Below, piece after piece: positions 1-64,000 of a stretch of 64,000 nucleotides of DNA. The notes below the pieces were generated by a model, which worked only from the letters and a program-made list of their open reading frames with translations, had not been told where the DNA came from and did not search any database. Origin of the DNA: Chryseobacterium jejuense (GTDB lineage: Bacteria; Bacteroidota; Bacteroidia; Flavobacteriales; Weeksellaceae); the NCBI RefSeq assembly GCF_900100075.1, contig NZ_FNEG01000008.1:1-64000 (forward strand). The letters are read 5' to 3'. A program made the position numbers and the translations under genes. The first letter of the stretch is position 1, and every line of letters starts with the position of its first letter.

Positions 1-43
1 GCCGATGGTACTGCTAACGCGGGAGAGTAGGCCGCCGCCAGTT
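1..43 (+). rRNA. rrf: 5S ribosomal RNA, 3' end only
   Basis: The window opens inside a 5S rRNA: the segment with GCGGGAGAGTAGG followed by GCCGCCGCCAG matches the conserved 3' end of bacterial 5S rRNA. The rest of the gene, and presumably 23S and 16S, lie to the left. The exact 3' end is uncertain by a few bases. A strong terminator follows directly, as expected for the end of an rRNA operon. Confidence 0.85.
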
Positions 44-57
44 TTTATTTTATTTTT

Positions 58-94
58 AAAAATCCTTTATCATTACGATAAAGGATTTTTTTTT
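58..94 (+). terminator. Intrinsic terminator of the rRNA operon
   Basis: A 14-bp perfect stem (58-71 with 77-90) around a 5-nt loop, followed by a run of T. It sits just after the 5S end and should close the rRNA operon transcript. Confidence 0.85.
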
Positions 95-934
95 GTGCCA
101 TACCCAACGAATAAAGCAGACCTAATCCACAACTCAAGGATAACTCATCCAATAAGTAATCAGTAATGAGCAATGAGCAATGGGTAATAACAGAGATGTT
201 CTCAAAGTTATATTCATTACCATCTATTCTATATTACTCTCCTACTTTATTTTTTAGTTGATCTAAAACCTATTATATAAGTGTTGGATCACTCTTTTTA
301 TCAAGGATATTCCTTGGTATCATTACTATTCTTTTTCCATGGCCTATTGTCATCCTGTAAGGATCCTTAGCAATGGGAAGGCTATGAAGTAAGCTATCCA
401 TAATCAGTAGAACAAAATTATGAATACCATTGTCTAGATCCCTACGGGATGACAAAGAGTACTGTTTGGTTACAAACTAAAATAGCATACAAATGCTCCC
501 AAATTCATTGTAGATTACTTATTACTCATCACTCATCATAAAGGGGCTTCATTTATCATATGGGAAAAGAGCCATTTGCCATTCATTATTCCTAAGCTTT
601 TTAGGCCTAAAAATAAGTTATTATACAAATTAGCTACTTTGATGTCTCATAATTTAAATTGCAATAAAAATAGGGCTTATTTGAAGTTATAGAGAACAAT
701 GTTTAATAGTTTTGAATAAGCAGAGTACTTTATATTGGGATAGGAAATGTTTGTTAGATTTTGATTTTTTTATCAGGATTGAATAAAGCCTTTTTCAAAA
801 TAAGATTCGAAATGAAAGAACATTTATGATAGAATGAAGAAAGGTTACTTGAATTAACCAATTATTGACCTTGGATTGAGAATTGACTAATAATTTTTAA
901 ATTATTGCCCCAAGAATATTGAATAAGATTATAG
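95..934. other. 840-bp non-coding stretch
   Basis: No convincing gene. The only longer reading frame (273-455, minus strand) lies in repetitive sequence and has no recognisable domain. The stretch holds an imperfect palindromic element (349-453) and AT-rich degenerate short repeats of the type ATTACTCATCACTCATC near 160-200 and 510-590. It separates the rRNA operon from the duplicated tRNA-Asn region and looks like decayed intergenic DNA. Confidence 0.6.
349..453. repeat. Palindrome-ended intergenic element (GTCATCC...GGATGAC)
   Basis: The 17-nt left end GTCATCCTGTAAGGATC (349-365) is repeated inverted at 437-453 with two differences, making a 105-bp element with inverted ends and an unrelated middle. 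No coding capacity. The size and GTCAT...ATGAC ends resemble the element at 62779-62876, suggesting a dispersed non-autonomous or REP-like family. Confidence 0.5.
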
Positions 935-938
935 AAAT

Positions 939-971
939 AAAAAAAGACCTACATTTCTGTAAGTCTTTTTT
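939..971 (-). terminator. Terminator of tRNA-Asn copy A
   Basis: A 13-bp stem with one mismatch (941-953 with 958-970) ends in a T run on the minus strand right after the tRNA 3' end. The same hairpin follows copy B at 3093-3125. Confidence 0.8.
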
Positions 972-972
972 G

Positions 973-1046
973 CTCCTCCTGCTGGGCTCGAACCAGCGAC
1001 CCTCTGATTAACAGTCAGATGCTCTAACCAACTGAGCTAAGGAGGA
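973..1046 (-). tRNA. tRNA-Asn (anticodon GTT), copy A
   Basis: On the minus strand a 74-nt cloverleaf can be drawn: acceptor stem TCCTCCT with AGGAGGA, a D-loop with AGCTCAGTTGGTTAGAGC, anticodon loop CTGTTAA giving GTT (Asn), T arm with GGTTCGAGCCC, discriminator G. CCA is not encoded. Transcription starts from a TATATTTG -7 box (1069-1076) with a TTG about 20 nt further upstream. Identical to copy B. Confidence 0.95.
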
Positions 1047-1068
1047 ATGTCCTTTGTTTTAAGTGGTG

Positions 1069-1076
1069 CAAATATA
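1069..1076 (-). promoter_or_regulatory. -7 box (TATATTTG) of tRNA-Asn copy A
   Basis: Matches the Bacteroidota consensus TAnnTTTG on the minus strand, 22 nt before the tRNA 5' end. The direct repeat ends exactly at its outer edge. The -33 regions of the two copies differ in sequence, though each has a TTG about 20 nt further upstream. Confidence 0.7.
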
Positions 1077-1238
1077 ATAGGAATATCTGTACCAAGCAAG
1101 TTTTTATCCCTTAATATTTAACGAAAATAGCTATTGTTTTATTTTTCAATAAATTAAATTTCATAAAATATTTAAAATTTGAGATACAAATGATAAAAGG
1201 TGTTTTAAAAGATGCTATTTCTAGAGAGTAAGATATCT

Positions 1239-2966
1239 TTATTTCAATAAAACTGAGGCTGTAGACTTGTTAATGAATATAAGATAGTCAAAATCTTTTG
1301 ATATATTTTTAGGGCTAAACTCATCAGGCTTATTCCTGGAGCCCGTGATTCTGAGGTCTAATCCTTCAATCAGCCATTTCAATTTTTCATTATTATCCTT
1401 CTTTATTTTCTTTATATCAAGAATAAAGTAAGGCTCGTTAATAGAATTCAGAAAATATTCATACGTTCCTACATAGGGCTCTTGTGCATTGTACGCAGTC
1501 AATCCATCTTCACCTACTGCAGTATATTGGCCTGAGTGAAATGCAAAGCCTATTGTGGTATAATCTTTTCCAAGTTGATCTGATAAGTATTTTCCCATAC
1601 GTATAGGGGCCTTATTGATATGGGTATTATGAGCCCAAAGTATGATTTTCGAATTCTGGTTATGATTTTTTATCCATAAAACATTTTCAGCCATAAACTT
1701 ATCTCTGGTAAAACTATTTAATTCGGTATTCTGTTCCAGAAGCCGGAGATACTGATTAATCCAGACAAGATTATCATTACCAATCTTTTCCTTATTAATA
1801 TCATTTTTAATGTCTGTAATAATAGAAACCACAATATCTTTCTTTTCCATTTCAACAATCCGATCTCTTTTTTCCTTGTCTTTAAAATTAGCCAGTAATG
1901 GGCTTAATTTGTCAAGTTTTTCTAAGATTGAGGGATTGGCTTTAAAAACTTTTTTAAGTTCATTTAATGGCGTATAGAAGTCCTGCATATCAAAACCGGT
2001 AAAAAGAATTTTACGGCTTGATGTTTCATTGTATTTTTTCATCCATTCGGTCATAGCTAAAACTTCATGGGTATTCCATGTCCAGAAACCCATTGCTCTC
2101 AGATAATCTTTTGCTGATCCTTCGCCTTTAGTAGTATAGTTACTGACCTGATAAGATTCCGGCATTCTTGCCTCAATAGAAAAGATATTGAAATTGTTAT
2201 TTTGTATCAGATATCGAATGATGCGATCTTTCATTTTGAAAATCTCCGACGATCCATGGGTAGATTCTCCCAAAGCAAGAATTTTTGAATCTCCGATAAG
2301 TTTATTCAATATTTCAAGATCTTGAGTATTGTTGGTGTCCGGATCATATGTTTTCAGAGGGTAGATATATTTCTTCAACAGGGTAATTTCTTCCTGGTTC
2401 AGTTTTTCTTTTTTGGATGCATCTTGAATTGGTTGATGATCTGAAGCTATCCTGAAATCATCAAACCATACAATGCCTTCTCCTTCAAAAAGACCTCCCA
2501 CTACAATTTTTTCAGCATCTGGGCTTATTCTCATACTAAGAGATACCTCTTTCCAGTCTGTAGTTCCCTTGATTCTTTTGTTTTTCATATTGTCGAAAGA
2601 GATGATAGCTTTTTTTGCATCAGTCACTTTGATCCAAAGTCCTGCATTTCCAGCTCGATGGGACTGTATTTTGATTTTGGCTGTAAGATGTAATTCTTTT
2701 CCCTTCAATAGATGAACCGGAAGAAGTGTGTAGATTGAAGAGAAATTAGAACTGTCAGCAGAGCGACTGGTAATCTGCATACTTTTTTTTCCGGAAAATT
2801 TGGTGCTATTATCAACTTGATAAGAATAACCACCTTTCTTAAAATCCCATTTCAAGGGTAAGTTATTTGAATTGGTTTCTTCAAAATCTAAATTGAGAAA
2901 ACTTTGTGCAAAAATTGTTTGGAAAAAGAATATACCGATTACAGGCAGATATTTTCTTAGAATCAT
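1239..2966 (-). CDS. Secreted erythromycin-esterase family protein
   Basis: 575 aa. An N-terminal signal peptide (about 1-20, ending FA|QS) directs it to the periplasm or surface. Residues 22-175 look like a beta-sandwich (carbohydrate-binding-like) domain. Residues 190-570 are an erythromycin-esterase domain, with the family motif GESTHG at 233-238, a conserved Glu in SIEAR (about 265) and HNTHI near 445. The family includes Ere macrolide esterases and many enzymes of unknown substrate; nothing here proves macrolide hydrolysis. The gene stands alone between two identical tRNA-Asn repeats, with no integrase. Substrate is unknown. Confidence 0.8.
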   Translation of the reverse strand: MILRKYLPVIGIFFFQTIFAQSFLNLDFEETNSNNLPLKWDFKKGGYSYQVDNSTKFSGKKSMQITSRSADSSNFSSIYTLLPVHLLKGKELHLTAKIKIQSHRAGNAGLWIKVTDAKKAIISFDNMKNKRIKGTTDWKEVSLSMRISPDAEKIVVGGLFEGEGIVWFDDFRIASDHQPIQDASKKEKLNQEEITLLKKYIYPLKTYDPDTNNTQDLEILNKLIGDSKILALGESTHGSSEIFKMKDRIIRYLIQNNNFNIFSIEARMPESYQVSNYTTKGEGSAKDYLRAMGFWTWNTHEVLAMTEWMKKYNETSSRKILFTGFDMQDFYTPLNELKKVFKANPSILEKLDKLSPLLANFKDKEKRDRIVEMEKKDIVVSIITDIKNDINKEKIGNDNLVWINQYLRLLEQNTELNSFTRDKFMAENVLWIKNHNQNSKIILWAHNTHINKAPIRMGKYLSDQLGKDYTTIGFAFHSGQYTAVGEDGLTAYNAQEPYVGTYEYFLNSINEPYFILDIKKIKKDNNEKLKWLIEGLDLRITGSRNKPDEFSPKNISKDFDYLIFINKSTASVLLK

Positions 2967-3088
2967 CTTATAATGGTTATAGTTTTGTAAAATAAAACCA
3001 TGAATTTATCTAATAAATTCTTTTGCAGAAATTATTTTATGATACTTTATAAGAAATTATACCTTTTTTAGAATACAAGAATGGACGT

Positions 3089-3230
3089 AAATAAAAAAAG
3101 ACCTACATTTCTGTAAGTCTTTTTTGCTCCTCCTGCTGGGCTCGAACCAGCGACCCTCTGATTAACAGTCAGATGCTCTAACCAACTGAGCTAAGGAGGA
3201 ATGTCCTTTGTTTTAAGTGGTGCAAATATA
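3089..3230. repeat. 142-bp direct repeat, copy B (whole tRNA-Asn unit)
   Basis: Second copy of the repeat at 935-1076. It again spans terminator, tRNA and -7 box, and diverges immediately outside these limits. The sharp edges argue for a recent duplication or homologous event rather than an old tandem tRNA array. Confidence 0.9.
3127..3200 (-). tRNA. tRNA-Asn (anticodon GTT), copy B
   Basis: Base-for-base the same as copy A, with its own TATATTTG -7 box at 3223-3230. A TTTG lies 20 nt further upstream in unrelated flanking sequence, so this copy also has a plausible complete promoter. Confidence 0.95.
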
Positions 3231-3280
3231 GGACGAATATTTATACCCTGCAAATATTTTTAAGAAAATTTTTCAAAAAA

Positions 3281-4762
3281 TTACAGACCTCCTGTAATCA
3301 TTTTGAAAATATCGCTTCCGAATATCAGTAACATTAAACCTAATAGGAATATAACTCCCACCATTTGAGCATTTTCCAATACTTTTTGAGGAACAGGTTT
3401 TCCTACAATGATTTCGTATAATGTAAATATAACATGCCCACCATCAAGTCCCGGAATAGGAATAAGATTCAGGAACGCTAACCATACGGAGAACATTGCT
3501 GTAAAGCCCCAAAATGCAGACCAGTTAATAGAAACATTACCTGTAGCATCTTTATCTACCGGCATATTTTTTACGATAGCGATAGGACCTCCTACTTTTT
3601 TGTAACCTTGAACCTTCTTGTTGAAGATTAATTTAAACTGCTTAATCTGATATGTTAAGCTCTCAATAGTAAGGGTAAATCCTCTGGTGATAGATCCGAA
3701 GAATGTATAATCACGGTGAACATTATATTTTTCAATTTCCTTGAAAGACACTACACCAATTGTTCCTTCTTTAGAAACAGGAATATGTAAGTCAACAGTT
3801 TCATTGTTTCTCGCTACTTTGAAATCTACTACTTTTCCTGCATTAGGAACAACCAATGGTTTAAGTTCATCATAATAAGTAATAGGAGTTCCGTTGATGG
3901 CAAGAACTTTATCACCAAGTTTTAAGCCTGCATCCATTGTTGATTTTGAAACAATGGTATCTATAATAGGAGTCATTCTTGGTGTAAGGAATGCTCTTGG
4001 CTCAGGATCATTGAATGCTATTACTTTTCCGTCATCATTGGTTGGGAAAGTAACCTCTTTTCCATTTCTGGAAACGGTAATTTCGTCACTTAGTAAAACG
4101 TCTAATGCCAGTTTTTTGAAGTCTTTCTGAACTTTTCCGTCTACTTTCAATATTTTATCTCCATCCTGGAAGCCCATTTTCTTGGCTGCTGCAGTATAAT
4201 GAAGTGGGGTAGTGATTTTATCTGCTTCAAAGATATTTTCTCCATTTTTTCCAACTAACGCTGAGAATATGATCCATGCCAAGAAGAAGTTAACGGTAAC
4301 CCCGCCCAACATGATGATAAGCCTTTGCCAAGCTGGTTTAGACCTGAATTCCCAGGATTCAGCCGGTTTTTTCATTTGGGCTGTATCCATACTTTCGTCT
4401 ACCATTCCGGCAATTTTCACATAACCTCCGAAAGGAAGCCATCCGATTCCGTATTTGGTTTGCTCCGGATATTTTCTCCAATCGTCGTCAGAAAGTTTTG
4501 ATATATCGATAGGAACTTCTTCCTTTTTTCCATTTACCTCTATCACTTCAGTATCTGGCAGGTTCTGAGATAAGAATTTATACTTCCATTTTCCGTTAAC
4601 CTTCTTCATAGAGAATATGGAGAAGTAAGGATCAAAAAACAGGAAGAATTTCTCTGCTCTGGTTTTGAACCATATGGCTGGTAAGAAGTGGCCAAGCTCA
4701 TGAAGAACTACAAGTATAGAGATACTCAGAATGAACTGGAAGAGTTTGATTGCTATTTCCAT
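3281..4762 (-). CDS. rseP: RIP site-2 metalloprotease RseP
   Basis: 493 aa inner-membrane zinc protease that cuts membrane-embedded anti-sigma factors and remnant signal peptides. HELGH at 21-25 lies in the first membrane segment, and the second metal motif NLIPIPGLDGG is near 432-442. Two PDZ-like stretches lie between about 180 and 370, and a membrane segment near 460-480 precedes the end. An insertion between the first helix and GWLPFGGYVKIAGM is usual in Bacteroidota homologues. The ATG at 4762 puts the active site at the usual depth. Function is by family; the target anti-sigma factor is not in the window. Confidence 0.93.
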   Translation of the reverse strand: MEIAIKLFQFILSISILVVLHELGHFLPAIWFKTRAEKFFLFFDPYFSIFSMKKVNGKWKYKFLSQNLPDTEVIEVNGKKEEVPIDISKLSDDDWRKYPEQTKYGIGWLPFGGYVKIAGMVDESMDTAQMKKPAESWEFRSKPAWQRLIIMLGGVTVNFFLAWIIFSALVGKNGENIFEADKITTPLHYTAAAKKMGFQDGDKILKVDGKVQKDFKKLALDVLLSDEITVSRNGKEVTFPTNDDGKVIAFNDPEPRAFLTPRMTPIIDTIVSKSTMDAGLKLGDKVLAINGTPITYYDELKPLVVPNAGKVVDFKVARNNETVDLHIPVSKEGTIGVVSFKEIEKYNVHRDYTFFGSITRGFTLTIESLTYQIKQFKLIFNKKVQGYKKVGGPIAIVKNMPVDKDATGNVSINWSAFWGFTAMFSVWLAFLNLIPIPGLDGGHVIFTLYEIIVGKPVPQKVLENAQMVGVIFLLGLMLLIFGSDIFKMITGGL

Positions 4763-4817
4763 TAATAAATTTTAGATTTTAATTTGCAAAGGTAACAATT
4801 ATCAAAACTATGCCAAA

Positions 4818-4851
4818 TAAAAAAGCCCCTCTAAACGAGAAGCTTTGTCAT
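4818..4851 (-). terminator. Probable terminator after the 4869-5309 gene
   Basis: On the minus strand AAAGC ... GCTTT with an inner CTC/GAG pairing forms a hairpin followed by a T run. It lies between the stop of the barrel protein gene and the rseP start, so the two are probably separate transcripts. Confidence 0.5.
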
Positions 4852-4868
4852 ATTTTAGGACTATTTGA

Positions 4869-5309
4869 TTATAAATTGAATGAAACTCCAAGACTACCGT
4901 TGTTACCCACCTCTGCAAATACCCCAATTCTTTCTGTAAAGAAATAGCGTGCACCAATGTGAGCCCCTATTCCAAAGTCTTTTCCAACCACTCCAACGTC
5001 AACACCAGGATAAATATCCAACTTTGGCGGAAGGTTTAAAGCTTCCTGTAGGTGAAAATTCAATCTTCCGAAAACAAATACCCGGTTATCCTTATCGTTG
5101 TTCTTGTAATTGCTGAAATAACCATTAAGACCAGCTCCTACGGATATGAGCTTATTCAATCCGTAGTCGTAAGTTCCTGTTATTCCGGTTCCATATCCCC
5201 AGGCACTAAGCCCCAATTGAACTTTTTGATCTCCCTTTCCAGTCCATGCTTGAGCATTAGCCGTGATTCCGAAAAAGAACATCATCACCATAAAAACCAA
5301 TTTCTTCAT
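4869..5309 (-). CDS. Small outer-membrane beta-barrel-like protein
   Basis: 146 aa. Signal peptide (1-19, cleavage near ANA|QA), followed by alternating glycine- and aromatic-rich strands (VQLGLSAWGYG, GIGAHIGARYFF, GVFAEVGNNGSLGVSF). The chain ends in Phe-Asn-Leu, in keeping with a small eight-strand OmpA/OmpW-like barrel. No catalytic motif. It resembles Flavobacteriia-specific DUF outer-membrane proteins, probably DUF6646, from memory. The function is unknown. Monocistronic by layout. Confidence 0.65.
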   Translation of the reverse strand: MKKLVFMVMMFFFGITANAQAWTGKGDQKVQLGLSAWGYGTGITGTYDYGLNKLISVGAGLNGYFSNYKNNDKDNRVFVFGRLNFHLQEALNLPPKLDIYPGVDVGVVGKDFGIGAHIGARYFFTERIGVFAEVGNNGSLGVSFNL

Positions 5310-5496
5310 AAAATTTATAATGTTTAATGATATTAATAAAAATTACCTGCATCAAAAATGAAACCGAAAGAGACTGAATACTATAAAAATAGCAGACTTT
5401 AATAAATATTAAGAATTATAACTCTCTTTTCCTTATTCAACATAAAAGCTGTATTTTTATCCTTCAGATATTGAAATAATTAAAAAAATAGAAAAG

Positions 5497-6249
5497 ATGA
5501 AGATTGTAGGGCTCAATTTGGATATCATCTGGAAAAATAAAGCTGAAAATTTTAAAATAATAGAACGAGAGCTTCAAAATCTTGAAGCAGATTTATTTCT
5601 GCTTCCTGAAATGTTTTCAACGGGCTTCTGTATGGATGCATCTGAAGTTTCTGACAGAAATGGAGAATCTCTGGAATTTTTGAAGAAGATTTCAAAAGAA
5701 AAAAATGCGGCATTCTGCGGCAGCGCACCCGTAGAGGAAAATGGTAATTTTTACAACAGAATGTACTTTGTACAACCGAATGGAGAAGTTACTTTTTACG
5801 ATAAAAGACACTTGTTTTCCTTTTCTGGAGAAGATAAAGTATATACTCCAGGGAGAAACAGAGTGATTGTAGAGTATAAAGGAATCCGTTTTTTACTTCA
5901 GGTATGCTATGATCTTCGTTTTCCTGTATTTGCAAGAAATAACGATGATTATGATGCGATTTTATATGTTGCGAATTGGCCTGAGAAGAGGGTAGGAGCT
6001 TGGGAGCATCTTTTAAAAGCAAGAGCCATTGAAAATCTTTCTTTTGTATTTGGATTAAATCGAATAGGAACAGATGGAAATAATCTTTTCTACCAGGAGA
6101 GCTCTCATTGTTTTTTTGCTGATGGAAGAGAAATTTCAAATAAAAATGGAAATGTTGTGTCAGCTGAACTGGATATGAATGAGTTGAAGGATTTCAGAAC
6201 TCATTTTCAGTTTTTAAATGACCGTGATCATTTTTCAATAGATTTATAA
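5497..6249 (+). CDS. Omega-amidase, nitrilase superfamily (YafV-like)
   Basis: 250 aa, a single C-N hydrolase domain. The Glu-Lys-Cys catalytic triad is visible: E38 in LPEMF, K103 in YDKRHLF, C137 in QVCYDLRFPVF. The length and the YDLRFP context match omega-amidases, which hydrolyse alpha-ketoglutaramate or alpha-ketosuccinamate to the 2-oxo acid and ammonia. They belong to methionine salvage and glutamine transamination. Cytoplasmic; no signal peptide. It faces the thioredoxin operon across a shared bidirectional terminator. Confidence 0.85.
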   Translation: MKIVGLNLDIIWKNKAENFKIIERELQNLEADLFLLPEMFSTGFCMDASEVSDRNGESLEFLKKISKEKNAAFCGSAPVEENGNFYNRMYFVQPNGEVTFYDKRHLFSFSGEDKVYTPGRNRVIVEYKGIRFLLQVCYDLRFPVFARNNDDYDAILYVANWPEKRVGAWEHLLKARAIENLSFVFGLNRIGTDGNNLFYQESSHCFFADGREISNKNGNVVSAELDMNELKDFRTHFQFLNDRDHFSIDL

Positions 6250-6287
6250 AAAATAAGGCTGAGTTTACATAAACTCAGCCTTATTTT
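6250..6287. terminator. Bidirectional terminator between convergent genes
   Basis: A perfect 18-bp stem (6250-6267 with 6270-6287) with a 2-nt loop, A-rich on the left and T-rich on the right. It serves the omega-amidase gene on the plus strand and the thioredoxin operon on the minus strand. Confidence 0.9.
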
Positions 6288-6292
6288 TAATC

Positions 6293-6592
6293 TTAAATAT
6301 ATTGTTGCAGAAGCTGCGTTAATGTATTCACATCATGCACTCCACTTTCCTTCCAAAGAAGTTCTCCTTCTTTGAAGACCGCTAATGTAGGTACACCTCT
6401 TACTCCGTATTGTGCTGCAATAGCAGGATATTGGTCTACATCTACCTTTATGATTCTGGCTCCTTCACCAATATTTTCTTTTACAGTATTTAATACCGAA
6501 GATTGCACTTTACAAGGTTGGCACCACGTGGCAAAAAAGTCAATAAGTACCGGTCTTTCGGAATTAATGATTTCCTGAAATTTTTGTGACAT
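6293..6592 (-). CDS. Thioredoxin-like protein with a WCQPC active site
   Basis: 99 aa, a full thioredoxin fold without signal peptide. The redox motif is W-C-Q-P-C (23-27) instead of the usual W-C-G-P-C; the cis-proline loop GVPTLAVF is intact. The Gly-to-Gln change should alter redox potential or partner choice. It is the last gene of a three-gene operon after a persulfide dioxygenase/rhodanese and a rhodanese lipoprotein, with a 17-bp gap. A role in returning persulfide sulfur from those proteins is a reasonable inference. Cytoplasmic. Confidence 0.88.
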   Translation of the reverse strand: MSQKFQEIINSERPVLIDFFATWCQPCKVQSSVLNTVKENIGEGARIIKVDVDQYPAIAAQYGVRGVPTLAVFKEGELLWKESGVHDVNTLTQLLQQYI

Positions 6593-6609
6593 AGTTTGAG
6601 TTTATTAGT

Positions 6610-6981
6610 TTACTTTTTATTTGCTTCGTCCTGGATGCCTTTCACATTTTTCCAACTCGTTCCATCGTAGGCTTCCACTCCGTTTTTCTTTAAAATTTCC
6701 ATAGCCTGGTCTGCCTGTACTCCTTTATTACAGAATACGACTACTTTTTTACCCTTTAGGGTTTCAAGTTCGTTCTGAATATCTGCTAACGGGATGTTAA
6801 TCGCATTTTTAGCCGTTCCGGCAGCGTATTGTTCAGGAATTCTTACATCCACTAATGTTACATCTGAACTCATTACCACTTCCTTAATGTTAGCCTTGGG
6901 AAATTCCGCAGAATGAGTTGTTTTACAGCTGCTTAATGCTAGAATAGAAGTTAAAGCTATTCCAAAAAAACTAAGTTTCAT
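6610..6981 (-). CDS. Rhodanese-domain lipoprotein
   Basis: 123 aa starting at the ATG at 6981, 4 bp after the preceding gene; an upstream in-frame extension would overlap that gene and hide the signal sequence. The lipobox LSSC puts the lipid-bearing Cys at 19. The rhodanese domain (about 33-118) has the active-site loop CNKGVQA with C84 as the sulfur-carrying residue. It should accept or deliver sulfane sulfur at the membrane on the periplasmic side. Operon partners are a persulfide dioxygenase and a thioredoxin. Confidence 0.88.
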   Translation of the reverse strand: MKLSFFGIALTSILALSSCKTTHSAEFPKANIKEVVMSSDVTLVDVRIPEQYAAGTAKNAINIPLADIQNELETLKGKKVVVFCNKGVQADQAMEILKKNGVEAYDGTSWKNVKGIQDEANKK

Positions 6982-6985
6982 AATG

Positions 6986-8395
6986 TTATGATGTTTTGGA
7001 CTGACATACAAAGTCCGTTGTCGGAAGTTTTTCTGTCTTTTTAATGCCGTTAAAACCACCTTCTATTTCAGTAAAGTTTCTGATTCCGTGTGAATTAAGA
7101 ATGCTTGCTGCAATCATACTTCTGTATCCTCCAGCGCAATGAAGGAAGAAATGCTCAGAGTCATCAAGATTACGCGCCCAATCACTAATGGAGTCCAAAG
7201 GTCTGTTGTAAGCATTATCAATATGTTCTGCAGAATATTCTGTAAGTTTTCTAACATCAATTACTTTTGCATCTGTTGTAAACTGTTCTGCAAACTCAAC
7301 AGGAGTGATTCTTTTTACTTCATCAACTTCTTTTCCTGAATTTTTCCAGGCTTCAAAACCTCCGTTCAGGTAACCCACCACGTTATCAAAACCTACCCGG
7401 CTTAATCTGATGATAACTTCTTCTTCTGTTCCCTCATCTGTTATCAATAGTAAAGGATGCTTTACATCTACGATTAGGGTTCCTACCCAAGGAGCAAAAT
7501 CTCCTTTTAATCCGATATTCACAGAATTAGGGACAAAACCTTTATGGAAATCTGCAGCTCCTCTTGTGTCAAGAATTAAAGCTCCGGTTTCTTCTGCCAT
7601 TGCTTCAAAATCTTCTGGAGAAACAGGCTGAAGTCCTTTATCCATAACTACATCCAGACTCTCATAACCACCTTTATTCATAGCTACGTTCATTCCAAAA
7701 TATTTTGGAGGTGCAGTAAGCCCGTCAAGTACTTCTCTAATGAAAGAAGCCTTATCCGGCTGGTTAAGTGCATAGTTTGTTCTTTTTTGATTTCCCAGAA
7801 TATCTACTGTTTCTTTCTGCATATTTTTTCCACATGCAGAACCTGCTCCGTGAGCCGGGTAAACAGTAATACTGTCATCCAAAGGCATAATTTTGCTTTG
7901 AAGACTGTCATACAGAATCCCTGCAAGATCTTCCTGAGTAAGATTAGTTGCTTTCTGCGCAAGATCCGGTCTTCCTACATCTCCTAAAAACAGAGTATCT
8001 CCAGTAAAGATGGCTGTTTCCTTGCCATTTTCATCAATTAGAAGATAAGTAGTACTCTCCATTGTATGTCCCGGAGTGTGAAGTACCTTTATTTTTATTT
8101 TTCCAATTTCAAAAACCTGGTTGTCTTCAGCAATAATTGCTTCAAACTCAGGAGCTGCCGTAGGCCCGTATACAATCGGAGCATTTGTTTTTTCACTTAA
8201 ATCTAAGTGTCCTGAAACAAAATCAGCATGGAAATGGGTTTCAAAAATATATTTTAAAGTGACATTGTCTTTTTCCAGACGATCCAGGTAAGGTTTTACC
8301 TCTCTTAAAGGATCAATAATGACAGCTTCGTTTTCTGATACAATATAATAGGCACCCTGAGCCAGACAGCCCGTATATATTTGTTCAATTTTCAT
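6986..8395 (-). CDS. Persulfide dioxygenase-rhodanese fusion (MBL fold)
   Basis: 469 aa. Residues 1-240 form a metallo-beta-lactamase domain of the ETHE1/Blh type: THFHADFVSGH (53-63) supplies the metal ligands, with LHTPGHT and FTGDTLFLGDVGRPDL further on. Two rhodanese domains follow. The first (about 260-355) lacks a catalytic Cys and is probably structural; the second has HCAGGYRS with Cys 420. The enzyme should oxidise glutathione or low-molecular-weight persulfide to sulfite, with the rhodanese part handling sulfane sulfur. First gene of the sulfide detoxification operon; a dyad at 8487-8504 lies about 100 bp upstream. Confidence 0.9.
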   Translation of the reverse strand: MKIEQIYTGCLAQGAYYIVSENEAVIIDPLREVKPYLDRLEKDNVTLKYIFETHFHADFVSGHLDLSEKTNAPIVYGPTAAPEFEAIIAEDNQVFEIGKIKIKVLHTPGHTMESTTYLLIDENGKETAIFTGDTLFLGDVGRPDLAQKATNLTQEDLAGILYDSLQSKIMPLDDSITVYPAHGAGSACGKNMQKETVDILGNQKRTNYALNQPDKASFIREVLDGLTAPPKYFGMNVAMNKGGYESLDVVMDKGLQPVSPEDFEAMAEETGALILDTRGAADFHKGFVPNSVNIGLKGDFAPWVGTLIVDVKHPLLLITDEGTEEEVIIRLSRVGFDNVVGYLNGGFEAWKNSGKEVDEVKRITPVEFAEQFTTDAKVIDVRKLTEYSAEHIDNAYNRPLDSISDWARNLDDSEHFFLHCAGGYRSMIAASILNSHGIRNFTEIEGGFNGIKKTEKLPTTDFVCQSKTS

Positions 8396-8752
8396 TGGAT
8401 ATTTTTTTAATAGTTAAAGATACAAAGTATTAGATAAATTCTAAATCAAATGTTAAATTCAATTGATAGTTTCTTTCAATACTTATGTTAAACAAATGTT
8501 TAACACGCGATGTTTTTCAGCAAAAAGGATGCCTTACATAATGATAATCAACAAATGCTGTTTTTTATCATGTTTACTTATTGAAGGGCAGTTTTTTAAC
8601 AATATAGTATTCTTATTTCATAGACCATGGTTTGAATTTTGCTTAAATAGTGGCAAAGTTGTTTCCTCAGGCTACTAATGAAAGTTAGAGGGAAAATATT
8701 ACACAATATTTTAAAGAAAATTTTATATTTATAAGTTCAAAAAAGCGATCAA
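8396..8752. other. 357-bp divergent intergenic region
   Basis: Separates the persulfide operon (minus) from the ATPase gene (plus). On the minus strand TTTG followed 17 nt later by TACTTTG (RC of about 8420-8450) could be a promoter for the operon. The region also holds the perfect dyad described next. A 71-codon frame at 8463-8678 has no signal sequence, domain or sensible composition and is not called. Confidence 0.5.
8487..8504. promoter_or_regulatory. Perfect dyad GTTAAACA-AA-TGTTTAAC, candidate operator
   Basis: Two 8-nt half sites in perfect inverted order around AA, in the promoter region of the persulfide dioxygenase operon. Such short, perfect, AT-rich dyads usually bind a dimeric repressor. 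No regulator gene lies next to it, and I cannot name the protein. Confidence 0.45.
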
Positions 8753-10279
8753 ATGGCAGACAAAGCACAATTTATTGAAGAATTAAATGCTAGATACACT
8801 CCAAAAGGAGAACATATTATATTAGGAAAAGGAATGCTGGACGGAGAAGTTGTTCCTGAAGTAAATGTAACCATCCCTTTAAAAACCATTAACCGTCACG
8901 GCCTTATTGCCGGAGCAACAGGGACAGGAAAAACCAAAACATTACAGGTTTTTGCAGAACAGCTTTCTCATCAAGGAATCCCGTCATTAGTCTTGGATAT
9001 CAAAGGTGACTTTTCCGGGATTGCAGAAGCAGGTCAGATGAATTCTATCATTGAAGAAAGATATGCAAAGACTCAGCTTCCTTATACTCCGCAAGGGTTT
9101 CCTGTAGAATTGATGAGTATTTCTGGAGGAAAAGGTATAAAACTGAGAGCTACCGTAACAGAATTTGGCCCTGTTTTATTAAGCAAAATTCTTGAGCTTA
9201 ATGATACGCAGCAAAGTATCATGTCTATTGTCTTTAAATACTGTGATGACAAAGGACTTCCTTTGATTGATCTTAAAGATTTGAAAAAAGTTCTTCAGTA
9301 TGTTACAGATAATGCACAAGGAAAAGCTGAACTTGCAGCTAATTATGGCTCAATAGCATCGGCTTCATTGGGAGCTATTCTAAGATCTATTGTAGCATTG
9401 GAGCAGCAGGGAGCCGGAGACTTCTTTGGAGAGTTGAGTTTTGACGTTCAGGATTTACTGGAAACCAGAGATGGAAAAGGAGTTGTTAATATTTTAAGAG
9501 TATCAGATATTCAGAATAAGCCACAGCTGTTTTCTACCTTCATGCTTTCTCTTTTTGCAGAAATCTATATGACTTTCCCTGAAGAAGGAGATAGTGGAAA
9601 ACCAAAATTGGTATTGTTTATAGATGAAGCACACTTACTTTTTGATGAAGCTTCAAAAACCCTTCTTTCTCAGATTGAAACGATGGTGAAACTTATCCGT
9701 TCAAAAGGAGTGGGAATTTATTTTATTACCCAGATTCCTGGTGATGTACCGGAAAGCGTTTTGTCACAATTAGGATTAAAAATACAGCACGCCCTGAGAG
9801 GGTTTACAGCAAAAGATAAAAAGGAAATTTCTAAGGCTGTAGAAAACTATCCAACTACAGAATTTTATAACGCTTCCAATCTGATTCAGAATATGGGAAT
9901 TGGTGAAGCATTTGTAACTGCTTTGGATGAGAAAGGGATTCCAACACCGTTGGTGCATACTTATCTTATTTCTCCTGAATCAAGAATGGATGTTCTGAGT
10001 GAGGCGGAAATTACTGAATTAACGTCCAGCTCAGCTATGGTCACTAAATATGAGGAGGCAATAGACAGAGAATCTGCTTATGAAATGTTAACCAACAGAA
10101 TGGAACAAGCAGCTCAGAACCCAACACCTAATCAAAGAACAAAACCGGTAAAAGAAGAACCGGGAATGTTTGAACAGGTATTGCAAAGCCAGGCGGGAAG
10201 AACTTTTACCAATACACTGATGCGTGAAGGTGCGAAAGCTATTCTTGGAATGTTTGGTCTTGGAGGGCGAAGAAGGTAA
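8753..10279 (+). CDS. HerA/DUF853-type ATPase (YjgR-like)
   Basis: 508 aa. Walker A GATGTGKT (54-61) and Walker B LVLFIDEAHLLF (around 290) place it in the FtsK-HerA superfamily. The sequence agrees end to end with the DUF853 helicase-HerA-like C-terminal family (E. coli YjgR). It ends in a glycine/arginine tail GLGGRRR. The ATP-hydrolysing motor is certain from motifs; the substrate (DNA translocation is usual for HerA) is not known for this family. No NurA-like nuclease beside it, though an exonuclease gene follows 147 bp later. Confidence 0.85.
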   Translation: MADKAQFIEELNARYTPKGEHIILGKGMLDGEVVPEVNVTIPLKTINRHGLIAGATGTGKTKTLQVFAEQLSHQGIPSLVLDIKGDFSGIAEAGQMNSIIEERYAKTQLPYTPQGFPVELMSISGGKGIKLRATVTEFGPVLLSKILELNDTQQSIMSIVFKYCDDKGLPLIDLKDLKKVLQYVTDNAQGKAELAANYGSIASASLGAILRSIVALEQQGAGDFFGELSFDVQDLLETRDGKGVVNILRVSDIQNKPQLFSTFMLSLFAEIYMTFPEEGDSGKPKLVLFIDEAHLLFDEASKTLLSQIETMVKLIRSKGVGIYFITQIPGDVPESVLSQLGLKIQHALRGFTAKDKKEISKAVENYPTTEFYNASNLIQNMGIGEAFVTALDEKGIPTPLVHTYLISPESRMDVLSEAEITELTSSSAMVTKYEEAIDRESAYEMLTNRMEQAAQNPTPNQRTKPVKEEPGMFEQVLQSQAGRTFTNTLMREGAKAILGMFGLGGRRR

Positions 10280-10426
10280 TAATTACTTAACTTAAATCTA
10301 AAGTAACCTGCTATATTTTGATATTTTTTTTGTTATTTTAGCAGGTTATCTTTACTGATGGGGAAAATAGTATCGGATTAAAGAGCTAAAACTTTTAATA
10401 ATAAACACAGCAGTTAATAGAAATCA

Positions 10427-11650
10427 ATGTATTCAATTATAGACATAGAAAGTAATGGTGCAGGTTATAGAAATGAATGCATTATAGATATCGCCATTTA
10501 CAGATATGACGGGCAGAAAATTACAGATCAGTTTATATCCCTTGTTAATCCCGAAGGAGATATTACACCTTTTGTACAGAAGCTCACCAGCATCACACCA
10601 AAGATGGTGAAAACTGCTCCTAAGTTTCATGAAATAGCCAAAAGAGTTATTGAAATTACCGAAAACACAACATTGGTAGGACATAATATTGATTTCGATT
10701 ATAGAATGCTTCGTCAATCGTTCAAAAGGCTTGGCTATGATTTTAAAATCAACACTTTAGATACAATTCCGTTAGCTAAAAAACTGATTCCTGATGAAGT
10801 AAGTTATTCGTTGGGTAAATTAGTAAAATCACTGGGAATTCCTTTGACTAATCATCACAGAGCAGATGGGGATGCCAGAGCAACGTTGGAACTGTTTAAA
10901 CTTTTAGTATCAAAAGATATTGAGAACGAGATTATTCAAAAACAGCACGATGAAACCAATGCCAAAACCTATATCAATAAGATCAAGTTACTAACACAAG
11001 ATCTTCCGAACGATAAAGGATTTGTGTATTTTCAGGATGAGGCAGGAAGGATTATCTTCTCAGATTACGCTCAGGATATCAATAAGTTTTCAAAAAAAGT
11101 ATTTAACTCCAAGTCAAAAAAATGGGAGCACGTTCAAAAGGGCTCTGAACAGATTAATTTTGAACTTACCGGAACAGATATTATTGCTAAACTGACTCTG
11201 AATTCCAAAAATATTAAGAAAAAGGAAGTACTGCCATTTGGTCTTTATTTCAGAAACAATAAATATGTTGTTGAAAAAAACAAACTGAATAAAACGGAAA
11301 AACCGATTCTGAAATTCAGATCATTTACCCAGGGTACAAAAGCAGTTCAGTTTATTGGGGCTCAGGAAGAATACAATGATGTAGCAGTATTGAAACAGAA
11401 AATAGAGTTCAGAAAAAGAAATGAACTTTGGCTGGGTATCGGAAGAAAATTAGGAGAGAAATTATTTTTAATTATTGAAAACGGAAAGGTCGTGTCCTTT
11501 GGTTTTTATGAACTGTTTACGCAAATACAGACGTTAAGTAAACTTGCTAAATTAAAAATAGACCTTCAGCTGTCTTCAACAGATTTGAACAATGAACTGC
11601 AGCTAGCACTTCTGCGTGGTGATTTTGAGACGTTGCCACTGCCTAAATAA
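10427..11650 (+). CDS. DnaQ-like 3'-5' exonuclease with degenerate GIY-YIG-like region
   Basis: 407 aa. Residues 1-165 form a DEDDh exonuclease: D6 and E8 in DIES, D89/D91 in HNIDFDYRM, H144 and D149 in HHRADGDA. Around 190-225 the run LPNDKGFVYFQDEAGRIIFS is arranged like the first strands of a UvrC-type GIY-YIG nuclease, but with FVY and IIF in place of the motif tyrosines, so this part is probably not catalytic. The remaining 180 residues are unassigned. Likely a DNA polymerase III epsilon-like proofreading or repair nuclease; the partner is unknown. Confidence 0.78.
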   Translation: MYSIIDIESNGAGYRNECIIDIAIYRYDGQKITDQFISLVNPEGDITPFVQKLTSITPKMVKTAPKFHEIAKRVIEITENTTLVGHNIDFDYRMLRQSFKRLGYDFKINTLDTIPLAKKLIPDEVSYSLGKLVKSLGIPLTNHHRADGDARATLELFKLLVSKDIENEIIQKQHDETNAKTYINKIKLLTQDLPNDKGFVYFQDEAGRIIFSDYAQDINKFSKKVFNSKSKKWEHVQKGSEQINFELTGTDIIAKLTLNSKNIKKKEVLPFGLYFRNNKYVVEKNKLNKTEKPILKFRSFTQGTKAVQFIGAQEEYNDVAVLKQKIEFRKRNELWLGIGRKLGEKLFLIIENGKVVSFGFYELFTQIQTLSKLAKLKIDLQLSSTDLNNELQLALLRGDFETLPLPK

Positions 11651-11728
11651 TTAAAAATTTAGACCTTAAATTTTGATTAGAAAGAAGATACTTTTCAAAT
11701 CAATTTTCTCAGAATAAAAAATAAATAG

Positions 11729-11736
11729 TATTTTTG
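11729..11736 (+). promoter_or_regulatory. -7 box (TATTTTTG) of the lysA leader
   Basis: Consensus TAnnTTTG 19 nt before the leader ORF, so transcription probably starts around 11743 and the leader peptide begins close to the 5' end. The -33 region is less clear. Confidence 0.6.
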
Positions 11737-11755
11737 CAAAAAATAAATAGAAGCA

Positions 11756-11827
11756 ATGCAAATTTTAAAACAAATAAAAACTGGAAAAAAGGGAGCTATT
11801 AAGTTCTCTAAGGTTTGGAATATTTGA
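11756..11827 (+). CDS. Lys-rich leader peptide upstream of lysA
   Basis: A 23-codon ORF (starts MQILKQIKTGKKG, ends FSKVWNI) with six lysines, two adjacent at positions 11-12. It has its own promoter box, begins near the predicted transcript start, and is followed 32 nt later by an intrinsic terminator and then lysA, the last enzyme of lysine synthesis. This is the layout of an amino-acid attenuator. The stretch AAAA-GG-GAGC (11787-11796, over the Lys-Lys codons) could pair with GCTCTTTT of the terminator's left arm. Whether lysine starvation opens the terminator is inference. Confidence 0.6.
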   Translation: MQILKQIKTGKKGAIKFSKVWNI

Positions 11828-11859
11828 AAGACTTGTCTTGCATAAAAAATAATCAATGT

Positions 11860-11893
11860 GGCAGGCTCTTTTACTAAGAATCTGCCTTTTTTT
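11860..11893 (+). terminator. Intrinsic terminator (attenuator) before lysA
   Basis: GGCAGGCTCTT (11860-11870) pairs with AAGAATCTGCC (11876-11886) except for one C-A mismatch and one G-U, then seven T. It ends 16 nt before the lysA ATG, so it must be read through for lysA expression. Confidence 0.75.
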
Positions 11894-11909
11894 ATGTTAA
11901 AATAAAATT

Positions 11910-13112
11910 ATGAATTCACAAGAATTATTAAAGATCGCCAATGAGTTTGGCACACCAGTGTATGTTTATGATGCTGAATCCATCAAAGTTCAATACGAAA
12001 AACTTACATCTTCTTTTTTAAAACATACTAAGTTCTTCTATGCAGCGAAGGCGTTGACAAACATCAATATCCTTAAGTATGTCAAGAAGCTGGGTGCATC
12101 TTTGGATTGTGTATCTATTAATGAAGTCAAATTAGGATTAAAGGCAGGATTTCCAAAAGAAAAAATATTATTTACTCCCAACTGTGTTGACTTAGCTGAA
12201 ATAGAAGAAGCAATGACATTCGGAGTTCATATTAACATTGATAACATTTCTATTCTTGAGCAATTCGGGAATAAATACGGAAATTCTTATCCTATTTTTG
12301 TTAGAATCAACCCACACATCTTTGCCGGCGGAAACTATAAAATTTCAACAGGTCACATCGACAGCAAGTTTGGAATTTCTATTCACCAGCTTCGTCACAT
12401 TGAAAGAGTGATGAAGAGCACCAACCTTAATGTTGAAGGACTTCACATGCACACAGGAAGTGAAATTAAAGATCCTGAGGTTTTCCTTCAGGCTCTGGAT
12501 ATCATGCTTGAACTTTCTGAGCATTTCCCTAACCTGAAATATCTGGATATGGGAAGTGGTTTCAAAATTCCTTATCAGGATAGTGAAGAAGAAACTGACG
12601 TTAAAACATTAGGAAGAAAAGTAGAAAAAGTTTTAGGTGAGTTTGCAAAAACTACAGGTAGAAAATTCGAATTATGGTTTGAACCAGGGAAATTCTTAGT
12701 AGGAAAAAGCGGATATCTATTAGTAAAAGCTAATGTAATTAAACAAACTACAGCTACAGTTTTTGTTGGGGTAAATTCAGGATTTAACCACCTGATTCGT
12801 CCAATGTTCTATGATTCTTACCACACCATTGAAAATTTATCCAATCCAAAGGGAGCAGAAAGAATTTATACTGTTGTAGGAAACATCTGTGAGACGGATA
12901 CTTTTGCATGGGACAGAAAGTTACACGAAGTAAGAGAAGGTGATATCCTTGCGTTCCACAATGCAGGAGCTTACGGTTTCGAAATGAGCTCAAACTTCAA
13001 CTCAAGATTAAAGCCTGCTGAGGTTTTATTCCTGGATGGAAAAGCTCACCTGATCCGTAAAAGAGATGAATTTGAAGACTTATTAAGAAACCAGATTGAG
13101 GTGGTTATCTAA
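11910..13112 (+). CDS. lysA: Diaminopimelate decarboxylase
   Basis: 400 aa fold-type III PLP enzyme that decarboxylates meso-diaminopimelate to L-lysine, the last step of the pathway, in the cytoplasm. The PLP lysine is K47 in FFYAAKALTN. The glycine-rich phosphate site is LDMGSGFKIPY, and GNICETDTFA carries the second-subunit active-site Cys. Length is close to the family norm. It sits alone behind a Lys-rich leader peptide and terminator, so expression is probably set by attenuation. A terminator follows at 13135. Confidence 0.95.
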   Translation: MNSQELLKIANEFGTPVYVYDAESIKVQYEKLTSSFLKHTKFFYAAKALTNINILKYVKKLGASLDCVSINEVKLGLKAGFPKEKILFTPNCVDLAEIEEAMTFGVHINIDNISILEQFGNKYGNSYPIFVRINPHIFAGGNYKISTGHIDSKFGISIHQLRHIERVMKSTNLNVEGLHMHTGSEIKDPEVFLQALDIMLELSEHFPNLKYLDMGSGFKIPYQDSEEETDVKTLGRKVEKVLGEFAKTTGRKFELWFEPGKFLVGKSGYLLVKANVIKQTTATVFVGVNSGFNHLIRPMFYDSYHTIENLSNPKGAERIYTVVGNICETDTFAWDRKLHEVREGDILAFHNAGAYGFEMSSNFNSRLKPAEVLFLDGKAHLIRKRDEFEDLLRNQIEVVI

Positions 13113-13134
13113 CCTATAGAAAATAATATATAAT

Positions 13135-13162
13135 CGGCTGTCCCTTTGGATGGCCGTTTTTA
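13135..13162 (+). terminator. Terminator after lysA
   Basis: CGGCTGTCC (13135-13143) pairs with GGATGGCCG (13148-13156) through two G-U pairs, followed by a T-rich tail. Confidence 0.75.
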
Positions 13163-13487
13163 TTTTTAATATAGTTTATAACTTTTAAACTTAAAAATAA
13201 GATATAGTTTTTTTATATAAGGATTGTGATGTTTTGTACTGATGTGTTCTTGGATTATAAAGTAATTCCCCTTTGCTAAGTGAAAGGATTTTGCGTTCTA
13301 TTTTAAATCAAACATTTTTAAATAATCTTGCGAACTCACCGTTAAAATCTGGAACATCATTAAAAATTTACGAGTTTTTTAATACTGTATCTCCTTCAGT
13401 TCTGCTATTAATTAGCTAAATTTGATAGGCTTAGGATATGTACATCCCAAGTACTATACAGAAAAACAACCACCAAATCTATAAATT
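13163..13487. other. 325-bp intergenic stretch before the pyruvate oxidase gene
   Basis: AT-rich, with no reading frame worth calling and no clear TAnnTTTG box near the gene. I see no convincing structure in it; the promoter of the downstream enzyme must lie here but may be of a non-housekeeping type. Confidence 0.4.
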
Positions 13488-15221
13488 ATGGCTAAAAATA
13501 TAGCAGAGCAAATTGTTGAAATGCTCGAAAGCGCCAATGTGAAAAGAATCTATGCAGTAACAGGAGACAGTCTCAATCACCTAAATATTGCGGTGAAGAA
13601 AAGCAGCATCCAGTGGATTCATGTACGCCATGAAGAAGTAGGAGCTTATGCCGCCGCCGCCGAAGCTGAACTAGATGGCTTTGCAGTATGTGCAGGAAGC
13701 TGCGGCCCTGGACACGTTCATTTGATTAATGGAGTATATGAAGCACACAAATCTCATGTTCCAATGCTGGTGATTGCGTCTACAATTCCAAGTGATGAAA
13801 TGGGAATGGATTACTTTCAGGAAACCAATACCATAAAGTTATTTGATGATTGCAGTTATTATAATCAAATGATTACCCGTCCCGAACAGGTGCAGAGAAC
13901 CATTCAAACGGCTATTCAGCATGCCATTTCCAAAAAAGGAGTAGCTGTAATTGGTCTTCCAGGTGATGTTTCAGAGCTGGATGCACAGGAAGGAACAACA
14001 TCTACCCAGATTTTTAAAACCAATCCTGTAATAAGACCATCAGATGAAGAACTGAAAAATCTAGCCACTCTAATCAATGAAAGTAAAAAAGTAACCCTTT
14101 ACTGTGGGATTGGATCTGCTGAAGCCAGTGCTGAGGTGATACAATTATCTCATTTATTAAAAGCTCCTGTAGGCTATTCATTCCGGGGAAAAATGGCCAT
14201 TCAGCCTAATAATCCTAATGAAATTGGGCTTACAGGTCTGCTGGGATTCCCTTCTGCCTATCATGCGATGCATGAAGCCGATCTTGTGATCCTTCTTGGA
14301 ACAGATTTCCCTTATCAGAAATTTATGCCGGTAAAAAATAAAATTGTTCAGGTTGATGAAAGCCCGGAAAGATTGGGGAGAAGAGCAAAGCTTGAATTGG
14401 GGCTTACAGGAGATGTTAAACAGACGATTATGGCCTTACTTCCTTTGCTGAATGAGAAAACAGATGTTGACTTTCTTAATGAGCAGCTGGCTTTTTATGA
14501 TAAAGTAAAAGAAAATCAACTGGAATATGTAAAAGATTCAGGGAAAGCAGATGCTATTCAGCCCGAGTATGTAGCCCATACTTTGGATCGGTTAGCTAAA
14601 AAAGATGCAATTTTCACGGTAGATACGGGAATGTGCTGTGTTTGGGGAGCAAGATTTATTACAGGAACAGGAGAACGAAAGATGCTGGGATCCTTTAACC
14701 ATGGATCAATGGCCAATGCAATGCCAATGGCTATTGGGGCTTCTCTTTCTCATCCCGATAAACAAATCATTGCGATGTGTGGTGATGGTGGTTTATCGAT
14801 GTTATTAGGTGACATGGCAACCATTTTTCAGTATAAACTTCCTGTAAAATTGATTGTGTTCAATAACAGAACTTTGGGAATGGTAAAATTGGAAATGGAA
14901 GTGGGCGGAATGCCGGATAACGAAACAGACATGATTAACCCGGATTTTGCAATGGTTGCTCAGGCTATGGGATATCCTGGAAAAAATGTTCATCAACCTG
15001 AAGAGGTGGAGAATGCTATTAAGGAATGCCTGGAGTATAACGGACCTTATTTACTTAATATCTTTACCAATCCTAATGCATTGGCTCTTCCTCCAAAAAT
15101 TGAACTCGATCAGGTGTTAGGAATGACCAAATCTATGGCTCAGCTTATGCTGGGAGGAAAAATGGATGAGGTCCTTGAAACCGTTAAAAGTAATTATAAA
15201 CACATCAAAGGCCTTTTATAG
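13488..15221 (+). CDS. poxB: ThDP-dependent pyruvate oxidase/dehydrogenase (PoxB-like)
   Basis: 577 aa with the three domains of the pyruvate oxidase/acetolactate synthase family. They are an N-terminal pyrimidine-binding domain with the catalytic Glu in HVRHEEVGAYAA (near 49), a central FAD-type domain, and a C-terminal ThDP-binding domain with GDGG (about 431) and the downstream NN. The sequence fits quinone-dependent pyruvate dehydrogenase, which decarboxylates pyruvate to acetate and passes electrons to the quinone pool. The C-terminal membrane-binding helix of E. coli PoxB is not obvious, so partner and membrane association are uncertain. Stands alone. Confidence 0.85.
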   Translation: MAKNIAEQIVEMLESANVKRIYAVTGDSLNHLNIAVKKSSIQWIHVRHEEVGAYAAAAEAELDGFAVCAGSCGPGHVHLINGVYEAHKSHVPMLVIASTIPSDEMGMDYFQETNTIKLFDDCSYYNQMITRPEQVQRTIQTAIQHAISKKGVAVIGLPGDVSELDAQEGTTSTQIFKTNPVIRPSDEELKNLATLINESKKVTLYCGIGSAEASAEVIQLSHLLKAPVGYSFRGKMAIQPNNPNEIGLTGLLGFPSAYHAMHEADLVILLGTDFPYQKFMPVKNKIVQVDESPERLGRRAKLELGLTGDVKQTIMALLPLLNEKTDVDFLNEQLAFYDKVKENQLEYVKDSGKADAIQPEYVAHTLDRLAKKDAIFTVDTGMCCVWGARFITGTGERKMLGSFNHGSMANAMPMAIGASLSHPDKQIIAMCGDGGLSMLLGDMATIFQYKLPVKLIVFNNRTLGMVKLEMEVGGMPDNETDMINPDFAMVAQAMGYPGKNVHQPEEVENAIKECLEYNGPYLLNIFTNPNALALPPKIELDQVLGMTKSMAQLMLGGKMDEVLETVKSNYKHIKGLL

Positions 15222-15268
15222 AAGTTGTTTTCAGTATTTTAATACGCAAGATGTGAACCCCATTTTAG

Positions 15269-15298
15269 AAAACTTCATACATTGTGTGAAGTTTTTCT
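15269..15298 (+). terminator. Terminator after the pyruvate oxidase gene
   Basis: AAAACTTCATACA (15269-15281) nearly repeats inverted at 15283-15295, then T-rich sequence. Confidence 0.65.
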
Positions 15299-15357
15299 TT
15301 TTGGTAAGACTTCTAAATATTTACCTTTGTTTATTAATTTAATGAACAGATCAAGCT

Positions 15358-15837
15358 ATGAGAACGATACTTTTATTTTTTGCCGTATTTTTTGCCAACT
15401 TTTCTTTTGCGCAGGAGCTTGAAGATAGAGATGATTCCTTTATTGTAGAAAACAATAAAAACCTTTTCAAAATAGACATTAAAGAACCTTTTTTACAAGT
15501 CGCGGTAAAATGTAATGATTTTAAGCCTGCAGCTTTTGAAGGAGGAGCTTCAGCGTATAAAAATATTCTGAGTAAATACATGTATACCTATTTGAATGCA
15601 GATTTCTATACACTGAGTGGAGATTTTACATTTACCTTAATGATAGATGAATCAGGAAAGGTAATAGATGCTGTAGGTGCTCCAAAAGTATTGCACAGTG
15701 AAGCGTTCTTTGATGATATGCAATATGTAGTGAGAAGAATCAAAAGAAACTGGAAGCCTGCAACTTGTAACGGACAGTCGGTAAAATCAGAAATGAAAGT
15801 AAAAATGAATTTCTCTTCTTTATCAATAGATATGTAA
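15358..15837 (+). CDS. Secreted TonB-C-like protein, paralogue 1
   Basis: 159 aa with a signal peptide (1-18, FSFA|QE). The C-terminal half follows the TonB C-terminal pattern: FTFTLMIDESGKV, a conserved spacer, then RRIKRNWKPATCNGQSV and a final KMNF strand. There is no TonB membrane anchor or proline-rich neck, so it is a free periplasmic or outer-membrane-facing relative, not a working TonB. It is closely related to the next gene, 45 bp downstream (SEAFFDDMQYVVRRIKRNWKPA against SEMFIDDMRFAIKKVKKKWKPA in parts). Function unknown. Confidence 0.65.
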   Translation: MRTILLFFAVFFANFSFAQELEDRDDSFIVENNKNLFKIDIKEPFLQVAVKCNDFKPAAFEGGASAYKNILSKYMYTYLNADFYTLSGDFTFTLMIDESGKVIDAVGAPKVLHSEAFFDDMQYVVRRIKRNWKPATCNGQSVKSEMKVKMNFSSLSIDM

Positions 15838-15882
15838 AGCCATCGCTGCAGAGACATTTTGATTAATAACTATTTAATAACC

Positions 15883-16296
15883 ATGAAAAAACACATTGTA
15901 ATCCTGTTCCTCTTTATGGGGTTTATAGGATATTCACAACAGTCACAATCTCCAAAAGAAGATGTGGTGGGTTCCCAAAATGCAGAATTTCCAGGTGGTG
16001 ATGAGGCTTTTACCAAAGAATTTTTAGAGATGATCCACGCCTACATTGATTTGAAAAAATATGCAGTAAACGGAAAATTTGTTTTTGTTTTTGATGTGAG
16101 TACAAACGGGAAGGTGGATAACCTTGATGTATTACCCAAAGTGAAAAATAGTGAGATGTTTATTGATGATATGAGGTTTGCTATTAAAAAAGTAAAGAAG
16201 AAATGGAAACCTGCAATGAAGGATGGGCAGCCTGTAGTTTCTAAAAAGATCATCAAAATTAACTTTACTTCAGACCATTTTGACCACGGAGATTAA
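15883..16296 (+). CDS. Secreted TonB-C-like protein, paralogue 2
   Basis: 137 aa from the ATG at 15883, which begins a clear signal peptide (MKKHIVILFLFMGFIGYSQ); the frame can be opened by an upstream TTG but this would spoil the signal. The TonB-C-like pattern is seen again (FVFVFDVSTNGKV, then KKKWKPAMKDGQPV and KINF). A tandem duplicate of the previous gene, probably in one transcript. Function unknown; a role in envelope transport is only suggested by the domain. Confidence 0.65.
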   Translation: MKKHIVILFLFMGFIGYSQQSQSPKEDVVGSQNAEFPGGDEAFTKEFLEMIHAYIDLKKYAVNGKFVFVFDVSTNGKVDNLDVLPKVKNSEMFIDDMRFAIKKVKKKWKPAMKDGQPVVSKKIIKINFTSDHFDHGD

Positions 16297-16380
16297 TACT
16301 TTTTCAATAGAAAAAATGATAGTTCTTCAGGAGTTTAACAGATCATAATAATCCTCCTGCCATTCTGTCACAATATTTTG

Positions 16381-16388
16381 TATCTTTG
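16381..16388 (+). promoter_or_regulatory. -7 box (TATCTTTG) upstream of miaB
   Basis: A consensus TAnnTTTG about 76 nt before the likely miaB start; gives a moderately long leader with no obvious structure. Confidence 0.55.
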
Positions 16389-16464
16389 CAGACTCATCTG
16401 TTCGTAGTTTAAAATTCACGGAAAGAATTCCTATGTTTTAACCCCGAACCTTAAATTGATTATT

Positions 16465-17901
16465 GTGCAGGAAAAATATATAGACGAAACAAAACAGGGC
16501 GAAGCATTTGCTATTGCCGAAAGACCTGAAAATTCTAAAAAACTGTTTTTAGAAAGCTATGGTTGTCAGATGAACTTCTCAGATTCAGAAATTGTTGCCT
16601 CCATTCTTAATGAACAGGGATATAACACAACTATGAAAGTAGAAGAAGCAGATCTGATCCTGTTAAACACTTGCTCTATTCGTGAGAAAGCCGAGCAGAC
16701 AGTGAGAATGCGTCTTTCCCAATTCAAAAATCTTAAGAAAGAAAAGCCAAACATGACGGTAGGGGTTCTGGGATGTATGGCAGAAAGATTAAAAACCAAA
16801 TTCTTAGAAGAAGAACAATTGGTTGACCTTGTAGTAGGACCAGATGCTTATAGAGACTTACCAAACCTACTAAAAGAAACAGATGATGGTAGAGATGCCA
16901 TCAACGTAATACTTTCCAAAGAAGAAACTTATGCAGATATTAATCCGGTTCGTTTAGGCGGAAACGGGGTTACAGCCTTTGTTACCATTACGAGAGGTTG
17001 TGATAATATGTGTACATTCTGCGTAGTTCCATTTACCAGAGGAAGAGAAAGAAGCCGTGATCCACACTCCATTATTGAGGAATGTAAAGATCTTGCCAAT
17101 AATGGGTATAAAGAAATTACCCTTTTGGGACAGAACGTAGACTCTTACTTATGGTATGGAGGCGGTCCTAAAAAAGATTTTGCCAAAGCATCTGAGATGC
17201 AGAAAGCAACGGCAGTTGACTTTGCTCACTTATTAGATTTGGTTGCTAAGGCAGTTCCGGAAATGAGAATCAGATTCTCTACATCAAACCCTCAGGATAT
17301 GAGCCTTGATGTATTTAAAATGATGGCGAAGCACGATAACATCTGTAAATATGTACACCTTCCTGTTCAGAGTGGAAGCAATAACATGCTTGAAGCGATG
17401 AACAGACAGCATACCCGTGAAGAATATCTTGAATTAATCAGAAAAGCGAAGGAAATTGTACCGGAAGTGGCATTTTCTCAGGATATGATTGTAGGATTCT
17501 GTAATGAATCAGAAGATGATCACCAGGATACACTAAGCCTGATGAGAGAAGTAGAATATGACTACGGTTATATGTTTGCTTATTCAGAAAGACCGGGAAC
17601 TCCGGCTCACAAAAAAATGGAAGATAATATTCCTGCTGATGTGAAGCAGAGACGTCTTGCTGAGGTGATTGCGCTCCAGGGAGAGCTTTCCAGAATGAGA
17701 ATGGTGTCTTATGTAGGAAGAGTTCATCAGATCTTGATTGAAGGAACTTCCAAAAAGAATCAAAACCAATGGAAAGGAAGAAATTCCCAAAATGCAGTTT
17801 GTGTCTTTGATAAGCTTGAAGGGCAGCAAATAGGTGACATTGTGGACGTTTTTGTGTATGATAACACCCAGGGCACACTTTTAGGGAAAATCACAGAATA
17901 A
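16465..17901 (+). CDS. miaB: tRNA methylthiotransferase MiaB
   Basis: About 479 aa. Adds the 2-methylthio group to i6A37 of tRNAs reading UNN codons. The N-terminal UPF0004 domain carries the auxiliary cluster cysteines C34, C70 and C104; the radical SAM motif CDNMCTFC gives C179, C183 and C186; a C-terminal TRAM domain follows (about 410-479). There is no ATG in a sensible place. GTG at 16465 (reading MQEKYIDE) is my choice because it gives the usual length, with TTG at 16456 as the alternative. Cytoplasmic. Ten bp before the next gene. Confidence 0.93.
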   Translation: MQEKYIDETKQGEAFAIAERPENSKKLFLESYGCQMNFSDSEIVASILNEQGYNTTMKVEEADLILLNTCSIREKAEQTVRMRLSQFKNLKKEKPNMTVGVLGCMAERLKTKFLEEEQLVDLVVGPDAYRDLPNLLKETDDGRDAINVILSKEETYADINPVRLGGNGVTAFVTITRGCDNMCTFCVVPFTRGRERSRDPHSIIEECKDLANNGYKEITLLGQNVDSYLWYGGGPKKDFAKASEMQKATAVDFAHLLDLVAKAVPEMRIRFSTSNPQDMSLDVFKMMAKHDNICKYVHLPVQSGSNNMLEAMNRQHTREEYLELIRKAKEIVPEVAFSQDMIVGFCNESEDDHQDTLSLMREVEYDYGYMFAYSERPGTPAHKKMEDNIPADVKQRRLAEVIALQGELSRMRMVSYVGRVHQILIEGTSKKNQNQWKGRNSQNAVCVFDKLEGQQIGDIVDVFVYDNTQGTLLGKITE

Positions 17902-17910
17902 ATTTAAGTT

Positions 17911-18426
17911 TTGAAGGCGGTTTCCCTTTTTACTTTATTTTCCTTTGTTCTGTTTTCGTGTCAGGCAGAGAAAAACAGGAGTAAATATCCGGATACTGTA
18001 GGTGATATAGCTTTTGATGAAAAATTGGATGAAGCAGGCTTTAAGAAATGTGGAGCAGGAAAAGACAGACCTTTCAGTTTTCAATATTATCACGGACCTA
18101 AGATGTTCGATTATAAGGGAGAAAAAATTGCTATCGTTCAAAAACTTAAAAAAGAAAATATATATTCAGAAAAGAAGGTCAACGGATATATTACCGTTAG
18201 ATTTTTAGTAAATTGTGAAGGAAAAACAGGCCTGTTCAGGCTAAAGCGCATGAACTCGGATTTGAAAGATATTGCTTTGGATGAAGAATTGGAAAACAAG
18301 CTGTTGAAATTCACAAAATCATTAAATGGCTGGATGCCGAAAGAGATAGAAGGTTTAAAAGTAGATTACTATCAGTATTTAACCTATAAAATTGAAGATG
18401 GAAAAGTTTCAGAGGTATTACCTTAG
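17911..18426 (+). CDS. Lipoprotein with a TonB-C-like domain
   Basis: 171 aa starting at TTG 17911; an in-frame stop lies just upstream and the frame has no earlier start, so TTG is forced. Signal peptide with lipobox LFSC (Cys 17). The second half (NGYITVRFLVNCEGKTGLFRL ... LNGWMPKEIEGLKVDYY) follows the TonB-C layout, so this is a more distant third member of the local secreted family. It overlaps the following gene by 29 bp and probably shares its transcript. Function unknown. Confidence 0.6.
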   Translation: MKAVSLFTLFSFVLFSCQAEKNRSKYPDTVGDIAFDEKLDEAGFKKCGAGKDRPFSFQYYHGPKMFDYKGEKIAIVQKLKKENIYSEKKVNGYITVRFLVNCEGKTGLFRLKRMNSDLKDIALDEELENKLLKFTKSLNGWMPKEIEGLKVDYYQYLTYKIEDGKVSEVLP

Positions 18427-19195
18427 CTTTTTGTTACTTATAGTGTACACCAATACTATTGCACAGGTCAACTGTAATGCAATAGAGGGTGAGGACTGCA
18501 AAAAAGCCTGTGAACTTTATAACACAGCTTCAGATTTACAAGGCTCTTGGGAATCACAGGAAGGATTTGATAAAGCGATAGAGCTTTGCCCGGATTTCTC
18601 CAATGTTTACATGGAGAAAGCAGTGCCTTATCTCAAAAACGGAGATTTTGCAACCTGGAAAATCCTGATTGATAAAGCTGTTGCCTTAGACCCTAAAATG
18701 CATCTTGGCTACAGAGGCTGGTGCAAATTTCAATTTTTAGGAGACTATAAGGGAGCTATTCAAGACTTAGAAGAGTTTCGTAAATATTATCCTGAAGATC
18801 TTGGCAGATCTTTAAATGGAGATTATCATCTGGATGTAGTTAAAGCTATGTCCTACAGTGCTTTAGGGAAGAAAGGAAAGGCCGCCGGAATTATTGAACA
18901 CCTGTTGGCTACAAGAGGATATGTAAAAGGCATGTTCGATCATTACCAGCTTGGTGTGACTTATTTTGAGCTGGGTAGATATGATAAAGCCCTTGAGAAT
19001 TTTGAAAAACAAAGCAAAGAAAACAACTTTGCTGAGAATATATACTTTAAAAGTAAAGTTTCTAAAATTAGAAACAAAGATTATTTGGATTTGAAAATGT
19101 TAGCCTTAAAAACGTACGATGAAGGTAAGACAATGAAAGATGTCTATACTCATCATTTTAACAAAGTCTACAGACAGCAGATTGAAGAGCTGTAG
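18398..19195 (+). CDS. Secreted TPR-repeat protein
   Basis: 265 aa from ATG 18398 (a TTG two codons upstream is less likely). Signal peptide about 1-22 (TIA|QV). Residues 30-235 read as tetratricopeptide-like helical repeats (AIELCPDFSNVYMEKA, DKAVALDPKMHLGYRG, YFELGRYDKALENFEKQ). No enzyme motif. TPR proteins in the periplasm normally scaffold complexes; which one is unknown. The start lies within the end of the preceding lipoprotein gene, which points to translational coupling. Confidence 0.65.
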   Translation: MEKFQRYYLSFLLLIVYTNTIAQVNCNAIEGEDCKKACELYNTASDLQGSWESQEGFDKAIELCPDFSNVYMEKAVPYLKNGDFATWKILIDKAVALDPKMHLGYRGWCKFQFLGDYKGAIQDLEEFRKYYPEDLGRSLNGDYHLDVVKAMSYSALGKKGKAAGIIEHLLATRGYVKGMFDHYQLGVTYFELGRYDKALENFEKQSKENNFAENIYFKSKVSKIRNKDYLDLKMLALKTYDEGKTMKDVYTHHFNKVYRQQIEEL

Positions 19196-19231
19196 AATAG
19201 TAACATTCAATCAATAATCAAAAATTTACTT

Positions 19232-20518
19232 ATGAGCAACGAGTTACAAAACATAAAAAACCGCTTCGGAATTATCGGGAACTTTCCGGCACTCAACAGG
19301 GCCCTGGAAAAATCGATACAGGTTGCCCCTACCGACATCTCCGTTCTTGTTATCGGAGAAAGTGGAGTAGGAAAAGAATTTATTCCGAAGATCATTCATT
19401 CAGAATCCAGAAGAAAACATCAGCCTTATATCGTAGTCAATTGTGGAGCTATTCCTGAAGGAACGATAGACTCAGAATTATTTGGGCACGAAAAAGGAGC
19501 TTTTACAGGAGCTACTGCCACCAGAAAAGGATATTTTGAAGTAGCAGATGGCGGAACTATCTTCCTGGATGAGGTAGGTGAACTTCCTTTACAGACGCAG
19601 GTTCGTCTTTTAAGGGTACTTGAGAGTGGCGAATTTATGAAAGTAGGATCTTCGCAGGTACAAAAGACCAATGTAAGAATCGTAGCAGCTACCAACGTTA
19701 ACATGATGAAGGCTATTCATGACGGAAGATTCCGTGAGGATCTGTATTACCGTTTGAATACCGTTCAGATTGATATGCCGCCTTTAAGAGAAAGAAAAGG
19801 AGATGTCCATTTGCTGTTCAGGAAATTTGCAATAGATTTTGCAGAAAAATACAGAATGCCTGAACTGGAACTGGAGCAGAGTGCCGTTCATTATATAGAA
19901 AACTATGCTTTCCCAGGTAACGTCCGCCAATTAAGGAATCTTGTTGAGCAGATGACCGTTGTGGAAAGAAACAGAAATATCACTGCAGAAAAACTTGCAG
20001 AATATATTCCGATGGAAACCCACCTTCCAATGGTGGTAAATAATCAGAATACTCCAAAACCAAATGATTTCGGAAGCGAAAGAGAAATCATGTATAAGAT
20101 TCTCTTCGATATGCGAAACGATATTAATGATTTAAAATCCTTAACTTCGGAATTAATAAAGAACAGAGGAACAGCTGATCTAAGTAATCATGAGAAAAGT
20201 CTGATTAACAGAATCTATACTCCTGAAACTCAGCCGCAGATAAATTCAGGCTCTTTACTGTATTTTGAGAATAATGACGCTCCGGCAGTACAGACACCTA
20301 CCATTATTTCAAGCCCGGATGATAGCTACGAAGATATTGAGGATATTGAAGTAGAAGAAAACAGACCCGAATCACTCTCTCTTCAGAATAATGAAAAGGA
20401 TTTGATTATCAAAGCACTGGAAAAACATAAAGGAAGAAGAAATAGAGCTGCAGACGAGCTGGGAATTTCACAGAGAACTTTATATAGAAAAATAAAACAG
20501 TATAATCTGGAAGATTAG
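19232..20518 (+). CDS. Sigma-54-dependent AAA+ activator without sensor domain
   Basis: 428 aa. The AAA+ domain begins almost at the N-terminus: Walker A GESGVGKE (42-49), the sigma-54 contact loop GAFTGA (89-94), Walker B GGTIFLDEVGE and the arginine-finger region REDLYYRLN. A linker of low complexity (about 265-385) leads to a C-terminal Fis-type helix-turn-helix (RNRAADELGISQRTLYRKIKQ). There is no receiver, PAS or GAF domain, so it may be constitutive or controlled by a partner. The first gene of a row with a membrane protein, lptE and the acidic protein; that order is typical of flavobacteria. Confidence 0.88.
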   Translation: MSNELQNIKNRFGIIGNFPALNRALEKSIQVAPTDISVLVIGESGVGKEFIPKIIHSESRRKHQPYIVVNCGAIPEGTIDSELFGHEKGAFTGATATRKGYFEVADGGTIFLDEVGELPLQTQVRLLRVLESGEFMKVGSSQVQKTNVRIVAATNVNMMKAIHDGRFREDLYYRLNTVQIDMPPLRERKGDVHLLFRKFAIDFAEKYRMPELELEQSAVHYIENYAFPGNVRQLRNLVEQMTVVERNRNITAEKLAEYIPMETHLPMVVNNQNTPKPNDFGSEREIMYKILFDMRNDINDLKSLTSELIKNRGTADLSNHEKSLINRIYTPETQPQINSGSLLYFENNDAPAVQTPTIISSPDDSYEDIEDIEVEENRPESLSLQNNEKDLIIKALEKHKGRRNRAADELGISQRTLYRKIKQYNLED

Positions 20519-20533
20519 TAAAGCACAATAAGT

Positions 20534-21238
20534 ATGAATGTAAATTTAAAACCTAAGCCGATTAATTTTAAATTCGGGGATTATATTAACAAGGGTATCG
20601 AACTTTTAAAGAAAGATTTTGGAAATATTTTTGTTGCATTTTTAGTGTGCATGATCATGTCAATCATCCCTTTTTGTGGAATGCTGGCAATGGGCAACAT
20701 GTATAAATATCTTCAAAAATTAAATAGAAATCAACCTGCTAGCCCCGGAGATATTTTCGACTTTAAAGACTTTATGCCTTATTTTATTCTACAGCTCATT
20801 ATTTTTGGAGCCGTTTTAATCATTTACATTCCACTGATTATTGTATTAGCACTAACAGGAGCATTATCTGGTAGTGATGACCCTAACCCAATGGCAGCGT
20901 TTTTTATGTTTCCTTATATATTTGCAGTAATGATAGCGATCTATTACTTTGCATTAAAAGCTTTCTATATTACTCCTTTAATAAGTCTTAAAGGAATTAA
21001 AGATTTAAAAACAGCCTGGAATATTTCAAAGGTAATGACCAAAGGAAATCTTATATCAATTCTTCTTTTCTCATTTGTAGTAGGACTTTTAGCTCAGATA
21101 GGTTTTCTTGCTTGTGGGATCGGAATTTTCCTGACCCTTCCCTTTGTATATGCTGCTAATTATTTTGCTTACGAAGATGCTATTCAACAAATTGAATTTG
21201 ATGAAATCACTGAAATTGGATCTAAAAATGAATTTTAA
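20534..21238 (+). CDS. Multi-pass membrane protein
   Basis: 234 aa with about five hydrophobic segments (around 31-53, 77-105, 120-140, 170-190, 195-215), two of them close together. A cytoplasmic N-terminus and an acidic C-terminal tail (DAIQQIEFDEITE). The pattern resembles the DUF975/YciC type of integral membrane proteins, but I would not assign a function. It follows the sigma-54 activator by 15 bp and overlaps lptE by 11 bp, so it belongs to that operon. Confidence 0.65.
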   Translation: MNVNLKPKPINFKFGDYINKGIELLKKDFGNIFVAFLVCMIMSIIPFCGMLAMGNMYKYLQKLNRNQPASPGDIFDFKDFMPYFILQLIIFGAVLIIYIPLIIVLALTGALSGSDDPNPMAAFFMFPYIFAVMIAIYYFALKAFYITPLISLKGIKDLKTAWNISKVMTKGNLISILLFSFVVGLLAQIGFLACGIGIFLTLPFVYAANYFAYEDAIQQIEFDEITEIGSKNEF

Positions 21239-21779
21239 AAATAAAAATATCAGTCTGAAACAGCCATTGCGAATGATGGTGCTCTTTGCACTGCTGGGAG
21301 TATTAAACTCATGCTATAGCTTTACAGGATCATCTCTTACAGATGAGAAAACCGTTCAGATCAACGAGTTCCCAAACAATGCTTCTCTTGTAAACCCAGC
21401 ATTGTCACAACAGTTCTCAACCGATATTCAGAACAGGTTTTTACAGAGAACTACTCTGAAAGGGACAAAATCAAATCCTGATATTCTGATAGAAGGAGAA
21501 ATTTCAGACTATGCTATTACGCCTACTACCATCAGCTCCAATACGCAGACAAATCCTGCAGGAGGAGTGGTACAACAGGCTCAGAATAAACTTACAATTA
21601 CTGTAAAAGTACATTACGAAAATAAAGTACACCCGGATTCCAGTTTTGACAGAACGTATACGGATGAAGCTGCATTTAACAGCAGTTTGTCACAGAGTGA
21701 GATCGAAAACTCTCAAGTGAAAATTGTGACTGAGAGAATTATTAACAAGATTTTTAACGACATTGTAGCGAATTGGTAA
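21228..21779 (+). CDS. lptE: LptE-like lipoprotein of LPS transport
   Basis: 183 aa from ATG 21228; the frame extends further upstream but only inside the previous gene. Lipobox LNSC is preceded by a hydrophobic signal. The body (SFTGSSLTDEKTVQINEFPNN in parts, a core of strands, and ERIINKIFNDIVANW at the end) agrees with the Bacteroidota LptE family. LptE would plug the LptD barrel in the outer membrane and help insert lipopolysaccharide. LptD is not in the window. Overlaps the preceding gene by 11 bp; next gene 1 bp later. Confidence 0.82.
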   Translation: MNFKNKNISLKQPLRMMVLFALLGVLNSCYSFTGSSLTDEKTVQINEFPNNASLVNPALSQQFSTDIQNRFLQRTTLKGTKSNPDILIEGEISDYAITPTTISSNTQTNPAGGVVQQAQNKLTITVKVHYENKVHPDSSFDRTYTDEAAFNSSLSQSEIENSQVKIVTERIINKIFNDIVANW

Positions 21780-21780
21780 G

Positions 21781-23883
21781 ATGAATCCCAGAGTTTTAGA
21801 ATTAATAAAAAATCCGAAAAATATTCAGTCAGAAGATCTAGGTCTTTTGAAGGATGAGATTCACGCATTTCCCTATATTCAAAATATCAGGGCACTTCAT
21901 CTGTATGGAGTACACCTGTATGAAAAGGAGAATTATCAGAAAGAACTTTCCATAACAGCGGCTTATACCACTGATAAAAAAATTCTTTATCAACTGATCA
22001 ACGGGAAAATTCAGCAAGAAGTAAAATCGGTAGTAACGGAAGATAAACCATCTGTAATTGCTGCTGATAAGCCTGTAAAGTACAACTATAATGTCAAAGG
22101 TTTCCCGATAAAAAGAGAAGAATCTGCCCCAGCTCCTGAAAATGAAGAGGCAGCAGAAAAGGAAACATGTATAGTACAGACAGAGCAGGAAGTAAAGCAT
22201 CTTTATGTAAATGGAGAACGCAATAGAATTCTGTTTGAAGGCGAAGAAAACTTCCTGAATGAAGAAAACCCTGAAACGATAGATCTTGAATCTACATTAG
22301 AATCAGGAACACTTGTAACCCAAAGATCAGAACCGGATACTGCTACAGTGCCAGTTCAAGAGGAAGCAGAAGAAAGCTTTACACCGGGAACTGTTATTAA
22401 TGAAGATCAGATTACGTCAGAAGCAGTAGAAGAAAAAGTTGAAGAACAGGAAAATCTGAGTTTTGAAGAAACCGAAGCTTTATTACCAGAAGCAAAAGTA
22501 GAAGAAAATGCAGTTGAAGTTCCAATAGAAGATGCTGAAGGCATTGTTGAAGAAGAAGTTCCTGTTTCAGAAATTAAAGAAGAGACAGAGCCTTTAATAG
22601 CGGAAGCAATTGTTGAAGAAAGCATCGTTGATGTTCCAGCAGAAGATGCTGAAGCTATTGCTGATGAAGAAATTCCTGTTTCTGAAGTTGAAGAACAGAT
22701 CACGGAAGAACCGGATGCAGAGTTAAGTTTCCATGGAACAGAGGCCTTCTTGCCGGATGTTAAAATTCAGGGCAATAATGATGAGGTTGCTGAAGCCGTT
22801 GAAACTCCAGTACTCAATGTGAACAAGCATGAGGAGGAGATGAGACGCTTGATTGAAGAGGTTGAGAAAAAGATGAAGGAAACTAAATCTGCTCAGCAAG
22901 AAGAACAAGTAGAGCCAGAAGCTGTTGAAGATCATGAGATAAGCTTCGCAGAGACACAAAGTTTCCATTTCTGGTCAACAGATCAGGAAAATTCAGTACA
23001 AGCGGAAGAGGCAAAAGAGGAGGAGATACAGACAGAAGCAGCTGAGCATACAGAACCTGAAGTAGAAGTTACAAAAGAAGAAGTTGTAGAAGAAACGGTT
23101 CCTGAAGTTCAGGCAACATGGAAACCTATGAGCCTTGAATCTAATGTACCTGATTCTTTAATTAATAAACAGGCAGAAACTGTTGCTCCTGCAGTAAATA
23201 TTCCTGTAGTAGTGGAAATGCTTTCTACAGAGGTAAAAGTTGAAAATAGAGAGGCTCTTGAAGAACCTGAGACTATAATAGCGCTTCCTGTTGAAGATAT
23301 TTCTGCGGAAAAAGAGGAAGAACAATCTGAAACTCCTGAAGAAATACAGGAGATTAATGAAGCAGCTCCTAAGAAGGATGGGGAAGTTCCGGTAATGAAT
23401 GTCTCATTCTTTGGTAGTGATATTTCGAGTTTGAAAGTTGGCGAATCGAAGGAAGCTAAAGAAGAGCCTATAAAAGAAGAACCAATGAAGGAAGTAGCGG
23501 TGGAAAGTATTCCTCAGTCTCCAATCAATAGCAACGTTCCAGGATTTATCAATACATGGCAAAGCTGGCTGAAAATTGGCAGAACAGAAGAGGACGAGGT
23601 TGAAAAGGAGAAAGAGGAGATTAAAGAAAAAGCAATTGAAACCTTTATTGAAACCAATCCTAGGATCAGCCAATTGAGAGAAGAAAGTTCCTATGTTGTC
23701 AAAGAAAAGAATGATGATATTTCCCACTTGATGACCGAAACACTAGCCAATCTTTATTTCGAACAAAAATTATATGCTAAAGCAATTAAAGCATTTGGAA
23801 TACTGATTAAAAAACATCCGGAAAAGAAAGAATATTTCGAAACCAGAATTAAAGAAATCAAAGATTTTAGAAGTAAAAACTAA
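21781..23883 (+). CDS. Large acidic protein with repeated motifs and TPR-like end
   Basis: 700 aa, no signal peptide. Residues 1-80 and the last 60 (HLMTETLANLYFEQKLYAKAIKAF and on) are helical and TPR-like. The middle (about 100-560) is extremely rich in Glu and Val and unlikely to fold compactly. It carries a recurring motif, SF followed by a T- or S-containing turn and an aromatic (LSFEETEALLPEAK, LSFHGTEAFLPDVK, ISFAETQSFHFW, VSFFGSDISSLK), and a tandem block of about 43 residues (EETEALLPEAKVEEN ... VPVSEI, then again). It follows lptE by 1 bp. Conserved position in flavobacteria; function unknown. Confidence 0.7.
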   Translation: MNPRVLELIKNPKNIQSEDLGLLKDEIHAFPYIQNIRALHLYGVHLYEKENYQKELSITAAYTTDKKILYQLINGKIQQEVKSVVTEDKPSVIAADKPVKYNYNVKGFPIKREESAPAPENEEAAEKETCIVQTEQEVKHLYVNGERNRILFEGEENFLNEENPETIDLESTLESGTLVTQRSEPDTATVPVQEEAEESFTPGTVINEDQITSEAVEEKVEEQENLSFEETEALLPEAKVEENAVEVPIEDAEGIVEEEVPVSEIKEETEPLIAEAIVEESIVDVPAEDAEAIADEEIPVSEVEEQITEEPDAELSFHGTEAFLPDVKIQGNNDEVAEAVETPVLNVNKHEEEMRRLIEEVEKKMKETKSAQQEEQVEPEAVEDHEISFAETQSFHFWSTDQENSVQAEEAKEEEIQTEAAEHTEPEVEVTKEEVVEETVPEVQATWKPMSLESNVPDSLINKQAETVAPAVNIPVVVEMLSTEVKVENREALEEPETIIALPVEDISAEKEEEQSETPEEIQEINEAAPKKDGEVPVMNVSFFGSDISSLKVGESKEAKEEPIKEEPMKEVAVESIPQSPINSNVPGFINTWQSWLKIGRTEEDEVEKEKEEIKEKAIETFIETNPRISQLREESSYVVKEKNDDISHLMTETLANLYFEQKLYAKAIKAFGILIKKHPEKKEYFETRIKEIKDFRSKN

Positions 23884-23893
23884 GATATAATAT

Positions 23894-23936
23894 AAAAGGT
23901 ACAGCTCTAGGAGACTGTACCTTTTGTTTTTTATTC
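23894..23936. terminator. Bidirectional terminator
   Basis: An 11-bp perfect stem AAAAGGTACAG (23894-23904) with 23915-23925 around a 10-nt loop, followed by T. It separates the acidic-protein gene from the convergent DUF4126 gene. Confidence 0.85.
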
Positions 23937-24536
23937 AGTTGAAGGTGTTTTTCTGCCCCTTAGCTTCCTCCATGCTTTTCGGCCATATACCACTACCAAA
24001 ACCAATAAGATAATAGCTAGAATAGCTGCAATAATAGGAGCTACCATTGCAAGTACAGTCATGATGCCGGCTCCTGCGGTCTCAGTAGTTCCCACTACAG
24101 AATTTCCCAACCCTCCTGTGGTGGCTGTAGAAGCTGCCCGTATCCCTGCAAAACCGGAACTTATGGTAGCAGCTGTTCCTCCACCTGCAATTAAAGCCAG
24201 CGCCCATTGCGGAAATGTACCTAATTCGGCAAACTGACTGGCAAATAAGATAGAGCCGGCTACAGTAGCCATTGGAACAGAAACAGTATCCAATAAATGA
24301 TCTACGAATGGGATATAATAAGCTAAAATTTCAACAACCGTTGCGATTCCCGTAGTGATGAGTGCAGGTAAACCCGCCAGCCATTCAAAACTTTCACTCA
24401 TTGGAATCCAATGAAAATAAGAAGCAAGACTTACGGCAAACAGAGGAAGAAAAACCCTGAAGCCTGTGGCAGCAGATAGTCCAATGCCGATAAAGGCACT
24501 AATGACATACGAAAGATAGGGAACTTGATCCAACAT
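23931..24536 (-). CDS. DUF4126 membrane protein
   Basis: 201 aa, strongly hydrophobic with several glycine- and alanine-rich membrane segments (SAFIGIGLSAATGFRVFLPL, a central SGFAGIRAASTATTGGLGN loop, and a last segment AAILAIILLVLVVVYG) and a basic C-terminal tail (RKAWRKLRGRK). The ATGFRVFLPL and GGGTAA signatures fit DUF4126. Function not known for the family. Monocistronic. Confidence 0.75.
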   Translation of the reverse strand: MLDQVPYLSYVISAFIGIGLSAATGFRVFLPLFAVSLASYFHWIPMSESFEWLAGLPALITTGIATVVEILAYYIPFVDHLLDTVSVPMATVAGSILFASQFAELGTFPQWALALIAGGGTAATISSGFAGIRAASTATTGGLGNSVVGTTETAGAGIMTVLAMVAPIIAAILAIILLVLVVVYGRKAWRKLRGRKTPSTE

Positions 24537-24822
24537 ATTAATTTTCAGATTTATTGTTTCCTATAAAATTACAAAAAGTATGCGAGATGTAAAGAATCTG
24601 AATTTTGAGAGAGATTTGGGATACGAGTTGCGCAGTTTCGGTTTGTCGGCAAGTATAGACTTGATACAGAAAATCTATGAAATATAGGCTTAGAGAAGCT
24701 TATTGCGTAATCATCTGTGTGAGAGAAAAAAGAAAAAAATCTGTGTAATCAGTAAGGTATGCGAGAGGAAGCCATCAGTAGGGTTTAATACTATCCTAAC
24801 TGTTAGGCTTCTCTATCAAAAA
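24537..24822. other. Intergenic region with a hairpin near rnpA
   Basis: 286 bp without a gene. GAAGCC (24768-24773) with GGCTTC (24806-24811) and inner complementary CAGT/ACTG bases form a hairpin just after the rnpA stop on the minus strand, but without a T run, so termination is uncertain. The 10-mer GTATGCGAGA occurs twice (near 24580 and 24758). Confidence 0.4.
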
Positions 24823-25194
24823 TTATTTTTTCTGAGCATCACAAAGCTTGATAAACTGTGCTTCCACATCCTGAAACTTGGCAGGCATTTCGGAAGAAAC
24901 CCAAAATAGCATGGCCCTTGTTTTTTCTCCAAAAGCTTCTTTAAATAAGCCTTTATTTAATCGATAGCACTCTCTTAGCAACCTTTTAATACGGTTTCTG
25001 TGAACCGCTCTTTTGAAATATCTTTTAGAAACAGAAACGCCAAACTTTCCGCTTTCAATGGGGATAGTGGGCTTGTCTTTCAAAATAATGATTCTCAGAT
25101 TTCCAGAAGTCCGCCATTTACCTTTTTCAAAAAGTAAACTGATCTCTGTATTTTTTTTGAGCTTTTCCGCTTTCGGATATTTGGTATTCTGCAT
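24823..25194 (-). CDS. rnpA: Ribonuclease P protein component
   Basis: 123 aa, small and basic. The conserved RNR box is seen in HRNRIKRLLRE, preceded by FGVSVSKRYFKRAV. With the catalytic RNA (not in the window) it matures tRNA 5' ends. It is the last gene of a tatD-tcdA-rnpA transcript; its ATG overlaps the tcdA stop by one base. rpmH is not adjacent, unlike in many bacteria. Confidence 0.93.
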   Translation of the reverse strand: MQNTKYPKAEKLKKNTEISLLFEKGKWRTSGNLRIIILKDKPTIPIESGKFGVSVSKRYFKRAVHRNRIKRLLRECYRLNKGLFKEAFGEKTRAMLFWVSSEMPAKFQDVEAQFIKLCDAQKK

Positions 25195-25922
25195 TAATCT
25201 TGTTTCGCTAGTAGAGAGTTGATAACTTCAGCAGCAGCATACAACCCGAAAATTGCAGGCATATAGCTTATTGTTCCGTAAAAAGATCTTTTATAATTAG
25301 TTCCGTCAGTCATTTTCAAACTGTCTTCATCCTGAATATCATTAGCAAAAACACAACGAACCCCTTTGTCAATTTTAACTTTTTTCAACCTTTTTCTTAC
25401 TTGTCTTGCAAGGTGGCAATGTTCGGTTTTGCTAATGTCTCTCACCAATACTTTGCTTGGGTCGGTTTTTCCACCTGCTCCCATTGAACTTACAACCTTT
25501 ATTCTTCTTCTTTTGGCAGCAATAATCAAACTAAGTTTTGGTGTAACGCTGTCAATACAGTCCAAAACATAATCAAACTTTGCAGAATCTAAAACTTCAT
25601 CCATTCTTTCAGGATTTAGAAACTCATTGATTTTGGTTAAATTAAGATCAGGATTAATATCTAAAAGCCTTTCTGCAACAACTTCTACTTTATGTTTTCC
25701 AACAGTAGAACGTAAAGCCGGTAATTGTCTGTTAACATTGGTAATATCCACTGTATCACCATCCACGATCGTCATCGTTCCTACTCCGGCTCTCGCCAGA
25801 AATTCAGCAGCAAAAGAACCTACACCGCCTAAACCAACAACCAAAACAGTGGCTTTATTCAATTTTTCCAAACCTTCTTCTTTTACCAAAAGTTCCGTTC
25901 TTTCCAACCAGTATTTATCCAT
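25194..25922 (-). CDS. tcdA: tRNA threonylcarbamoyladenosine dehydratase
   Basis: 242 aa E1/ThiF-like enzyme. The nucleotide-binding GLGGVGSFAAE is at about 31-41. DGDTVDITNVNRQ follows, then the catalytic region with DCIDSVTPK, KVVSSMGAGGK and SKTEHCHLARQVRKRL. It uses ATP to cyclise t6A37 of tRNA to ct6A. Cytoplasmic. Overlaps tatD upstream by 8 bp and rnpA downstream by 1 bp, so all three are co-translated tRNA/nucleic-acid genes. Confidence 0.9.
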   Translation of the reverse strand: MDKYWLERTELLVKEEGLEKLNKATVLVVGLGGVGSFAAEFLARAGVGTMTIVDGDTVDITNVNRQLPALRSTVGKHKVEVVAERLLDINPDLNLTKINEFLNPERMDEVLDSAKFDYVLDCIDSVTPKLSLIIAAKRRRIKVVSSMGAGGKTDPSKVLVRDISKTEHCHLARQVRKRLKKVKIDKGVRCVFANDIQDEDSLKMTDGTNYKRSFYGTISYMPAIFGLYAAAEVINSLLAKQD

Positions 25923-26541
25923 TTCTTATCGTGTGTAAATTTTCTAAAATTTGTTCGTTGAGGTCTTCCAAAGAAATTCCTTTTATTTCCGAAACCTTCA
26001 GGTACAATTCATCGATCTTAAAGTCTTCATTGTCAGTTTCTAAAAAGAATTTGTCTAAGGGAGTGTTTTTTAAAATATCCTGCAAAGATAAATTATACAA
26101 AACAGCTTTTCCAAAACTCAGATAAAAATTATTTGTCAGAAGATCCTCTGCAATTTTCTGTTTTTTATTAAAACCATGAATAATCATAGGTTGTTCAGCC
26201 TTTTTCTTAAAGGAAATCACCTCATAAAATTTTCTTACACAGTGAATGATAACAGGCTTTTTTACTTCATTGGAAATGTTGATCTGTCTTAAAAAAACAT
26301 CTTCCTGAATTTTTTGAGGAATAGAAACAAGAGAATCCAGACCACATTCACCTATGGCAAAACAGTTCTGAAACATCATACTTTTCATCCAGTTCAACTG
26401 ACGATCTATATCATTAATGTCAATATCATTGGGGTGTATTCCTATTGAATAAGGGGAATCCGGCGGAATTTGCTCAATATCCAAATTGTAAATTCCGTCT
26501 CGAATGTATTTTTTATGATGATGAAAATCAAAAAATTCCAT
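25915..26541 (-). CDS. TatD-family metal-dependent hydrolase (short form)
   Basis: 208 aa from the ATG at 26541; a TTG two codons upstream is the alternative. Metal motif DFHHH near the N-terminus keeps the D-x-H-x-H pattern. GIHP, GECGLD, VIIHCV and a final ETDNEDF are the remaining TatD signatures. It is some 50 residues shorter than typical TatD, with the loss in the middle and C-terminal loops. Probably a deoxyribonuclease or related phosphoesterase. First gene of the tatD-tcdA-rnpA group, divergent from a TetR gene. Confidence 0.78.
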   Translation of the reverse strand: MEFFDFHHHKKYIRDGIYNLDIEQIPPDSPYSIGIHPNDIDINDIDRQLNWMKSMMFQNCFAIGECGLDSLVSIPQKIQEDVFLRQINISNEVKKPVIIHCVRKFYEVISFKKKAEQPMIIHGFNKKQKIAEDLLTNNFYLSFGKAVLYNLSLQDILKNTPLDKFFLETDNEDFKIDELYLKVSEIKGISLEDLNEQILENLHTIRNG

Positions 26542-26580
26542 AGCCAAAAATACTACTATTTGGAATTAATATAAAATTAT

Positions 26581-26594
26581 TAAACAATCGTTTA
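26581..26594. promoter_or_regulatory. Small dyad TAAAC-AATC-GTTTA before the TetR gene
   Basis: Inverted 5-nt half sites in the 96-bp gap between tatD and tetR, about 45 bp before the regulator's start. This is a usual place for an autoregulatory site, but the dyad is short and AT-rich. Confidence 0.3.
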
Positions 26595-26637
26595 CAAATG
26601 TGTTAAAAATTTCTTAACTTTACTCAAAGTACACTTT

Positions 26638-27267
26638 ATGAAAAAAAAATTTACTGAAAAACAGATTCACATACTGGATATTGCAGAAGAATTAATTGCA
26701 AAGAAAGGGTACGAAGGAACTTCTGTGAGAGATATTTGCTCCAAAGCCAATATCAACGTCGCTATGATCTCCTATTACTTCGGTTCTAAGGAGAAAATGA
26801 TGTCTTATCTTTATCAATATAGAGTATTAAAGACCAGGGAAAATTTTTCAGAATTTGCTGATACCATCAAAGAAGGAAAGCCAGAAATGCAGATGCGCGA
26901 AATGATAAAATATATTGTTTCCCAGCTGTTCAAATATAATTATTTCCATGGGTTTGTTACTCAGGAACTTCGTCATACAGAGAATTTGAAGGATGAATTG
27001 CTGGATTTTTACCAGCTGTTTGTTAAAAAACTGGATGAAGTCATCAAAAAAGGAGTGGCTTCAGGAGTATTCACCTTTACCCCAAAGCCGGAAGATATTC
27101 TTACGATGATTATCGGTTCTACCTTATTTGTGATCCGGAATAAAAATTTTTATGAACTTTACGTACCAAGTAAAAACGAAGAAGCCTATGCAAAAGAGGC
27201 TGAAAAGAAGGTGAGAATGAATCTTTTATTAAGTGTTTTTGCAATTTTAGGATACGCTGCAGACTAA
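26638..27267 (+). CDS. TetR-family regulator
   Basis: 209 aa. Residues 5-55 form a TetR helix-turn-helix (ILDIAEELIAKKGYEGTSVRDICSKANINVAMISYYFGSKEKM in parts); the C-terminal region is an all-helical ligand-binding and dimer domain without clear specificity. Divergent from tatD and followed by bamD after about 100 bp with its own promoter, so its targets cannot be inferred from neighbours beyond possible self-control. Confidence 0.85.
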   Translation: MKKKFTEKQIHILDIAEELIAKKGYEGTSVRDICSKANINVAMISYYFGSKEKMMSYLYQYRVLKTRENFSEFADTIKEGKPEMQMREMIKYIVSQLFKYNYFHGFVTQELRHTENLKDELLDFYQLFVKKLDEVIKKGVASGVFTFTPKPEDILTMIIGSTLFVIRNKNFYELYVPSKNEEAYAKEAEKKVRMNLLLSVFAILGYAAD

Positions 27268-27314
27268 AATTACGTTAAATATTCATAAAAAAAAATCTAT
27301 TGACAAAAAAGTTA

Positions 27315-27322
27315 TATTTTTG
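27315..27322 (+). promoter_or_regulatory. -7 box (TATTTTTG) of bamD
   Basis: Consensus TAnnTTTG in the 103-bp gap before bamD, about 48 nt from the start codon. Confidence 0.55.
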
Positions 27323-27370
27323 CAAATTAGTAAATCGGCTGTATAATCCGAAAACTGTTGAACTTTTTAT

Positions 27371-28366
27371 ATGAAAAAATATATTTTAGGTCTTTTTGCT
27401 GTAGCAGTGATGGCATCATGTGTTAGCCAGCAAGAAAGAGCAATGAAGAGTGCTGATAAAGATTTTATCTTAAAAGCTGCCAATGAAAACTTCGCTAAGA
27501 AAAAGTGGAAAAATGCATTGGCTCTTTATGACAGACTGGCAAACCTTGTAGCAGGAACAGATGATTTTCCTAACGTAGGTTTCAATACAGCTTATGCCAA
27601 TTACTACGATAAAAGTTATAAACTGGCAGGGCATCAGTTTAAAAACTTTGCGGTCAACTTTCCAAAAGATCCAAGAGCAGAAGAAGCTGCTTATATGTCT
27701 GCATTATGTTACTATGAAGGATCTATGGATTACAACCTGGATCAGTCTAGTACAGAATTAGCAGTTAATGAGCTTCAGGATTTCCTGAACAATTATCCTA
27801 ATTCTGAAAGATCAAAAAATATTAGTCAACTTATTGACGAGCTTTCTTATAAGCTGGAGTTTAAAGCTTATGAAAACGGAAGACAGTACTTTAAAATGGG
27901 TGAGTACAAAGCTGCTAACGTAGCATTGGAAAATGTATTGGAAGATTTCCCAAGTACAAAACTTCGTCCGAAAATTTATGATTATATCATGAAATCTCGT
28001 TATGAATTAGCTATAAAGTCTATATATAGTCTTAAAGACGAACGTATTGAAAGTGCTTTAACCTATGTGAAAATGGTTGAAAAAGAGCTTCCTAATACAG
28101 AGTACTCTAAAACGGCATCTGATTTGAGAGCAAAACTTGAAAAAGAAAAAGAACATTTTGTGGTGGTTAAAAAAGATACCGAAGCAAAAATTGCAGCTTT
28201 AACAGCTAAGCAAAAGAAAGAAGCAGAAAAGCTTGCCAGCCAGGGTAAAAAAGAACAGCAGATTAAAGATCAGATCAGTAACGAAAAGCAGGCAAAGCAG
28301 ATGCAGAGGGATAGTGCGGCACTTCAGACCCCTCCACCAGCAGCGACTTTCAAAATTAAAAGATAA
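27371..28366 (+). CDS. bamD: Outer-membrane assembly lipoprotein BamD
   Basis: 331 aa. Lipobox VMASC places the lipidated Cys at about 17. TPR-like helical repeats follow (NFAKKKWKNALALYDRLANL, FKNFAVNFPKDPRAEEAAYM in parts), as in BamD/YfiO. The C-terminal 70 residues are a Lys/Glu/Gln-rich coiled coil (AALTAKQKKEAEKLASQGKK) ending in a short Pro-rich stretch, a Bacteroidota extension. It is the essential periplasmic partner of BamA. First of a bamD-rpoZ-coaBC row common to flavobacteria. Confidence 0.9.
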   Translation: MKKYILGLFAVAVMASCVSQQERAMKSADKDFILKAANENFAKKKWKNALALYDRLANLVAGTDDFPNVGFNTAYANYYDKSYKLAGHQFKNFAVNFPKDPRAEEAAYMSALCYYEGSMDYNLDQSSTELAVNELQDFLNNYPNSERSKNISQLIDELSYKLEFKAYENGRQYFKMGEYKAANVALENVLEDFPSTKLRPKIYDYIMKSRYELAIKSIYSLKDERIESALTYVKMVEKELPNTEYSKTASDLRAKLEKEKEHFVVVKKDTEAKIAALTAKQKKEAEKLASQGKKEQQIKDQISNEKQAKQMQRDSAALQTPPPAATFKIKR

Positions 28367-28408
28367 TTCGTAAATTTGCCATCTTAAAATAAAAATAAAT
28401 TTCTCAAA

Positions 28409-28732
28409 ATGAGTGTAAAAGATACAAAAGCAGAAGTAAATACTATTACTTACGACAAAGATAAGATTGAAGATAAAGTAGGTTCAATCTACGAAGCTAT
28501 TGTTATCATGGGAAAGAGAGCAGAGCAAATTAATGCGGAGATCCGTACGGAACTTCACAACAAATTAGATGAATTTGCTGTTCACAATTCTACATTGGAA
28601 GAGGTTTTCGAAAACAGAGAACAAATTGAGATCTCTAAACATTACGAAAAACTTCCAAAGCCAACTTCAATTGCTATTGAAGAATGGTTAAACGATGATG
28701 TATATTTTAGAAAAACAGAAGAAAGAAAGTAA
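28409..28732 (+). CDS. rpoZ: RNA polymerase omega subunit (Bacteroidota type)
   Basis: 107 aa. The YEAIVIMGKRAEQIN segment corresponds to the conserved omega/Rpb6 helix that wraps the beta' C-terminus. Length and acidic C-terminus match the Bacteroidota form. Helps RNA polymerase assembly. Between bamD (42 bp) and coaBC, the order usual in flavobacteria; a hairpin follows it. Confidence 0.85.
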   Translation: MSVKDTKAEVNTITYDKDKIEDKVGSIYEAIVIMGKRAEQINAEIRTELHNKLDEFAVHNSTLEEVFENREQIEISKHYEKLPKPTSIAIEEWLNDDVYFRKTEERK

Positions 28733-28754
28733 TCATCTGTGTTTTTTATAAACG

Positions 28755-28795
28755 AAGGTCATAAAGGAACTAAGTTCTTTTATGACCTTTGCTGT
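28755..28795 (+). terminator. Hairpin after rpoZ
   Basis: AAGGTCATAAAGGAAC (28755-28770) pairs with 28774-28789 over 16 positions with G-U pairs. Only a short T tract follows, so it may be a weak terminator or stabiliser. Confidence 0.55.
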
Positions 28796-28855
28796 TTTAA
28801 ACCCTGATTGTGGGAAAAAATAAGTATTTTAGTGTTTCAAAAAAATTAAAGCTAA

Positions 28856-30061
28856 ATGAGTGTTTCCGGTAAAAAGATCCTTATTGCTGTTTCTGGCGGA
28901 ATTGCAGCCTATAAAGTTCACTTCCTGATAAGAGACTTTGTAAAACAAGGAGCCGAAGTACAGGTAATTATGACCCCTGATGCAGAACATTTTGTAACCA
29001 AATTAAGTTTGGCTACACTATCTAAGAAACCAGTTTATTCTGATTTTTATGGTGACAACGGAACCTGGAACAGCCACGTAGAACTTGCTTTATGGGCAGA
29101 TGTGATGATTGTGGCTCCATGTACAGCCAATACCTTATCTAAAATGATCCACGGAATGTGTGATAATCTCGTGATTGCCACTTATATGTCTGCGAAATGT
29201 CCGGTATTTATTGCTCCGGCAATGGATTTGGATATGTATGCACATCCTTCCACAAAAAGAAATCTCGAATTGGCAGGAAGCTATGGGCACCTTATCATTC
29301 CCGCTGAAAACGGAGAATTAGCTAGTGGATTGGTTGGTCAGGGAAGAATGGCAGAGCCGGCAACCATTTTTAATACTGTTGAAAATTATTTTACAGATTA
29401 TACCGTTGAAAAAAGCCTTGAAGGGAAAACTGTCTTAATTACAGCAGGACCTACTTATGAATCGATTGATCCGGTAAGATTCATAGGAAATCATTCCTCA
29501 GGAAAAATGGGGTTCTCTTTAGCTGAAGAAGCTTCAAAAAGAGGAGCAAAGGTGATTTTGATCTCAGGACCAAGTTCCCAAACCCTTACCGATAAAAATG
29601 TAGAACTGCATAAAGTAACTTCTGCAAAAGAAATGCTGGCTAAAGTATTTGAGTTTTATGATACCATAGATATTGGGATTGCAAGTGCTGCAGTGGCAGA
29701 TTATGCACCAAAGGATGTGGCTAAGGAAAAGATCAAGAAGAATGATGAAAACCTTACCATTGAACTGGTGAAAAATCCTGATATTCTTAAAACGATGGGG
29801 GAAAAGAAAACCCATCAGTTTCTGGTAGGATTTGCTTTGGAAACCCAGAATGAAGAAGAAAATGCCAAAGGAAAACTGGAAAAGAAAAACCTTGACATGA
29901 TTGTTTTGAACTCTTTGCGTGATGAAGGAGCCGGGTTTAAAAATGATACTAATAAGATCAAGATATTCACCAAAACAGAAAAAAGAGAATTTGATCTGAA
30001 GTCCAAAGATGATGTAGCGAAAGATATTCTCAATTTTGTTGAATCTCAGCTTTTAAAATAA
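28856..30061 (+). CDS. coaBC: Phosphopantothenoylcysteine synthetase/decarboxylase
   Basis: 401 aa bifunctional coenzyme A enzyme. The CoaC half (1-175) is an FMN flavoprotein with VSGGIAAYK at the start and a PAMDLDMY motif carrying the substrate-clamp Met. The CoaB half (about 190-400) starts at ITAGPTYESIDPVRFIGN and includes the KIKK lysine region. It joins 4'-phosphopantothenate with cysteine and decarboxylates the product. Cytoplasmic; DUF4835 follows 36 bp later. Confidence 0.94.
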   Translation: MSVSGKKILIAVSGGIAAYKVHFLIRDFVKQGAEVQVIMTPDAEHFVTKLSLATLSKKPVYSDFYGDNGTWNSHVELALWADVMIVAPCTANTLSKMIHGMCDNLVIATYMSAKCPVFIAPAMDLDMYAHPSTKRNLELAGSYGHLIIPAENGELASGLVGQGRMAEPATIFNTVENYFTDYTVEKSLEGKTVLITAGPTYESIDPVRFIGNHSSGKMGFSLAEEASKRGAKVILISGPSSQTLTDKNVELHKVTSAKEMLAKVFEFYDTIDIGIASAAVADYAPKDVAKEKIKKNDENLTIELVKNPDILKTMGEKKTHQFLVGFALETQNEEENAKGKLEKKNLDMIVLNSLRDEGAGFKNDTNKIKIFTKTEKREFDLKSKDDVAKDILNFVESQLLK

Positions 30062-30097
30062 TTTTAATAAATTTCCGTTCTCAATTTTTAATAGACA

Positions 30098-31003
30098 ATG
30101 AAAAAAATTATAAGTTTATTTTTTCTGTTATTTATCTTTAATCTTGGTTTTTCCCAGGAGTTGCTGGCAACTGTGCAGGTAAATTCTCAGCAGATAGGAG
30201 GGAGTAACCAGCAGGCTTTTAAAGCTTTGGAGAAAAGTCTTAGAGATTTCATCAACAATACCAGCTGGACAGGGAAGAAATTACAGAATTTTGAAAAGAT
30301 CAAATGTGGTTTTTCCATTGTTATTTCTGAAAGAGATGTCAATAAATTTAAAGGAGTCATTGTAGTTCAGGCAGTACGTCCTGTCTATAATACCACGTAT
30401 GAATCCCCTTTACTGAATCTTCAGGATCAGAGATTCAGTTTTGAATATATTGAGAACGAAAACCTTATTTTCAATGAGAGACAGTTTTCCGGGAAAAACC
30501 TTACCGATGTAATCAGTTTCTATATTTATCTTATTTTGGGCTATGATGCTGATAGTTTCCAGTCAATGGGTGGAACCCAGTGGTTCACAAAAGCACAGCA
30601 GATTGCTCAAAACTCTCAAAACAGAAACTATGACGGTTGGAATACGATCAACGAACCGAGAAGCCGTACCATATTGATTAACGAAATTATGAATCCAAAC
30701 TGGAGCCAGTTGAGATCTACGATGTATACTTACCACAGATCCGGTATGGATAATCTCTTTAATCAGGATCAGACTCCTGGAAAAAAAGTGATTTTTGATG
30801 CTCTGATGCAGCTTAAAATGTATGAAAATTCTTTCCAACAAGGCTTTTTCTTCAATCTTTTCATGGATACTAAGAGTGATGAGATCTTCAATGTTTTCAA
30901 TTCCGGGAATAATGGCGGACTTATTCTTAATGACCTGAAGCAGACCATGATTATTCTTTCTCCAAAAAATATTGATAACAAGTGGAATAAATGGAAGAAT
31001 TAA
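30098..31003 (+). CDS. DUF4835 secreted protein
   Basis: 301 aa with a signal peptide (1-19, GFS|QE). The body, with TSWTGKKLQNFEKIKCGFSI, a central YDGWNTINEPRSRT and an RSTMYTYHRSGMD segment, corresponds to DUF4835, a Bacteroidota family found almost always between coaBC and recN. Probably periplasmic; function unknown. It overlaps the next gene by 13 bp. Confidence 0.85.
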   Translation: MKKIISLFFLLFIFNLGFSQELLATVQVNSQQIGGSNQQAFKALEKSLRDFINNTSWTGKKLQNFEKIKCGFSIVISERDVNKFKGVIVVQAVRPVYNTTYESPLLNLQDQRFSFEYIENENLIFNERQFSGKNLTDVISFYIYLILGYDADSFQSMGGTQWFTKAQQIAQNSQNRNYDGWNTINEPRSRTILINEIMNPNWSQLRSTMYTYHRSGMDNLFNQDQTPGKKVIFDALMQLKMYENSFQQGFFFNLFMDTKSDEIFNVFNSGNNGGLILNDLKQTMIILSPKNIDNKWNKWKN

Positions 31004-31524
31004 ATTATGAGGAAGGACGAATTAAAGAAATAGTTGACAGAACACTTAGCTTTTGGATTGAGAATGAACTCAATCAACTTCCTTGTGATATCGAAATAGA
31101 AATGCTTGCTCCGGATCAGCCTGATGAAGAATGGAAATTCTGGCTTCCTATTGAAAGTACAATTACAGACGTTGCACTTAAGGAATTTGAAACAGAAACA
31201 GGGTTTGTTTTTCCAAACGATTTTAAAATATTCCTGAAACATAAACATTTTTATGAGCTTCAGATCTCGGAAGTTTCCTTTTGCTCACTTCCTGTCAGTT
31301 CGTGGAGAGCTTCTCTTCGTGAAATGATGTTCGAGACCTACTCAAGAGAATTCCTTTTTGATAAAGGGTATGTTCCTTTTGCGGTATACAGTGACTGGGG
31401 ACTGTTGTGTTTTGATACCCATAACAATAATACTGTTGTTCTTTGGGATCATGAAGATGAAAATTCTTTCCAGTATCAATACTCAAACTTTTATGAACTG
31501 CTGGCAGAAATTTCAAAAGTGTAA
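30991..31524 (+). CDS. SMI1/KNR4 (SUKH)-like protein
   Basis: 177 aa, acidic, no signal peptide. The core resembles the SMI1/KNR4 fold: ALKEFETETGFVFPNDFKIFL (the lead helix and the P.dfk.fl motif), then VPFAVYSDWGLLCFDTHNNN, VVLWDHEDE and a last helix. SUKH proteins are often immunity proteins to secreted toxins, but many are stand-alone. Here it overlaps DUF4835 by 13 bp and sits before recN, with no toxin gene near it. Assignment is by pattern only. Confidence 0.6.
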   Translation: MEELNYEEGRIKEIVDRTLSFWIENELNQLPCDIEIEMLAPDQPDEEWKFWLPIESTITDVALKEFETETGFVFPNDFKIFLKHKHFYELQISEVSFCSLPVSSWRASLREMMFETYSREFLFDKGYVPFAVYSDWGLLCFDTHNNNTVVLWDHEDENSFQYQYSNFYELLAEISKV

Positions 31525-31620
31525 GCCTTCTTATTTAATCGTTATCTGTCGTTTCTGTTTTCGTTAAAAAAACTTACTTTTACAATCAATATTAATATCT
31601 GATAAAAACACGGATTATCC

Positions 31621-33270
31621 ATGCTTTCAAGAATTTACATTAAGAATTTTGCCCTGATTGATACCCTTGAAGTATCATTGAATAATGGTCTTCAGGTAAT
31701 TACCGGAGAAACCGGAGCAGGAAAATCCATTATTTTGGGTGCATTGCGTCTTATCCTGGGCGAAAGGGCAGATGTAAAATCTATTTCAAAAGCAGAAGAA
31801 AAAAGTGTTGTAGAAACAGAGTTTGCATTGAACAATCAATTCAAGAAGTTTTTTATTGAAAACGATCTAGATTATGAGTTGCAGACCATCATCAGAAGAG
31901 AAATATTACCATCCGGAAAATCAAGAGCATTCATCAATGATGTTCCGGTAACATTGGATATCCTGAAAGAGCTTTCTTCTCAGTTAATTGATATCCATTC
32001 TCAATTTGAAACATCCAACCTTTTTACCTCAGAATATCAGTTTAAAATTATAGACGGACTTTCTGAAAATAAAAAAATCATTGAAGACTATCAGCTGGAG
32101 TTTTCAGCATTTCAGAATCTTAAAACCTTGTTGAAAAAGCTGAAAACACAACTTTCAGAAGCCAATAAAGAAAGTGATTATAAAGATTTCTTACTCAATG
32201 AGCTTGAAGAATTAAAACTGGATGATGTAGATTACGAAGATATTCAAAACCAATTAGCTGTTCAGGAAAATGCAGGAATGATTTCTGAAAACGTAGGTCA
32301 GATCCTGTCCAGATTCCATCAGGAAGAAATTGGAATTCTTTCATTCTTTAACGAAGCAAAAGCTAAACTTTCCAGAATTGCAGGTATTTCAACCAGTTTT
32401 GCAGAGCTGGACCAAAGGCTTGAAACCTCTTTTGTGGATTTGAAAGATATTATTTCTGAGCTTGAACATGAAGCAGAGAAACTGGAGATCAATCCGGAAA
32501 ACCTTCTTGTTCTTACGGAGCTGAATAATAAGATAAATGCTTTGTTCCTTAAACACAATGTTTCAGACCTTAATGAACTGATTGAGATCAGAAACGGGCT
32601 GGCAGGAGATCAGAAAGGAGCTTCAGAGCTTGAAGCACAAATTCTTGAAACTGAAGAGAATATTGCTCATAAAGAAAAGTCACTTCAGATTCTCACTGAA
32701 AAGCTTTCCAAAAATAGAAAAAAGAACATTCCTGTTTTCATTAAAAAAGCAGAAGGACTTCTTAAAAAACTGGGCCTTGAAAAAGCCAAAGTAGATATAG
32801 AATTACAGGATGCTGAAGAATTTAATCAATTCGGAAGAGAAAATATTCAGCTTTTATTCCAGGCCAATTCAGGATTTCCACTTAAGCCAATCCAAACGGC
32901 TATTTCTGGTGGAGAAAGATCCAGAGTAATGCTTGCTGTGAAAAAAATTATCGCAGAAAGTGATGAATTACCAACATTGATTTTAGACGAAATTGATACT
33001 GGAGTTTCAGGAAAAGTAGCCGAGGAAATTGGAAATCTGATGCGCGAAATGTCTGAAGATATGCAGTTGATTGTTATTTCTCACCTTGCACAGGTTGCAG
33101 CCAAAGGAAATGATAATTATAAAGTGGTAAAACAAGATGTTGCCGGGAAAACTCAATCTACCATCATTCCTTTAAATGATAAGGAAAAACTGAATGAGAT
33201 TGCCCAATTGCTTTCAGGAAGCAAAATTACTGAAGCAGCTCTTGCTCAGGCGAAAGAACTTATTGGCTAA
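31621..33270 (+). CDS. recN: DNA repair protein RecN
   Basis: 549 aa SMC-like ATPase. Walker A GETGAGKS (29-36), a short coiled-coil arm (about 150-350), the signature ISGGERSRVMLAVK near 435 and Walker B LPTLILDEIDTGVSG. It acts early in double-strand break repair. Ends with the conserved IAQLLSGSKITEAALAQA. Located 96 bp after the SUKH-like gene, without a visible SOS box. Confidence 0.94.
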   Translation: MLSRIYIKNFALIDTLEVSLNNGLQVITGETGAGKSIILGALRLILGERADVKSISKAEEKSVVETEFALNNQFKKFFIENDLDYELQTIIRREILPSGKSRAFINDVPVTLDILKELSSQLIDIHSQFETSNLFTSEYQFKIIDGLSENKKIIEDYQLEFSAFQNLKTLLKKLKTQLSEANKESDYKDFLLNELEELKLDDVDYEDIQNQLAVQENAGMISENVGQILSRFHQEEIGILSFFNEAKAKLSRIAGISTSFAELDQRLETSFVDLKDIISELEHEAEKLEINPENLLVLTELNNKINALFLKHNVSDLNELIEIRNGLAGDQKGASELEAQILETEENIAHKEKSLQILTEKLSKNRKKNIPVFIKKAEGLLKKLGLEKAKVDIELQDAEEFNQFGRENIQLLFQANSGFPLKPIQTAISGGERSRVMLAVKKIIAESDELPTLILDEIDTGVSGKVAEEIGNLMREMSEDMQLIVISHLAQVAAKGNDNYKVVKQDVAGKTQSTIIPLNDKEKLNEIAQLLSGSKITEAALAQAKELIG

Positions 33271-33320
33271 GAAGCTGTAACGTTTTTTACATTATATTTA
33301 CTAATGTAAAAAACTAAACT

Positions 33321-34787
33321 ATGTTTCTAAAGTTCCTTAATCTTGAAATTAAAAGCTTTTTCCGTGGTACCTCTTTAGGAGTTAATCTTACCATGAAAAT
33401 TTTAAGATTCATTGCGATTCTTTATTTCATGGGATGCCTTGTAGGTGGAGCTTTTCTGGTCTTTATGTATGTGAAGAATGAAATACATCAGGATCCTTTA
33501 AAGATTGTTTCCACATTTTTACTCATAGGTTGGGTTGCAGATTTAGCAATCAAATATCTCTGGCAGGAAATTCCAACACAAAACATCAAGCCTTTCCTTA
33601 CTTTGAATATTAAAAAGAGGACATTGGTAAATTATCTGTTGGTAAAAACCTTTTTTTCAGCCTTTAGCTGGCTTAATTCTCTGTTTTTCATTACGTTTTC
33701 GGGGATTGCATTGTTTTATGGATATAGTTTTCCAGGAGTTTTATCATGGTTAATAGGAGTCTCTGCTATTTTTTATCTAAATAGCTTTCTCAACATTTTT
33801 CTCAACAGCACAGAAAAGGTTGCTATTGTTGTAGCTGTAGTTATTGCAATAGTGGCAGCGTTGGGCTATTATAATATTATCCCAATACTTTCTTACTCGG
33901 ACATTGCTTTCTATGGCCTATATGAGAAACCATATCTTTCCTTGATTCCTGTTTTCATATTTGCTGTACTGTGGGTGTTTTGTTTTCGATATATCCGTAG
34001 GGAATTCTATCTGGATCAAGGCCTTGAAGCAAAAAAATCAGTAGGTAAAACAGAAAATATTGCTTTTCTAAATAAATATGGAGTCATAGGAACATTCATT
34101 AACAATGATATAAAAATGCTGAAACGTAATAAAGTAACCAGAGGTATTCTTTTGGGAAGTTTTATGTTTCTTTTTTATGGATTGCTGATGTATACTTCTA
34201 AAGCGTACAAAACTCCCGCAATGACAATGTTCATGGGACTTTTTGTAACGGGAGGATTTCAGTTTTTATTTGGGCAAAGAGTTCCTGCCTTTGACAGTTC
34301 TTATTATCCTCTGATGATGACTCTGAATGTTCCCTACAAAGAATATTTAAAGGCCAAATGGTGGCTGATGAATATTGTAACAGGAGTGTCAATCATTATA
34401 GCTGCATTGTATAGCTATTTTGGCTGGGAAATTTATGTTACGTTTTTTGCAGCCGGGCTTTATAATATCGGCGTGAATTCACAATTTACACTTTGGTCCG
34501 GAGCATTCAATAAAACTCAGATTGACCTTAATTCAAAAGAAAAAAGATTCGGGCAGAAAAATAGTTTCAATTTGAAATCGATGCTGTTAATGATTCCTAA
34601 AATGCTGCTTCCCATGGCTGTATTCGCTGGTGCAAAATCTCTTTTTGGAATCACGGCTGGAGTAGTAAGTATTGCAATTATGGGATTAATAGGATTTTTA
34701 TTGCGGGAAAAAATCTTTGATATCATTGTGAAACACTATAAAAGAGAAAAATACAGCACACTGGATGCATTTAAAAATAAAGACTAA
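33321..34787 (+). CDS. DUF5687 membrane permease of an ABC exporter
   Basis: 488 aa with about ten membrane segments in two groups (near 25-60, 105-180, 205-225, 275-330, 350-390, 415-465). No signal peptide. DUF5687 matches by pattern (FFRGTSLGVNLTMKILRF at the N-terminus, SNTF-free basic loops, KAKWWLMN). It sits 3 bp before an ABC ATPase, so the pair should form a transporter; the substrate is unknown. Confidence 0.78.
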   Translation: MFLKFLNLEIKSFFRGTSLGVNLTMKILRFIAILYFMGCLVGGAFLVFMYVKNEIHQDPLKIVSTFLLIGWVADLAIKYLWQEIPTQNIKPFLTLNIKKRTLVNYLLVKTFFSAFSWLNSLFFITFSGIALFYGYSFPGVLSWLIGVSAIFYLNSFLNIFLNSTEKVAIVVAVVIAIVAALGYYNIIPILSYSDIAFYGLYEKPYLSLIPVFIFAVLWVFCFRYIRREFYLDQGLEAKKSVGKTENIAFLNKYGVIGTFINNDIKMLKRNKVTRGILLGSFMFLFYGLLMYTSKAYKTPAMTMFMGLFVTGGFQFLFGQRVPAFDSSYYPLMMTLNVPYKEYLKAKWWLMNIVTGVSIIIAALYSYFGWEIYVTFFAAGLYNIGVNSQFTLWSGAFNKTQIDLNSKEKRFGQKNSFNLKSMLLMIPKMLLPMAVFAGAKSLFGITAGVVSIAIMGLIGFLLREKIFDIIVKHYKREKYSTLDAFKNKD

Positions 34788-34790
34788 GCT

Positions 34791-35525
34791 ATGATTACTA
34801 TAAATAATTTATCTAAAACATACGGGACGGCAACCGTTCTGAATATTGAACATCTTGAAATTTCTAATGGAGAAACTTTTGGTCTGGTGGGAAATAACGG
34901 AGCCGGAAAGACCACTCTTTTCAGCCTGATGTTAGATCTTATTCAGGCTAGTACTGGGTTTGTAAGCATTGATGGGACGAAAGTAAATGAATCAGAAGTC
35001 TGGAAAAACAAAGTTTCTGCGTTTGTAGACGATTCTTTTCTTATTGGCTATCTGACTCCTGAGGAATATTTTTATTTTATTGGTGAATTGAGAGGGCAGA
35101 ATAAGGCATCCATAGATGAGTTTTTGAAACCTTTTCATGATCTTTTTAATGGTGAGATCCTTAAATCCAATAAATATATCAGAGACCTTTCAAAAGGAAA
35201 TCAGAAAAAAGTAGGCATCGTAGGAGCCATTATTGGAAACCCTGAAATCATCATTCTGGATGAACCTTTTGCTAACCTGGACCCATCTACACAGATTAAA
35301 CTTAAAAATCTAATCAAAGAATTATCGAAGCAGGATGGTGTAACTTTTCTTATCTCCAGTCACGATTTATCTCATACTACTGAAGTTTGCAACAGAATAG
35401 TGGTGGTAAACAAAGGACAGCTTGTAAAAGATATTCAAACAACACCTGAAACACTGAAAGACCTTGAACAGTATTTTTCAGATCAGGTTTCTGGTCCAAA
35501 TGAAGCTGCCGAAAATAAATTTTAA
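34791..35525 (+). CDS. ABC transporter ATP-binding protein
   Basis: 244 aa. Walker A GNNGAGKTT (34-42), a signature LSKGNQKKV that differs from the usual LSGGQ, Walker B IIILDEPFANLDP and the switch His in SSHDLS. Such degenerate signatures are common in exporters of the CcmA/YxlF group. Partner of the DUF5687 permease directly upstream. A terminator follows. Confidence 0.88.
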   Translation: MITINNLSKTYGTATVLNIEHLEISNGETFGLVGNNGAGKTTLFSLMLDLIQASTGFVSIDGTKVNESEVWKNKVSAFVDDSFLIGYLTPEEYFYFIGELRGQNKASIDEFLKPFHDLFNGEILKSNKYIRDLSKGNQKKVGIVGAIIGNPEIIILDEPFANLDPSTQIKLKNLIKELSKQDGVTFLISSHDLSHTTEVCNRIVVVNKGQLVKDIQTTPETLKDLEQYFSDQVSGPNEAAENKF

Positions 35526-35543
35526 TGTTTTGATAATATAGCC

Positions 35544-35580
35544 AAAAAAGCACCGAAGAAATATCTCCGGTGCTTTTTGT
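35544..35580. terminator. Bidirectional terminator between ABC and fumC genes
   Basis: AAAAAGCACCG (35545-35555) with CGGTGCTTTTT (35568-35578), 11 bp perfect, lying between convergent genes. Confidence 0.85.
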
Positions 35581-35609
35581 TTAAAGTCTATGAATGAAAA
35601 TTAGAATTG

Positions 35610-37004
35610 TTATTTCAGGCTACCCACCATATCTTCCGGTTTTACCCATTCATCAAACTGTTCTGCGGTTAATAACCCAAGATTGACAGCTTCTTCTTTT
35701 AACGTTGTTCCGTTTTTATGAGCGGTTTTAGCAATTTTGGCTGCATTTTCATATCCAATATGAGTGTTTAAAGCCGTTACAAGCATTAAAGATTTATCTA
35801 CAAGTTCTTTAATTCTCTCATGGTTCGGCTCAATACCTACAGCACAGTGATCATTGAACGAAATACATGCATCAGCAATAAGTTGTGCAGATTGCAGGAA
35901 GTTGTAAGCCATCACCGGTTTGAAAACATTCAGCTCATAGTTTCCTTGAGTTCCTGCGAATGAAATAGTAGTGTCATTTCCAAGAACCTGAGCGCAAACC
36001 ATTGTCAGAGCTTCATTTTGAGTTGGATTTACCTTTCCAGGCATGATGGATGATCCCGGTTCATTTTCAGGGATGTGGATCTCTCCGATTCCGGAACGAG
36101 GTCCGGAGGCCAGTAATCTGATATCCTGAGCAATTTTGTATAGAGAAACAGCAAGTTGTTTTAATGCTCCATGGCTTTCAACAATAGCATCATGTGCTGC
36201 CAGTGCTTCAAATTTATTCTCAGCTGTAATAAACGGATGGTTAGTAAATTTTGCAATGTATTCAGCTACTTTTACATCATAACCATTTGGAGTATTCAGT
36301 CCTGTTCCTACTGCAGTACCACCTAAAGCCAATTCAGAAAGGTGAGGCAAGGTGTTTTTTAAAGCTCTTAATCCGTATTCCAGTTGAGCAACATAACCGG
36401 AAAACTCTTGTCCCAGTGTAAGTGGAGTAGCATCCATCAGGTGGGTTCTTCCGATTTTTACTACATCTTTGAAGGCTTTGGCTTTTTCAGCAAGAGTATT
36501 TTTTAATTTTTCAACAGCGGGAATAGTCACTTCCACTACTTTTTTGTAGGCTGCAATATGCATAGCGGTTGGATAAGTGTCGTTGGAGGATTGAGATTTA
36601 TTCACATCATCATTCGGATGAATTTCAGATTTTTCGCCTAAAGTTCCGCCATTATTAACATGGGCACGATTAGAAACCACTTCATTCACATTCATGTTGG
36701 ATTGCGTTCCGGAACCGGTCTGCCAGATTACTAATGGAAATTGATCGCTCAGTTTTCCTTCAAGAATTTCATCACACACTTTGGCGATCATATCTCTTTT
36801 TTCACCTGAAAGTACTCCTAAATCTGCATTAGTATAGGCTGCGGCCTTCTTTAAGTACGCAAAAGCTTCAATGATCTCGTGAGGCATGGATCCTTCAGGA
36901 CCAATTTTGAAATTATTTCTTGAACGTTCCGTCTGTGCACCCCAAAGTTTATCTGCAGGTACCTGCACTTCTCCCATGGTGTCTTTTTCAATTCTGTAAT
37001 TCAT
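35610..37004 (-). CDS. fumC: Class II fumarase
   Basis: 464 aa homotetrameric, iron-free fumarase. Family signature [13 protein letters not shown] with the catalytic Ser loop, plus [14 protein letters not shown] and [16 protein letters not shown]. Catalyses fumarate to malate in the TCA cycle. Divergently placed to the class I enzyme across 195 bp, so the cell has both types. Confidence 0.94.
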
Positions 37005-37174
37005 TGTGGTTGAAATTTTAAAGTCTTTTAAATTTTGAAGCCACTTTTACTTTTTGTGGATTCATTATTTGGTTAGTATAAAGGTACTTATAAACTCATA
37101 AACCCGCAATTTATAATCATTATAAATATCAATTTTAATGACTGATTTTGCTCATCTTTTTTTAATGGAAGCCG

Positions 37175-37182
37175 TATTTTTG
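37175..37182 (+). promoter_or_regulatory. -7 box (TATTTTTG) of the class I fumarase gene
   Basis: TAnnTTTG 17 nt before the ATG at 37200, giving a nearly leaderless transcript. Confidence 0.6.
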
Positions 37183-37199
37183 TACAAACAAAAAATTGA

Positions 37200-38807
37200 A
37201 TGGACTTTAGATATCAGGATCCGTATCCAATTCAGAAAGATGATACGGTGTACAAAAAGCTTACATCAGATTATGTAAAGATTGAAAAACTAGGTGACAG
37301 AGAAATTTTAACTGTTGACCCGAAGGGATTGGAGTTATTGGCTGAAGAAGCTATGGCAGACGTTTCTTTCATGTTACGTTCTTCACACCTTGAAAGCCTT
37401 AAAAGAATCATTGATGATCCTGAAGCTACCGACAATGACAGATTCGTTGCTTATAACTTGTTACAAAACGCTGCTGTAGCGGTTGAGGGAGCTCTTCCTT
37501 CTTGCCAGGATACAGGAACGGCAATCGTAATGGGTAAAAAAGGAGAAAACGTATACACAGGTGTGGATGACGGTGAATTCTTAAGCCGTGGAATCTACAA
37601 TACTTACCAAAAAAGAAACTTAAGATATTCTCAGGTAGTTCCTTTAACAATGTTTGATGAGAAAAATTCAGGATCAAACCTTCCGGCACAGATTGATATC
37701 TATGCTAAAAAAGGAGATTATTATGAGTTCTTATTCTTAACAAAAGGAGGCGGTTCTGCTAACAAAACCTTCCTTTACCAAAAAACAAAATCTTTATTAA
37801 ACGAGAAGTCTCTTGAAGAATTTGTTAAAGAAAGAATCTCAGATCTTGGGACAGCAGCTTGCCCGCCCTACCACTTAGCATTAGTGATTGGAGGAACTTC
37901 AGCTGAGGCTAACCTTGCTGCAGTGAAGAAAGCTTCTGCAAAATATTATGATAATCTTCCAACAGAAGGAAATGAAGCTGGCCAGGCTTTCAGAGACCTT
38001 GAATGGGAAGCTAAAGTTCAGAAAATCTGCCAGGAAAGTGCTATCGGAGCACAGTTTGGTGGGAAATACCTTACTCACGATGTAAGAGTAATCAGACTTC
38101 CTAGACACGCTGCTTCTTGCCCGGTAGGAATGGGAGTTTCATGCTCAGCAGATAGAAATATCAAAGGGAAAATTACAAAAGACGGTATCTTCCTTGAGCA
38201 GTTGGAACAAGATCCAAAAAGATTCTTACCAGCAACGCCACCACATTTAGAAGAAGCTGTTGAAGTTAATTTGAATAAGCCAATGCCTGAAATTCTGGCG
38301 GAGCTTTCAAAATATCCAATCAAAACAAGACTAAAACTTAACGGGACATTAATCGTAGCAAGAGATATTGCTCACGCTAAGATCAAAGAAATCCTCGACA
38401 GCGGAAAACCGATGCCGGAATATTTCAAAAATCACCCCATTTACTATGCAGGACCTGCAAAGACACCGGAAGGAATGGCTTCAGGAAGTTTCGGCCCTAC
38501 AACAGCAGGGAGAATGGATGTTTATGTTGATGAATTCCAGAGCCATGGCGGAAGTATGATTATGCTGGCAAAAGGAAACAGAAGTAAAGATGTTGCCAAT
38601 GCTTGTAACAAATACGGAGGTTTCTATCTTGGATCTATTGGTGGACCTGCAGCTATTTTAGCCAAAGATAATATTGTATCAGTAGATGTAGTAGACTTCC
38701 CGGAATTAGGAATGGAAGCAGTAAGAAAAATTGAAGTAAAAGATTTCCCTGCATTCATCATTACGGATGATAAAGGAAACGATTTCTTTGCAAATCTTGC
38801 TCATTAA
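37200..38807 (+). CDS. fumA: Class I (iron-sulfur) fumarate hydratase
   Basis: 535 aa. N-terminal alpha domain with [17 protein letters not shown] (Cys 101 is the first 4Fe-4S ligand), SANKTFLYQ and [18 protein letters not shown] further Cys region, [14 protein letters not shown], follows, then a C-terminal beta domain with [11 protein letters not shown]. All expected cluster cysteines appear present. Oxygen-sensitive, in contrast to FumC next to it. A hairpin repeat follows. Confidence 0.92.
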
Positions 38808-38825
38808 TTAAATAAAAAAGTCCTT

Positions 38826-38873
38826 GAGAGCGGAGATATGAGATCATTGAATAAGTCTCAAATCTCCCGTCTC
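38826..38873. repeat. Intergenic inverted repeat after fumA
   Basis: GAGAGCGGAGATATGAGA (38826-38843) pairs with 38856-38873 except for three positions, around a 12-nt loop. No T run follows, so it is more likely a dispersed REP-like hairpin than a terminator. Confidence 0.5.
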
Positions 38874-38952
38874 ATGGCCTTAAAATCTATATAGAATTAA
38901 AATAAATTAAAAAATAGAGCCTGTATCTTTTGTGTAAACAGGAAAAAAGCTT

Positions 38953-38960
38953 TATTTTTG
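38953..38960 (+). promoter_or_regulatory. -7 box (TATTTTTG) fixing the start of the small membrane gene
   Basis: Consensus TAnnTTTG. An in-frame TTG lies inside the box (38958), so translation must begin downstream at ATG 38979. Confidence 0.6.
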
Positions 38961-38978
38961 CCTAAAATCTTTAAGAGA

Positions 38979-39263
38979 ATGATAACTATTTTATCAGCAT
39001 TTTGGCCGTTCTACCAGTTCCTTTGGACTGTATTTTTCATTACTATGTTCTTAGTAGGATTCTGGTGTATTTTTATGTTCTTCGGATTAGTAATCCCAAT
39101 GTGGCTAACTGAAGGTTTGAAAGAGTACTTCGGAAAAGTGAAGCCTTTCGATCCTGAAGATATCAGAAGAAAGCTTATTACTGAGCAGGAAGGTGTAGAA
39201 ACTATCTACAGCCAGCCTAAAGGAAACGGACCTTTCCTTCACGATCACGGACATCATCATTAA
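38979..39263 (+). CDS. Small membrane protein with His-rich tail
   Basis: 94 aa from ATG 38979, chosen because the upstream TTG overlaps the promoter box. Two close hydrophobic segments (about 6-27 and 29-45) are followed by a soluble tail (EYFGKVKPFDPEDIRRKL) and the end HDHGHHH. The His tail could bind metal. Not a family I recognise. Monocistronic; a terminator follows. Confidence 0.6.
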   Translation: MITILSAFWPFYQFLWTVFFITMFLVGFWCIFMFFGLVIPMWLTEGLKEYFGKVKPFDPEDIRRKLITEQEGVETIYSQPKGNGPFLHDHGHHH

Positions 39264-39327
39264 TTGATTGTCATTGCTTTTTCACCTGAATTCTGAAAAA
39301 GTAATATCAAAGCAAAACAACATATAT

Positions 39328-39357
39328 AAACCGCTTAATTTTTTTTAAGCGGTTTTT
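39328..39357. terminator. Bidirectional terminator
   Basis: AAACCGCTTAA (39328-39338) with TTAAGCGGTTT (39345-39355), flanked by A and T runs, between convergent genes. Confidence 0.85.
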
Positions 39358-40251
39358 CTATTTATTATTCCGTAGATGTTCCGGAGAGACGCCAAACTTC
39401 TTTTTAAAAGCCCGGGTAAAATTCTGGAGATATTCATAGCCGCATTCAATAGCAATTTCCTTTATCATCATTTCTTTGTCTGTAATCAGCTTTCTGGCTT
39501 TCAGCATTCTTAATTCAGAAATGTAGTGACTGATTGTAGTGTGGTATTCCGCCTTGAACTCTTTCCTGATGAGGTTTTGATTTACCCCTATTAATTTTCC
39601 GATTTCCTCTGCTTTAATATTCCGGTGATAATTTTCATCAATGAATTTTTTAATGATTTCAGGAGCTTTTGAGGAAGCTTTCAGGTTGTTTTTTTCATTG
39701 AACTGTTCAAAAATAAGGATAAGCAGCTTGATGATCTTAGCTTCAATAAACAGCTTCTGCATGATTCCCTTTTTAGAATAGCTTAGAATCTCTTTTAATA
39801 TAATATGCATTTCAACGGTCATGTTGGGAGGAGTGGCTTTTTGAAGAAAGACGAAATTGTTATGGATCATATTTTCCAGAATTTCGGCTCCCTCTCCATT
39901 AGTTTCCGGAGTAATTAGATTTGAAATGTACTGGTAATTGAGCTGAATATGCAGATATTTCAGAGGTTCTTCACTGTTGGTCCATAATTCTGCTTTGTTT
40001 TTCTGCAGAGAATAATGAAGGATGTATTGATTCTTTTTAAACATGAACTGAATATCACAATCATGAGCTTTCAAATGAATGTCCGGACTTAATAAGAACA
40101 GAAGATTAAAACTAGATGAGGACTCCAGGAGGTATAATCTTGAAGCTCCTTTAAATCTCGATGAATCCTGTATGATAATTTCAATATTCTCCGATCTGAA
40201 AACGATCTCATTTTCCTGTTGATTCCCCATACAACACATTTTTACAGCCAT
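39358..40251 (-). CDS. AraC-family regulator
   Basis: 297 aa. The last 100 residues form two helix-turn-helix motifs of the AraC type (AEEIGKLIGVNQNLIRKEF and EIAIECGYEYLQNFTRAFKKKF, then GVSPEHLR). The N-terminal 190 residues are a cupin-like sensor without clear ligand. The ATG at 40251 is used; ATG at 40230 is also possible. Divergent from a FISUMP/T9SS gene across 122 bp, a plausible target. Confidence 0.85.
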   Translation of the reverse strand: MAVKMCCMGNQQENEIVFRSENIEIIIQDSSRFKGASRLYLLESSSSFNLLFLLSPDIHLKAHDCDIQFMFKKNQYILHYSLQKNKAELWTNSEEPLKYLHIQLNYQYISNLITPETNGEGAEILENMIHNNFVFLQKATPPNMTVEMHIILKEILSYSKKGIMQKLFIEAKIIKLLILIFEQFNEKNNLKASSKAPEIIKKFIDENYHRNIKAEEIGKLIGVNQNLIRKEFKAEYHTTISHYISELRMLKARKLITDKEMMIKEIAIECGYEYLQNFTRAFKKKFGVSPEHLRNNK

Positions 40252-40323
40252 AGTACCACGTAAAGTACTCTTATAGGATAACTAAAAGGTGGGAAATGAT
40301 AACCCGGATTTAATTTCGTAAGG

Positions 40324-40331
40324 TACTTTTG
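40324..40331 (+). promoter_or_regulatory. -7 box (TACTTTTG) of the FISUMP gene
   Basis: Fits TAnnTTTG, 42 nt before the start codon, in the gap shared with the AraC gene. Confidence 0.5.
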
Positions 40332-40373
40332 CGCAAAATTAAATTAAATTTAGAATAAATAAAAATAATATTT

Positions 40374-41405
40374 ATGGTTGGAGATTTATCTTTTGCAGTA
40401 CGAAACCTGGGAATAGGAATTATGCTGATGGCTGGAAGTGTATTAAGTGCACAACAAGGCTGCAATAATACTGATCCTGGAAATAATGTTGGTGATTTGG
40501 GATGTGTAACCTTTACCTATCGTGGGCAGCCGGTTACTTATATTACTGTAAGAACTGCGGATGGAAATATCTGGCTTAAGCAAAATCTTGGAAGTGAAAG
40601 AGTAGCAGAATCTATGAATGATGATAAGGCGTATGGAGATTTGTTTCAATGGGGAAGATGGGATGATGGGCATCAATTGAGAACTTCTTCCACAGCTTTT
40701 GCTCCTTCTAGCAATACTCCGGATGGTTTACAAGGCGAGGCTTCTTTTGTTACAGGATCTCCGGCATGGTGGTCTACTAATGGTCTTGATGATAAATGGT
40801 CTGGGACTGGTTTTTCAGAAATAACAGAAACTATTGGAGTTGATCCTTGTAAAGCAATCGGGAACGGTTGGAGACTACCTTCTCAAGGAGAATGGGGAGA
40901 TATTGCTCAGGCTGTAGGAATTCAGTCACCTGTAAAAGCCTTTGAAGGAATTTTAAAATTACCAATGGGAGGTTTCCGTAATTCATCAGATGGAGGTTTT
41001 ACTTTTGTAGGTCAGAAAGGGTATTATTGGAGTTCTACTGCTACAGGAATTGGTGGAAAATATTTGTATATCGGAACGCTGGTAGCAAATGCTTCAGCCG
41101 GAGCATCACGAGGGCAAGGCTCATCGGTAAGATGTATGAAGACTCAAGATCAATTAGGTACCACAGACATTCATCTGAAACGAAATAAGGTTGAGGTATA
41201 CCCGAATCCTGTTAAAGGAATTCTTACCCTCAAAAGTGATCCAGTGATTGAGGGAGTGAAGATTCTTAATGCTGTCGGACAAAGTATAGGCGCTTCATTT
41301 TCAGACAATAAGGTTAATATGAATAGCCTTCCATCAGGGTTATATATGATAGAGTTAAAATTAAAGAACGGAGAATCTGTGGTAAAGAAAATTATGAAAA
41401 ATTAA
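40374..41405 (+). CDS. T9SS-exported FISUMP-domain protein
   Basis: 343 aa. Signal peptide about 1-26 (SVLSA|QQ). Residues 50-260 match the Fibrobacter succinogenes major paralogous domain: IWLKQNLGSERVAES, GDLFQWGRWDDGHQ, GNGWRLPSQGEWGDIAQ, GYYWSSTATG, SSVRCMKT. The end (VEVYPNPVKGILTLKS ... SLPSGLYMIELK, VKKIMKN) is a type A T9SS sorting domain, so the protein is taken through the outer membrane and cut or anchored there. Role unknown. Divergent from an AraC gene. Confidence 0.82.
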   Translation: MVGDLSFAVRNLGIGIMLMAGSVLSAQQGCNNTDPGNNVGDLGCVTFTYRGQPVTYITVRTADGNIWLKQNLGSERVAESMNDDKAYGDLFQWGRWDDGHQLRTSSTAFAPSSNTPDGLQGEASFVTGSPAWWSTNGLDDKWSGTGFSEITETIGVDPCKAIGNGWRLPSQGEWGDIAQAVGIQSPVKAFEGILKLPMGGFRNSSDGGFTFVGQKGYYWSSTATGIGGKYLYIGTLVANASAGASRGQGSSVRCMKTQDQLGTTDIHLKRNKVEVYPNPVKGILTLKSDPVIEGVKILNAVGQSIGASFSDNKVNMNSLPSGLYMIELKLKNGESVVKKIMKN

Positions 41406-41482
41406 TTTTTTTAACATTTGAATCAATATATCTGCGAGATTTCCGTTACATACGGTATAGTTCATTACAATTACTTTTATTG

Positions 41483-41516
41483 AAAGGCTCATGAAATTTT
41501 TCATGGGTCTTTTTTT
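41483..41516 (+). terminator. Terminator after the FISUMP gene
   Basis: AAAGGCTCATGAAA (41483-41496) with TTTCATGGGTCTTT (41499-41512), two mismatched or wobble positions, and a T run. Confidence 0.75.
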
Positions 41517-41602
41517 ATGATCTGGTAAAACATCTATGGTTAAATAAAATAAAATCATTCTCGTGAAGAAAAATTAATATTATATTCGATAAAAATAAAG
41601 AC

Positions 41603-44437
41603 ATGAAAAAGTTTTATTCTGTTGTTTTGCTATTCATTACAACGGTTGTTTGGGGGCAGATTAACTATACGGTTTCTCCCAATCCTTTTAATGAGACAAA
41701 CGCTATAACCCTCACAATTCCCGGAAATCAGATTGACGAATCGGCCTGGGGAGTAACCAATAATGCAATTTATATCTGGTCCTGGTCCTTTGATGTCAAT
41801 TATCAGAACAGCCTAGATTGTCCTACCAACGGAAGCTGGAATAGCTCCAATGATCTGAACAAACTTAACTATAACGCTGCAACAGATACATATTCACTAA
41901 CACTAACGCCAACTGTTTTTTTCGGCAGAACGGGAATCGGAAGGTTTGGATTTTTATTAAAAGATAAAACAGGATCACATCAGAGCTCTCCAGATATCTT
42001 CGTGAATGTGGGTATCCTGAACTTAAACTTGACAAATCCTGCAGCAAACAGTCTTACAACAGTCCCGGCGGGAAACACCATCAATATTACAGCAACAACT
42101 AATGTTAATGCTACTTTTCAGCTTAAAGCCAATGGAGCAGTAGTGAACTCCGTATCTACACCCTCTCAATCTTATTCCTATAATTATACAGTTTCACAGG
42201 ATGCCAGCATGGAACTTGTTGCCACAGAGGGAAGTGGTTCGAAAACAGCAACTTTCATTCTACAGGTTCCCCGAAATGTACTTTCTGAAACCATTCCGAA
42301 CTGGATTAAACAGGGAATAAATTATGACCCGATAGATCCTACAAAGATTGGGCTTGCTTTGTATGCTCCTCACAAAAACTTTGTGCACGTCATCGGAAGT
42401 TTCAATAATTGGACCGTGAATGATACTTATTTGATGAAACGTGATACCACCAATCCCGACCTTTATTGGATTGAAATGAATGGATTGACTCCACAACAGT
42501 TGTATACATTCCAGTACAGGACTAATGATTTGAAAAAAGTAGCTGACCCTTATTCTCCTCAGATCTTATCTTCTTATGATGATCCATGGATTTCCTCATC
42601 AACCTATCCTAATCTTCCGGTATTTCCGGCAGGGCAGAGTTTTGAGGCTTCAACATTCAAGACAGGACAAACATCTTACAATTGGCAAATTACCAATTTT
42701 CAGAGACCAGTAAAAGAAGATCTTGTGGTGTATGAACTTTTGCTAAGAGATTTTACGCAGGAAAAAAACTGGCAGTCTTTGATTAATAAAATTTCCTATT
42801 TAAAAAATCTAAAAATCAATGCCATTGAATTACTTCCTATTATGGAATTTGATGGAAATCTTTCCTGGGGATACAATACTTCCTTCCATTATGCCTTAGA
42901 TAAAGCCTATGGAACTCCGGAAAAATTCAAAGAATTTGTTGATTTGTGTCACCAAAATGGGATTGCTGTGATTCTGGATGTCGCTTTTAATCATGCAACA
43001 GGGCGTTCTCCATTAGTAAGACTTTGGAATATAGATCCTGATGGGGATGGTTTTGGTGATGTGGCTCCAAATAACCCTTATTTCAATCAGGTTCCGAAGC
43101 ATTCATATAATGTGTTTAATGATTTTAACCATTCCAGCCCTTCAACTCAATATTACGTTGAAAGATGTCTTGAACAATGGTTGAAAGAGTATCACATTGA
43201 TGGCTTCCGTTGGGATTTGACGAAAGGCTTCACTCAAAACTGTTCTGAAAATGATGAAAACTGTACCAATGCCTATCAGCAGGACAGAGTAGACATCATG
43301 AAGCAGTATGCAGATAAACAATGGGCACTTGATCCTAATTCTTACATGATATTTGAGCACTTGGGAACAGATCAGGAAGAACTGCAATGGGCCAATTACA
43401 GAGTAGCAGAAGGAAAAGGAGTGATGCTTTGGAATAAACAGACGGAGCCTTATAATCAGAATACGATGGGCTACAAGGATAACAGTAATTATGACCGTAT
43501 GAATCATAATCTTCATGGGTTTACCAGCATGAGAGCAGTAGGATATGGTGAAAGCCATGATGAAGAAAGATTGATGTTTAAAAATCTTTCTTATGGAGCA
43601 GTCAATGGAAACTATAGTGTAAAGAACCTGAATACGGCTTTGGAAAGAATGAAAACATTCGGTGCTACATTCTTTACCATTCCAGGCCCAAAGATGATCT
43701 GGCAATTTGGGGAACTAGGCTATGAATTCAGTATCAACAGATGCGCAGATGGAAGTATTAACAACGGATGTAGAACCGATGAAAAACCTGTAGCTTTTAC
43801 ATTAGGATATGATAGCGATGCCAACAGAAAGGCTGTTTATGATACATGGGCGAAGATTATTGATATCAGAAATACCAATCCAGTATTCAAATCAAAAACC
43901 TATACCATAGAGTCAAACAACCTTGCCAATGATCCTGATGGTTTAATTACACGAATTTATGTTTACGACAACACCATTAACGGACTGAAAAACGTGGTAG
44001 TTCTTGCGAATTATTCCACTTCCGCACAAAATGTAGTTCCTTATTTCCCATATGTTGGTCAGTGGAAAAATTTGATGGATGATACCCTCTCAAATATTAG
44101 TTCTACAATAGCTCCAATTACTTTACAGCCTGGAGAATTCAGGATTTTTGGAAACTTTGCCGGGGCTTTATCCGTTTCAGATGTAAACGCAGGAAACAAA
44201 TTGTCTCTTCAGATTGCAGATAACCCGATCAAAAATGGTTCAGTAAAATTGATCTTTAATAAAGCTAAAAACGGAGAAATTATCATCTTCGATATGAGTG
44301 GTAAAAAGCTGGATTCTTTCAAATTGGATAAAGAAAATGGCACTTATGAGCTAAAGGTAAATTATCCGCCGGGAACGTATCTGGTCCACCTCAAATCAGA
44401 AACCGGAATGGCGATTCAAAAGATGATCGTAAAATAA
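41603..44437 (+). CDS. T9SS-exported GH13 alpha-amylase-family enzyme
   Basis: 944 aa. Signal peptide 1-18 (VVWG|QI). Two N-terminal beta-sandwich domains (about 20-215 and 240-350, the latter with the NFVHVIGSFNNW starch-binding-like signature of CBM48/E-set). A GH13 barrel follows: region I DVAFNH (about 459), region II DGFRWDLTK with the nucleophile Asp (about 531), region III IFEHLG with the acid Glu (about 583), region IV ESHDEE (about 650). A T9SS sorting domain closes it (YELKVNYPPGTYLVHLKSE). Likely cleaves alpha-glucans outside the cell. Not in a PUL: no SusC/SusD beside it. Confidence 0.87.
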   Translation: MKKFYSVVLLFITTVVWGQINYTVSPNPFNETNAITLTIPGNQIDESAWGVTNNAIYIWSWSFDVNYQNSLDCPTNGSWNSSNDLNKLNYNAATDTYSLTLTPTVFFGRTGIGRFGFLLKDKTGSHQSSPDIFVNVGILNLNLTNPAANSLTTVPAGNTINITATTNVNATFQLKANGAVVNSVSTPSQSYSYNYTVSQDASMELVATEGSGSKTATFILQVPRNVLSETIPNWIKQGINYDPIDPTKIGLALYAPHKNFVHVIGSFNNWTVNDTYLMKRDTTNPDLYWIEMNGLTPQQLYTFQYRTNDLKKVADPYSPQILSSYDDPWISSSTYPNLPVFPAGQSFEASTFKTGQTSYNWQITNFQRPVKEDLVVYELLLRDFTQEKNWQSLINKISYLKNLKINAIELLPIMEFDGNLSWGYNTSFHYALDKAYGTPEKFKEFVDLCHQNGIAVILDVAFNHATGRSPLVRLWNIDPDGDGFGDVAPNNPYFNQVPKHSYNVFNDFNHSSPSTQYYVERCLEQWLKEYHIDGFRWDLTKGFTQNCSENDENCTNAYQQDRVDIMKQYADKQWALDPNSYMIFEHLGTDQEELQWANYRVAEGKGVMLWNKQTEPYNQNTMGYKDNSNYDRMNHNLHGFTSMRAVGYGESHDEERLMFKNLSYGAVNGNYSVKNLNTALERMKTFGATFFTIPGPKMIWQFGELGYEFSINRCADGSINNGCRTDEKPVAFTLGYDSDANRKAVYDTWAKIIDIRNTNPVFKSKTYTIESNNLANDPDGLITRIYVYDNTINGLKNVVVLANYSTSAQNVVPYFPYVGQWKNLMDDTLSNISSTIAPITLQPGEFRIFGNFAGALSVSDVNAGNKLSLQIADNPIKNGSVKLIFNKAKNGEIIIFDMSGKKLDSFKLDKENGTYELKVNYPPGTYLVHLKSETGMAIQKMIVK

Positions 44438-44441
44438 ATAC

Positions 44442-44479
44442 AAAGGCAAATTTGCAAATCAGCAGGTTTGCCTTTTTTT
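44442..44479 (+). terminator. Terminator after the GH13 gene
   Basis: AAAGGCAAA (44442-44450) with TTTGCCTTT (44467-44475) and a T run; isolates the GH13 gene from the riboswitch transcript. Confidence 0.8.
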
Positions 44480-44500
44480 CTTCAAAGGAATGAGTCTCTT

Positions 44501-44531
44501 TTTGCATATTTGAAAAATAAGTCTACCTTTG
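44501..44531 (+). promoter_or_regulatory. Promoter of the riboswitch transcript (TTTG-N19-TACCTTTG)
   Basis: Both consensus boxes are complete, with the -33 TTTG at 44501-44504 and the -7 box at 44524-44531. Transcription should start about 44538, right at the riboswitch P1 stem. Confidence 0.75.
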
Positions 44532-44539
44532 CACTAGAT

Positions 44540-44640
44540 TTATCAAGAAAGGTGGAGGGATTTGGCCCAATGAAACCTTAGCAACCAACACAATTCCAGA
44601 AGTGTAAAGGTGCTAATTCCAACCCGATGGGGGAGATAAG
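44540..44640 (+). ncRNA. SAM-I riboswitch (S-box)
   Basis: The conserved SAM-I bases are in order: TTATC of P1 with AAGAAAGGTGGAGGGA, GGCCCAATGAAACCT, AGCAACC, the AAGGTGCTAATTCC core, and GGGGGAGATAA closing P1 (44635-44639 pairs with 44540-44544). It lies in the leader of the TonB-dependent receptor gene. A 7-bp hairpin TCTGCAG/CTGCGGA (44690-44709) lies between it and the start, without a T run, so control may be at translation. Binding of S-adenosylmethionine normally switches expression off. Confidence 0.93.
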
Positions 44641-44736
44641 TGAAGTCAATATTTCTTATATGAATTCCATTTCTTGAAGTCTTGTGTATCTGCAGAACGA
44701 TCTGCGGAAGAATATTATTAATTGGCAAGAACAAAG

Positions 44737-47190
44737 ATGAAAAAATTAAGTACAGCTGTATTATTACTGGGAACAATTTTAGTTGCTGCTCAGGAGCAGG
44801 AAGAAAAAGGAAAACAAATCGAAGACATCATCATCGTCGGAAACCGTAACGTTAAAAGAACAAAGCTGGAAACTCCGGTGCCTGTGGATGTTATCAATAT
44901 CGATAAAGTTCAAAGATCGTCTCCACAAATGACGGCTCAGGACCTTCTGAACTATGTTATTCCTTCCTTCAATGCTGTAAGACAATCCGCGTCTGATGGA
45001 ACAGAGCATATTGATCCTGTAACGTTAAGAGGAATGGGTCCGGATCAGGTTTTAGTACTGCTTAATGGGAAAAGAAGACATACCACTTCACTGGTTAATT
45101 ATCAGAATACAGTAGGAAATGGATCTGTAGGAACAGATTTAAGTACCATTCCTGTTATTGCCATAGAAAAAATTGAAGTATTAAGAGATGGTGCGGCTGC
45201 ACAATACGGGTCCGATGCTATTGCCGGGGTTATCAATATTATTTTAAAAAAGAATGCAGGTGCTTCTGCAAGTTTAACCTATGGATTAAGTGGAAGAAAT
45301 GATGGAGATACTTATCAGGCAGGTGTAAACTATGGAACTTCTTTGGGTAAAAATGACGGATTTATCAATCTTTCATTACAACTAAGCCACAGAGGAAAAA
45401 CAACGAGAACTCAAAATCATAATCTTGATATTTTCGGGAATAATTTCGCTTATGAATTTGCTGGTGATGCTGAAGCTATACAAGCTGCCAGGGATGCGGA
45501 TGACGCGAAGATTAAAGAAAGAGGATTAACGAGAGATGATTTCAATTTCCAGATTGGAGATGCACAGATCAGACAGGGACAATTGTTTTTCAATTCAGAA
45601 TATCCTTTGAATGATCATTTTAAATTCTATTCTTTTGGAGGTTTCAGCATTAAAGAAGGAAAAGGATACGGCTTCAGAAGACTTCCTAATGAAGACTTTA
45701 ATATTGTGAAAGCAATTTATCCTAACGGTTTTCAGGCCGTTCTGAATTCTCAGATTTATGATATTTCCTATGCAGTAGGAGCAAAATATAATGTAAACGA
45801 TTGGTTGATTGATCTTAGTAATACTTTTGGAAGCAATACCTTCAATTATAACGTAAGCAATACCAATAATGCCTCTCTGGGGATCAAATCACCAACCCGT
45901 TTTTATGCAGGAGCGCATAGCTTCTTGCAAAATACAGTGAATCTTGATGTTTCGAAAAAGATAAAGAACTTCAATATTGCATTCGGAGGAGAATTCAGGT
46001 TTGAACAATATCAGATCAAAGCAGGAGATGAGGCTTCTTACACTCAATATGATGAGAATGGAAATGTGGCAACAAAAGATTCTAAAGTGATAGGAGCTGG
46101 AGGTTCGCAATCCTTCATTGGTTTTTCACCGGATAATGCTTTGAAAAAAGACAGACATTCTACAGCGGTATATGCTGATATTTCCTATGATTTGGATAAA
46201 AAACTGAATATTGATGCCGCTGCCAGATTTGAAAACTACTCGGATTTTGGAAGTACCCTGAACGGAAAACTTGCCGTGAGATATGAATTTGTAAAAAATT
46301 ACGCTATAAGAGCAGCAGTTGGAACAGGGTTCAGAGCACCATCCCTTCAGCAACAGTATTTTAACAACTCTTTTGCTGATATTTCTACTTCCGGTTCCGG
46401 AATTGTTAGGAAAGGAATCTTCAATAACGATAGCCAGGCCGCACAAGTTCTGGGATTTGATAAATTAAAGCAGGAAACCTCAGTTAATGGAAGCGCAGGA
46501 TTTACCCTACAGCCCATTAAAGGACTCTTTATTACGGTAGATGGATATATCATTAAAGTGAAAGACAGAATTGTCATTACCAGCAATATCACGGATTCAA
46601 GATTGTCTGATCCTAAAGTGGTAGGAGAAGGAAATGCAGTGGAAAGCGGCAGATTCTTTGCCAATGCCATTGATACCGAAACAAAAGGATTAGATGTAGT
46701 CGTTTCCTATGATTGGAAGCTGGCTGGCGGAAGCTTAAATATTAACCTTGCCGGAAATTATACCGAAACAAAAATTACAGATTTTCACTTCCCGGAAAAC
46801 CTTGGAACTCCACAAAATGAATTCTTTGGCCCGGATCAGATCAACATTATTGAAACCCTTTCTCCTAAAACAAAAGCTTCATTGGGGCTAACGTATGGAA
46901 TAGGTAAATTCAATTTTCTCGTGAGAAATACCTATTTTGGTAAAGTAATAAGAGACGGTTACCCTTTCGGAGAAGTTCAGGAATTTTCTCCAAAAGTGAT
47001 TACTGATGTTAGTGTAGGATATGATATCACAAAAAATATCAACTTTACAGTAGGAGCCAACAACGTATTTGATGTTTTCCCGGATCTTCAGAGCTATAAA
47101 AATTCATATTATGGAGTATTTAAATATGCGCCGGTTCAGATGGGAACATTGGGAAGCTATTTCTTCGGAAGGCTTAATTTTAATTTTTAA
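44737..47190 (+). CDS. TonB-dependent receptor under SAM-I control
   Basis: 817 aa from ATG 44737; a TTG five codons earlier would spoil the signal peptide (MKKLSTAVLLLGTILVAA|QE). The plug domain starts near 20, with the TonB-box-like EDIIIVGNRN and LLNYVIPSF, LRGMGPDQVLVLLNGKR and IERIEVLRDG-type VLRDGAAAQYGSDAIAGVIN. The rest is a 22-strand barrel ending in Phe. No N-terminal carboxypeptidase-like domain and no SusD partner. The SAM-I leader and the permease 7 bp downstream point to uptake of methionine or a related sulfur compound. Substrate is inferred. Confidence 0.88.
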   Translation: MKKLSTAVLLLGTILVAAQEQEEKGKQIEDIIIVGNRNVKRTKLETPVPVDVINIDKVQRSSPQMTAQDLLNYVIPSFNAVRQSASDGTEHIDPVTLRGMGPDQVLVLLNGKRRHTTSLVNYQNTVGNGSVGTDLSTIPVIAIEKIEVLRDGAAAQYGSDAIAGVINIILKKNAGASASLTYGLSGRNDGDTYQAGVNYGTSLGKNDGFINLSLQLSHRGKTTRTQNHNLDIFGNNFAYEFAGDAEAIQAARDADDAKIKERGLTRDDFNFQIGDAQIRQGQLFFNSEYPLNDHFKFYSFGGFSIKEGKGYGFRRLPNEDFNIVKAIYPNGFQAVLNSQIYDISYAVGAKYNVNDWLIDLSNTFGSNTFNYNVSNTNNASLGIKSPTRFYAGAHSFLQNTVNLDVSKKIKNFNIAFGGEFRFEQYQIKAGDEASYTQYDENGNVATKDSKVIGAGGSQSFIGFSPDNALKKDRHSTAVYADISYDLDKKLNIDAAARFENYSDFGSTLNGKLAVRYEFVKNYAIRAAVGTGFRAPSLQQQYFNNSFADISTSGSGIVRKGIFNNDSQAAQVLGFDKLKQETSVNGSAGFTLQPIKGLFITVDGYIIKVKDRIVITSNITDSRLSDPKVVGEGNAVESGRFFANAIDTETKGLDVVVSYDWKLAGGSLNINLAGNYTETKITDFHFPENLGTPQNEFFGPDQINIIETLSPKTKASLGLTYGIGKFNFLVRNTYFGKVIRDGYPFGEVQEFSPKVITDVSVGYDITKNINFTVGANNVFDVFPDLQSYKNSYYGVFKYAPVQMGTLGSYFFGRLNFNF

Positions 47191-47197
47191 TGAGTAA

Positions 47198-48496
47198 ATG
47201 AGTACTGCTTCACATCAGATCGGCTGGAAAACAGCCGCAGCCATCGTAGTTTCCAATATGATAGGAACGGGGATTTTTACAACCCTGGGATTTCAGTTAT
47301 CCGATATTACCAATACCTACAGTATTTTCCTGTTATGGGTAATCGGAGGAATTCTGGCACTGTTTGGTGCCTTTTGCTATGCGGAATTAGGATCCCATTT
47401 TAAAGGAAACGGTGGTGATTTTATTTATCTTAAAGAAACCTATCATCCTTTATTTGGTTATCTGATAAGCTGGGTTTCCCTGATTATCGGGTTTTCTTCG
47501 CCTGTTGCGTTGGCAGCATTGGCCATGTCGAAATATCTTTCCGTATTTGATTATTCCTTTGGAAATGGTTTTGCGATTGCAGCCATATTTTTGGTGGCTA
47601 TAACGCTATCATTCAGTTTAAAGACTTCAAGCCGTTTTCATAACTTTTTCACGTTTATCAAGATTGCTTTTATCATTGTACTGGTGATTCTGGGAGTTGG
47701 ATTATCAGATTCTCCCCAAATTGGAAACAGCTTAAACTTCAGTGACAGCTGGCAGAATGAGATTATGCTTCCTGCCTTTGCAACCTCATTGGTTTTTGTT
47801 ACCTATTCCTATACCGGATGGAATTCAGCGTCTTATATTGCGGGGGAAATAAAAGATGTTCAAAAAAATCTTCCTAAATCACTGATTATAGGAACCGTTT
47901 TTGTGACCATAAGCTATATTCTTGTGAATTACATCATGCTGAAACATGCTCCGGTAGATCAATTGGCAGGAAAAGAAGATGTAATGGGAGAAGCTGCCGT
48001 AAATATGCTGGGACTTTCTTTCGGAAAAATTGTGAATATTTTTATCGCATTACAACTGATTGCAACAATTAGTGGATATCTCTGGGTAGGATCAAGACTT
48101 ACACAGGCTTTTGCAAAAGATACCCGCATCTGGAAACAGCTTTCTGTAGGAAATAAAAAAGGAATTCCGGTAAGAGCCATCTTTGCTCATGCGGTTATCG
48201 CAACGATCATTATTTTAACAGGAAGTTTCAAGGAAATCTTTGTGTATACCGCATTTATCCTTCAGTTATTTGCAAGTTTAGCGATTTCAACCGTGTATTT
48301 TCTTAAAAAGAAGGATAGAAAAATTTTTAAATCCAACGCCTTTTATATTTTCCCGACAGTTTTCTTACTCTTTAGTATTTATATTCTGTACTTTACCTTT
48401 ATTCATAACCCTAAAGAAAGTTTAATAGGGCTGGGAATTATTGCGGTAGGACTTATTTTATATTGGATAGACAGAAGACTTTCCAAGGGAGATTAA
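47198..48496 (+). CDS. APC-family amino-acid permease
   Basis: 432 aa with about twelve membrane segments. It begins GWKTAAAIVVSNMIGTGIFTTLGF, the unwound first helix of APC transporters (GxGIF), and has SYTGWNSASYIAGEIKDVQKNLP in helix 6 and the loop after it. It starts 7 bp after the receptor gene and so shares the SAM-I riboswitch. Inner-membrane transport of methionine or a relative is the best inference; the sequence alone does not fix the substrate. Confidence 0.86.
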   Translation: MSTASHQIGWKTAAAIVVSNMIGTGIFTTLGFQLSDITNTYSIFLLWVIGGILALFGAFCYAELGSHFKGNGGDFIYLKETYHPLFGYLISWVSLIIGFSSPVALAALAMSKYLSVFDYSFGNGFAIAAIFLVAITLSFSLKTSSRFHNFFTFIKIAFIIVLVILGVGLSDSPQIGNSLNFSDSWQNEIMLPAFATSLVFVTYSYTGWNSASYIAGEIKDVQKNLPKSLIIGTVFVTISYILVNYIMLKHAPVDQLAGKEDVMGEAAVNMLGLSFGKIVNIFIALQLIATISGYLWVGSRLTQAFAKDTRIWKQLSVGNKKGIPVRAIFAHAVIATIIILTGSFKEIFVYTAFILQLFASLAISTVYFLKKKDRKIFKSNAFYIFPTVFLLFSIYILYFTFIHNPKESLIGLGIIAVGLILYWIDRRLSKGD

Positions 48497-48617
48497 AAGG
48501 AATATTGAAAACATAAAAAAGCGGATAGGGCAATTTGTAAACGGATCTTTTTAGCGTTTTGTTCCCTTGAACCCTAATGCTCAAAAATTTATACTTTAAT
48601 TTTGAATTAATAATTCT

Positions 48618-48625
48618 TATCTTTG
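48618..48625 (+). promoter_or_regulatory. -7 box (TATCTTTG) of prfA
   Basis: Consensus TAnnTTTG 19 nt before the prfA start codon. Confidence 0.6.
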
Positions 48626-48644
48626 CACCCACAAAAATTCGACA

Positions 48645-49730
48645 ATGTCTAAATCATTAATTCCAAAATTAGAAGCTATAAAACAAAGATATAATGAGGT
48701 TGCAGACCTTATTATACAGCCTGATGTCATTTCAGACCAAAAAAGATATTCTTCTTTGAACAAAGAATATAGCGATTTGGGTAAAATTGTAAGAGTTTAC
48801 GATCAGTACAAAGGTGCTTTAGACAGCATTGAAGAATCTGACGAAATTATTGCTGATGGCTCAGACAGAGATCTTGTAGATCTTGCAAAAGAAGAAAAAT
48901 TAGAAGCTCAATCTAAACTTCCCGGATTAGAAGAAGAGCTTAAAGTTCTTTTGATTCCTAAAGATCCTGCAGATGACAAAAACGTTATCGTTGAATTACG
49001 TGCCGGAACCGGAGGTGATGAAGCTGCAATCTTCGTGGAAGATGTATACAGAATGTATACCATGTATTTCAAAACGAAAGGATGGAGACATGAAGTAACA
49101 GATTCCAATGAAGCTGCAAAAGGATACAAGGAATTGATCATGAAGGTGGAAGGAGAAGGTGTGTACGGAGTGATGAAATTCGAATCCGGAGTTCACCGTG
49201 TACAACGTGTACCTGAAACAGAATCTCAGGGAAGAGTTCATACATCTGCTATTACGATAGCCGTTTTACCGGAAGCAGAAGAAGTAGACTTTGAATTAAA
49301 CCCGGCTGATATTGAAATGCAGACTTCCCGTTCAGGAGGTGCCGGAGGTCAGAACGTAAACAAGGTTGAAACTAAAGTACAGTTAACTCACAAACCTTCA
49401 GGGATGGTAGTTGTTTGTCAACAGGCTCGTTCTCAGCTGGCTAACCGTGAGTTGGCAATGGAAATGCTAAGAACTAAGCTATACGATATCGAATTACAGA
49501 AAGTACAGGGAGATATTGCAGCACAGCGTAAATCTATGGTTTCTACAGGTGACCGTTCTGCAAAAATCAAAACATATAACTATCCACAGGGAAGAGTAAC
49601 AGATCACAGAATCAACAAATCGATGTATAATCTGGATGCTTACATGAATGGAGATATTTCTGAAATGATTGATGCCGTAATTATGGCAGAGAATGCAGAA
49701 AAAATGAAGGGAGAAGAAGAAAACTACTAA
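48645..49730 (+). CDS. prfA: Peptide chain release factor 1
   Basis: 361 aa. GGQ in [16 protein letters not shown] (near 235) is the peptidyl-tRNA hydrolysis motif. The domain 2 stop-codon loop in the PxT position reads through [24 protein letters not shown]. Recognises UAA and UAG. Standard length. A separate, shorter release-factor homologue (PrfH) lies at the window end. Confidence 0.95.
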
Positions 49731-49749
49731 AAGTTTCAAAAAATAAAAT

Positions 49750-49780
49750 AAAGCCTCTGATTTTTTCAGGGGCTTTTCTT
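49750..49780 (+). terminator. Terminator after prfA
   Basis: AAAGCCTCTGA (49750-49760) with TCAGGGGCTTT (49766-49776) and T-rich tail. Confidence 0.75.
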
Positions 49781-49812
49781 TTAACCAGAACAATACATTC
49801 AAAATATTAACT

Positions 49813-50478
49813 ATGAAAAACTACAAAATTATTTTTTTGCTGTTACTGACGATGATGGGACAGCAGCTTACAGCACAAACAGAAGTAAAGAAACCGAAAG
49901 AAGTATTTGAGCTTTTCTTTGGGTCTTTCCTGAATAATGATGAAGCCACCCGCCTTAAACTGAATGACTATCTGAGACCTACCGTTGAAGGAAAAGATGC
50001 TTTTGAGATCAACTTTAAAGAAAACACAGATGAAATGGTAAAATCAAGTGCAGAAAACTTCCTTTCAGTATTTCCTAAGGCAGCTGCTTCAGCCTGTCAG
50101 AAAGAAGCTGAAGATTATTTCAAAGTTGTATTTACCAATTTCAGGAATGCTAAGCTTACTATTAAAAATATTAACGTAGTTCAGAATGAATATATAGAAG
50201 ATCAGAAAATAGCTGAGGTGAAATATACGGTAAGCTTTAAGATACCAACCACTCCAACGCCTCATCCAAATGTAGAGCCAAAAAAAATAAAAGCTGATGA
50301 TCTGAAAAAATATTTACTTCAATTGACTCAGAATTTTAGCAATGCTGATAAAACAATCACCACAGATCAGGAATTCAGTTTATATGAATTAAAAGAAGGC
50401 GATAAAATATACTACTGGAACGGAAGTCCGGATCAAATTGTTACCAATCTTACCGATTTCTATTTTGACAGTTTGTAA
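49813..50478 (+). CDS. Secreted protein of unknown function
   Basis: 221 aa. Signal peptide 1-21 (MMGQQLTA|QT). The rest is mixed alpha/beta with many Lys and Asp, and no known motif. Contains a Pro-rich PTTPTPHPNVEPKK hinge at about 155-170. Monocistronic between prfA and the prolyl oligopeptidase gene, each separated by a terminator. Confidence 0.55.
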   Translation: MKNYKIIFLLLLTMMGQQLTAQTEVKKPKEVFELFFGSFLNNDEATRLKLNDYLRPTVEGKDAFEINFKENTDEMVKSSAENFLSVFPKAAASACQKEAEDYFKVVFTNFRNAKLTIKNINVVQNEYIEDQKIAEVKYTVSFKIPTTPTPHPNVEPKKIKADDLKKYLLQLTQNFSNADKTITTDQEFSLYELKEGDKIYYWNGSPDQIVTNLTDFYFDSL

Positions 50479-50514
50479 GTAGAGAACAATTGATTAATAA
50501 TCATTTAAATAATT

Positions 50515-50542
50515 AAAAGTCCCGAAAATTGGGGCTTTTTTT
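50515..50542 (+). terminator. Terminator before the prolyl oligopeptidase gene
   Basis: AAAAGTCCC (50515-50523) with GGGGCTTTT (50531-50539), then T. Confidence 0.7.
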
Positions 50543-50559
50543 ATTTCACTTACTTTATG

Positions 50560-50567
50560 TATTTTTG
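50560..50567 (+). promoter_or_regulatory. -7 box (TATTTTTG) of the prolyl oligopeptidase gene
   Basis: Fits TAnnTTTG and lies between the longest possible start (50529) and the ATG at 50583, which shows that 50583 is the true start. Confidence 0.65.
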
Positions 50568-50582
50568 AGAAAACCGTTCAGT

Positions 50583-52685
50583 ATGAATTTTAAACCTATG
50601 TTATTAACTGCTGGAGTTCTGTTTTCAGCATCTTTTTATTCTCAAACAATGAATTATCCAAAAGCATTAAAGGGAGCTCAAACCGATACCTATTTTGGAA
50701 CTGCAGTTTCTGATCCGTACAGAGATCTTGAAAATGATTCTGAGGCTACCAAAAAGTGGGTAGATGAAGAAGTAGCGTACAGCCAGAATTATCTTTCAAA
50801 AATTCCATTCAGGGATAAAATTAAAAATCAATTGAAAGATATCTGGAATTATGAGAAAATTTCAGCACCTTTCAAAGAAGGAGAATATACATATTATTCT
50901 AAAAATGATGGATTGCAGGCACAGTCTGTTTTATACAGAACAAATAATAAGACTAAGGCTACAGAAGTATTTTTAGATCCTAATAAATTCTCAGAAAAAG
51001 GAACCACTTCCTTATCTAACCTTTCTTTCAACAAAAAGGGAACGCTTGCCGCATATTCTATTTCTGAAGGCGGAAGTGACTGGAATAAGATCATCATCAT
51101 TGATGCTGTTAACAAAAAACAGATTGATGAGACTTTAGTAGATGTGAAATTCAGTGGGATTTCATGGCAGGGAGACGAAGGTTTCTACTATTCAAGCTAC
51201 GACAAACCGAAAGAAGGTACTGTCCTTTCCGGAATGACGGATAAGCATAAAGTGTATTTTCACAAGCTGGGAACAAAGCAGTCTGAAGATAAACTGATCT
51301 TCGGTGGAGAAAAAACTCCAAGAAGATATCTGGGCGCTAGTGTTTCAGACGATCAGAGATATTTAATTATTTCAGCAGCCAACGCTACGAATGGAAACGA
51401 GTTGTTTATCAAAGATTTGAAAAAAGGGGGAGACTTTGTACAGATTAACAAAGGATTTGATATCAATGCTAACATTGTAGATACTCAGGGAGATGAACTT
51501 TTCATTTCTACAGATAAAGATGCTCCTAATATGCGTCTTGTAAAAACAACCATCAGCAATCCCGCTCCGGAAACATGGAAAGATGTTATTCCACAAACAG
51601 AAAATGTATTAGGAATCTCTACAGGAGGCGGATATTTCTTTGCTACTTATATGGTTGATGCTATAGATCAGGTAAAGCAATATGATAAAACCGGAAAACT
51701 GATCAGAGAAATTACACTTCCTGGCAAAGGAAATATTTCAGGTTTTGGAGGAAAAGAAAAAGAGAAAGAATTGTATTATTCTTTCAGCAACTATATTACA
51801 CCGGGAACTACCTATAAATTCAACGTAGATTCAGGGAAATCTGAAGTATATCAGAAGCCTAAAGTGAAGTTCAATCCGGATGATTACGTTTCTGAGCAGG
51901 TATTTTACACGTCCAAAGACGGAACAAAGGTTCCTATGATGATTAACTATAAAAAAGGAACGAAGCTTGATGGGAAAAATCCTACCATTCTATACTCTTA
52001 CGGAGGTTTCAATATCAGCTTACAGCCATCTTTCTCAGTAGTAAATGCAATCTGGATGGAAAATGGGGGTATCTATGCTGTTCCAAACATCCGTGGTGGT
52101 GGTGAATATGGAAAAAAATGGCATGATGCGGGAACAAAAATGCAGAAAAGAAACGTTTTTGAAGACTTTATCGCAGCAGGAGAATACCTACAGAGCAAAG
52201 GCTATACATCAAAAGAATATATGGCACTTTCTGGAAGATCAAACGGAGGGTTATTAGTTGGGGCAACCATGACTTTACGCCCAGACTTAGCAAGAGTAGC
52301 ATTCCCAGGAGTTGGAGTATTAGATATGCTAAGATATAACAAGTTTACAGCTGGAGCTGGATGGTCTTATGACTACGGAACTGCAGAAGACAACAAAGAA
52401 ATGTTTGAATATCTGAAATCATATTCTCCGGTACACAACGTAAAAACAAAAACATGTTATCCGTCTACAATGATCATTACCAGTGACCATGATGACAGAG
52501 TAGTTCCGGCTCACTCTTTTAAGTTTGGAGCAGAACTTCAGGAAAAGCAGGCTTGCAAGAACCCTATTTTGTTAAGAATTGAGAAAAATGCAGGGCACGG
52601 TGCCGGAAGATCAACAGATCAGGTAATTGGTGAAAATGCAGATTTGATATCATTTGCTTTATATGAGATGGGAATAAAAAAATAG
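50583..52685 (+). CDS. Prolyl oligopeptidase (S9A), secreted
   Basis: 700 aa from ATG 50583, supported by the promoter box just upstream and by the signal peptide it opens (MNFKPMLLTAGVLFSASFYS|QT). A seven-blade propeller (about 60-430) precedes the alpha/beta-hydrolase domain. The catalytic Ser is in LSGRSNGGLL (about 552), Asp in DHDDRVVPAHS, His in AGHGAG near 672. Cleaves after proline in short peptides, probably in the periplasm. Monocistronic. Confidence 0.9.
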   Translation: MNFKPMLLTAGVLFSASFYSQTMNYPKALKGAQTDTYFGTAVSDPYRDLENDSEATKKWVDEEVAYSQNYLSKIPFRDKIKNQLKDIWNYEKISAPFKEGEYTYYSKNDGLQAQSVLYRTNNKTKATEVFLDPNKFSEKGTTSLSNLSFNKKGTLAAYSISEGGSDWNKIIIIDAVNKKQIDETLVDVKFSGISWQGDEGFYYSSYDKPKEGTVLSGMTDKHKVYFHKLGTKQSEDKLIFGGEKTPRRYLGASVSDDQRYLIISAANATNGNELFIKDLKKGGDFVQINKGFDINANIVDTQGDELFISTDKDAPNMRLVKTTISNPAPETWKDVIPQTENVLGISTGGGYFFATYMVDAIDQVKQYDKTGKLIREITLPGKGNISGFGGKEKEKELYYSFSNYITPGTTYKFNVDSGKSEVYQKPKVKFNPDDYVSEQVFYTSKDGTKVPMMINYKKGTKLDGKNPTILYSYGGFNISLQPSFSVVNAIWMENGGIYAVPNIRGGGEYGKKWHDAGTKMQKRNVFEDFIAAGEYLQSKGYTSKEYMALSGRSNGGLLVGATMTLRPDLARVAFPGVGVLDMLRYNKFTAGAGWSYDYGTAEDNKEMFEYLKSYSPVHNVKTKTCYPSTMIITSDHDDRVVPAHSFKFGAELQEKQACKNPILLRIEKNAGHGAGRSTDQVIGENADLISFALYEMGIKK

Positions 52686-52708
52686 ATATTAAAAGTAAAA
52701 TACTCAAC

Positions 52709-52745
52709 ATAGCGGCTAATTTGTTAAAAGTTAGTCGTTTTTTTA
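52709..52745 (+). terminator. Terminator after the prolyl oligopeptidase gene
   Basis: CGGCTAA with TTAGTCG (one G-U) around an 11-nt loop, followed by T. Confidence 0.65.
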
Positions 52746-52821
52746 TGTGAAATTATATTTATAATTCTTATTTTTATCGCGGATATTTAAAGTTTATTAA
52801 TCTTAGATTAATTAAGTGATT

Positions 52822-55800
52822 ATGAAAAAAAGAATTTTACTAGTTTGTGCATTGGCAGCGGGGCTGTCTAGCTTTAATGCACAGAGGTGGACGCCAGCCT
52901 CACAAAAAACGTCTGACATTAGAAGAGAGGTAGAGGTTCAGTATTCTTATAGAATGGATCTTCAGTCTCTTAGAAATACATTGAAAAATGCTGTAGAGAC
53001 AGGGAAAGGAGCTCAGGCTGTTATTATTTCTTTACCTACGGCGGAGGGAAAAATTGAACAATTTGCAGTGTACAGTGAGCCTGTGATGGAAAAATCTTTA
53101 GCAGATAGATATCAATTAGGTTCTTATATGGGAGTTGGAGTAGATGATCCATCTAAATATGTGAGATTCAGTACTTCTCCAACTGAAATGCAGTCTATGA
53201 TTATTAAAGACGGAGTATTTCAGTTTATAGAGCCAATCTCTACAGATAAACAAACTTATGGTGTTTTCTATAAAACAAAAAGAACAGAAGGACTCCATGG
53301 TTTTGAATGTTCAACAGATGAAAAAGGATTGGACATTAAAGCATTAGAAGCATTTGGAAAAAAAAATCTTTCTAATGTAGGAATTGCAAATAGACCAGCA
53401 AGTACAAAATTTAGAACATATAGATTAGCACTTTCTGTAACAGGAGAATATACACAGTATTTCTTATCTCAGCCGGGAGCACCTGTTGCCACAACTGAGG
53501 ATGAAAAGAAAGCAGTGGCACTTACAGCCATCAACAATACGATGAGTAGAGTAAATGGTGTTTTCGAAAAAGATTTTGGTATTAAACTTCTTGTTCAGAA
53601 CTTCCCTGGAATCATTTATACCAATGCAGCTACAGATCCTTATTCGGCGGCAGCACAAATGGGGAACTGGAATGTACAGCTTCAACAAACTCTTACTACC
53701 CAGGTAACTAATGCAAACTATGATATAGGTCATTTATTTGGTGCCACAGGAGGTGGAGGAAATGCAGGATGTATTGGTTGTATCTGTACGGACCCTGCCA
53801 GTACCACTGCTAAAGCTAAAGGTTCAGGATATACTTCTCCTGCCAATGGAAAACCTTTTGGGGATGCTTTTGATATTGATTATGTAGCTCATGAAATGGG
53901 GCATCAATTAGGAGGAAATCATACATTCTCTCATGCTTCTGAGGGATCAGGAGTTAATATTGAACCAGGTGGAGGTACTACCATTATGGCTTATGCCGGA
54001 ATTACACAGGATAACCTACAGGCTAATTCTAATGCTTACTTCCATTATTCTTCCATTAATCAGATTCTAAATAATCTGGATGCGAAAACAACATGTGGAA
54101 CTACAGAAACCATCACAAATAATAATGCTCCAGTTATTTCAGCTCTTACAGCATATACTATTCCTAAAGGAACGGCTTATTATTTAGAAGCATCAGCCAC
54201 TGATGCACAAGGTGATCCGATTAACTATACTTGGGAGCAATATGATACTGCAAGCAGCAAGGCTTCTATCTCTGGAGATAGCGGTTGGGGATTCATTACA
54301 GAAGGTTCTATTGCTAGATCTTTTACAGGTACAGCAAGTGGAAAAAGATATTTCCCTAGTTTACCTCTTGTAATGGAAGGTAAGCTTACTAACAAAGCAA
54401 CATGGGAAACCGTTTCATATGTTCCTAGAGTACTTCATTATGCTGTTACTGCAAGAGATACAAATGCGCAGAGACCAATGCTTTCATCTCTAGAAACAAC
54501 AGTTACAGTAGGTAATGACGGTCCATTTAAGTTTACTGGTATTACAGGTTCTACATCACTTTATAATAATGCAGCCAACACTATTTTATGGGATGTAGCC
54601 AATACAAATACAGCTCCTTACAATACAACAAACGTTAAAATTGAATATACTACAGATCTTGCAAATGGTGCATCATGGACAGAACTTGTAGCTTCTACAC
54701 CTAATACAGGAAGCTTCACAGGGCAGATGCCAGCAGGATTAACAGGAAATATTAAGTTAAGAATTTCTGCTGTAGGAAATGTATTCTATGCAGTATCTCC
54801 TACGTTGAAAGTTGAAACAGCTCCAACATCTTCTTCTGCAGCACCTACAGGTGTTTTTGCACTAGATACAGAAGTTTTAAAAAGCTCAGCGAGATTATCT
54901 TGGAATAACTTCCCAGGGGCTACATATTTAATTAACTACAGAAAAGTAGGGGAAACAAACTGGCAAAATACCACAAGTAATACAAGCTCTGTAACATTAG
55001 CTAATCTTGAAGATGAAACTAATTATGAAGCACAGGTAGCAGCTGTTGTAAACAGTGTTCCAGGAACATATTCTTCAAACTATACCTTTAAAACAAAAGG
55101 GTTAAGAACAGGTTATGATTACTGTTTAATGACAACAGGAGGAAATAACATGAACGGATATTATTACAGTGGATTAATTAGCTTTGGATTAGCTAACTTA
55201 AATTATTCGCAAACAAGTATTGCAGGAGTAGCTAGAACTTATCTTGACTTCAGTGAGGATGCAACTAGGTTGGTGAACCTAACAAAAGGAACACAATATA
55301 CAATTACATACAGAAACTTAGGAAATGCAGCGGGTTATGATGACTTTATTGAAGTATGGATTGACTATAACAGAAACGGTGTTTTTGAAGATTCTGAGAA
55401 AATTGGATCTAGCGGTGACATTCCGGTTAATGATCCTGATTCTGGTTATGATTATCATGATGGAACATTAACGTTTACAGTACCGAATACCGCTTACTCA
55501 GGTGATAAAATGCTTAGAATGAGAGTAGCAAGTACATTCTTTAATCCTTCATCAGGACCATGTGGATATCCTTCAGTTCCGGCAGGTCCAGGAGTTATTG
55601 TTTCTGCTGGTGGATTCAGAGATTTCTCAGTGAAGATCGCAGAAACATTAGGAACAGATGAAGTAAGAGGTACGAAGTCATCATCAGAAGTTTCTATCTA
55701 TCCTAACCCTGCAGATACTTTCGTAGAAGTGAAAAACCTTAAAGGTAAGGCAGATTACAAAATTTACTCTGCTGACGGAAGATTAGTTCAGGAAGGTAAA

Positions 55801-55902
55801 ATTGATGGAAGAATTAATGTTGCTTCATTAATTAAAGGTATGTATGTTGTGACGATCAAAGATGATAAAAACACTTACAATACTAAGCTTATTAAAAAAT
55901 AA
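52822..55902 (+). CDS. T9SS-exported reprolysin-type metalloprotease
   Basis: 1026 aa from ATG 52822 (a GTG two codons upstream is in frame). Signal peptide 1-20 (SSFNA|QR). Pro-domain to about 190; protease domain with the metzincin motif HEMGHQLGGNH (357-367) and the Met-turn IMAYAG. Beta-rich domains follow, including a fibronectin III-like segment (about 675-760). A GEVED domain (FIEVWIDYNRNGVFEDSEKIG) and a type A T9SS sorting domain (VSIYPNPADTFVEVKN ... SLIKGMYVVTIK) close it. An extracellular protease. Monocistronic. Confidence 0.9.
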   Translation: MKKRILLVCALAAGLSSFNAQRWTPASQKTSDIRREVEVQYSYRMDLQSLRNTLKNAVETGKGAQAVIISLPTAEGKIEQFAVYSEPVMEKSLADRYQLGSYMGVGVDDPSKYVRFSTSPTEMQSMIIKDGVFQFIEPISTDKQTYGVFYKTKRTEGLHGFECSTDEKGLDIKALEAFGKKNLSNVGIANRPASTKFRTYRLALSVTGEYTQYFLSQPGAPVATTEDEKKAVALTAINNTMSRVNGVFEKDFGIKLLVQNFPGIIYTNAATDPYSAAAQMGNWNVQLQQTLTTQVTNANYDIGHLFGATGGGGNAGCIGCICTDPASTTAKAKGSGYTSPANGKPFGDAFDIDYVAHEMGHQLGGNHTFSHASEGSGVNIEPGGGTTIMAYAGITQDNLQANSNAYFHYSSINQILNNLDAKTTCGTTETITNNNAPVISALTAYTIPKGTAYYLEASATDAQGDPINYTWEQYDTASSKASISGDSGWGFITEGSIARSFTGTASGKRYFPSLPLVMEGKLTNKATWETVSYVPRVLHYAVTARDTNAQRPMLSSLETTVTVGNDGPFKFTGITGSTSLYNNAANTILWDVANTNTAPYNTTNVKIEYTTDLANGASWTELVASTPNTGSFTGQMPAGLTGNIKLRISAVGNVFYAVSPTLKVETAPTSSSAAPTGVFALDTEVLKSSARLSWNNFPGATYLINYRKVGETNWQNTTSNTSSVTLANLEDETNYEAQVAAVVNSVPGTYSSNYTFKTKGLRTGYDYCLMTTGGNNMNGYYYSGLISFGLANLNYSQTSIAGVARTYLDFSEDATRLVNLTKGTQYTITYRNLGNAAGYDDFIEVWIDYNRNGVFEDSEKIGSSGDIPVNDPDSGYDYHDGTLTFTVPNTAYSGDKMLRMRVASTFFNPSSGPCGYPSVPAGPGVIVSAGGFRDFSVKIAETLGTDEVRGTKSSSEVSIYPNPADTFVEVKNLKGKADYKIYSADGRLVQEGKIDGRINVASLIKGMYVVTIKDDKNTYNTKLIKK

Positions 55903-55924
55903 TAAGATTAAATAAATTGTATAG

Positions 55925-55950
55925 AGGCCGGGCATTTGCCCGGCCTTTTT
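55925..55950 (+). terminator. Strong terminator after the metalloprotease gene
   Basis: AGGCCGGGCA (55925-55934) and its perfect inverse (55937-55946) with a 2-nt loop and T run; the most GC-rich hairpin in the window. Confidence 0.9.
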
Positions 55951-56040
55951 CTTTAGATAAACTTCAGAAAAACTGAATGTTAACAGAAGTTTCATGTTTC
56001 GTTCAAAAAAATTAACTTTACGGGGACAAAAATTATTGGA

Positions 56041-58161
56041 ATGCGAAAAACAATTTCTGTGAAAAAGCCCGATTTTAGTGTATCTCCTCAGGAAAGAGAA
56101 ATTTACAACTTTGAAAAAGACGGGTTAGAACTTAAGTCATCCTATGAAAAAAAGGATGTAAAAGATGAATCATTAACACAGACTTCTCCAGGAATTGAAC
56201 CTTACCTGAGAGGACCGTATTCCACCATGTATGTTCAAAAGCCATGGACTATCCGTCAGTATGCCGGATTCTCCACAGCTGAAGAATCCAACGCCTTTTA
56301 CAGAAGAAACCTTGCGGCAGGACAAAAAGGACTTTCTGTAGCGTTTGATCTTGCTACGCACAGAGGATATGATTCTGACCATGCAAGAGTAGTAGGAGAC
56401 GTAGGAAAAGCAGGTGTGGCCATCGATTCAGTGGAAGATATGAAGATCCTATTTAACGAAATTCCGTTAGATCAGATTTCCGTTTCCATGACAATGAATG
56501 GTGCTGTACTTCCCATTCTGTCTTTCTATATCGTAGCAGCAGAGGAACAGGGCGTAAAACAGGAACTGCTTTCAGGAACTATCCAGAATGATATTCTGAA
56601 AGAATTCATGGTAAGAAATACTTACATTTATCCACCTGCACCATCCATGAAGATCATTGCTGATATTTTTGAATATACTTCGCAGAACATTCCAAAATTC
56701 AACTCTATTTCCATTTCAGGATACCACATGCAGGAAGCAGGAGCTACTCCGGTATTAGAAATGGCTTATACCCTAGCAGACGGTCTTGAATATGTAAGAA
56801 CAGGAATCAAAGCAGGGATGAACGTAGATGATTTCGCTCCACGTTTATCATTCTTCTGGGCAATCGGGATGAATCACTTCATGGAAATTGCTAAAATGCG
56901 TGCGGCAAGATATATCTGGGCCAACCTTTTAAAGCAGTTTGATGCTAAGAATCCAAAATCTTTAGCATTAAGAACCCATTCTCAAACTTCTGGATGGTCA
57001 TTAACAGAACAGGAACCTTTCAATAACATCACAAGAACTGCCATTGAAGCATTATCTTCAGCATTAGGAGGAACACAATCGTTACACACCAATGCATTGG
57101 ATGAAGCTATTGCTCTTCCTACCGATTACTCAGCTAAAATTGCAAGAAATACACAGATTATCCTTCAACAGGAAAGCAGAATTTGTGATGTGGTAGATCC
57201 GATGGGCGGAAGTAACCTTGTGGAAAGCCTTACCCAGCAGATGATTGAAGAAGCGATGAGGTATATTGATGAGGTGGAACAGGAAGGTGGAATGACCAAA
57301 GCCATTGAAGCGGGAATTCCAAAAATGAGAATTGAAGAAGCGGCTGCTAAAAAGCAGGCTAAGATCGATAGTGGTGAAGAATTCATCATTGGGGTAAACT
57401 CATTCAAATCCTCATTAAAACAAGATGCCATAGAGATTCTTGATATTGATAATACAGAAGTTCGAAGAAAACAGATTGAACGATTAAATACAATCAAAGC
57501 AGAGAGAAATACTGAAGCAGTAACGGAAATCCTGAATGAAATCCGTGAAAGTGCAAAAACAGGAAAAGGAAACCTGCTGGCACTTTGTATTGAAGCGGCG
57601 AGAAGAAGAGTGACACTTGGCGAAATGAGTGATGCCATGGAAGAAACCTTCGGAAGATATAAAGCCAACATTAAAACAATCTCTGGAGTATACGCTATGA
57701 ATGCCGGTAAAAACGAATATTTTGAAAAAGCCCTTAATCTGACTCAAAAGTTTGAAGAAGAAGAAGGCCGTCGCCCAAGAATTATGGTGGCTAAAATGGG
57801 GCAGGATGGGCATGACAGAGGTGCGAAGGTAGTAGCAACCGCATTTGCCGATATGGGATTTGATGTTGACGTAGCTCCATTATTCCAAACACCGGAAGAA
57901 GTGGCAAAACAAGCTGTAGAAAACGATATTCATATTCTGGGAGTATCTTCATTGGCTGCCGGACACAAAACATTAGTGCCTCAGGTAGTAGGAGAATTGA
58001 AAAAACTGGGAGCAGATGATATTACTATCGTAGTTGGCGGGGTTATTCCACAACAGGATTATGAATTCCTTTATGCGAATGGGGCAGATTTCATTTTCGG
58101 CCCAGGAACAAACCTTCCAAAATGTGCAGTGGAAATCCTGCAAAGATTTTTAGAAAACTAA
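56041..58161 (+). CDS. scpA: Methylmalonyl-CoA mutase, large catalytic subunit
   Basis: 706 aa. TIM barrel with [18 protein letters not shown] and [16 protein letters not shown], then the adenosylcobalamin-binding domain with DGHDRGAK (about 590; His is the lower cobalt ligand), [12 protein letters not shown] and VVGGVIP. Interconverts succinyl-CoA and methylmalonyl-CoA. The small subunit gene, which commonly lies just upstream, is absent here; the neighbour is a protease gene. It may be elsewhere, or the enzyme may be a homodimer. Confidence 0.92.
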
Positions 58162-58205
58162 TCCCAAAAAGCTTTAATTTTCATATAGAAATTAAAAGCA
58201 GATCT

Positions 58206-59192
58206 ATGGGTTTAAAAAATATACTAAAGCCTACGAAGAAAAAGCTGATTTTCTTCGTAGGCTTTCTCTTTATAGGTATGATATTTCTCTTTTCAGGAGG
58301 GAAAGAGGTGCGGACCGTAAAAATTTCTCCTGTTCCTGCAGATAGTGTACAGGTTAAAAAACATCTGGTAGCACTTACCCAGACTCCACAATTCCGGAAT
58401 CATAAAAATATAGATCAATTAGATACTGTTGCAGACTATATTCACCAAACTTTCATGACTTACGCTGATAGTACAGCGTTTCAGGAATATACAGTAAATG
58501 GACAGGTCTATAAAAACGTAATATGCTCTTTTGGTACGGGAAACAGCAAAAGAATTATCATAGGAGCTCATTATGACGTTTGTGGAGACCAACAGGGAGC
58601 AGACGATAATGCTACCGGAGTTACAGCACTTCTGGAGCTGGCAAGAGTGCTTCAAAATCAAAAACTCAAATATAGAGTGGATCTTGTGGCTTACACATTA
58701 GAAGAACCACCTTATTTCAGAACAGAGAATATGGGCAGCTATGTTCATGCAAAATATTTAAAAGATAACAACATTAACGTCTATGGAATGGCCAGTGTAG
58801 AAATGATTGGTTATTTTAAAGATGAAAAAGGATCTCAGGATTTTCCTATAGGTGCTCTTTCCTGGATTTATGGAGACAAAGGTGATTTTATTACTTTAGT
58901 AAAAAAGTTCAGCGGAGCAGGGCCGTTTGTAGGAAACTTTATAGATCATTTCAAAGATTCAAATCAGATAAAAGCAGAAACATTTCCAGCCCCGAAATTT
59001 GTTGGCGGTGTAGACTATTCCGATCATCTGAATTATTGGAAGTTTAATTTTCCAGCACTCATGATTACCGATACGTCCTTCTTTAGAAACAAAAATTATC
59101 ACAAATCTACAGATACTTTAGAAACATTGGATATCAAACGGATGACAAAAGTTATTGATGCTATTTTTCTAAGCATTATTCACCTCAAGTGA
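58206..59192 (+). CDS. M28-family peptidase, membrane-anchored
   Basis: 328 aa from ATG 58206; an upstream frame extension lies inside the mutase gene. A membrane segment (about 14-30) anchors it to the envelope. The M28 domain has the zinc ligands in GAHYDVCGDQQGADDNATG (His, Asp), the catalytic/metal EEPP pair, and the late His in VDYSDHLNYW. Likely an aminopeptidase. Forty-four bp after the mutase. Confidence 0.83.
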   Translation: MGLKNILKPTKKKLIFFVGFLFIGMIFLFSGGKEVRTVKISPVPADSVQVKKHLVALTQTPQFRNHKNIDQLDTVADYIHQTFMTYADSTAFQEYTVNGQVYKNVICSFGTGNSKRIIIGAHYDVCGDQQGADDNATGVTALLELARVLQNQKLKYRVDLVAYTLEEPPYFRTENMGSYVHAKYLKDNNINVYGMASVEMIGYFKDEKGSQDFPIGALSWIYGDKGDFITLVKKFSGAGPFVGNFIDHFKDSNQIKAETFPAPKFVGGVDYSDHLNYWKFNFPALMITDTSFFRNKNYHKSTDTLETLDIKRMTKVIDAIFLSIIHLK

Positions 59193-59194
59193 AA

Positions 59195-59235
59195 AAAATA
59201 AAGGCTGTTTCAACAATTGAACCAGCCTTTATTTT
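59195..59235. terminator. Bidirectional terminator
   Basis: AAAATAAAGGCTG plus TTCAA (59195-59213) pairs with 59217-59235, with one mismatch, around CAA. It ends the M28 gene and the convergent lipoprotein gene. Confidence 0.85.
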
Positions 59236-60078
59236 TTATTTTTTCTGAACGATTTTACCATCATCCATAATCTGATAATACGCTTTAGTTATCTTTTGAG
59301 AATTTCCATCAATCTGATGATCCGTTGTTACAGTAATTTCCCCTCTTTTATTGATTTCATAACTGCTGAATTCTTCTTTCTTGTCGTCTTTTCCGGGATC
59401 AAACCAAATGCCTTCTACGTAGGCTTCACCAACGATGCTGTTATTCAATACAGTAAGCAGATAATAGCGGTAATCAAAATCTCCGCAATCCATAGGGACA
59501 AGAATTAGTTCAATATTTTTATATCGGGTTAAAGGAAAATATCGGAATGTAGGCTCTCCACAGCTGTACTTTTGTGAACCTTCCACCGCAAAATCAGTTT
59601 CTATAAACTTTACATCTACCTGTGGAAGACTTTCAATGGGTAAGCTGTAAAGCCCTTGCTTTAATAAAGATTCCATTGGGGCAGATTCATCTTTACCCTT
59701 TCTCCATTCCTCAATAGAAATATATTCTCCGGATACAGGTTCTAATACGGTTAACGTATTACATTTATCACTTGAAGCCTGAAAAATATGATAGGTTTCA
59801 AAGCGATCCGGACCGTTATACCCTACAGAAATAGAATAATCCCAGTCGTTATTTACTTTGGTACTGTCTACAAGAAAACCGATCTTGCCTTTTCCTTTGG
59901 TCTCTGATTCGAGAAACTTGGCCTGGTCTTTTATTTCCTCCAACGCCAAGATTTTTTCCATGAAATGAGGAGAAAAACAACCTTTCTCTACTACTTTCAC
60001 CTCTTCTTTTTTTACAGGTTCCTCTTTCTTACATCCTATGAAAAGTAATGGAAGTAATGCCAATAAAAATCTATGCAT
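59236..60078 (-). CDS. Lipoprotein of unknown function
   Basis: 280 aa. Lipobox FIGC (Cys 16) followed by a Lys/Glu stretch. The body has no motif I recognise; it contains several cysteines and a beta-rich C-terminal half. It is transcribed from a TATTTTTG box on the minus strand (60094-60101), divergent from the small leader transcript. Confidence 0.6.
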   Translation of the reverse strand: MHRFLLALLPLLFIGCKKEEPVKKEEVKVVEKGCFSPHFMEKILALEEIKDQAKFLESETKGKGKIGFLVDSTKVNNDWDYSISVGYNGPDRFETYHIFQASSDKCNTLTVLEPVSGEYISIEEWRKGKDESAPMESLLKQGLYSLPIESLPQVDVKFIETDFAVEGSQKYSCGEPTFRYFPLTRYKNIELILVPMDCGDFDYRYYLLTVLNNSIVGEAYVEGIWFDPGKDDKKEEFSSYEINKRGEITVTTDHQIDGNSQKITKAYYQIMDDGKIVQKK

Positions 60079-60135
60079 ACAACTCGTTTTTCACAAAAAT
60101 AAGAATTAAATAATTGATGATTAAAAAAATAATTC

Positions 60136-60143
60136 TATATTTG
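60136..60143 (+). promoter_or_regulatory. -7 box (TATATTTG) of the small leader transcript
   Basis: Preceded 19 nt upstream by TTG, so a full Bacteroidota promoter; transcription should start near 60150. Confidence 0.65.
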
Positions 60144-60184
60144 CACCTGAAAATCAAGTTTAACCATTTAAAAACAACGAAGCA

Positions 60185-60262
60185 ATGTTCAGAACTAATC
60201 AGAATTCTACAGTTGGATTACCCCTTATGGTGGTAAGGCTTCGCGGTTTGGTACACTCTTAG
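60185..60262 (+). CDS. 25-codon leader-type ORF, Val/Leu-rich
   Basis: Starts MFRTNQNSTVG and ends LRGLVHS, with eight Val or Leu residues and the rare-type codons AGG and CGC. It lies between a strong promoter and an intrinsic terminator, in a transcript of about 165 nt. CGAAGC at 60178-60183, just before the start codon, can pair with GCTTCG inside the ORF (60238-60243), so the start may be partly sequestered. The layout is that of an attenuator leader, but the next gene is not an amino-acid enzyme. Function open. Confidence 0.5.
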   Translation: MFRTNQNSTVGLPLMVVRLRGLVHS

Positions 60263-60283
60263 AAAAATAGTACAATACATATC

Positions 60284-60316
60284 AAAACCCGAAGTCGTAG
60301 AGATTTCGGGTTTTTT
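60284..60316 (+). terminator. Intrinsic terminator of the small transcript
   Basis: AAAACCCGAA (60284-60293) with TTCGGGTTTT (60305-60314) and a T tail. Located 22 nt after the short ORF stop. Confidence 0.85.
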
Positions 60317-60430
60317 ATTGCGCAATATTTCAAACTCACGTTTCCCCGAAATCTTTTTAAGTGTTTTTTAAGAACAAAATAGTTGAGGTTTTAGCCCTAA
60401 AACTATACCTGTTCATCATTATTAATTCAT

Positions 60431-60450
60431 TCAACTAATGTTTTAGTTGA
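60431..60450. promoter_or_regulatory. Perfect inverted repeat TCAACTAA-TGTT-TTAGTTGA
   Basis: Two 8-nt arms with a 4-nt spacer, 66 bp before the first gene of the rtcB operon. No T run follows. A candidate operator for the operon, or an RNA hairpin in its leader. Confidence 0.45.
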
Positions 60451-60515
60451 TTAAGAAAATAGAGTAAGAGCATGTCCGATATTTCGGGTATTGCATCTGA
60501 TATCTTGTGTCTTAC

Positions 60516-61265
60516 ATGGAAAATGACAACCTTCTGTCTTACCGGCTGAGAAGCCTGAGAAGCAGAAAAAGAACAATAAAAAAAGATGTAGAAAAACAGA
60601 TAAGAAAAAAGTATAAACGTAGTAAGGAAGTCTGGCATATAAGAAAAAACATTCCATTGGTTCCTCTTTCAACTCCCTATCAATTAGGATTCGTAAGATT
60701 CTTTGTGGTAAGAGATGATGTCATGCGGAGCAGTGATGGAGAGTTCTTTGAAGGACTTTTGAAGAAAATCAATACCTACATGTATTCTGGAAGCCGCCAA
60801 TTTTTGAAGAAGAAAAGAAAATTTGGACGAAGAATATATGTAGAAAGAGAGCAGAAGCTCAATCGTGTTTCTTTATGCTCCTGGATCAGTCCAAAATTTG
60901 GGCTTACCCCAAGAGAAAGACAATATTTCCTGAAAAAGGAAGAATACTGTCCCTTCCGGAAATACAATGAAACTTACTATGAATTTACGGAACCGTGGAG
61001 ATTTACCTTGAGGACAAGACCTCATATGATAACTCATTACAAGCCTATAGATGCAGAATTGAAAAAAGAGGAGGCAGAATTAGACGCGTATTTAGAACAG
61101 TACAAAGTTACTGGAATTATCAACAAAAAAATTCATGGTAAATCATACTCATGGGATTCGAAAACTGAAGATACTGATCTTATCAAAAGCAGGAAATATA
61201 CTACCTGCACAATGTCTGCAACAGAGATTGCAGAAAGTTTTTTGGACGATGCGTCCTTTATTTAA
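60516..61265 (+). CDS. Unknown basic protein, first gene of the rtcB operon
   Basis: 249 aa from ATG 60516 (GTG at 60507 is the alternative). Very basic at the N-terminus (RLRSLRSRKRTIKKDVEKQ, then RKKYKRSK), with aromatic and Arg-rich segments (FLKKKRKFGRRIYVERE, FTEPWRFTLRTRPHM) and an acidic C-terminal end. No signal peptide and no motif I know. Basic composition would suit RNA or ribosome binding. It ends 11 bp before rtcB and must be in the same transcript. Confidence 0.7.
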   Translation: MENDNLLSYRLRSLRSRKRTIKKDVEKQIRKKYKRSKEVWHIRKNIPLVPLSTPYQLGFVRFFVVRDDVMRSSDGEFFEGLLKKINTYMYSGSRQFLKKKRKFGRRIYVEREQKLNRVSLCSWISPKFGLTPRERQYFLKKEEYCPFRKYNETYYEFTEPWRFTLRTRPHMITHYKPIDAELKKEEAELDAYLEQYKVTGIINKKIHGKSYSWDSKTEDTDLIKSRKYTTCTMSATEIAESFLDDASFI

Positions 61266-61276
61266 AAACAAAAACA

Positions 61277-62668
61277 ATGGGAAATTTAAAACTAAAAGGA
61301 AAAGATATATTAAAACTGGGCTATCCAAATAATCAAAGTGTAAACGTAGCCTTGGAAGTAATGAAGAGAAATTTTGCAACCAAAAATGTACATTATGTGA
61401 AATCTCTTTTAAAGGAGATTCTGATTCATCCGGAACAATTCGAAAAAGATTTAACCTTCGGACAGATTGCAGAAACTTTACTTTCATCCAAAAAAACAGA
61501 AAAAAGGATGTTGAATTCGCAGCGTGCAGACTTTCAGATCTTCGGGAATAATATCTCAGAAGAAGCAAAAAACCAACTGTACACAGCTTTGAAACTTCCG
61601 GTTTCTGTCCAGGGTGCATTAATGCCTGATGCTCATAGCGGATATGGTCTTCCGATCGGAGGTGTTTTAGCTGTAGAAAATGCAGTGATTCCTTACGGAG
61701 TAGGAATGGACATCGGTTGCAGAATGAGCCTCAGTATTTTGGATACACCCGTTTCATATCTGAACGGAGCAAGGGATAAATATGAAAAAGCCCTTGCCGA
61801 ACATACAAAATTTGGAATGTATGAGACTCACAAATCTCATATAGATCACGAAATCTTCGAGAGAGACACCTTTGATCTGATTCCTATTCTGAGAAGATTA
61901 AAAGGAAAAGCCATCAAACAGATGGGATCTTCAGGAGGAGGAAATCACTTTGTGGAGTTTGGAGAAGTGGAAATTACCGAAGAAGATGAACAAATCGGAT
62001 TACCAAAAGGAAAATACCTTGGTATTCTTTCACACAGTGGCTCAAGAGGATTGGGAGCTGAAATTGCCCAGTACTATTCAAGAGTAGCGGTAGAACAATG
62101 TCCACTGCCTAAAGAGGCGCAACAGTTTGCCTGGCTAGACTTAAGTACTCACCTTGGATTGGAATACTGGACAGCTATGAACCTTGCAGGAGATTATGCT
62201 TCAGCCTGTCACGATGATATTCACAGAAGATTGGTAAAAGCAGTAGGCGGAAGAGTAAAAGCTCGAATCGAAAACCATCACAACTTCGCATGGAAGGAAA
62301 TCCATAACGGAAAAGAAGTGATCGTTCACAGAAAAGGAGCTACACCAGCCAATGAAAATGAATTGGGTATGATTCCCGGATCTATGACTGCCAAAGGATT
62401 TATCGTCCGTGGAAAAGGAAATCCGGATTCACTGAATTCAGCTTCGCACGGAGCTGGCAGAGCACACTCAAGAGGAGAATGCAGAAGTCTTTTCACTCAG
62501 AATGACATCAAAAAAGAGTTAAAGCTTAAAGATGTTACGCTAATGGGCGGAAATACAGAAGAAGCACCAATGGCTTATAAAGATATTCATGAAGTCATGA
62601 ATGCACAAAGTGAATTGGTAGATATTCTGGGAACATTCCAGCCAAGAATTGTGAGAATGGACAGATAG
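61277..62668 (+). CDS. rtcB: RtcB-type RNA ligase
   Basis: 463 aa. Joins RNA ends with 2',3'-cyclic phosphate or 3'-phosphate to 5'-OH using GTP and Mn2+. The metal Cys is C148 in VGMDIGCR; GGGNHFVE and SHSGSRGLG supply further ligands; the guanylated His is H351 in VHRKGATPA. The tail GRAHSRGE is conserved. The order with a prfH gene two places downstream matches the RtcB2-PrfH pairs known from other bacteria, which act on cleaved ribosomal RNA. No archease or RtcR near it. Confidence 0.93.
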   Translation: MGNLKLKGKDILKLGYPNNQSVNVALEVMKRNFATKNVHYVKSLLKEILIHPEQFEKDLTFGQIAETLLSSKKTEKRMLNSQRADFQIFGNNISEEAKNQLYTALKLPVSVQGALMPDAHSGYGLPIGGVLAVENAVIPYGVGMDIGCRMSLSILDTPVSYLNGARDKYEKALAEHTKFGMYETHKSHIDHEIFERDTFDLIPILRRLKGKAIKQMGSSGGGNHFVEFGEVEITEEDEQIGLPKGKYLGILSHSGSRGLGAEIAQYYSRVAVEQCPLPKEAQQFAWLDLSTHLGLEYWTAMNLAGDYASACHDDIHRRLVKAVGGRVKARIENHHNFAWKEIHNGKEVIVHRKGATPANENELGMIPGSMTAKGFIVRGKGNPDSLNSASHGAGRAHSRGECRSLFTQNDIKKELKLKDVTLMGGNTEEAPMAYKDIHEVMNAQSELVDILGTFQPRIVRMDR

Positions 62669-62690
62669 CCAGTTAAATATTAGGAGCTTA

Positions 62691-62775
62691 ATCCCGCTTT
62701 CCGCACTCGCTATTTTTCTTTTACAAAAAGAAAAATGAGCTCAGACAATTGCTGCAATCGGGGCTAGGCATAAAT
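62691..62775. repeat. REP-like palindromic intergenic repeat
   Basis: Starts near GAGCTTAATCCCGC and ends CAATCGGGGCTAGG, with a perfect inner 9-bp hairpin TTTTTCTTT/AAAGAAAAA. The outer CCCG/CGGG bases also pair. This type of element (CCCGCTTTCCGC ... CAATCGGGGCTA) is scattered through Chryseobacterium genomes, from memory. No coding potential. Confidence 0.6.
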
Positions 62776-62778
62776 TCA

Positions 62779-62876
62779 GTCATTCTGAATTCAGTTTCAA
62801 AACGAAGCGAAGAATCCTGCTGTATAAAAAGAGATTCTTCCTTCGTCAGAAATTGCAGATTCAGCGTAGTAATGAC
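62779..62876. repeat. 98-bp inverted-repeat element inside the rtcB-prfH operon
   Basis: Ends GTCATT ... AATGAC; inner arms ACGAAGCGAAGAATC and GATTCTTCCTTCGT pair almost perfectly. It lies between rtcB and the next gene, and one possible ATG (62872) falls inside it. A MITE- or REP-like insertion; similar GTCAT ends are seen at 349-453. Confidence 0.65.
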
Positions 62877-62901
62877 AAATAAAAACCACACAAAACAAAA
62901 A

Positions 62902-63447
62902 ATGGGAGCACCTCATAATATAAAAAGATATGGAGAGCTCTGGCCGGAATTCAGAATCCGGTTAGGACTCGAAATAGTAGAAAAACTAAAAGATAGAATC
63001 ATTATATCCGGTGGATGGGCATGGCATTTTATGTCTGAAACAGGGCATACAGAATACAAGCATGCTCATGACCATAAGGATATTGACGTCTTTGTAAAGA
63101 AAGAAAACGTAGCTGAAGTGGTCATTATTCTTCAACAGGAAGGGTTTCAGAAAGTTTGGACCCGTTACGACCATCTTCCAAGCGAAGAAAACTTTAGACG
63201 CTATGAAAAAACGGTAGAATTAGAAAATGGAAAATATCACAGAATTACCATCGATTTTTTTGAAAGAAACGACCTTGAGACAATCGAAGTCAATGGGTTT
63301 ACGGTGGTAAAACCTGATCTTTTACTTTCATTCTACAGAAATATTCACTCCAGCGATAAATGCTGGGCAGTAATGGCTGCAAAAGAATTATTACAAAAGG
63401 GAATAGATCCTGTTGGAAATCCCTTATTAAGCAAAATGCCAAAATAA
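62902..63447 (+). CDS. Nucleotidyltransferase-fold protein between rtcB and prfH
   Basis: 181 aa from ATG 62902; the frame opens 51 codons earlier, but that part lies in repeat DNA. The fold signature of the MNT/ANT superfamily is clear: ISGGWAWHFM, then HDHKDIDVFV (Gly-Gly and Asp-x-Asp metal site), a third acidic position in ITIDFF, and VVKPDLLLSFYRN. Closest in pattern to the ANT(2'')/LinB type of small-molecule nucleotidyltransferases. Its position, 2 bp before prfH, suggests work with RNA ends or tRNA; that is inference. Substrate unknown. Confidence 0.75.
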   Translation: MGAPHNIKRYGELWPEFRIRLGLEIVEKLKDRIIISGGWAWHFMSETGHTEYKHAHDHKDIDVFVKKENVAEVVIILQQEGFQKVWTRYDHLPSEENFRRYEKTVELENGKYHRITIDFFERNDLETIEVNGFTVVKPDLLLSFYRNIHSSDKCWAVMAAKELLQKGIDPVGNPLLSKMPK

Positions 63448-63449
63448 CA

Positions 63450-64000
63450 ATGGAAAAATTAATACAGATCACTTCCGGAAGAGGACCTTTAGAATGCCAA
63501 TGGGTAGTATCCAAGGTATTAAAAACCTTCCTGGAAGAACTAAAAGATAATACTATAGATTACGAGATTATTCATCGTGAAAACGGAGATGTAAATATGA
63601 CGATAAAGTCCGTAACCGTGCTTTTAAAAGGAAAGAACATCAAAGAATTTTTAGAAACCTGGCTGGGAAGCATCTGTTGGGAAGGAAAAAGTACATTCAG
63701 AAAACTGCATAAAAGAAGCAAATGGTTCATCGGTATTTTTGAATTGGAAAACCTGGAAACTGCTAATTTCAATGAAAAAGATATTAGATTTCAGACCGCC
63801 AGAAGTCAGGGAAGTGGTGGGCAGAATGTCAATAAAGTGAATACGGCTGTCCGTGCTACCTATATTCCTACCAATGAATCCGTATTTGTACAGGATACAC
63901 GATCTCAATTGAATAATAAAAAGCTATCCATTACCAGATTAAAAGAAAAAGTAATGGGAACCTATATTCAACAATTGGAAGATAGAATGAAAGAAACCTG
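63450..64000 (+). CDS. prfH: Peptide chain release factor H, cut by the window end
   Basis: The first 183 codons are visible, from ATG 63450. Begins MEKLIQITSGRGPLECQWVV, as PrfH proteins do (their IxLSSGxGPxEC). The short domain before the GGQ lacks the stop-codon recognition part of RF1/RF2. GGQ is at 123-125 in [17 protein letters not shown], and QDTRSQLNNKKLS continues the family pattern. PrfH releases peptides from ribosomes damaged in the decoding centre. The 2-bp gap after the preceding gene indicates a single transcript. Confidence 0.93.
   Translation, partial: MEKLIQITSGRGPLECQWVVSKVLKTFLEELKDNTIDYEIIHRENGDVNMTIKSVTVLLKGKNIKEFLETWLGSICWEGKSTFRKLHKRSKWFIGIFELENLETANFNEKDIRFQTARSQGSGGQNVNKVNTAVRATYIPTNESVFVQDTRSQLNNKKLSITRLKEKVMGTYIQQLEDRMKET

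Follow-up and report, generated by a model that had tools for sequence, protein, structure and literature searches.

A SAM-I riboswitch before a TonB-dependent receptor and an amino-acid permease in Chryseobacterium jejuense: a probable import operon for methionine or a methionine source

TonB-dependent receptors are abundant in the Bacteroidota, and few of them have a known substrate. What might such a receptor import when its gene lies behind a SAM-I (S-box) riboswitch, the well-known RNA sensor of S-adenosylmethionine (SAM), a product of methionine? A locus of Chryseobacterium jejuense (Weeksellaceae; assembly GCF_900100075.1, contig NZ_FNEG01000008.1) raises this question. We analysed positions 1–64,000 of the forward strand of this contig, and this whole 64-kb stretch is called the window below. 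On its plus strand a SAM-I aptamer is followed by a TonB-dependent receptor gene and then, after an intergenic gap of 7 bp, by a gene for a LAT-type amino-acid permease; the cmscan and Pfam matches and the open reading frame coordinates bear out a first-pass annotation that had described this arrangement. The aptamer has the sequence and fold of SAM-I (RF00162) and departs from the usual members of its class in leading a TonB receptor and a permease. The features of the locus are:

44442–44475, plus strand: intrinsic-terminator-like hairpin behind the upstream gene (14-pair stem, then a T run)
44501–44531, plus strand: Bacteroidota-type promoter-like site, TTTG-N19-TACCTTTG, exact match
44537–44642, plus strand: SAM-I riboswitch aptamer (RF00162, 80.4 bits, E 2.5e-17)
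44543–44556, plus strand: 5' strand of P1 with the beginning of P2, predicted to act as anti-sequestrator when SAM is absent (pairs with 44666–44677 in the minimum-energy fold)
44666–44677, plus strand: predicted switching segment, pairing with 44543–44556 (free fold) or, through 44668–44676, with 44732–44739 (P1 enforced)
44680–44730, plus strand: predicted hairpin separating the switching segment from the start codon, common to both folds
44732–44739, plus strand: start-codon region, predicted to be paired if P1 is enforced (CAU 44668–44670 on AUG 44737–44739)
44737–47190, plus strand: TonB-dependent outer-membrane receptor, 817 aa (Pfam, NCBIfam, PDB sequences, fold search)
47198–48496, plus strand: APC-superfamily amino-acid permease of the LAT/SLC7 type, 432 aa (PF13520; nearest solved structures)

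The mechanical list of reading frames begins the receptor at TTG 44722; we chose ATG 44737 because the reading frames of its relatives start at the matching ATG. When the whole window was scanned, the aptamer matched RF00162 over the full model (1–108 of 108) with a score well above the gathering score of 44.4 bits, and it was the sole riboswitch to reach its gathering threshold, so the riboswitch core is as textbook as it had first appeared. The promoter that had been called perfect (TTTG at 44501–44504, a 19-base spacer, and TACCTTTG at 44524–44531) is indeed an exact match. The motif, with spacers of 17–21, occurs 7 times in the window against 3.43 expected, and 7 of 100 shuffles reach 7, which taken alone is weak evidence and not significant; the call is credible because the motif stands immediately upstream of the aptamer, and the second promoter box is kept in the leaders of the genus.

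The receptor has an ortholog in 67 of 118 genomes of the genus. Three SAM-I riboswitches are present in 58 of these 67 and two in the other 9, while the 51 genomes lacking the receptor have one (27 genomes) or two (24 genomes); operon and riboswitch co-occur within the genus, appearing and disappearing together. Among the matches listed, at least 47 of the 67 have a SAM-I upstream of the receptor on the same strand, at a distance of 77–110 nt in 46 of the 47 (the remaining one, at 879 nt, has a partial protein hit). Two further genera of the family (g21 and g17) have the riboswitch, receptor and permease side by side; their receptors are about 60% and their permeases 56–60% identical to those of the window, so the arrangement is conserved across three genera. 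In two other lineages the receptor-permease pair is found without SAM-I, and the two genes are therefore coupled in their own right.

A search for other TonB receptors with SAM riboswitch leaders, proposed with the first-pass annotation, found them in further genera and behind a second class of riboswitch. (SAM-I loci were detected by covariance model; a regular-expression scan overlooked 20 of 133 known loci.) In genera g9 and g23, receptors of the same superfamily lie behind SAM-I with no permease. They also lie behind SAM-I/IV (RF01725), a second SAM-sensing class whose peripheral structure differs from that of SAM-I, in five of the 26 SAM-I/IV loci fetched and in Elizabethkingia miricola (L187); these couplings are found in Chryseobacterium and Elizabethkingia, and RF01725 has no match in the genome of the window. 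At five other SAM-I/IV loci the riboswitch is followed by an NhaC-type transporter, identified by Pfam at one locus and by eye at four. SusC/SusD pairs follow SAM-I in g23, in another family (f41) and in the genome of the window, which has three SAM-I units in all. A tree of 101 receptors places the 26 under SAM control in two clades apart from each other, and three labels require 3 changes on this tree against a shuffled mean of 24.2. SAM riboswitches were not found near two clade-B receptors (L158, L207) and gave no match near four relatives with 50–56% identity (L147, L148, L150, L162); at two other loci (L190, L156) the covariance model places a SAM-I kilobases from the receptor. The receptors behind SAM-I without a permease and behind SAM-I/IV, and the SusC/SusD pairs behind SAM-I, are new here. 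No paper linking SAM riboswitches to TonB receptors was found in a literature search that took in few subscription journals and the top of long result lists, which fits the novelty earlier suggested for this receptor group.

Because receptors have been recruited repeatedly behind SAM riboswitches, SAM-controlled import is the best reading of the locus, and we think it probable that this is a SAM-repressed operon importing methionine or a methionine source. The receptor itself has a FepA/BtuB-like plug and barrel (Plug PF07715, 72.0 bits; barrel PF00593, 132.5 bits). Its structure model (pLDDT 82.0) matches PfeA, PirA and BtuB in the PDB, and the best 25 results of the fold search are siderophore, B12 and other TonB receptors at 14–17% identity, a mixture that does not decide the substrate. 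It falls below the cut-off for the SusC_RagA signature (22.3 against 46.2 bits). That the top NCBIfam and PDB relatives are of the FepA type might suggest an iron-siderophore receptor placed behind SAM-I by chance, but the score for the FepA siderophore model is far under the curated cut-off (110.2 against 493 bits), and chance would explain neither the repeated SAM control nor the conserved partnership with an amino-acid permease; we find this scarcely credible. A vitamin B12 importer serving methionine synthase would suit a fold near BtuB and FepA-type receptors, and btuB is under MetJ in some gammaproteobacteria (PMC3228920). However, the BtuB model TIGR01779 gives 89.3 bits where the cut-off is 599.7, the receptor is paired with an amino-acid permease and not BtuCD, and five cobalamin riboswitches in the genome might provide for B12 uptake. 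On account of the riboswitches and the amino-acid partner we reject B12 as the main reading, and B12 is very unlikely to be the cargo.

The permease is a clear member of AA_permease_2 (PF13520, 180.5 bits against a cut-off of 27), and its nearest solved structures are b0,+AT, LAT2, xCT and SteT-like transporters, with LAT1 also among its relatives. Its best NCBIfam match, the L-type amino acid transporter model TIGR00911, is below cut-off (176.2 against 701.8 bits), as is its match to the L-methionine/branched-chain transporter PRK11021 (68.1 bits against an equivalog cut-off of 284). b0,+AT and xCT are cystine transporters, and the LAT-type relatives transport neutral amino acids, among them methionine; the cargo could therefore be cystine or another neutral amino acid. 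Within the preferred reading of SAM-controlled import, cystine or another sulphur source might be brought in for methionine synthesis. This would agree with the permease's kinship to b0,+AT and xCT and with the methionine synthesis operon that another SAM-I leads in the same genome, which makes methionine itself; but LAT-type relatives score nearly as high, sequence leaves the specificity undecided, and we consider this form rather improbable. Alternatively, the receptor might take up methionine peptides, from which periplasmic cleavage would free an amino acid for the permease. SusC/SusD pairs, of which some (RagAB) bring in peptides, lie under SAM-I in this genome, but no SusD-like gene stands beside the receptor, whose downstream neighbour is the permease, and the two-gene unit contains no peptidase gene; this form, too, is unlikely, if worth keeping in mind. 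The proposal that the pair imports methionine or a compound used to make it therefore stands in part: the three-genus conservation, the co-occurrence within the genus and the other SAM-controlled receptors tie import to the methionine economy, while methionine itself as the cargo fares less well, given the permease's nearest relatives and a MetN-MetI-MetQ-like operon elsewhere in the genome. This operon, a predicted methionine importer without SAM-I, is the reason for rejecting the receptor and permease as the sole methionine importer. It also runs against the import reading, as do the SAM-riboswitch-free relatives and the second SAM-I in 24 of the 51 receptor-less genomes.

How might SAM control the operon? 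Folding predicts that the leader in the window is a translational switch, and one that has no Shine-Dalgarno site. At low SAM the downstream segment would be engaged by the 5' strand of P1, leaving the start codon free, and receptor and permease would be made; the TonB-driven receptor would carry a source of methionine (methionine in free form, a short peptide, or another sulphur amino acid, for example cystine) across the outer membrane, and the permease an amino acid across the inner membrane. At high SAM the stabilised aptamer would form P1, and the released segment would pair with the start codon and stop translation. The two predicted folds are mutually exclusive (-49.7 kcal/mol free, -46.5 kcal/mol with P1). 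The 5' partner of the switching helix is nearly invariant aptamer core, and 12 of 13 receptor-permease leaders contain an exact complement to 8–10 nt of the aptamer 5' end. The start-region opening cost in the window leader is +2.8 kcal/mol (p 0.097, 30 shuffles; not significant alone), and the mean accessibility change in 13 related leaders is 1.80 against 1.12 for the largest of 30 shuffle-set means. Of 16 receptor leaders, not one exceeded all of its shuffles in start-codon sequestration, and start-region pairing was better than in shuffles in one of 15. One g17 leader (L085) changes in the opposite direction (-1.1 kcal/mol), and the SusC leader of the window's genome (+0.1) and three g9 receptor leaders (-0.1 to 0.3) show no accessibility change; judged by eye, the g9 leaders resemble terminators. 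A platform hiding the start codon is a well-supported prediction for many methionine-synthesis leaders and a weakly supported one for receptor leaders. An intrinsic terminator was rejected as the platform in the window, as a scan of 44440–44760 gives terminator-like sites solely behind the upstream gene. According to a survey (PMC2258182), SAM-I translational switches carry the ribosome-binding site within the 3' side of P1; in the present leader a segment competing for the 5' strand of P1 is predicted to hide the start codon instead.

Units with a nutrient riboswitch before a TonB receptor exist with cobalamin (btuB) and TPP as ligands, as PMC2211319 and PMC9723704 describe; the present locus shares that plan, with SAM as the ligand class and an amino-acid permease as partner. 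Methionine status likewise controls uptake genes, one outer-membrane receptor included, in the MetJ regulon (btuB and metNIQ/metT; PMC3228920), which differs in its protein repressor and in that its receptor is for B12. It is possible, though we incline slightly against it, that the Weeksellaceae and their relatives have a SAM-riboswitch-defined regulon for outer-membrane methionine acquisition, with at least four TonB-linked groups (receptors with a LAT permease, receptors alone, receptors led by SAM-I/IV, and SusC/SusD pairs), two SAM classes, and methionine or its peptides as a new class of TonB substrate, and that SAM-I in the class Bacteroidia often acts as a bistable switch free of any Shine-Dalgarno site, in which a single segment can pair either with the start codon or with its competitor, the 5' strand of P1, several synthesis leaders having a terminator too.

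The findings suggest that related bacteria actively draw methionine or its source through the outer membrane. The predicted switch suggests a way for a riboswitch to stop translation in bacteria that make little use of a Shine-Dalgarno site. Since the riboswitch before a receptor tells which metabolite must run short for that receptor to be switched on, SAM riboswitches in this position offer a direct and testable guess at the substrates of several receptor groups together; if the import reading is true, an amino acid would join the list of TonB cargoes.

The SAM-I leader, promoter and gene order proposed in the first-pass annotation all hold: the aptamer is of full length, the promoter is an exact match (the window has 7 matches to the motif as such, vs 3.43 expected), and the receptor and permease ORFs follow 7 bp apart. 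The features are:

44442-44475, terminator-like hairpin behind the upstream gene
44537-44642, + strand, full-length SAM-I aptamer (RF00162; Rfam scan of the whole window, 80.4 bits, cut-off 44.4)
44737-47190, + strand, TonB-dependent receptor, ATG at 44737, behind the aptamer
47198-48496, + strand, amino-acid permease, 7 bp after the receptor

The riboswitch-receptor-permease unit is probably separate from the preceding gene because of the hairpin at 44442-44475. The same Rfam scan gave no second riboswitch at the gathering threshold in the window. Two tRNA-Asn genes with equal match scores lie about 2 kb apart on its minus strand (973-1046 and 3127-3200).

SAM-I is present in all 118 genus genomes. 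Among the matches listed, a receptor ortholog (a receptor match at 78-100% identity) occurs in 67 of them, the window's own genome included, and in none of the other 51; the 67 include G169, G173, G202 and G245, whose copies are fragmented, partial or contain stops. Genomes with the ortholog carry three (58 genomes) or two (9) SAM-I elements, and those without it one (27) or two (24). SAM-I adjoins the receptor in at least 47 of the 67 among the matches listed, at 77-110 nt in 46 and at 879 nt in one, where the protein match is partial. The same unit is found in Chryseobacterium contaminans (L145), whose receptor is 96% identical. The window's element is one of three in its own genome; a second precedes a methionine-synthesis operon (MetX-like first, then MetB-like, MetH-like and MetF-like, named by reading the sequences), and another precedes SusC-like and SusD-like proteins (TIGR04056, 780 bits; PF07980 and PF14322 matches). 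This genome also has five cobalamin riboswitches and a MetN-MetI-MetQ-like operon (MetQ by PF03180, 305.1 bits; MetN and MetI by reading), at which the genome scan gave no SAM-I match. The aptamer of the SusC/SusD locus (L035 9096-9192) and that of a receptor locus in genus g9 (L050 5980-6081) have in common a GACAACC core, usually GCAACC, and matching changes at the expected pseudoknot position (CTGA/TCAG).

More widely, SAM-I exceeds the cut-off in 120 of 148 family and 208 of 295 class genomes. We sorted 114 SAM-I loci, sampled for genus spread and multi-element genomes and not randomly, according to the similarity cluster into which their first ORF fell. Of the 114, 16 begin with a receptor of the window's superfamily; 79 begin with a methionine-synthesis protein, four with a SusC-like protein, and 15 with another ORF or none called. 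SAM-I precedes receptor plus permease in genera g1, g21 and g17, a receptor with no permease in g9 and g23, and SusC/SusD in g1, g23 and another family, f41 (by Pfam for L035 and L109). Also in f41, SAM-I precedes a peroxiredoxin-like gene of 211 aa (L097, L101) or a cysteine desulphurase-like gene of 376-378 aa (L098, L100, L315), both named by reading.

A different riboswitch, SAM-I/IV (RF01725), exceeds its cut-off in 46 of 148 family genomes. In Elizabethkingia miricola (L187; 64.7 bits vs 41.1) it is followed, at a distance of about 380 nt, by a receptor of the window receptor's superfamily; L294 is nearly identical and has a 62-residue ORF between the two. Among 26 such loci analysed, drawn from among the matches listed, five (L290-L294; four of g1, one of g23) precede a same-superfamily receptor, five an NhaC-type transporter (L295 by Pfam PF03553, 92.8 bits; L297, L298, L306 and L324 by eye) and 16 other ORFs. 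MetT is of the NhaC type. The published MetJ regulon includes MetT, entered there as a putative transporter for methionine and assigned to the Na+/H+ antiporter family (PMC3228920). Nine RF01725 matches with downstream ORFs (L299, L300, L302, L304, L305, L308, L325, L328, L329) form a SAM-I/IV-like subtype in which CCAACCGAG and CACGGTGG or TACGGTGG replace GCAACCTGC and CAAGGTGC, and which may sense another ligand. The small ORFs behind it in L299, L300, L302, L305 and L329 (79-84 aa) are alike by eye; Pfam gave no match for the protein of L299 (81 aa) or of L304 (201 aa).

In a tree of 101 receptors (quick method, two short ones omitted), the 26 under a SAM riboswitch form two separated clades, and the three riboswitch labels require 3 changes vs a shuffled mean of 24.2; models R1 and R2 were run on the rows labelled none, in some cases over short upstream flanks, and the labels of the two own paralogs came from genome scans. 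The permease-linked clade (16 rows) is all SAM-I. The second clade holds two sister subclades, SAM-I (4 rows) and SAM-I/IV (6 rows); two Chryseobacterium rows that carry no label, L158 and L207, lie beside the SAM-I one. In two MAGs, one of Bacteroidetes (L150) and one of Chitinophagaceae (L162), relatives of the first clade adjoin a permease (46% and 44% identical), and the locus scan found SAM-I in neither, so the receptor-permease link reaches wider than the riboswitch.

In the predicted fold of the free window leader (-49.7 kcal/mol), 44543-44556 pairs with 44666-44677, five core pairs having probabilities of 0.94-0.99. With P1 enforced (-46.5 kcal/mol), the released segment is predicted to pair with the start region, where CAU 44668-44670 meets the AUG. 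Of 13 receptor-permease leaders, 12 contain an exact complement of the aptamer 5' end, 8-10 nt long; in L085 it spans only 5 nt. We measured the rise in start-region opening cost on P1 formation against 30 spacer shuffles per leader in 85 leaders (100 loci, less 8 with the start >260 nt away or no ORF called and 8 with other first genes, plus the window). All shuffles were beaten by 18 of 24 MetX-type, 11 of 20 MetH-type and 12 of 24 MetB-type leaders (median rises 4.5, 3.7 and 3.1 kcal/mol), a few methionine-synthesis leaders being strongly opposite (L118 -7.2, L108 -5.5); predicted hiding of the start region is thus clear in many of these leaders. In receptor leaders the predicted effect is weak: none of the 16 beat every shuffle, 12 exceeded 0.5, the window gave +2.8 (p 0.097) and L085 -1.1, and values near zero came from all three leaders of g9 and from the SusC leader of the window's genome. 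The 13 permease-type leaders, nine of them close kin, had a mean of 1.80 vs a largest shuffle-set mean of 1.12; for the five least related it was 2.05 vs 2.01. In a duplex test against shuffles, 5' P1 pairing reached p<0.05 in 8/15 receptor, 20/24 MetX-type, 12/24 MetB-type and 12/20 MetH-type leaders, and start-region pairing in 1/15, 9/24, 7/24 and 9/20, respectively.

Since many MetB-type leaders also have a terminator-like hairpin (by eye), these may be controlled at two levels. In MetB-type leaders such as L067, L068, L073 and L078 the 3' P1 strand recurs behind the hairpin (about GATAAGTTGC), and this repeat can base-pair with the 5' strand of P1; P1 formation is predicted to hide the start codon in such leaders, for which a two-level switch is possible. 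In surveyed SAM-I translational switches, by contrast, the ribosome-binding site lies within the P1 3' side (PMC2258182), and the top of long result lists yielded no description of a 5' P1 start-codon switch.

Earlier reports describe B12 and thiamine riboswitches before TonB receptors (PMC2211319, PMC9723704), btuB under MetJ in some gammaproteobacteria (PMC3228920), and a large riboswitch regulon survey with two regulogs in Bacteroidaceae, in whose main text neither TonB nor outer membrane occurs (PMC3766115). The claimed novelty for this receptor group is in keeping with our literature search, in which the top of long result lists held no paper linking a SAM riboswitch to a TonB receptor.

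The permease is LAT/SLC7-type (nearest solved structures b0,+AT, LAT2, xCT and a SteT-like bacterial transporter) and falls below the cut-off of the curated model for an L-methionine transporter. Among the best 25 of a fold search, the solved structures nearest to the receptor are FepA-type and BtuB at 14-17% identity, and the receptor misses the curated FepA-type and BtuB model cut-offs; the class of cargo, either an amino acid or a compound yielding one, therefore leans on the permease partner and SAM control and not on the receptor. The proposed methionine-linked import is reasonable and has gained independent support, while methionine itself as the cargo is what we infer. The SAM-I-receptor-permease arrangement is real and conserved, and at least four transporter groups, SusC cases included, are under predicted SAM control.
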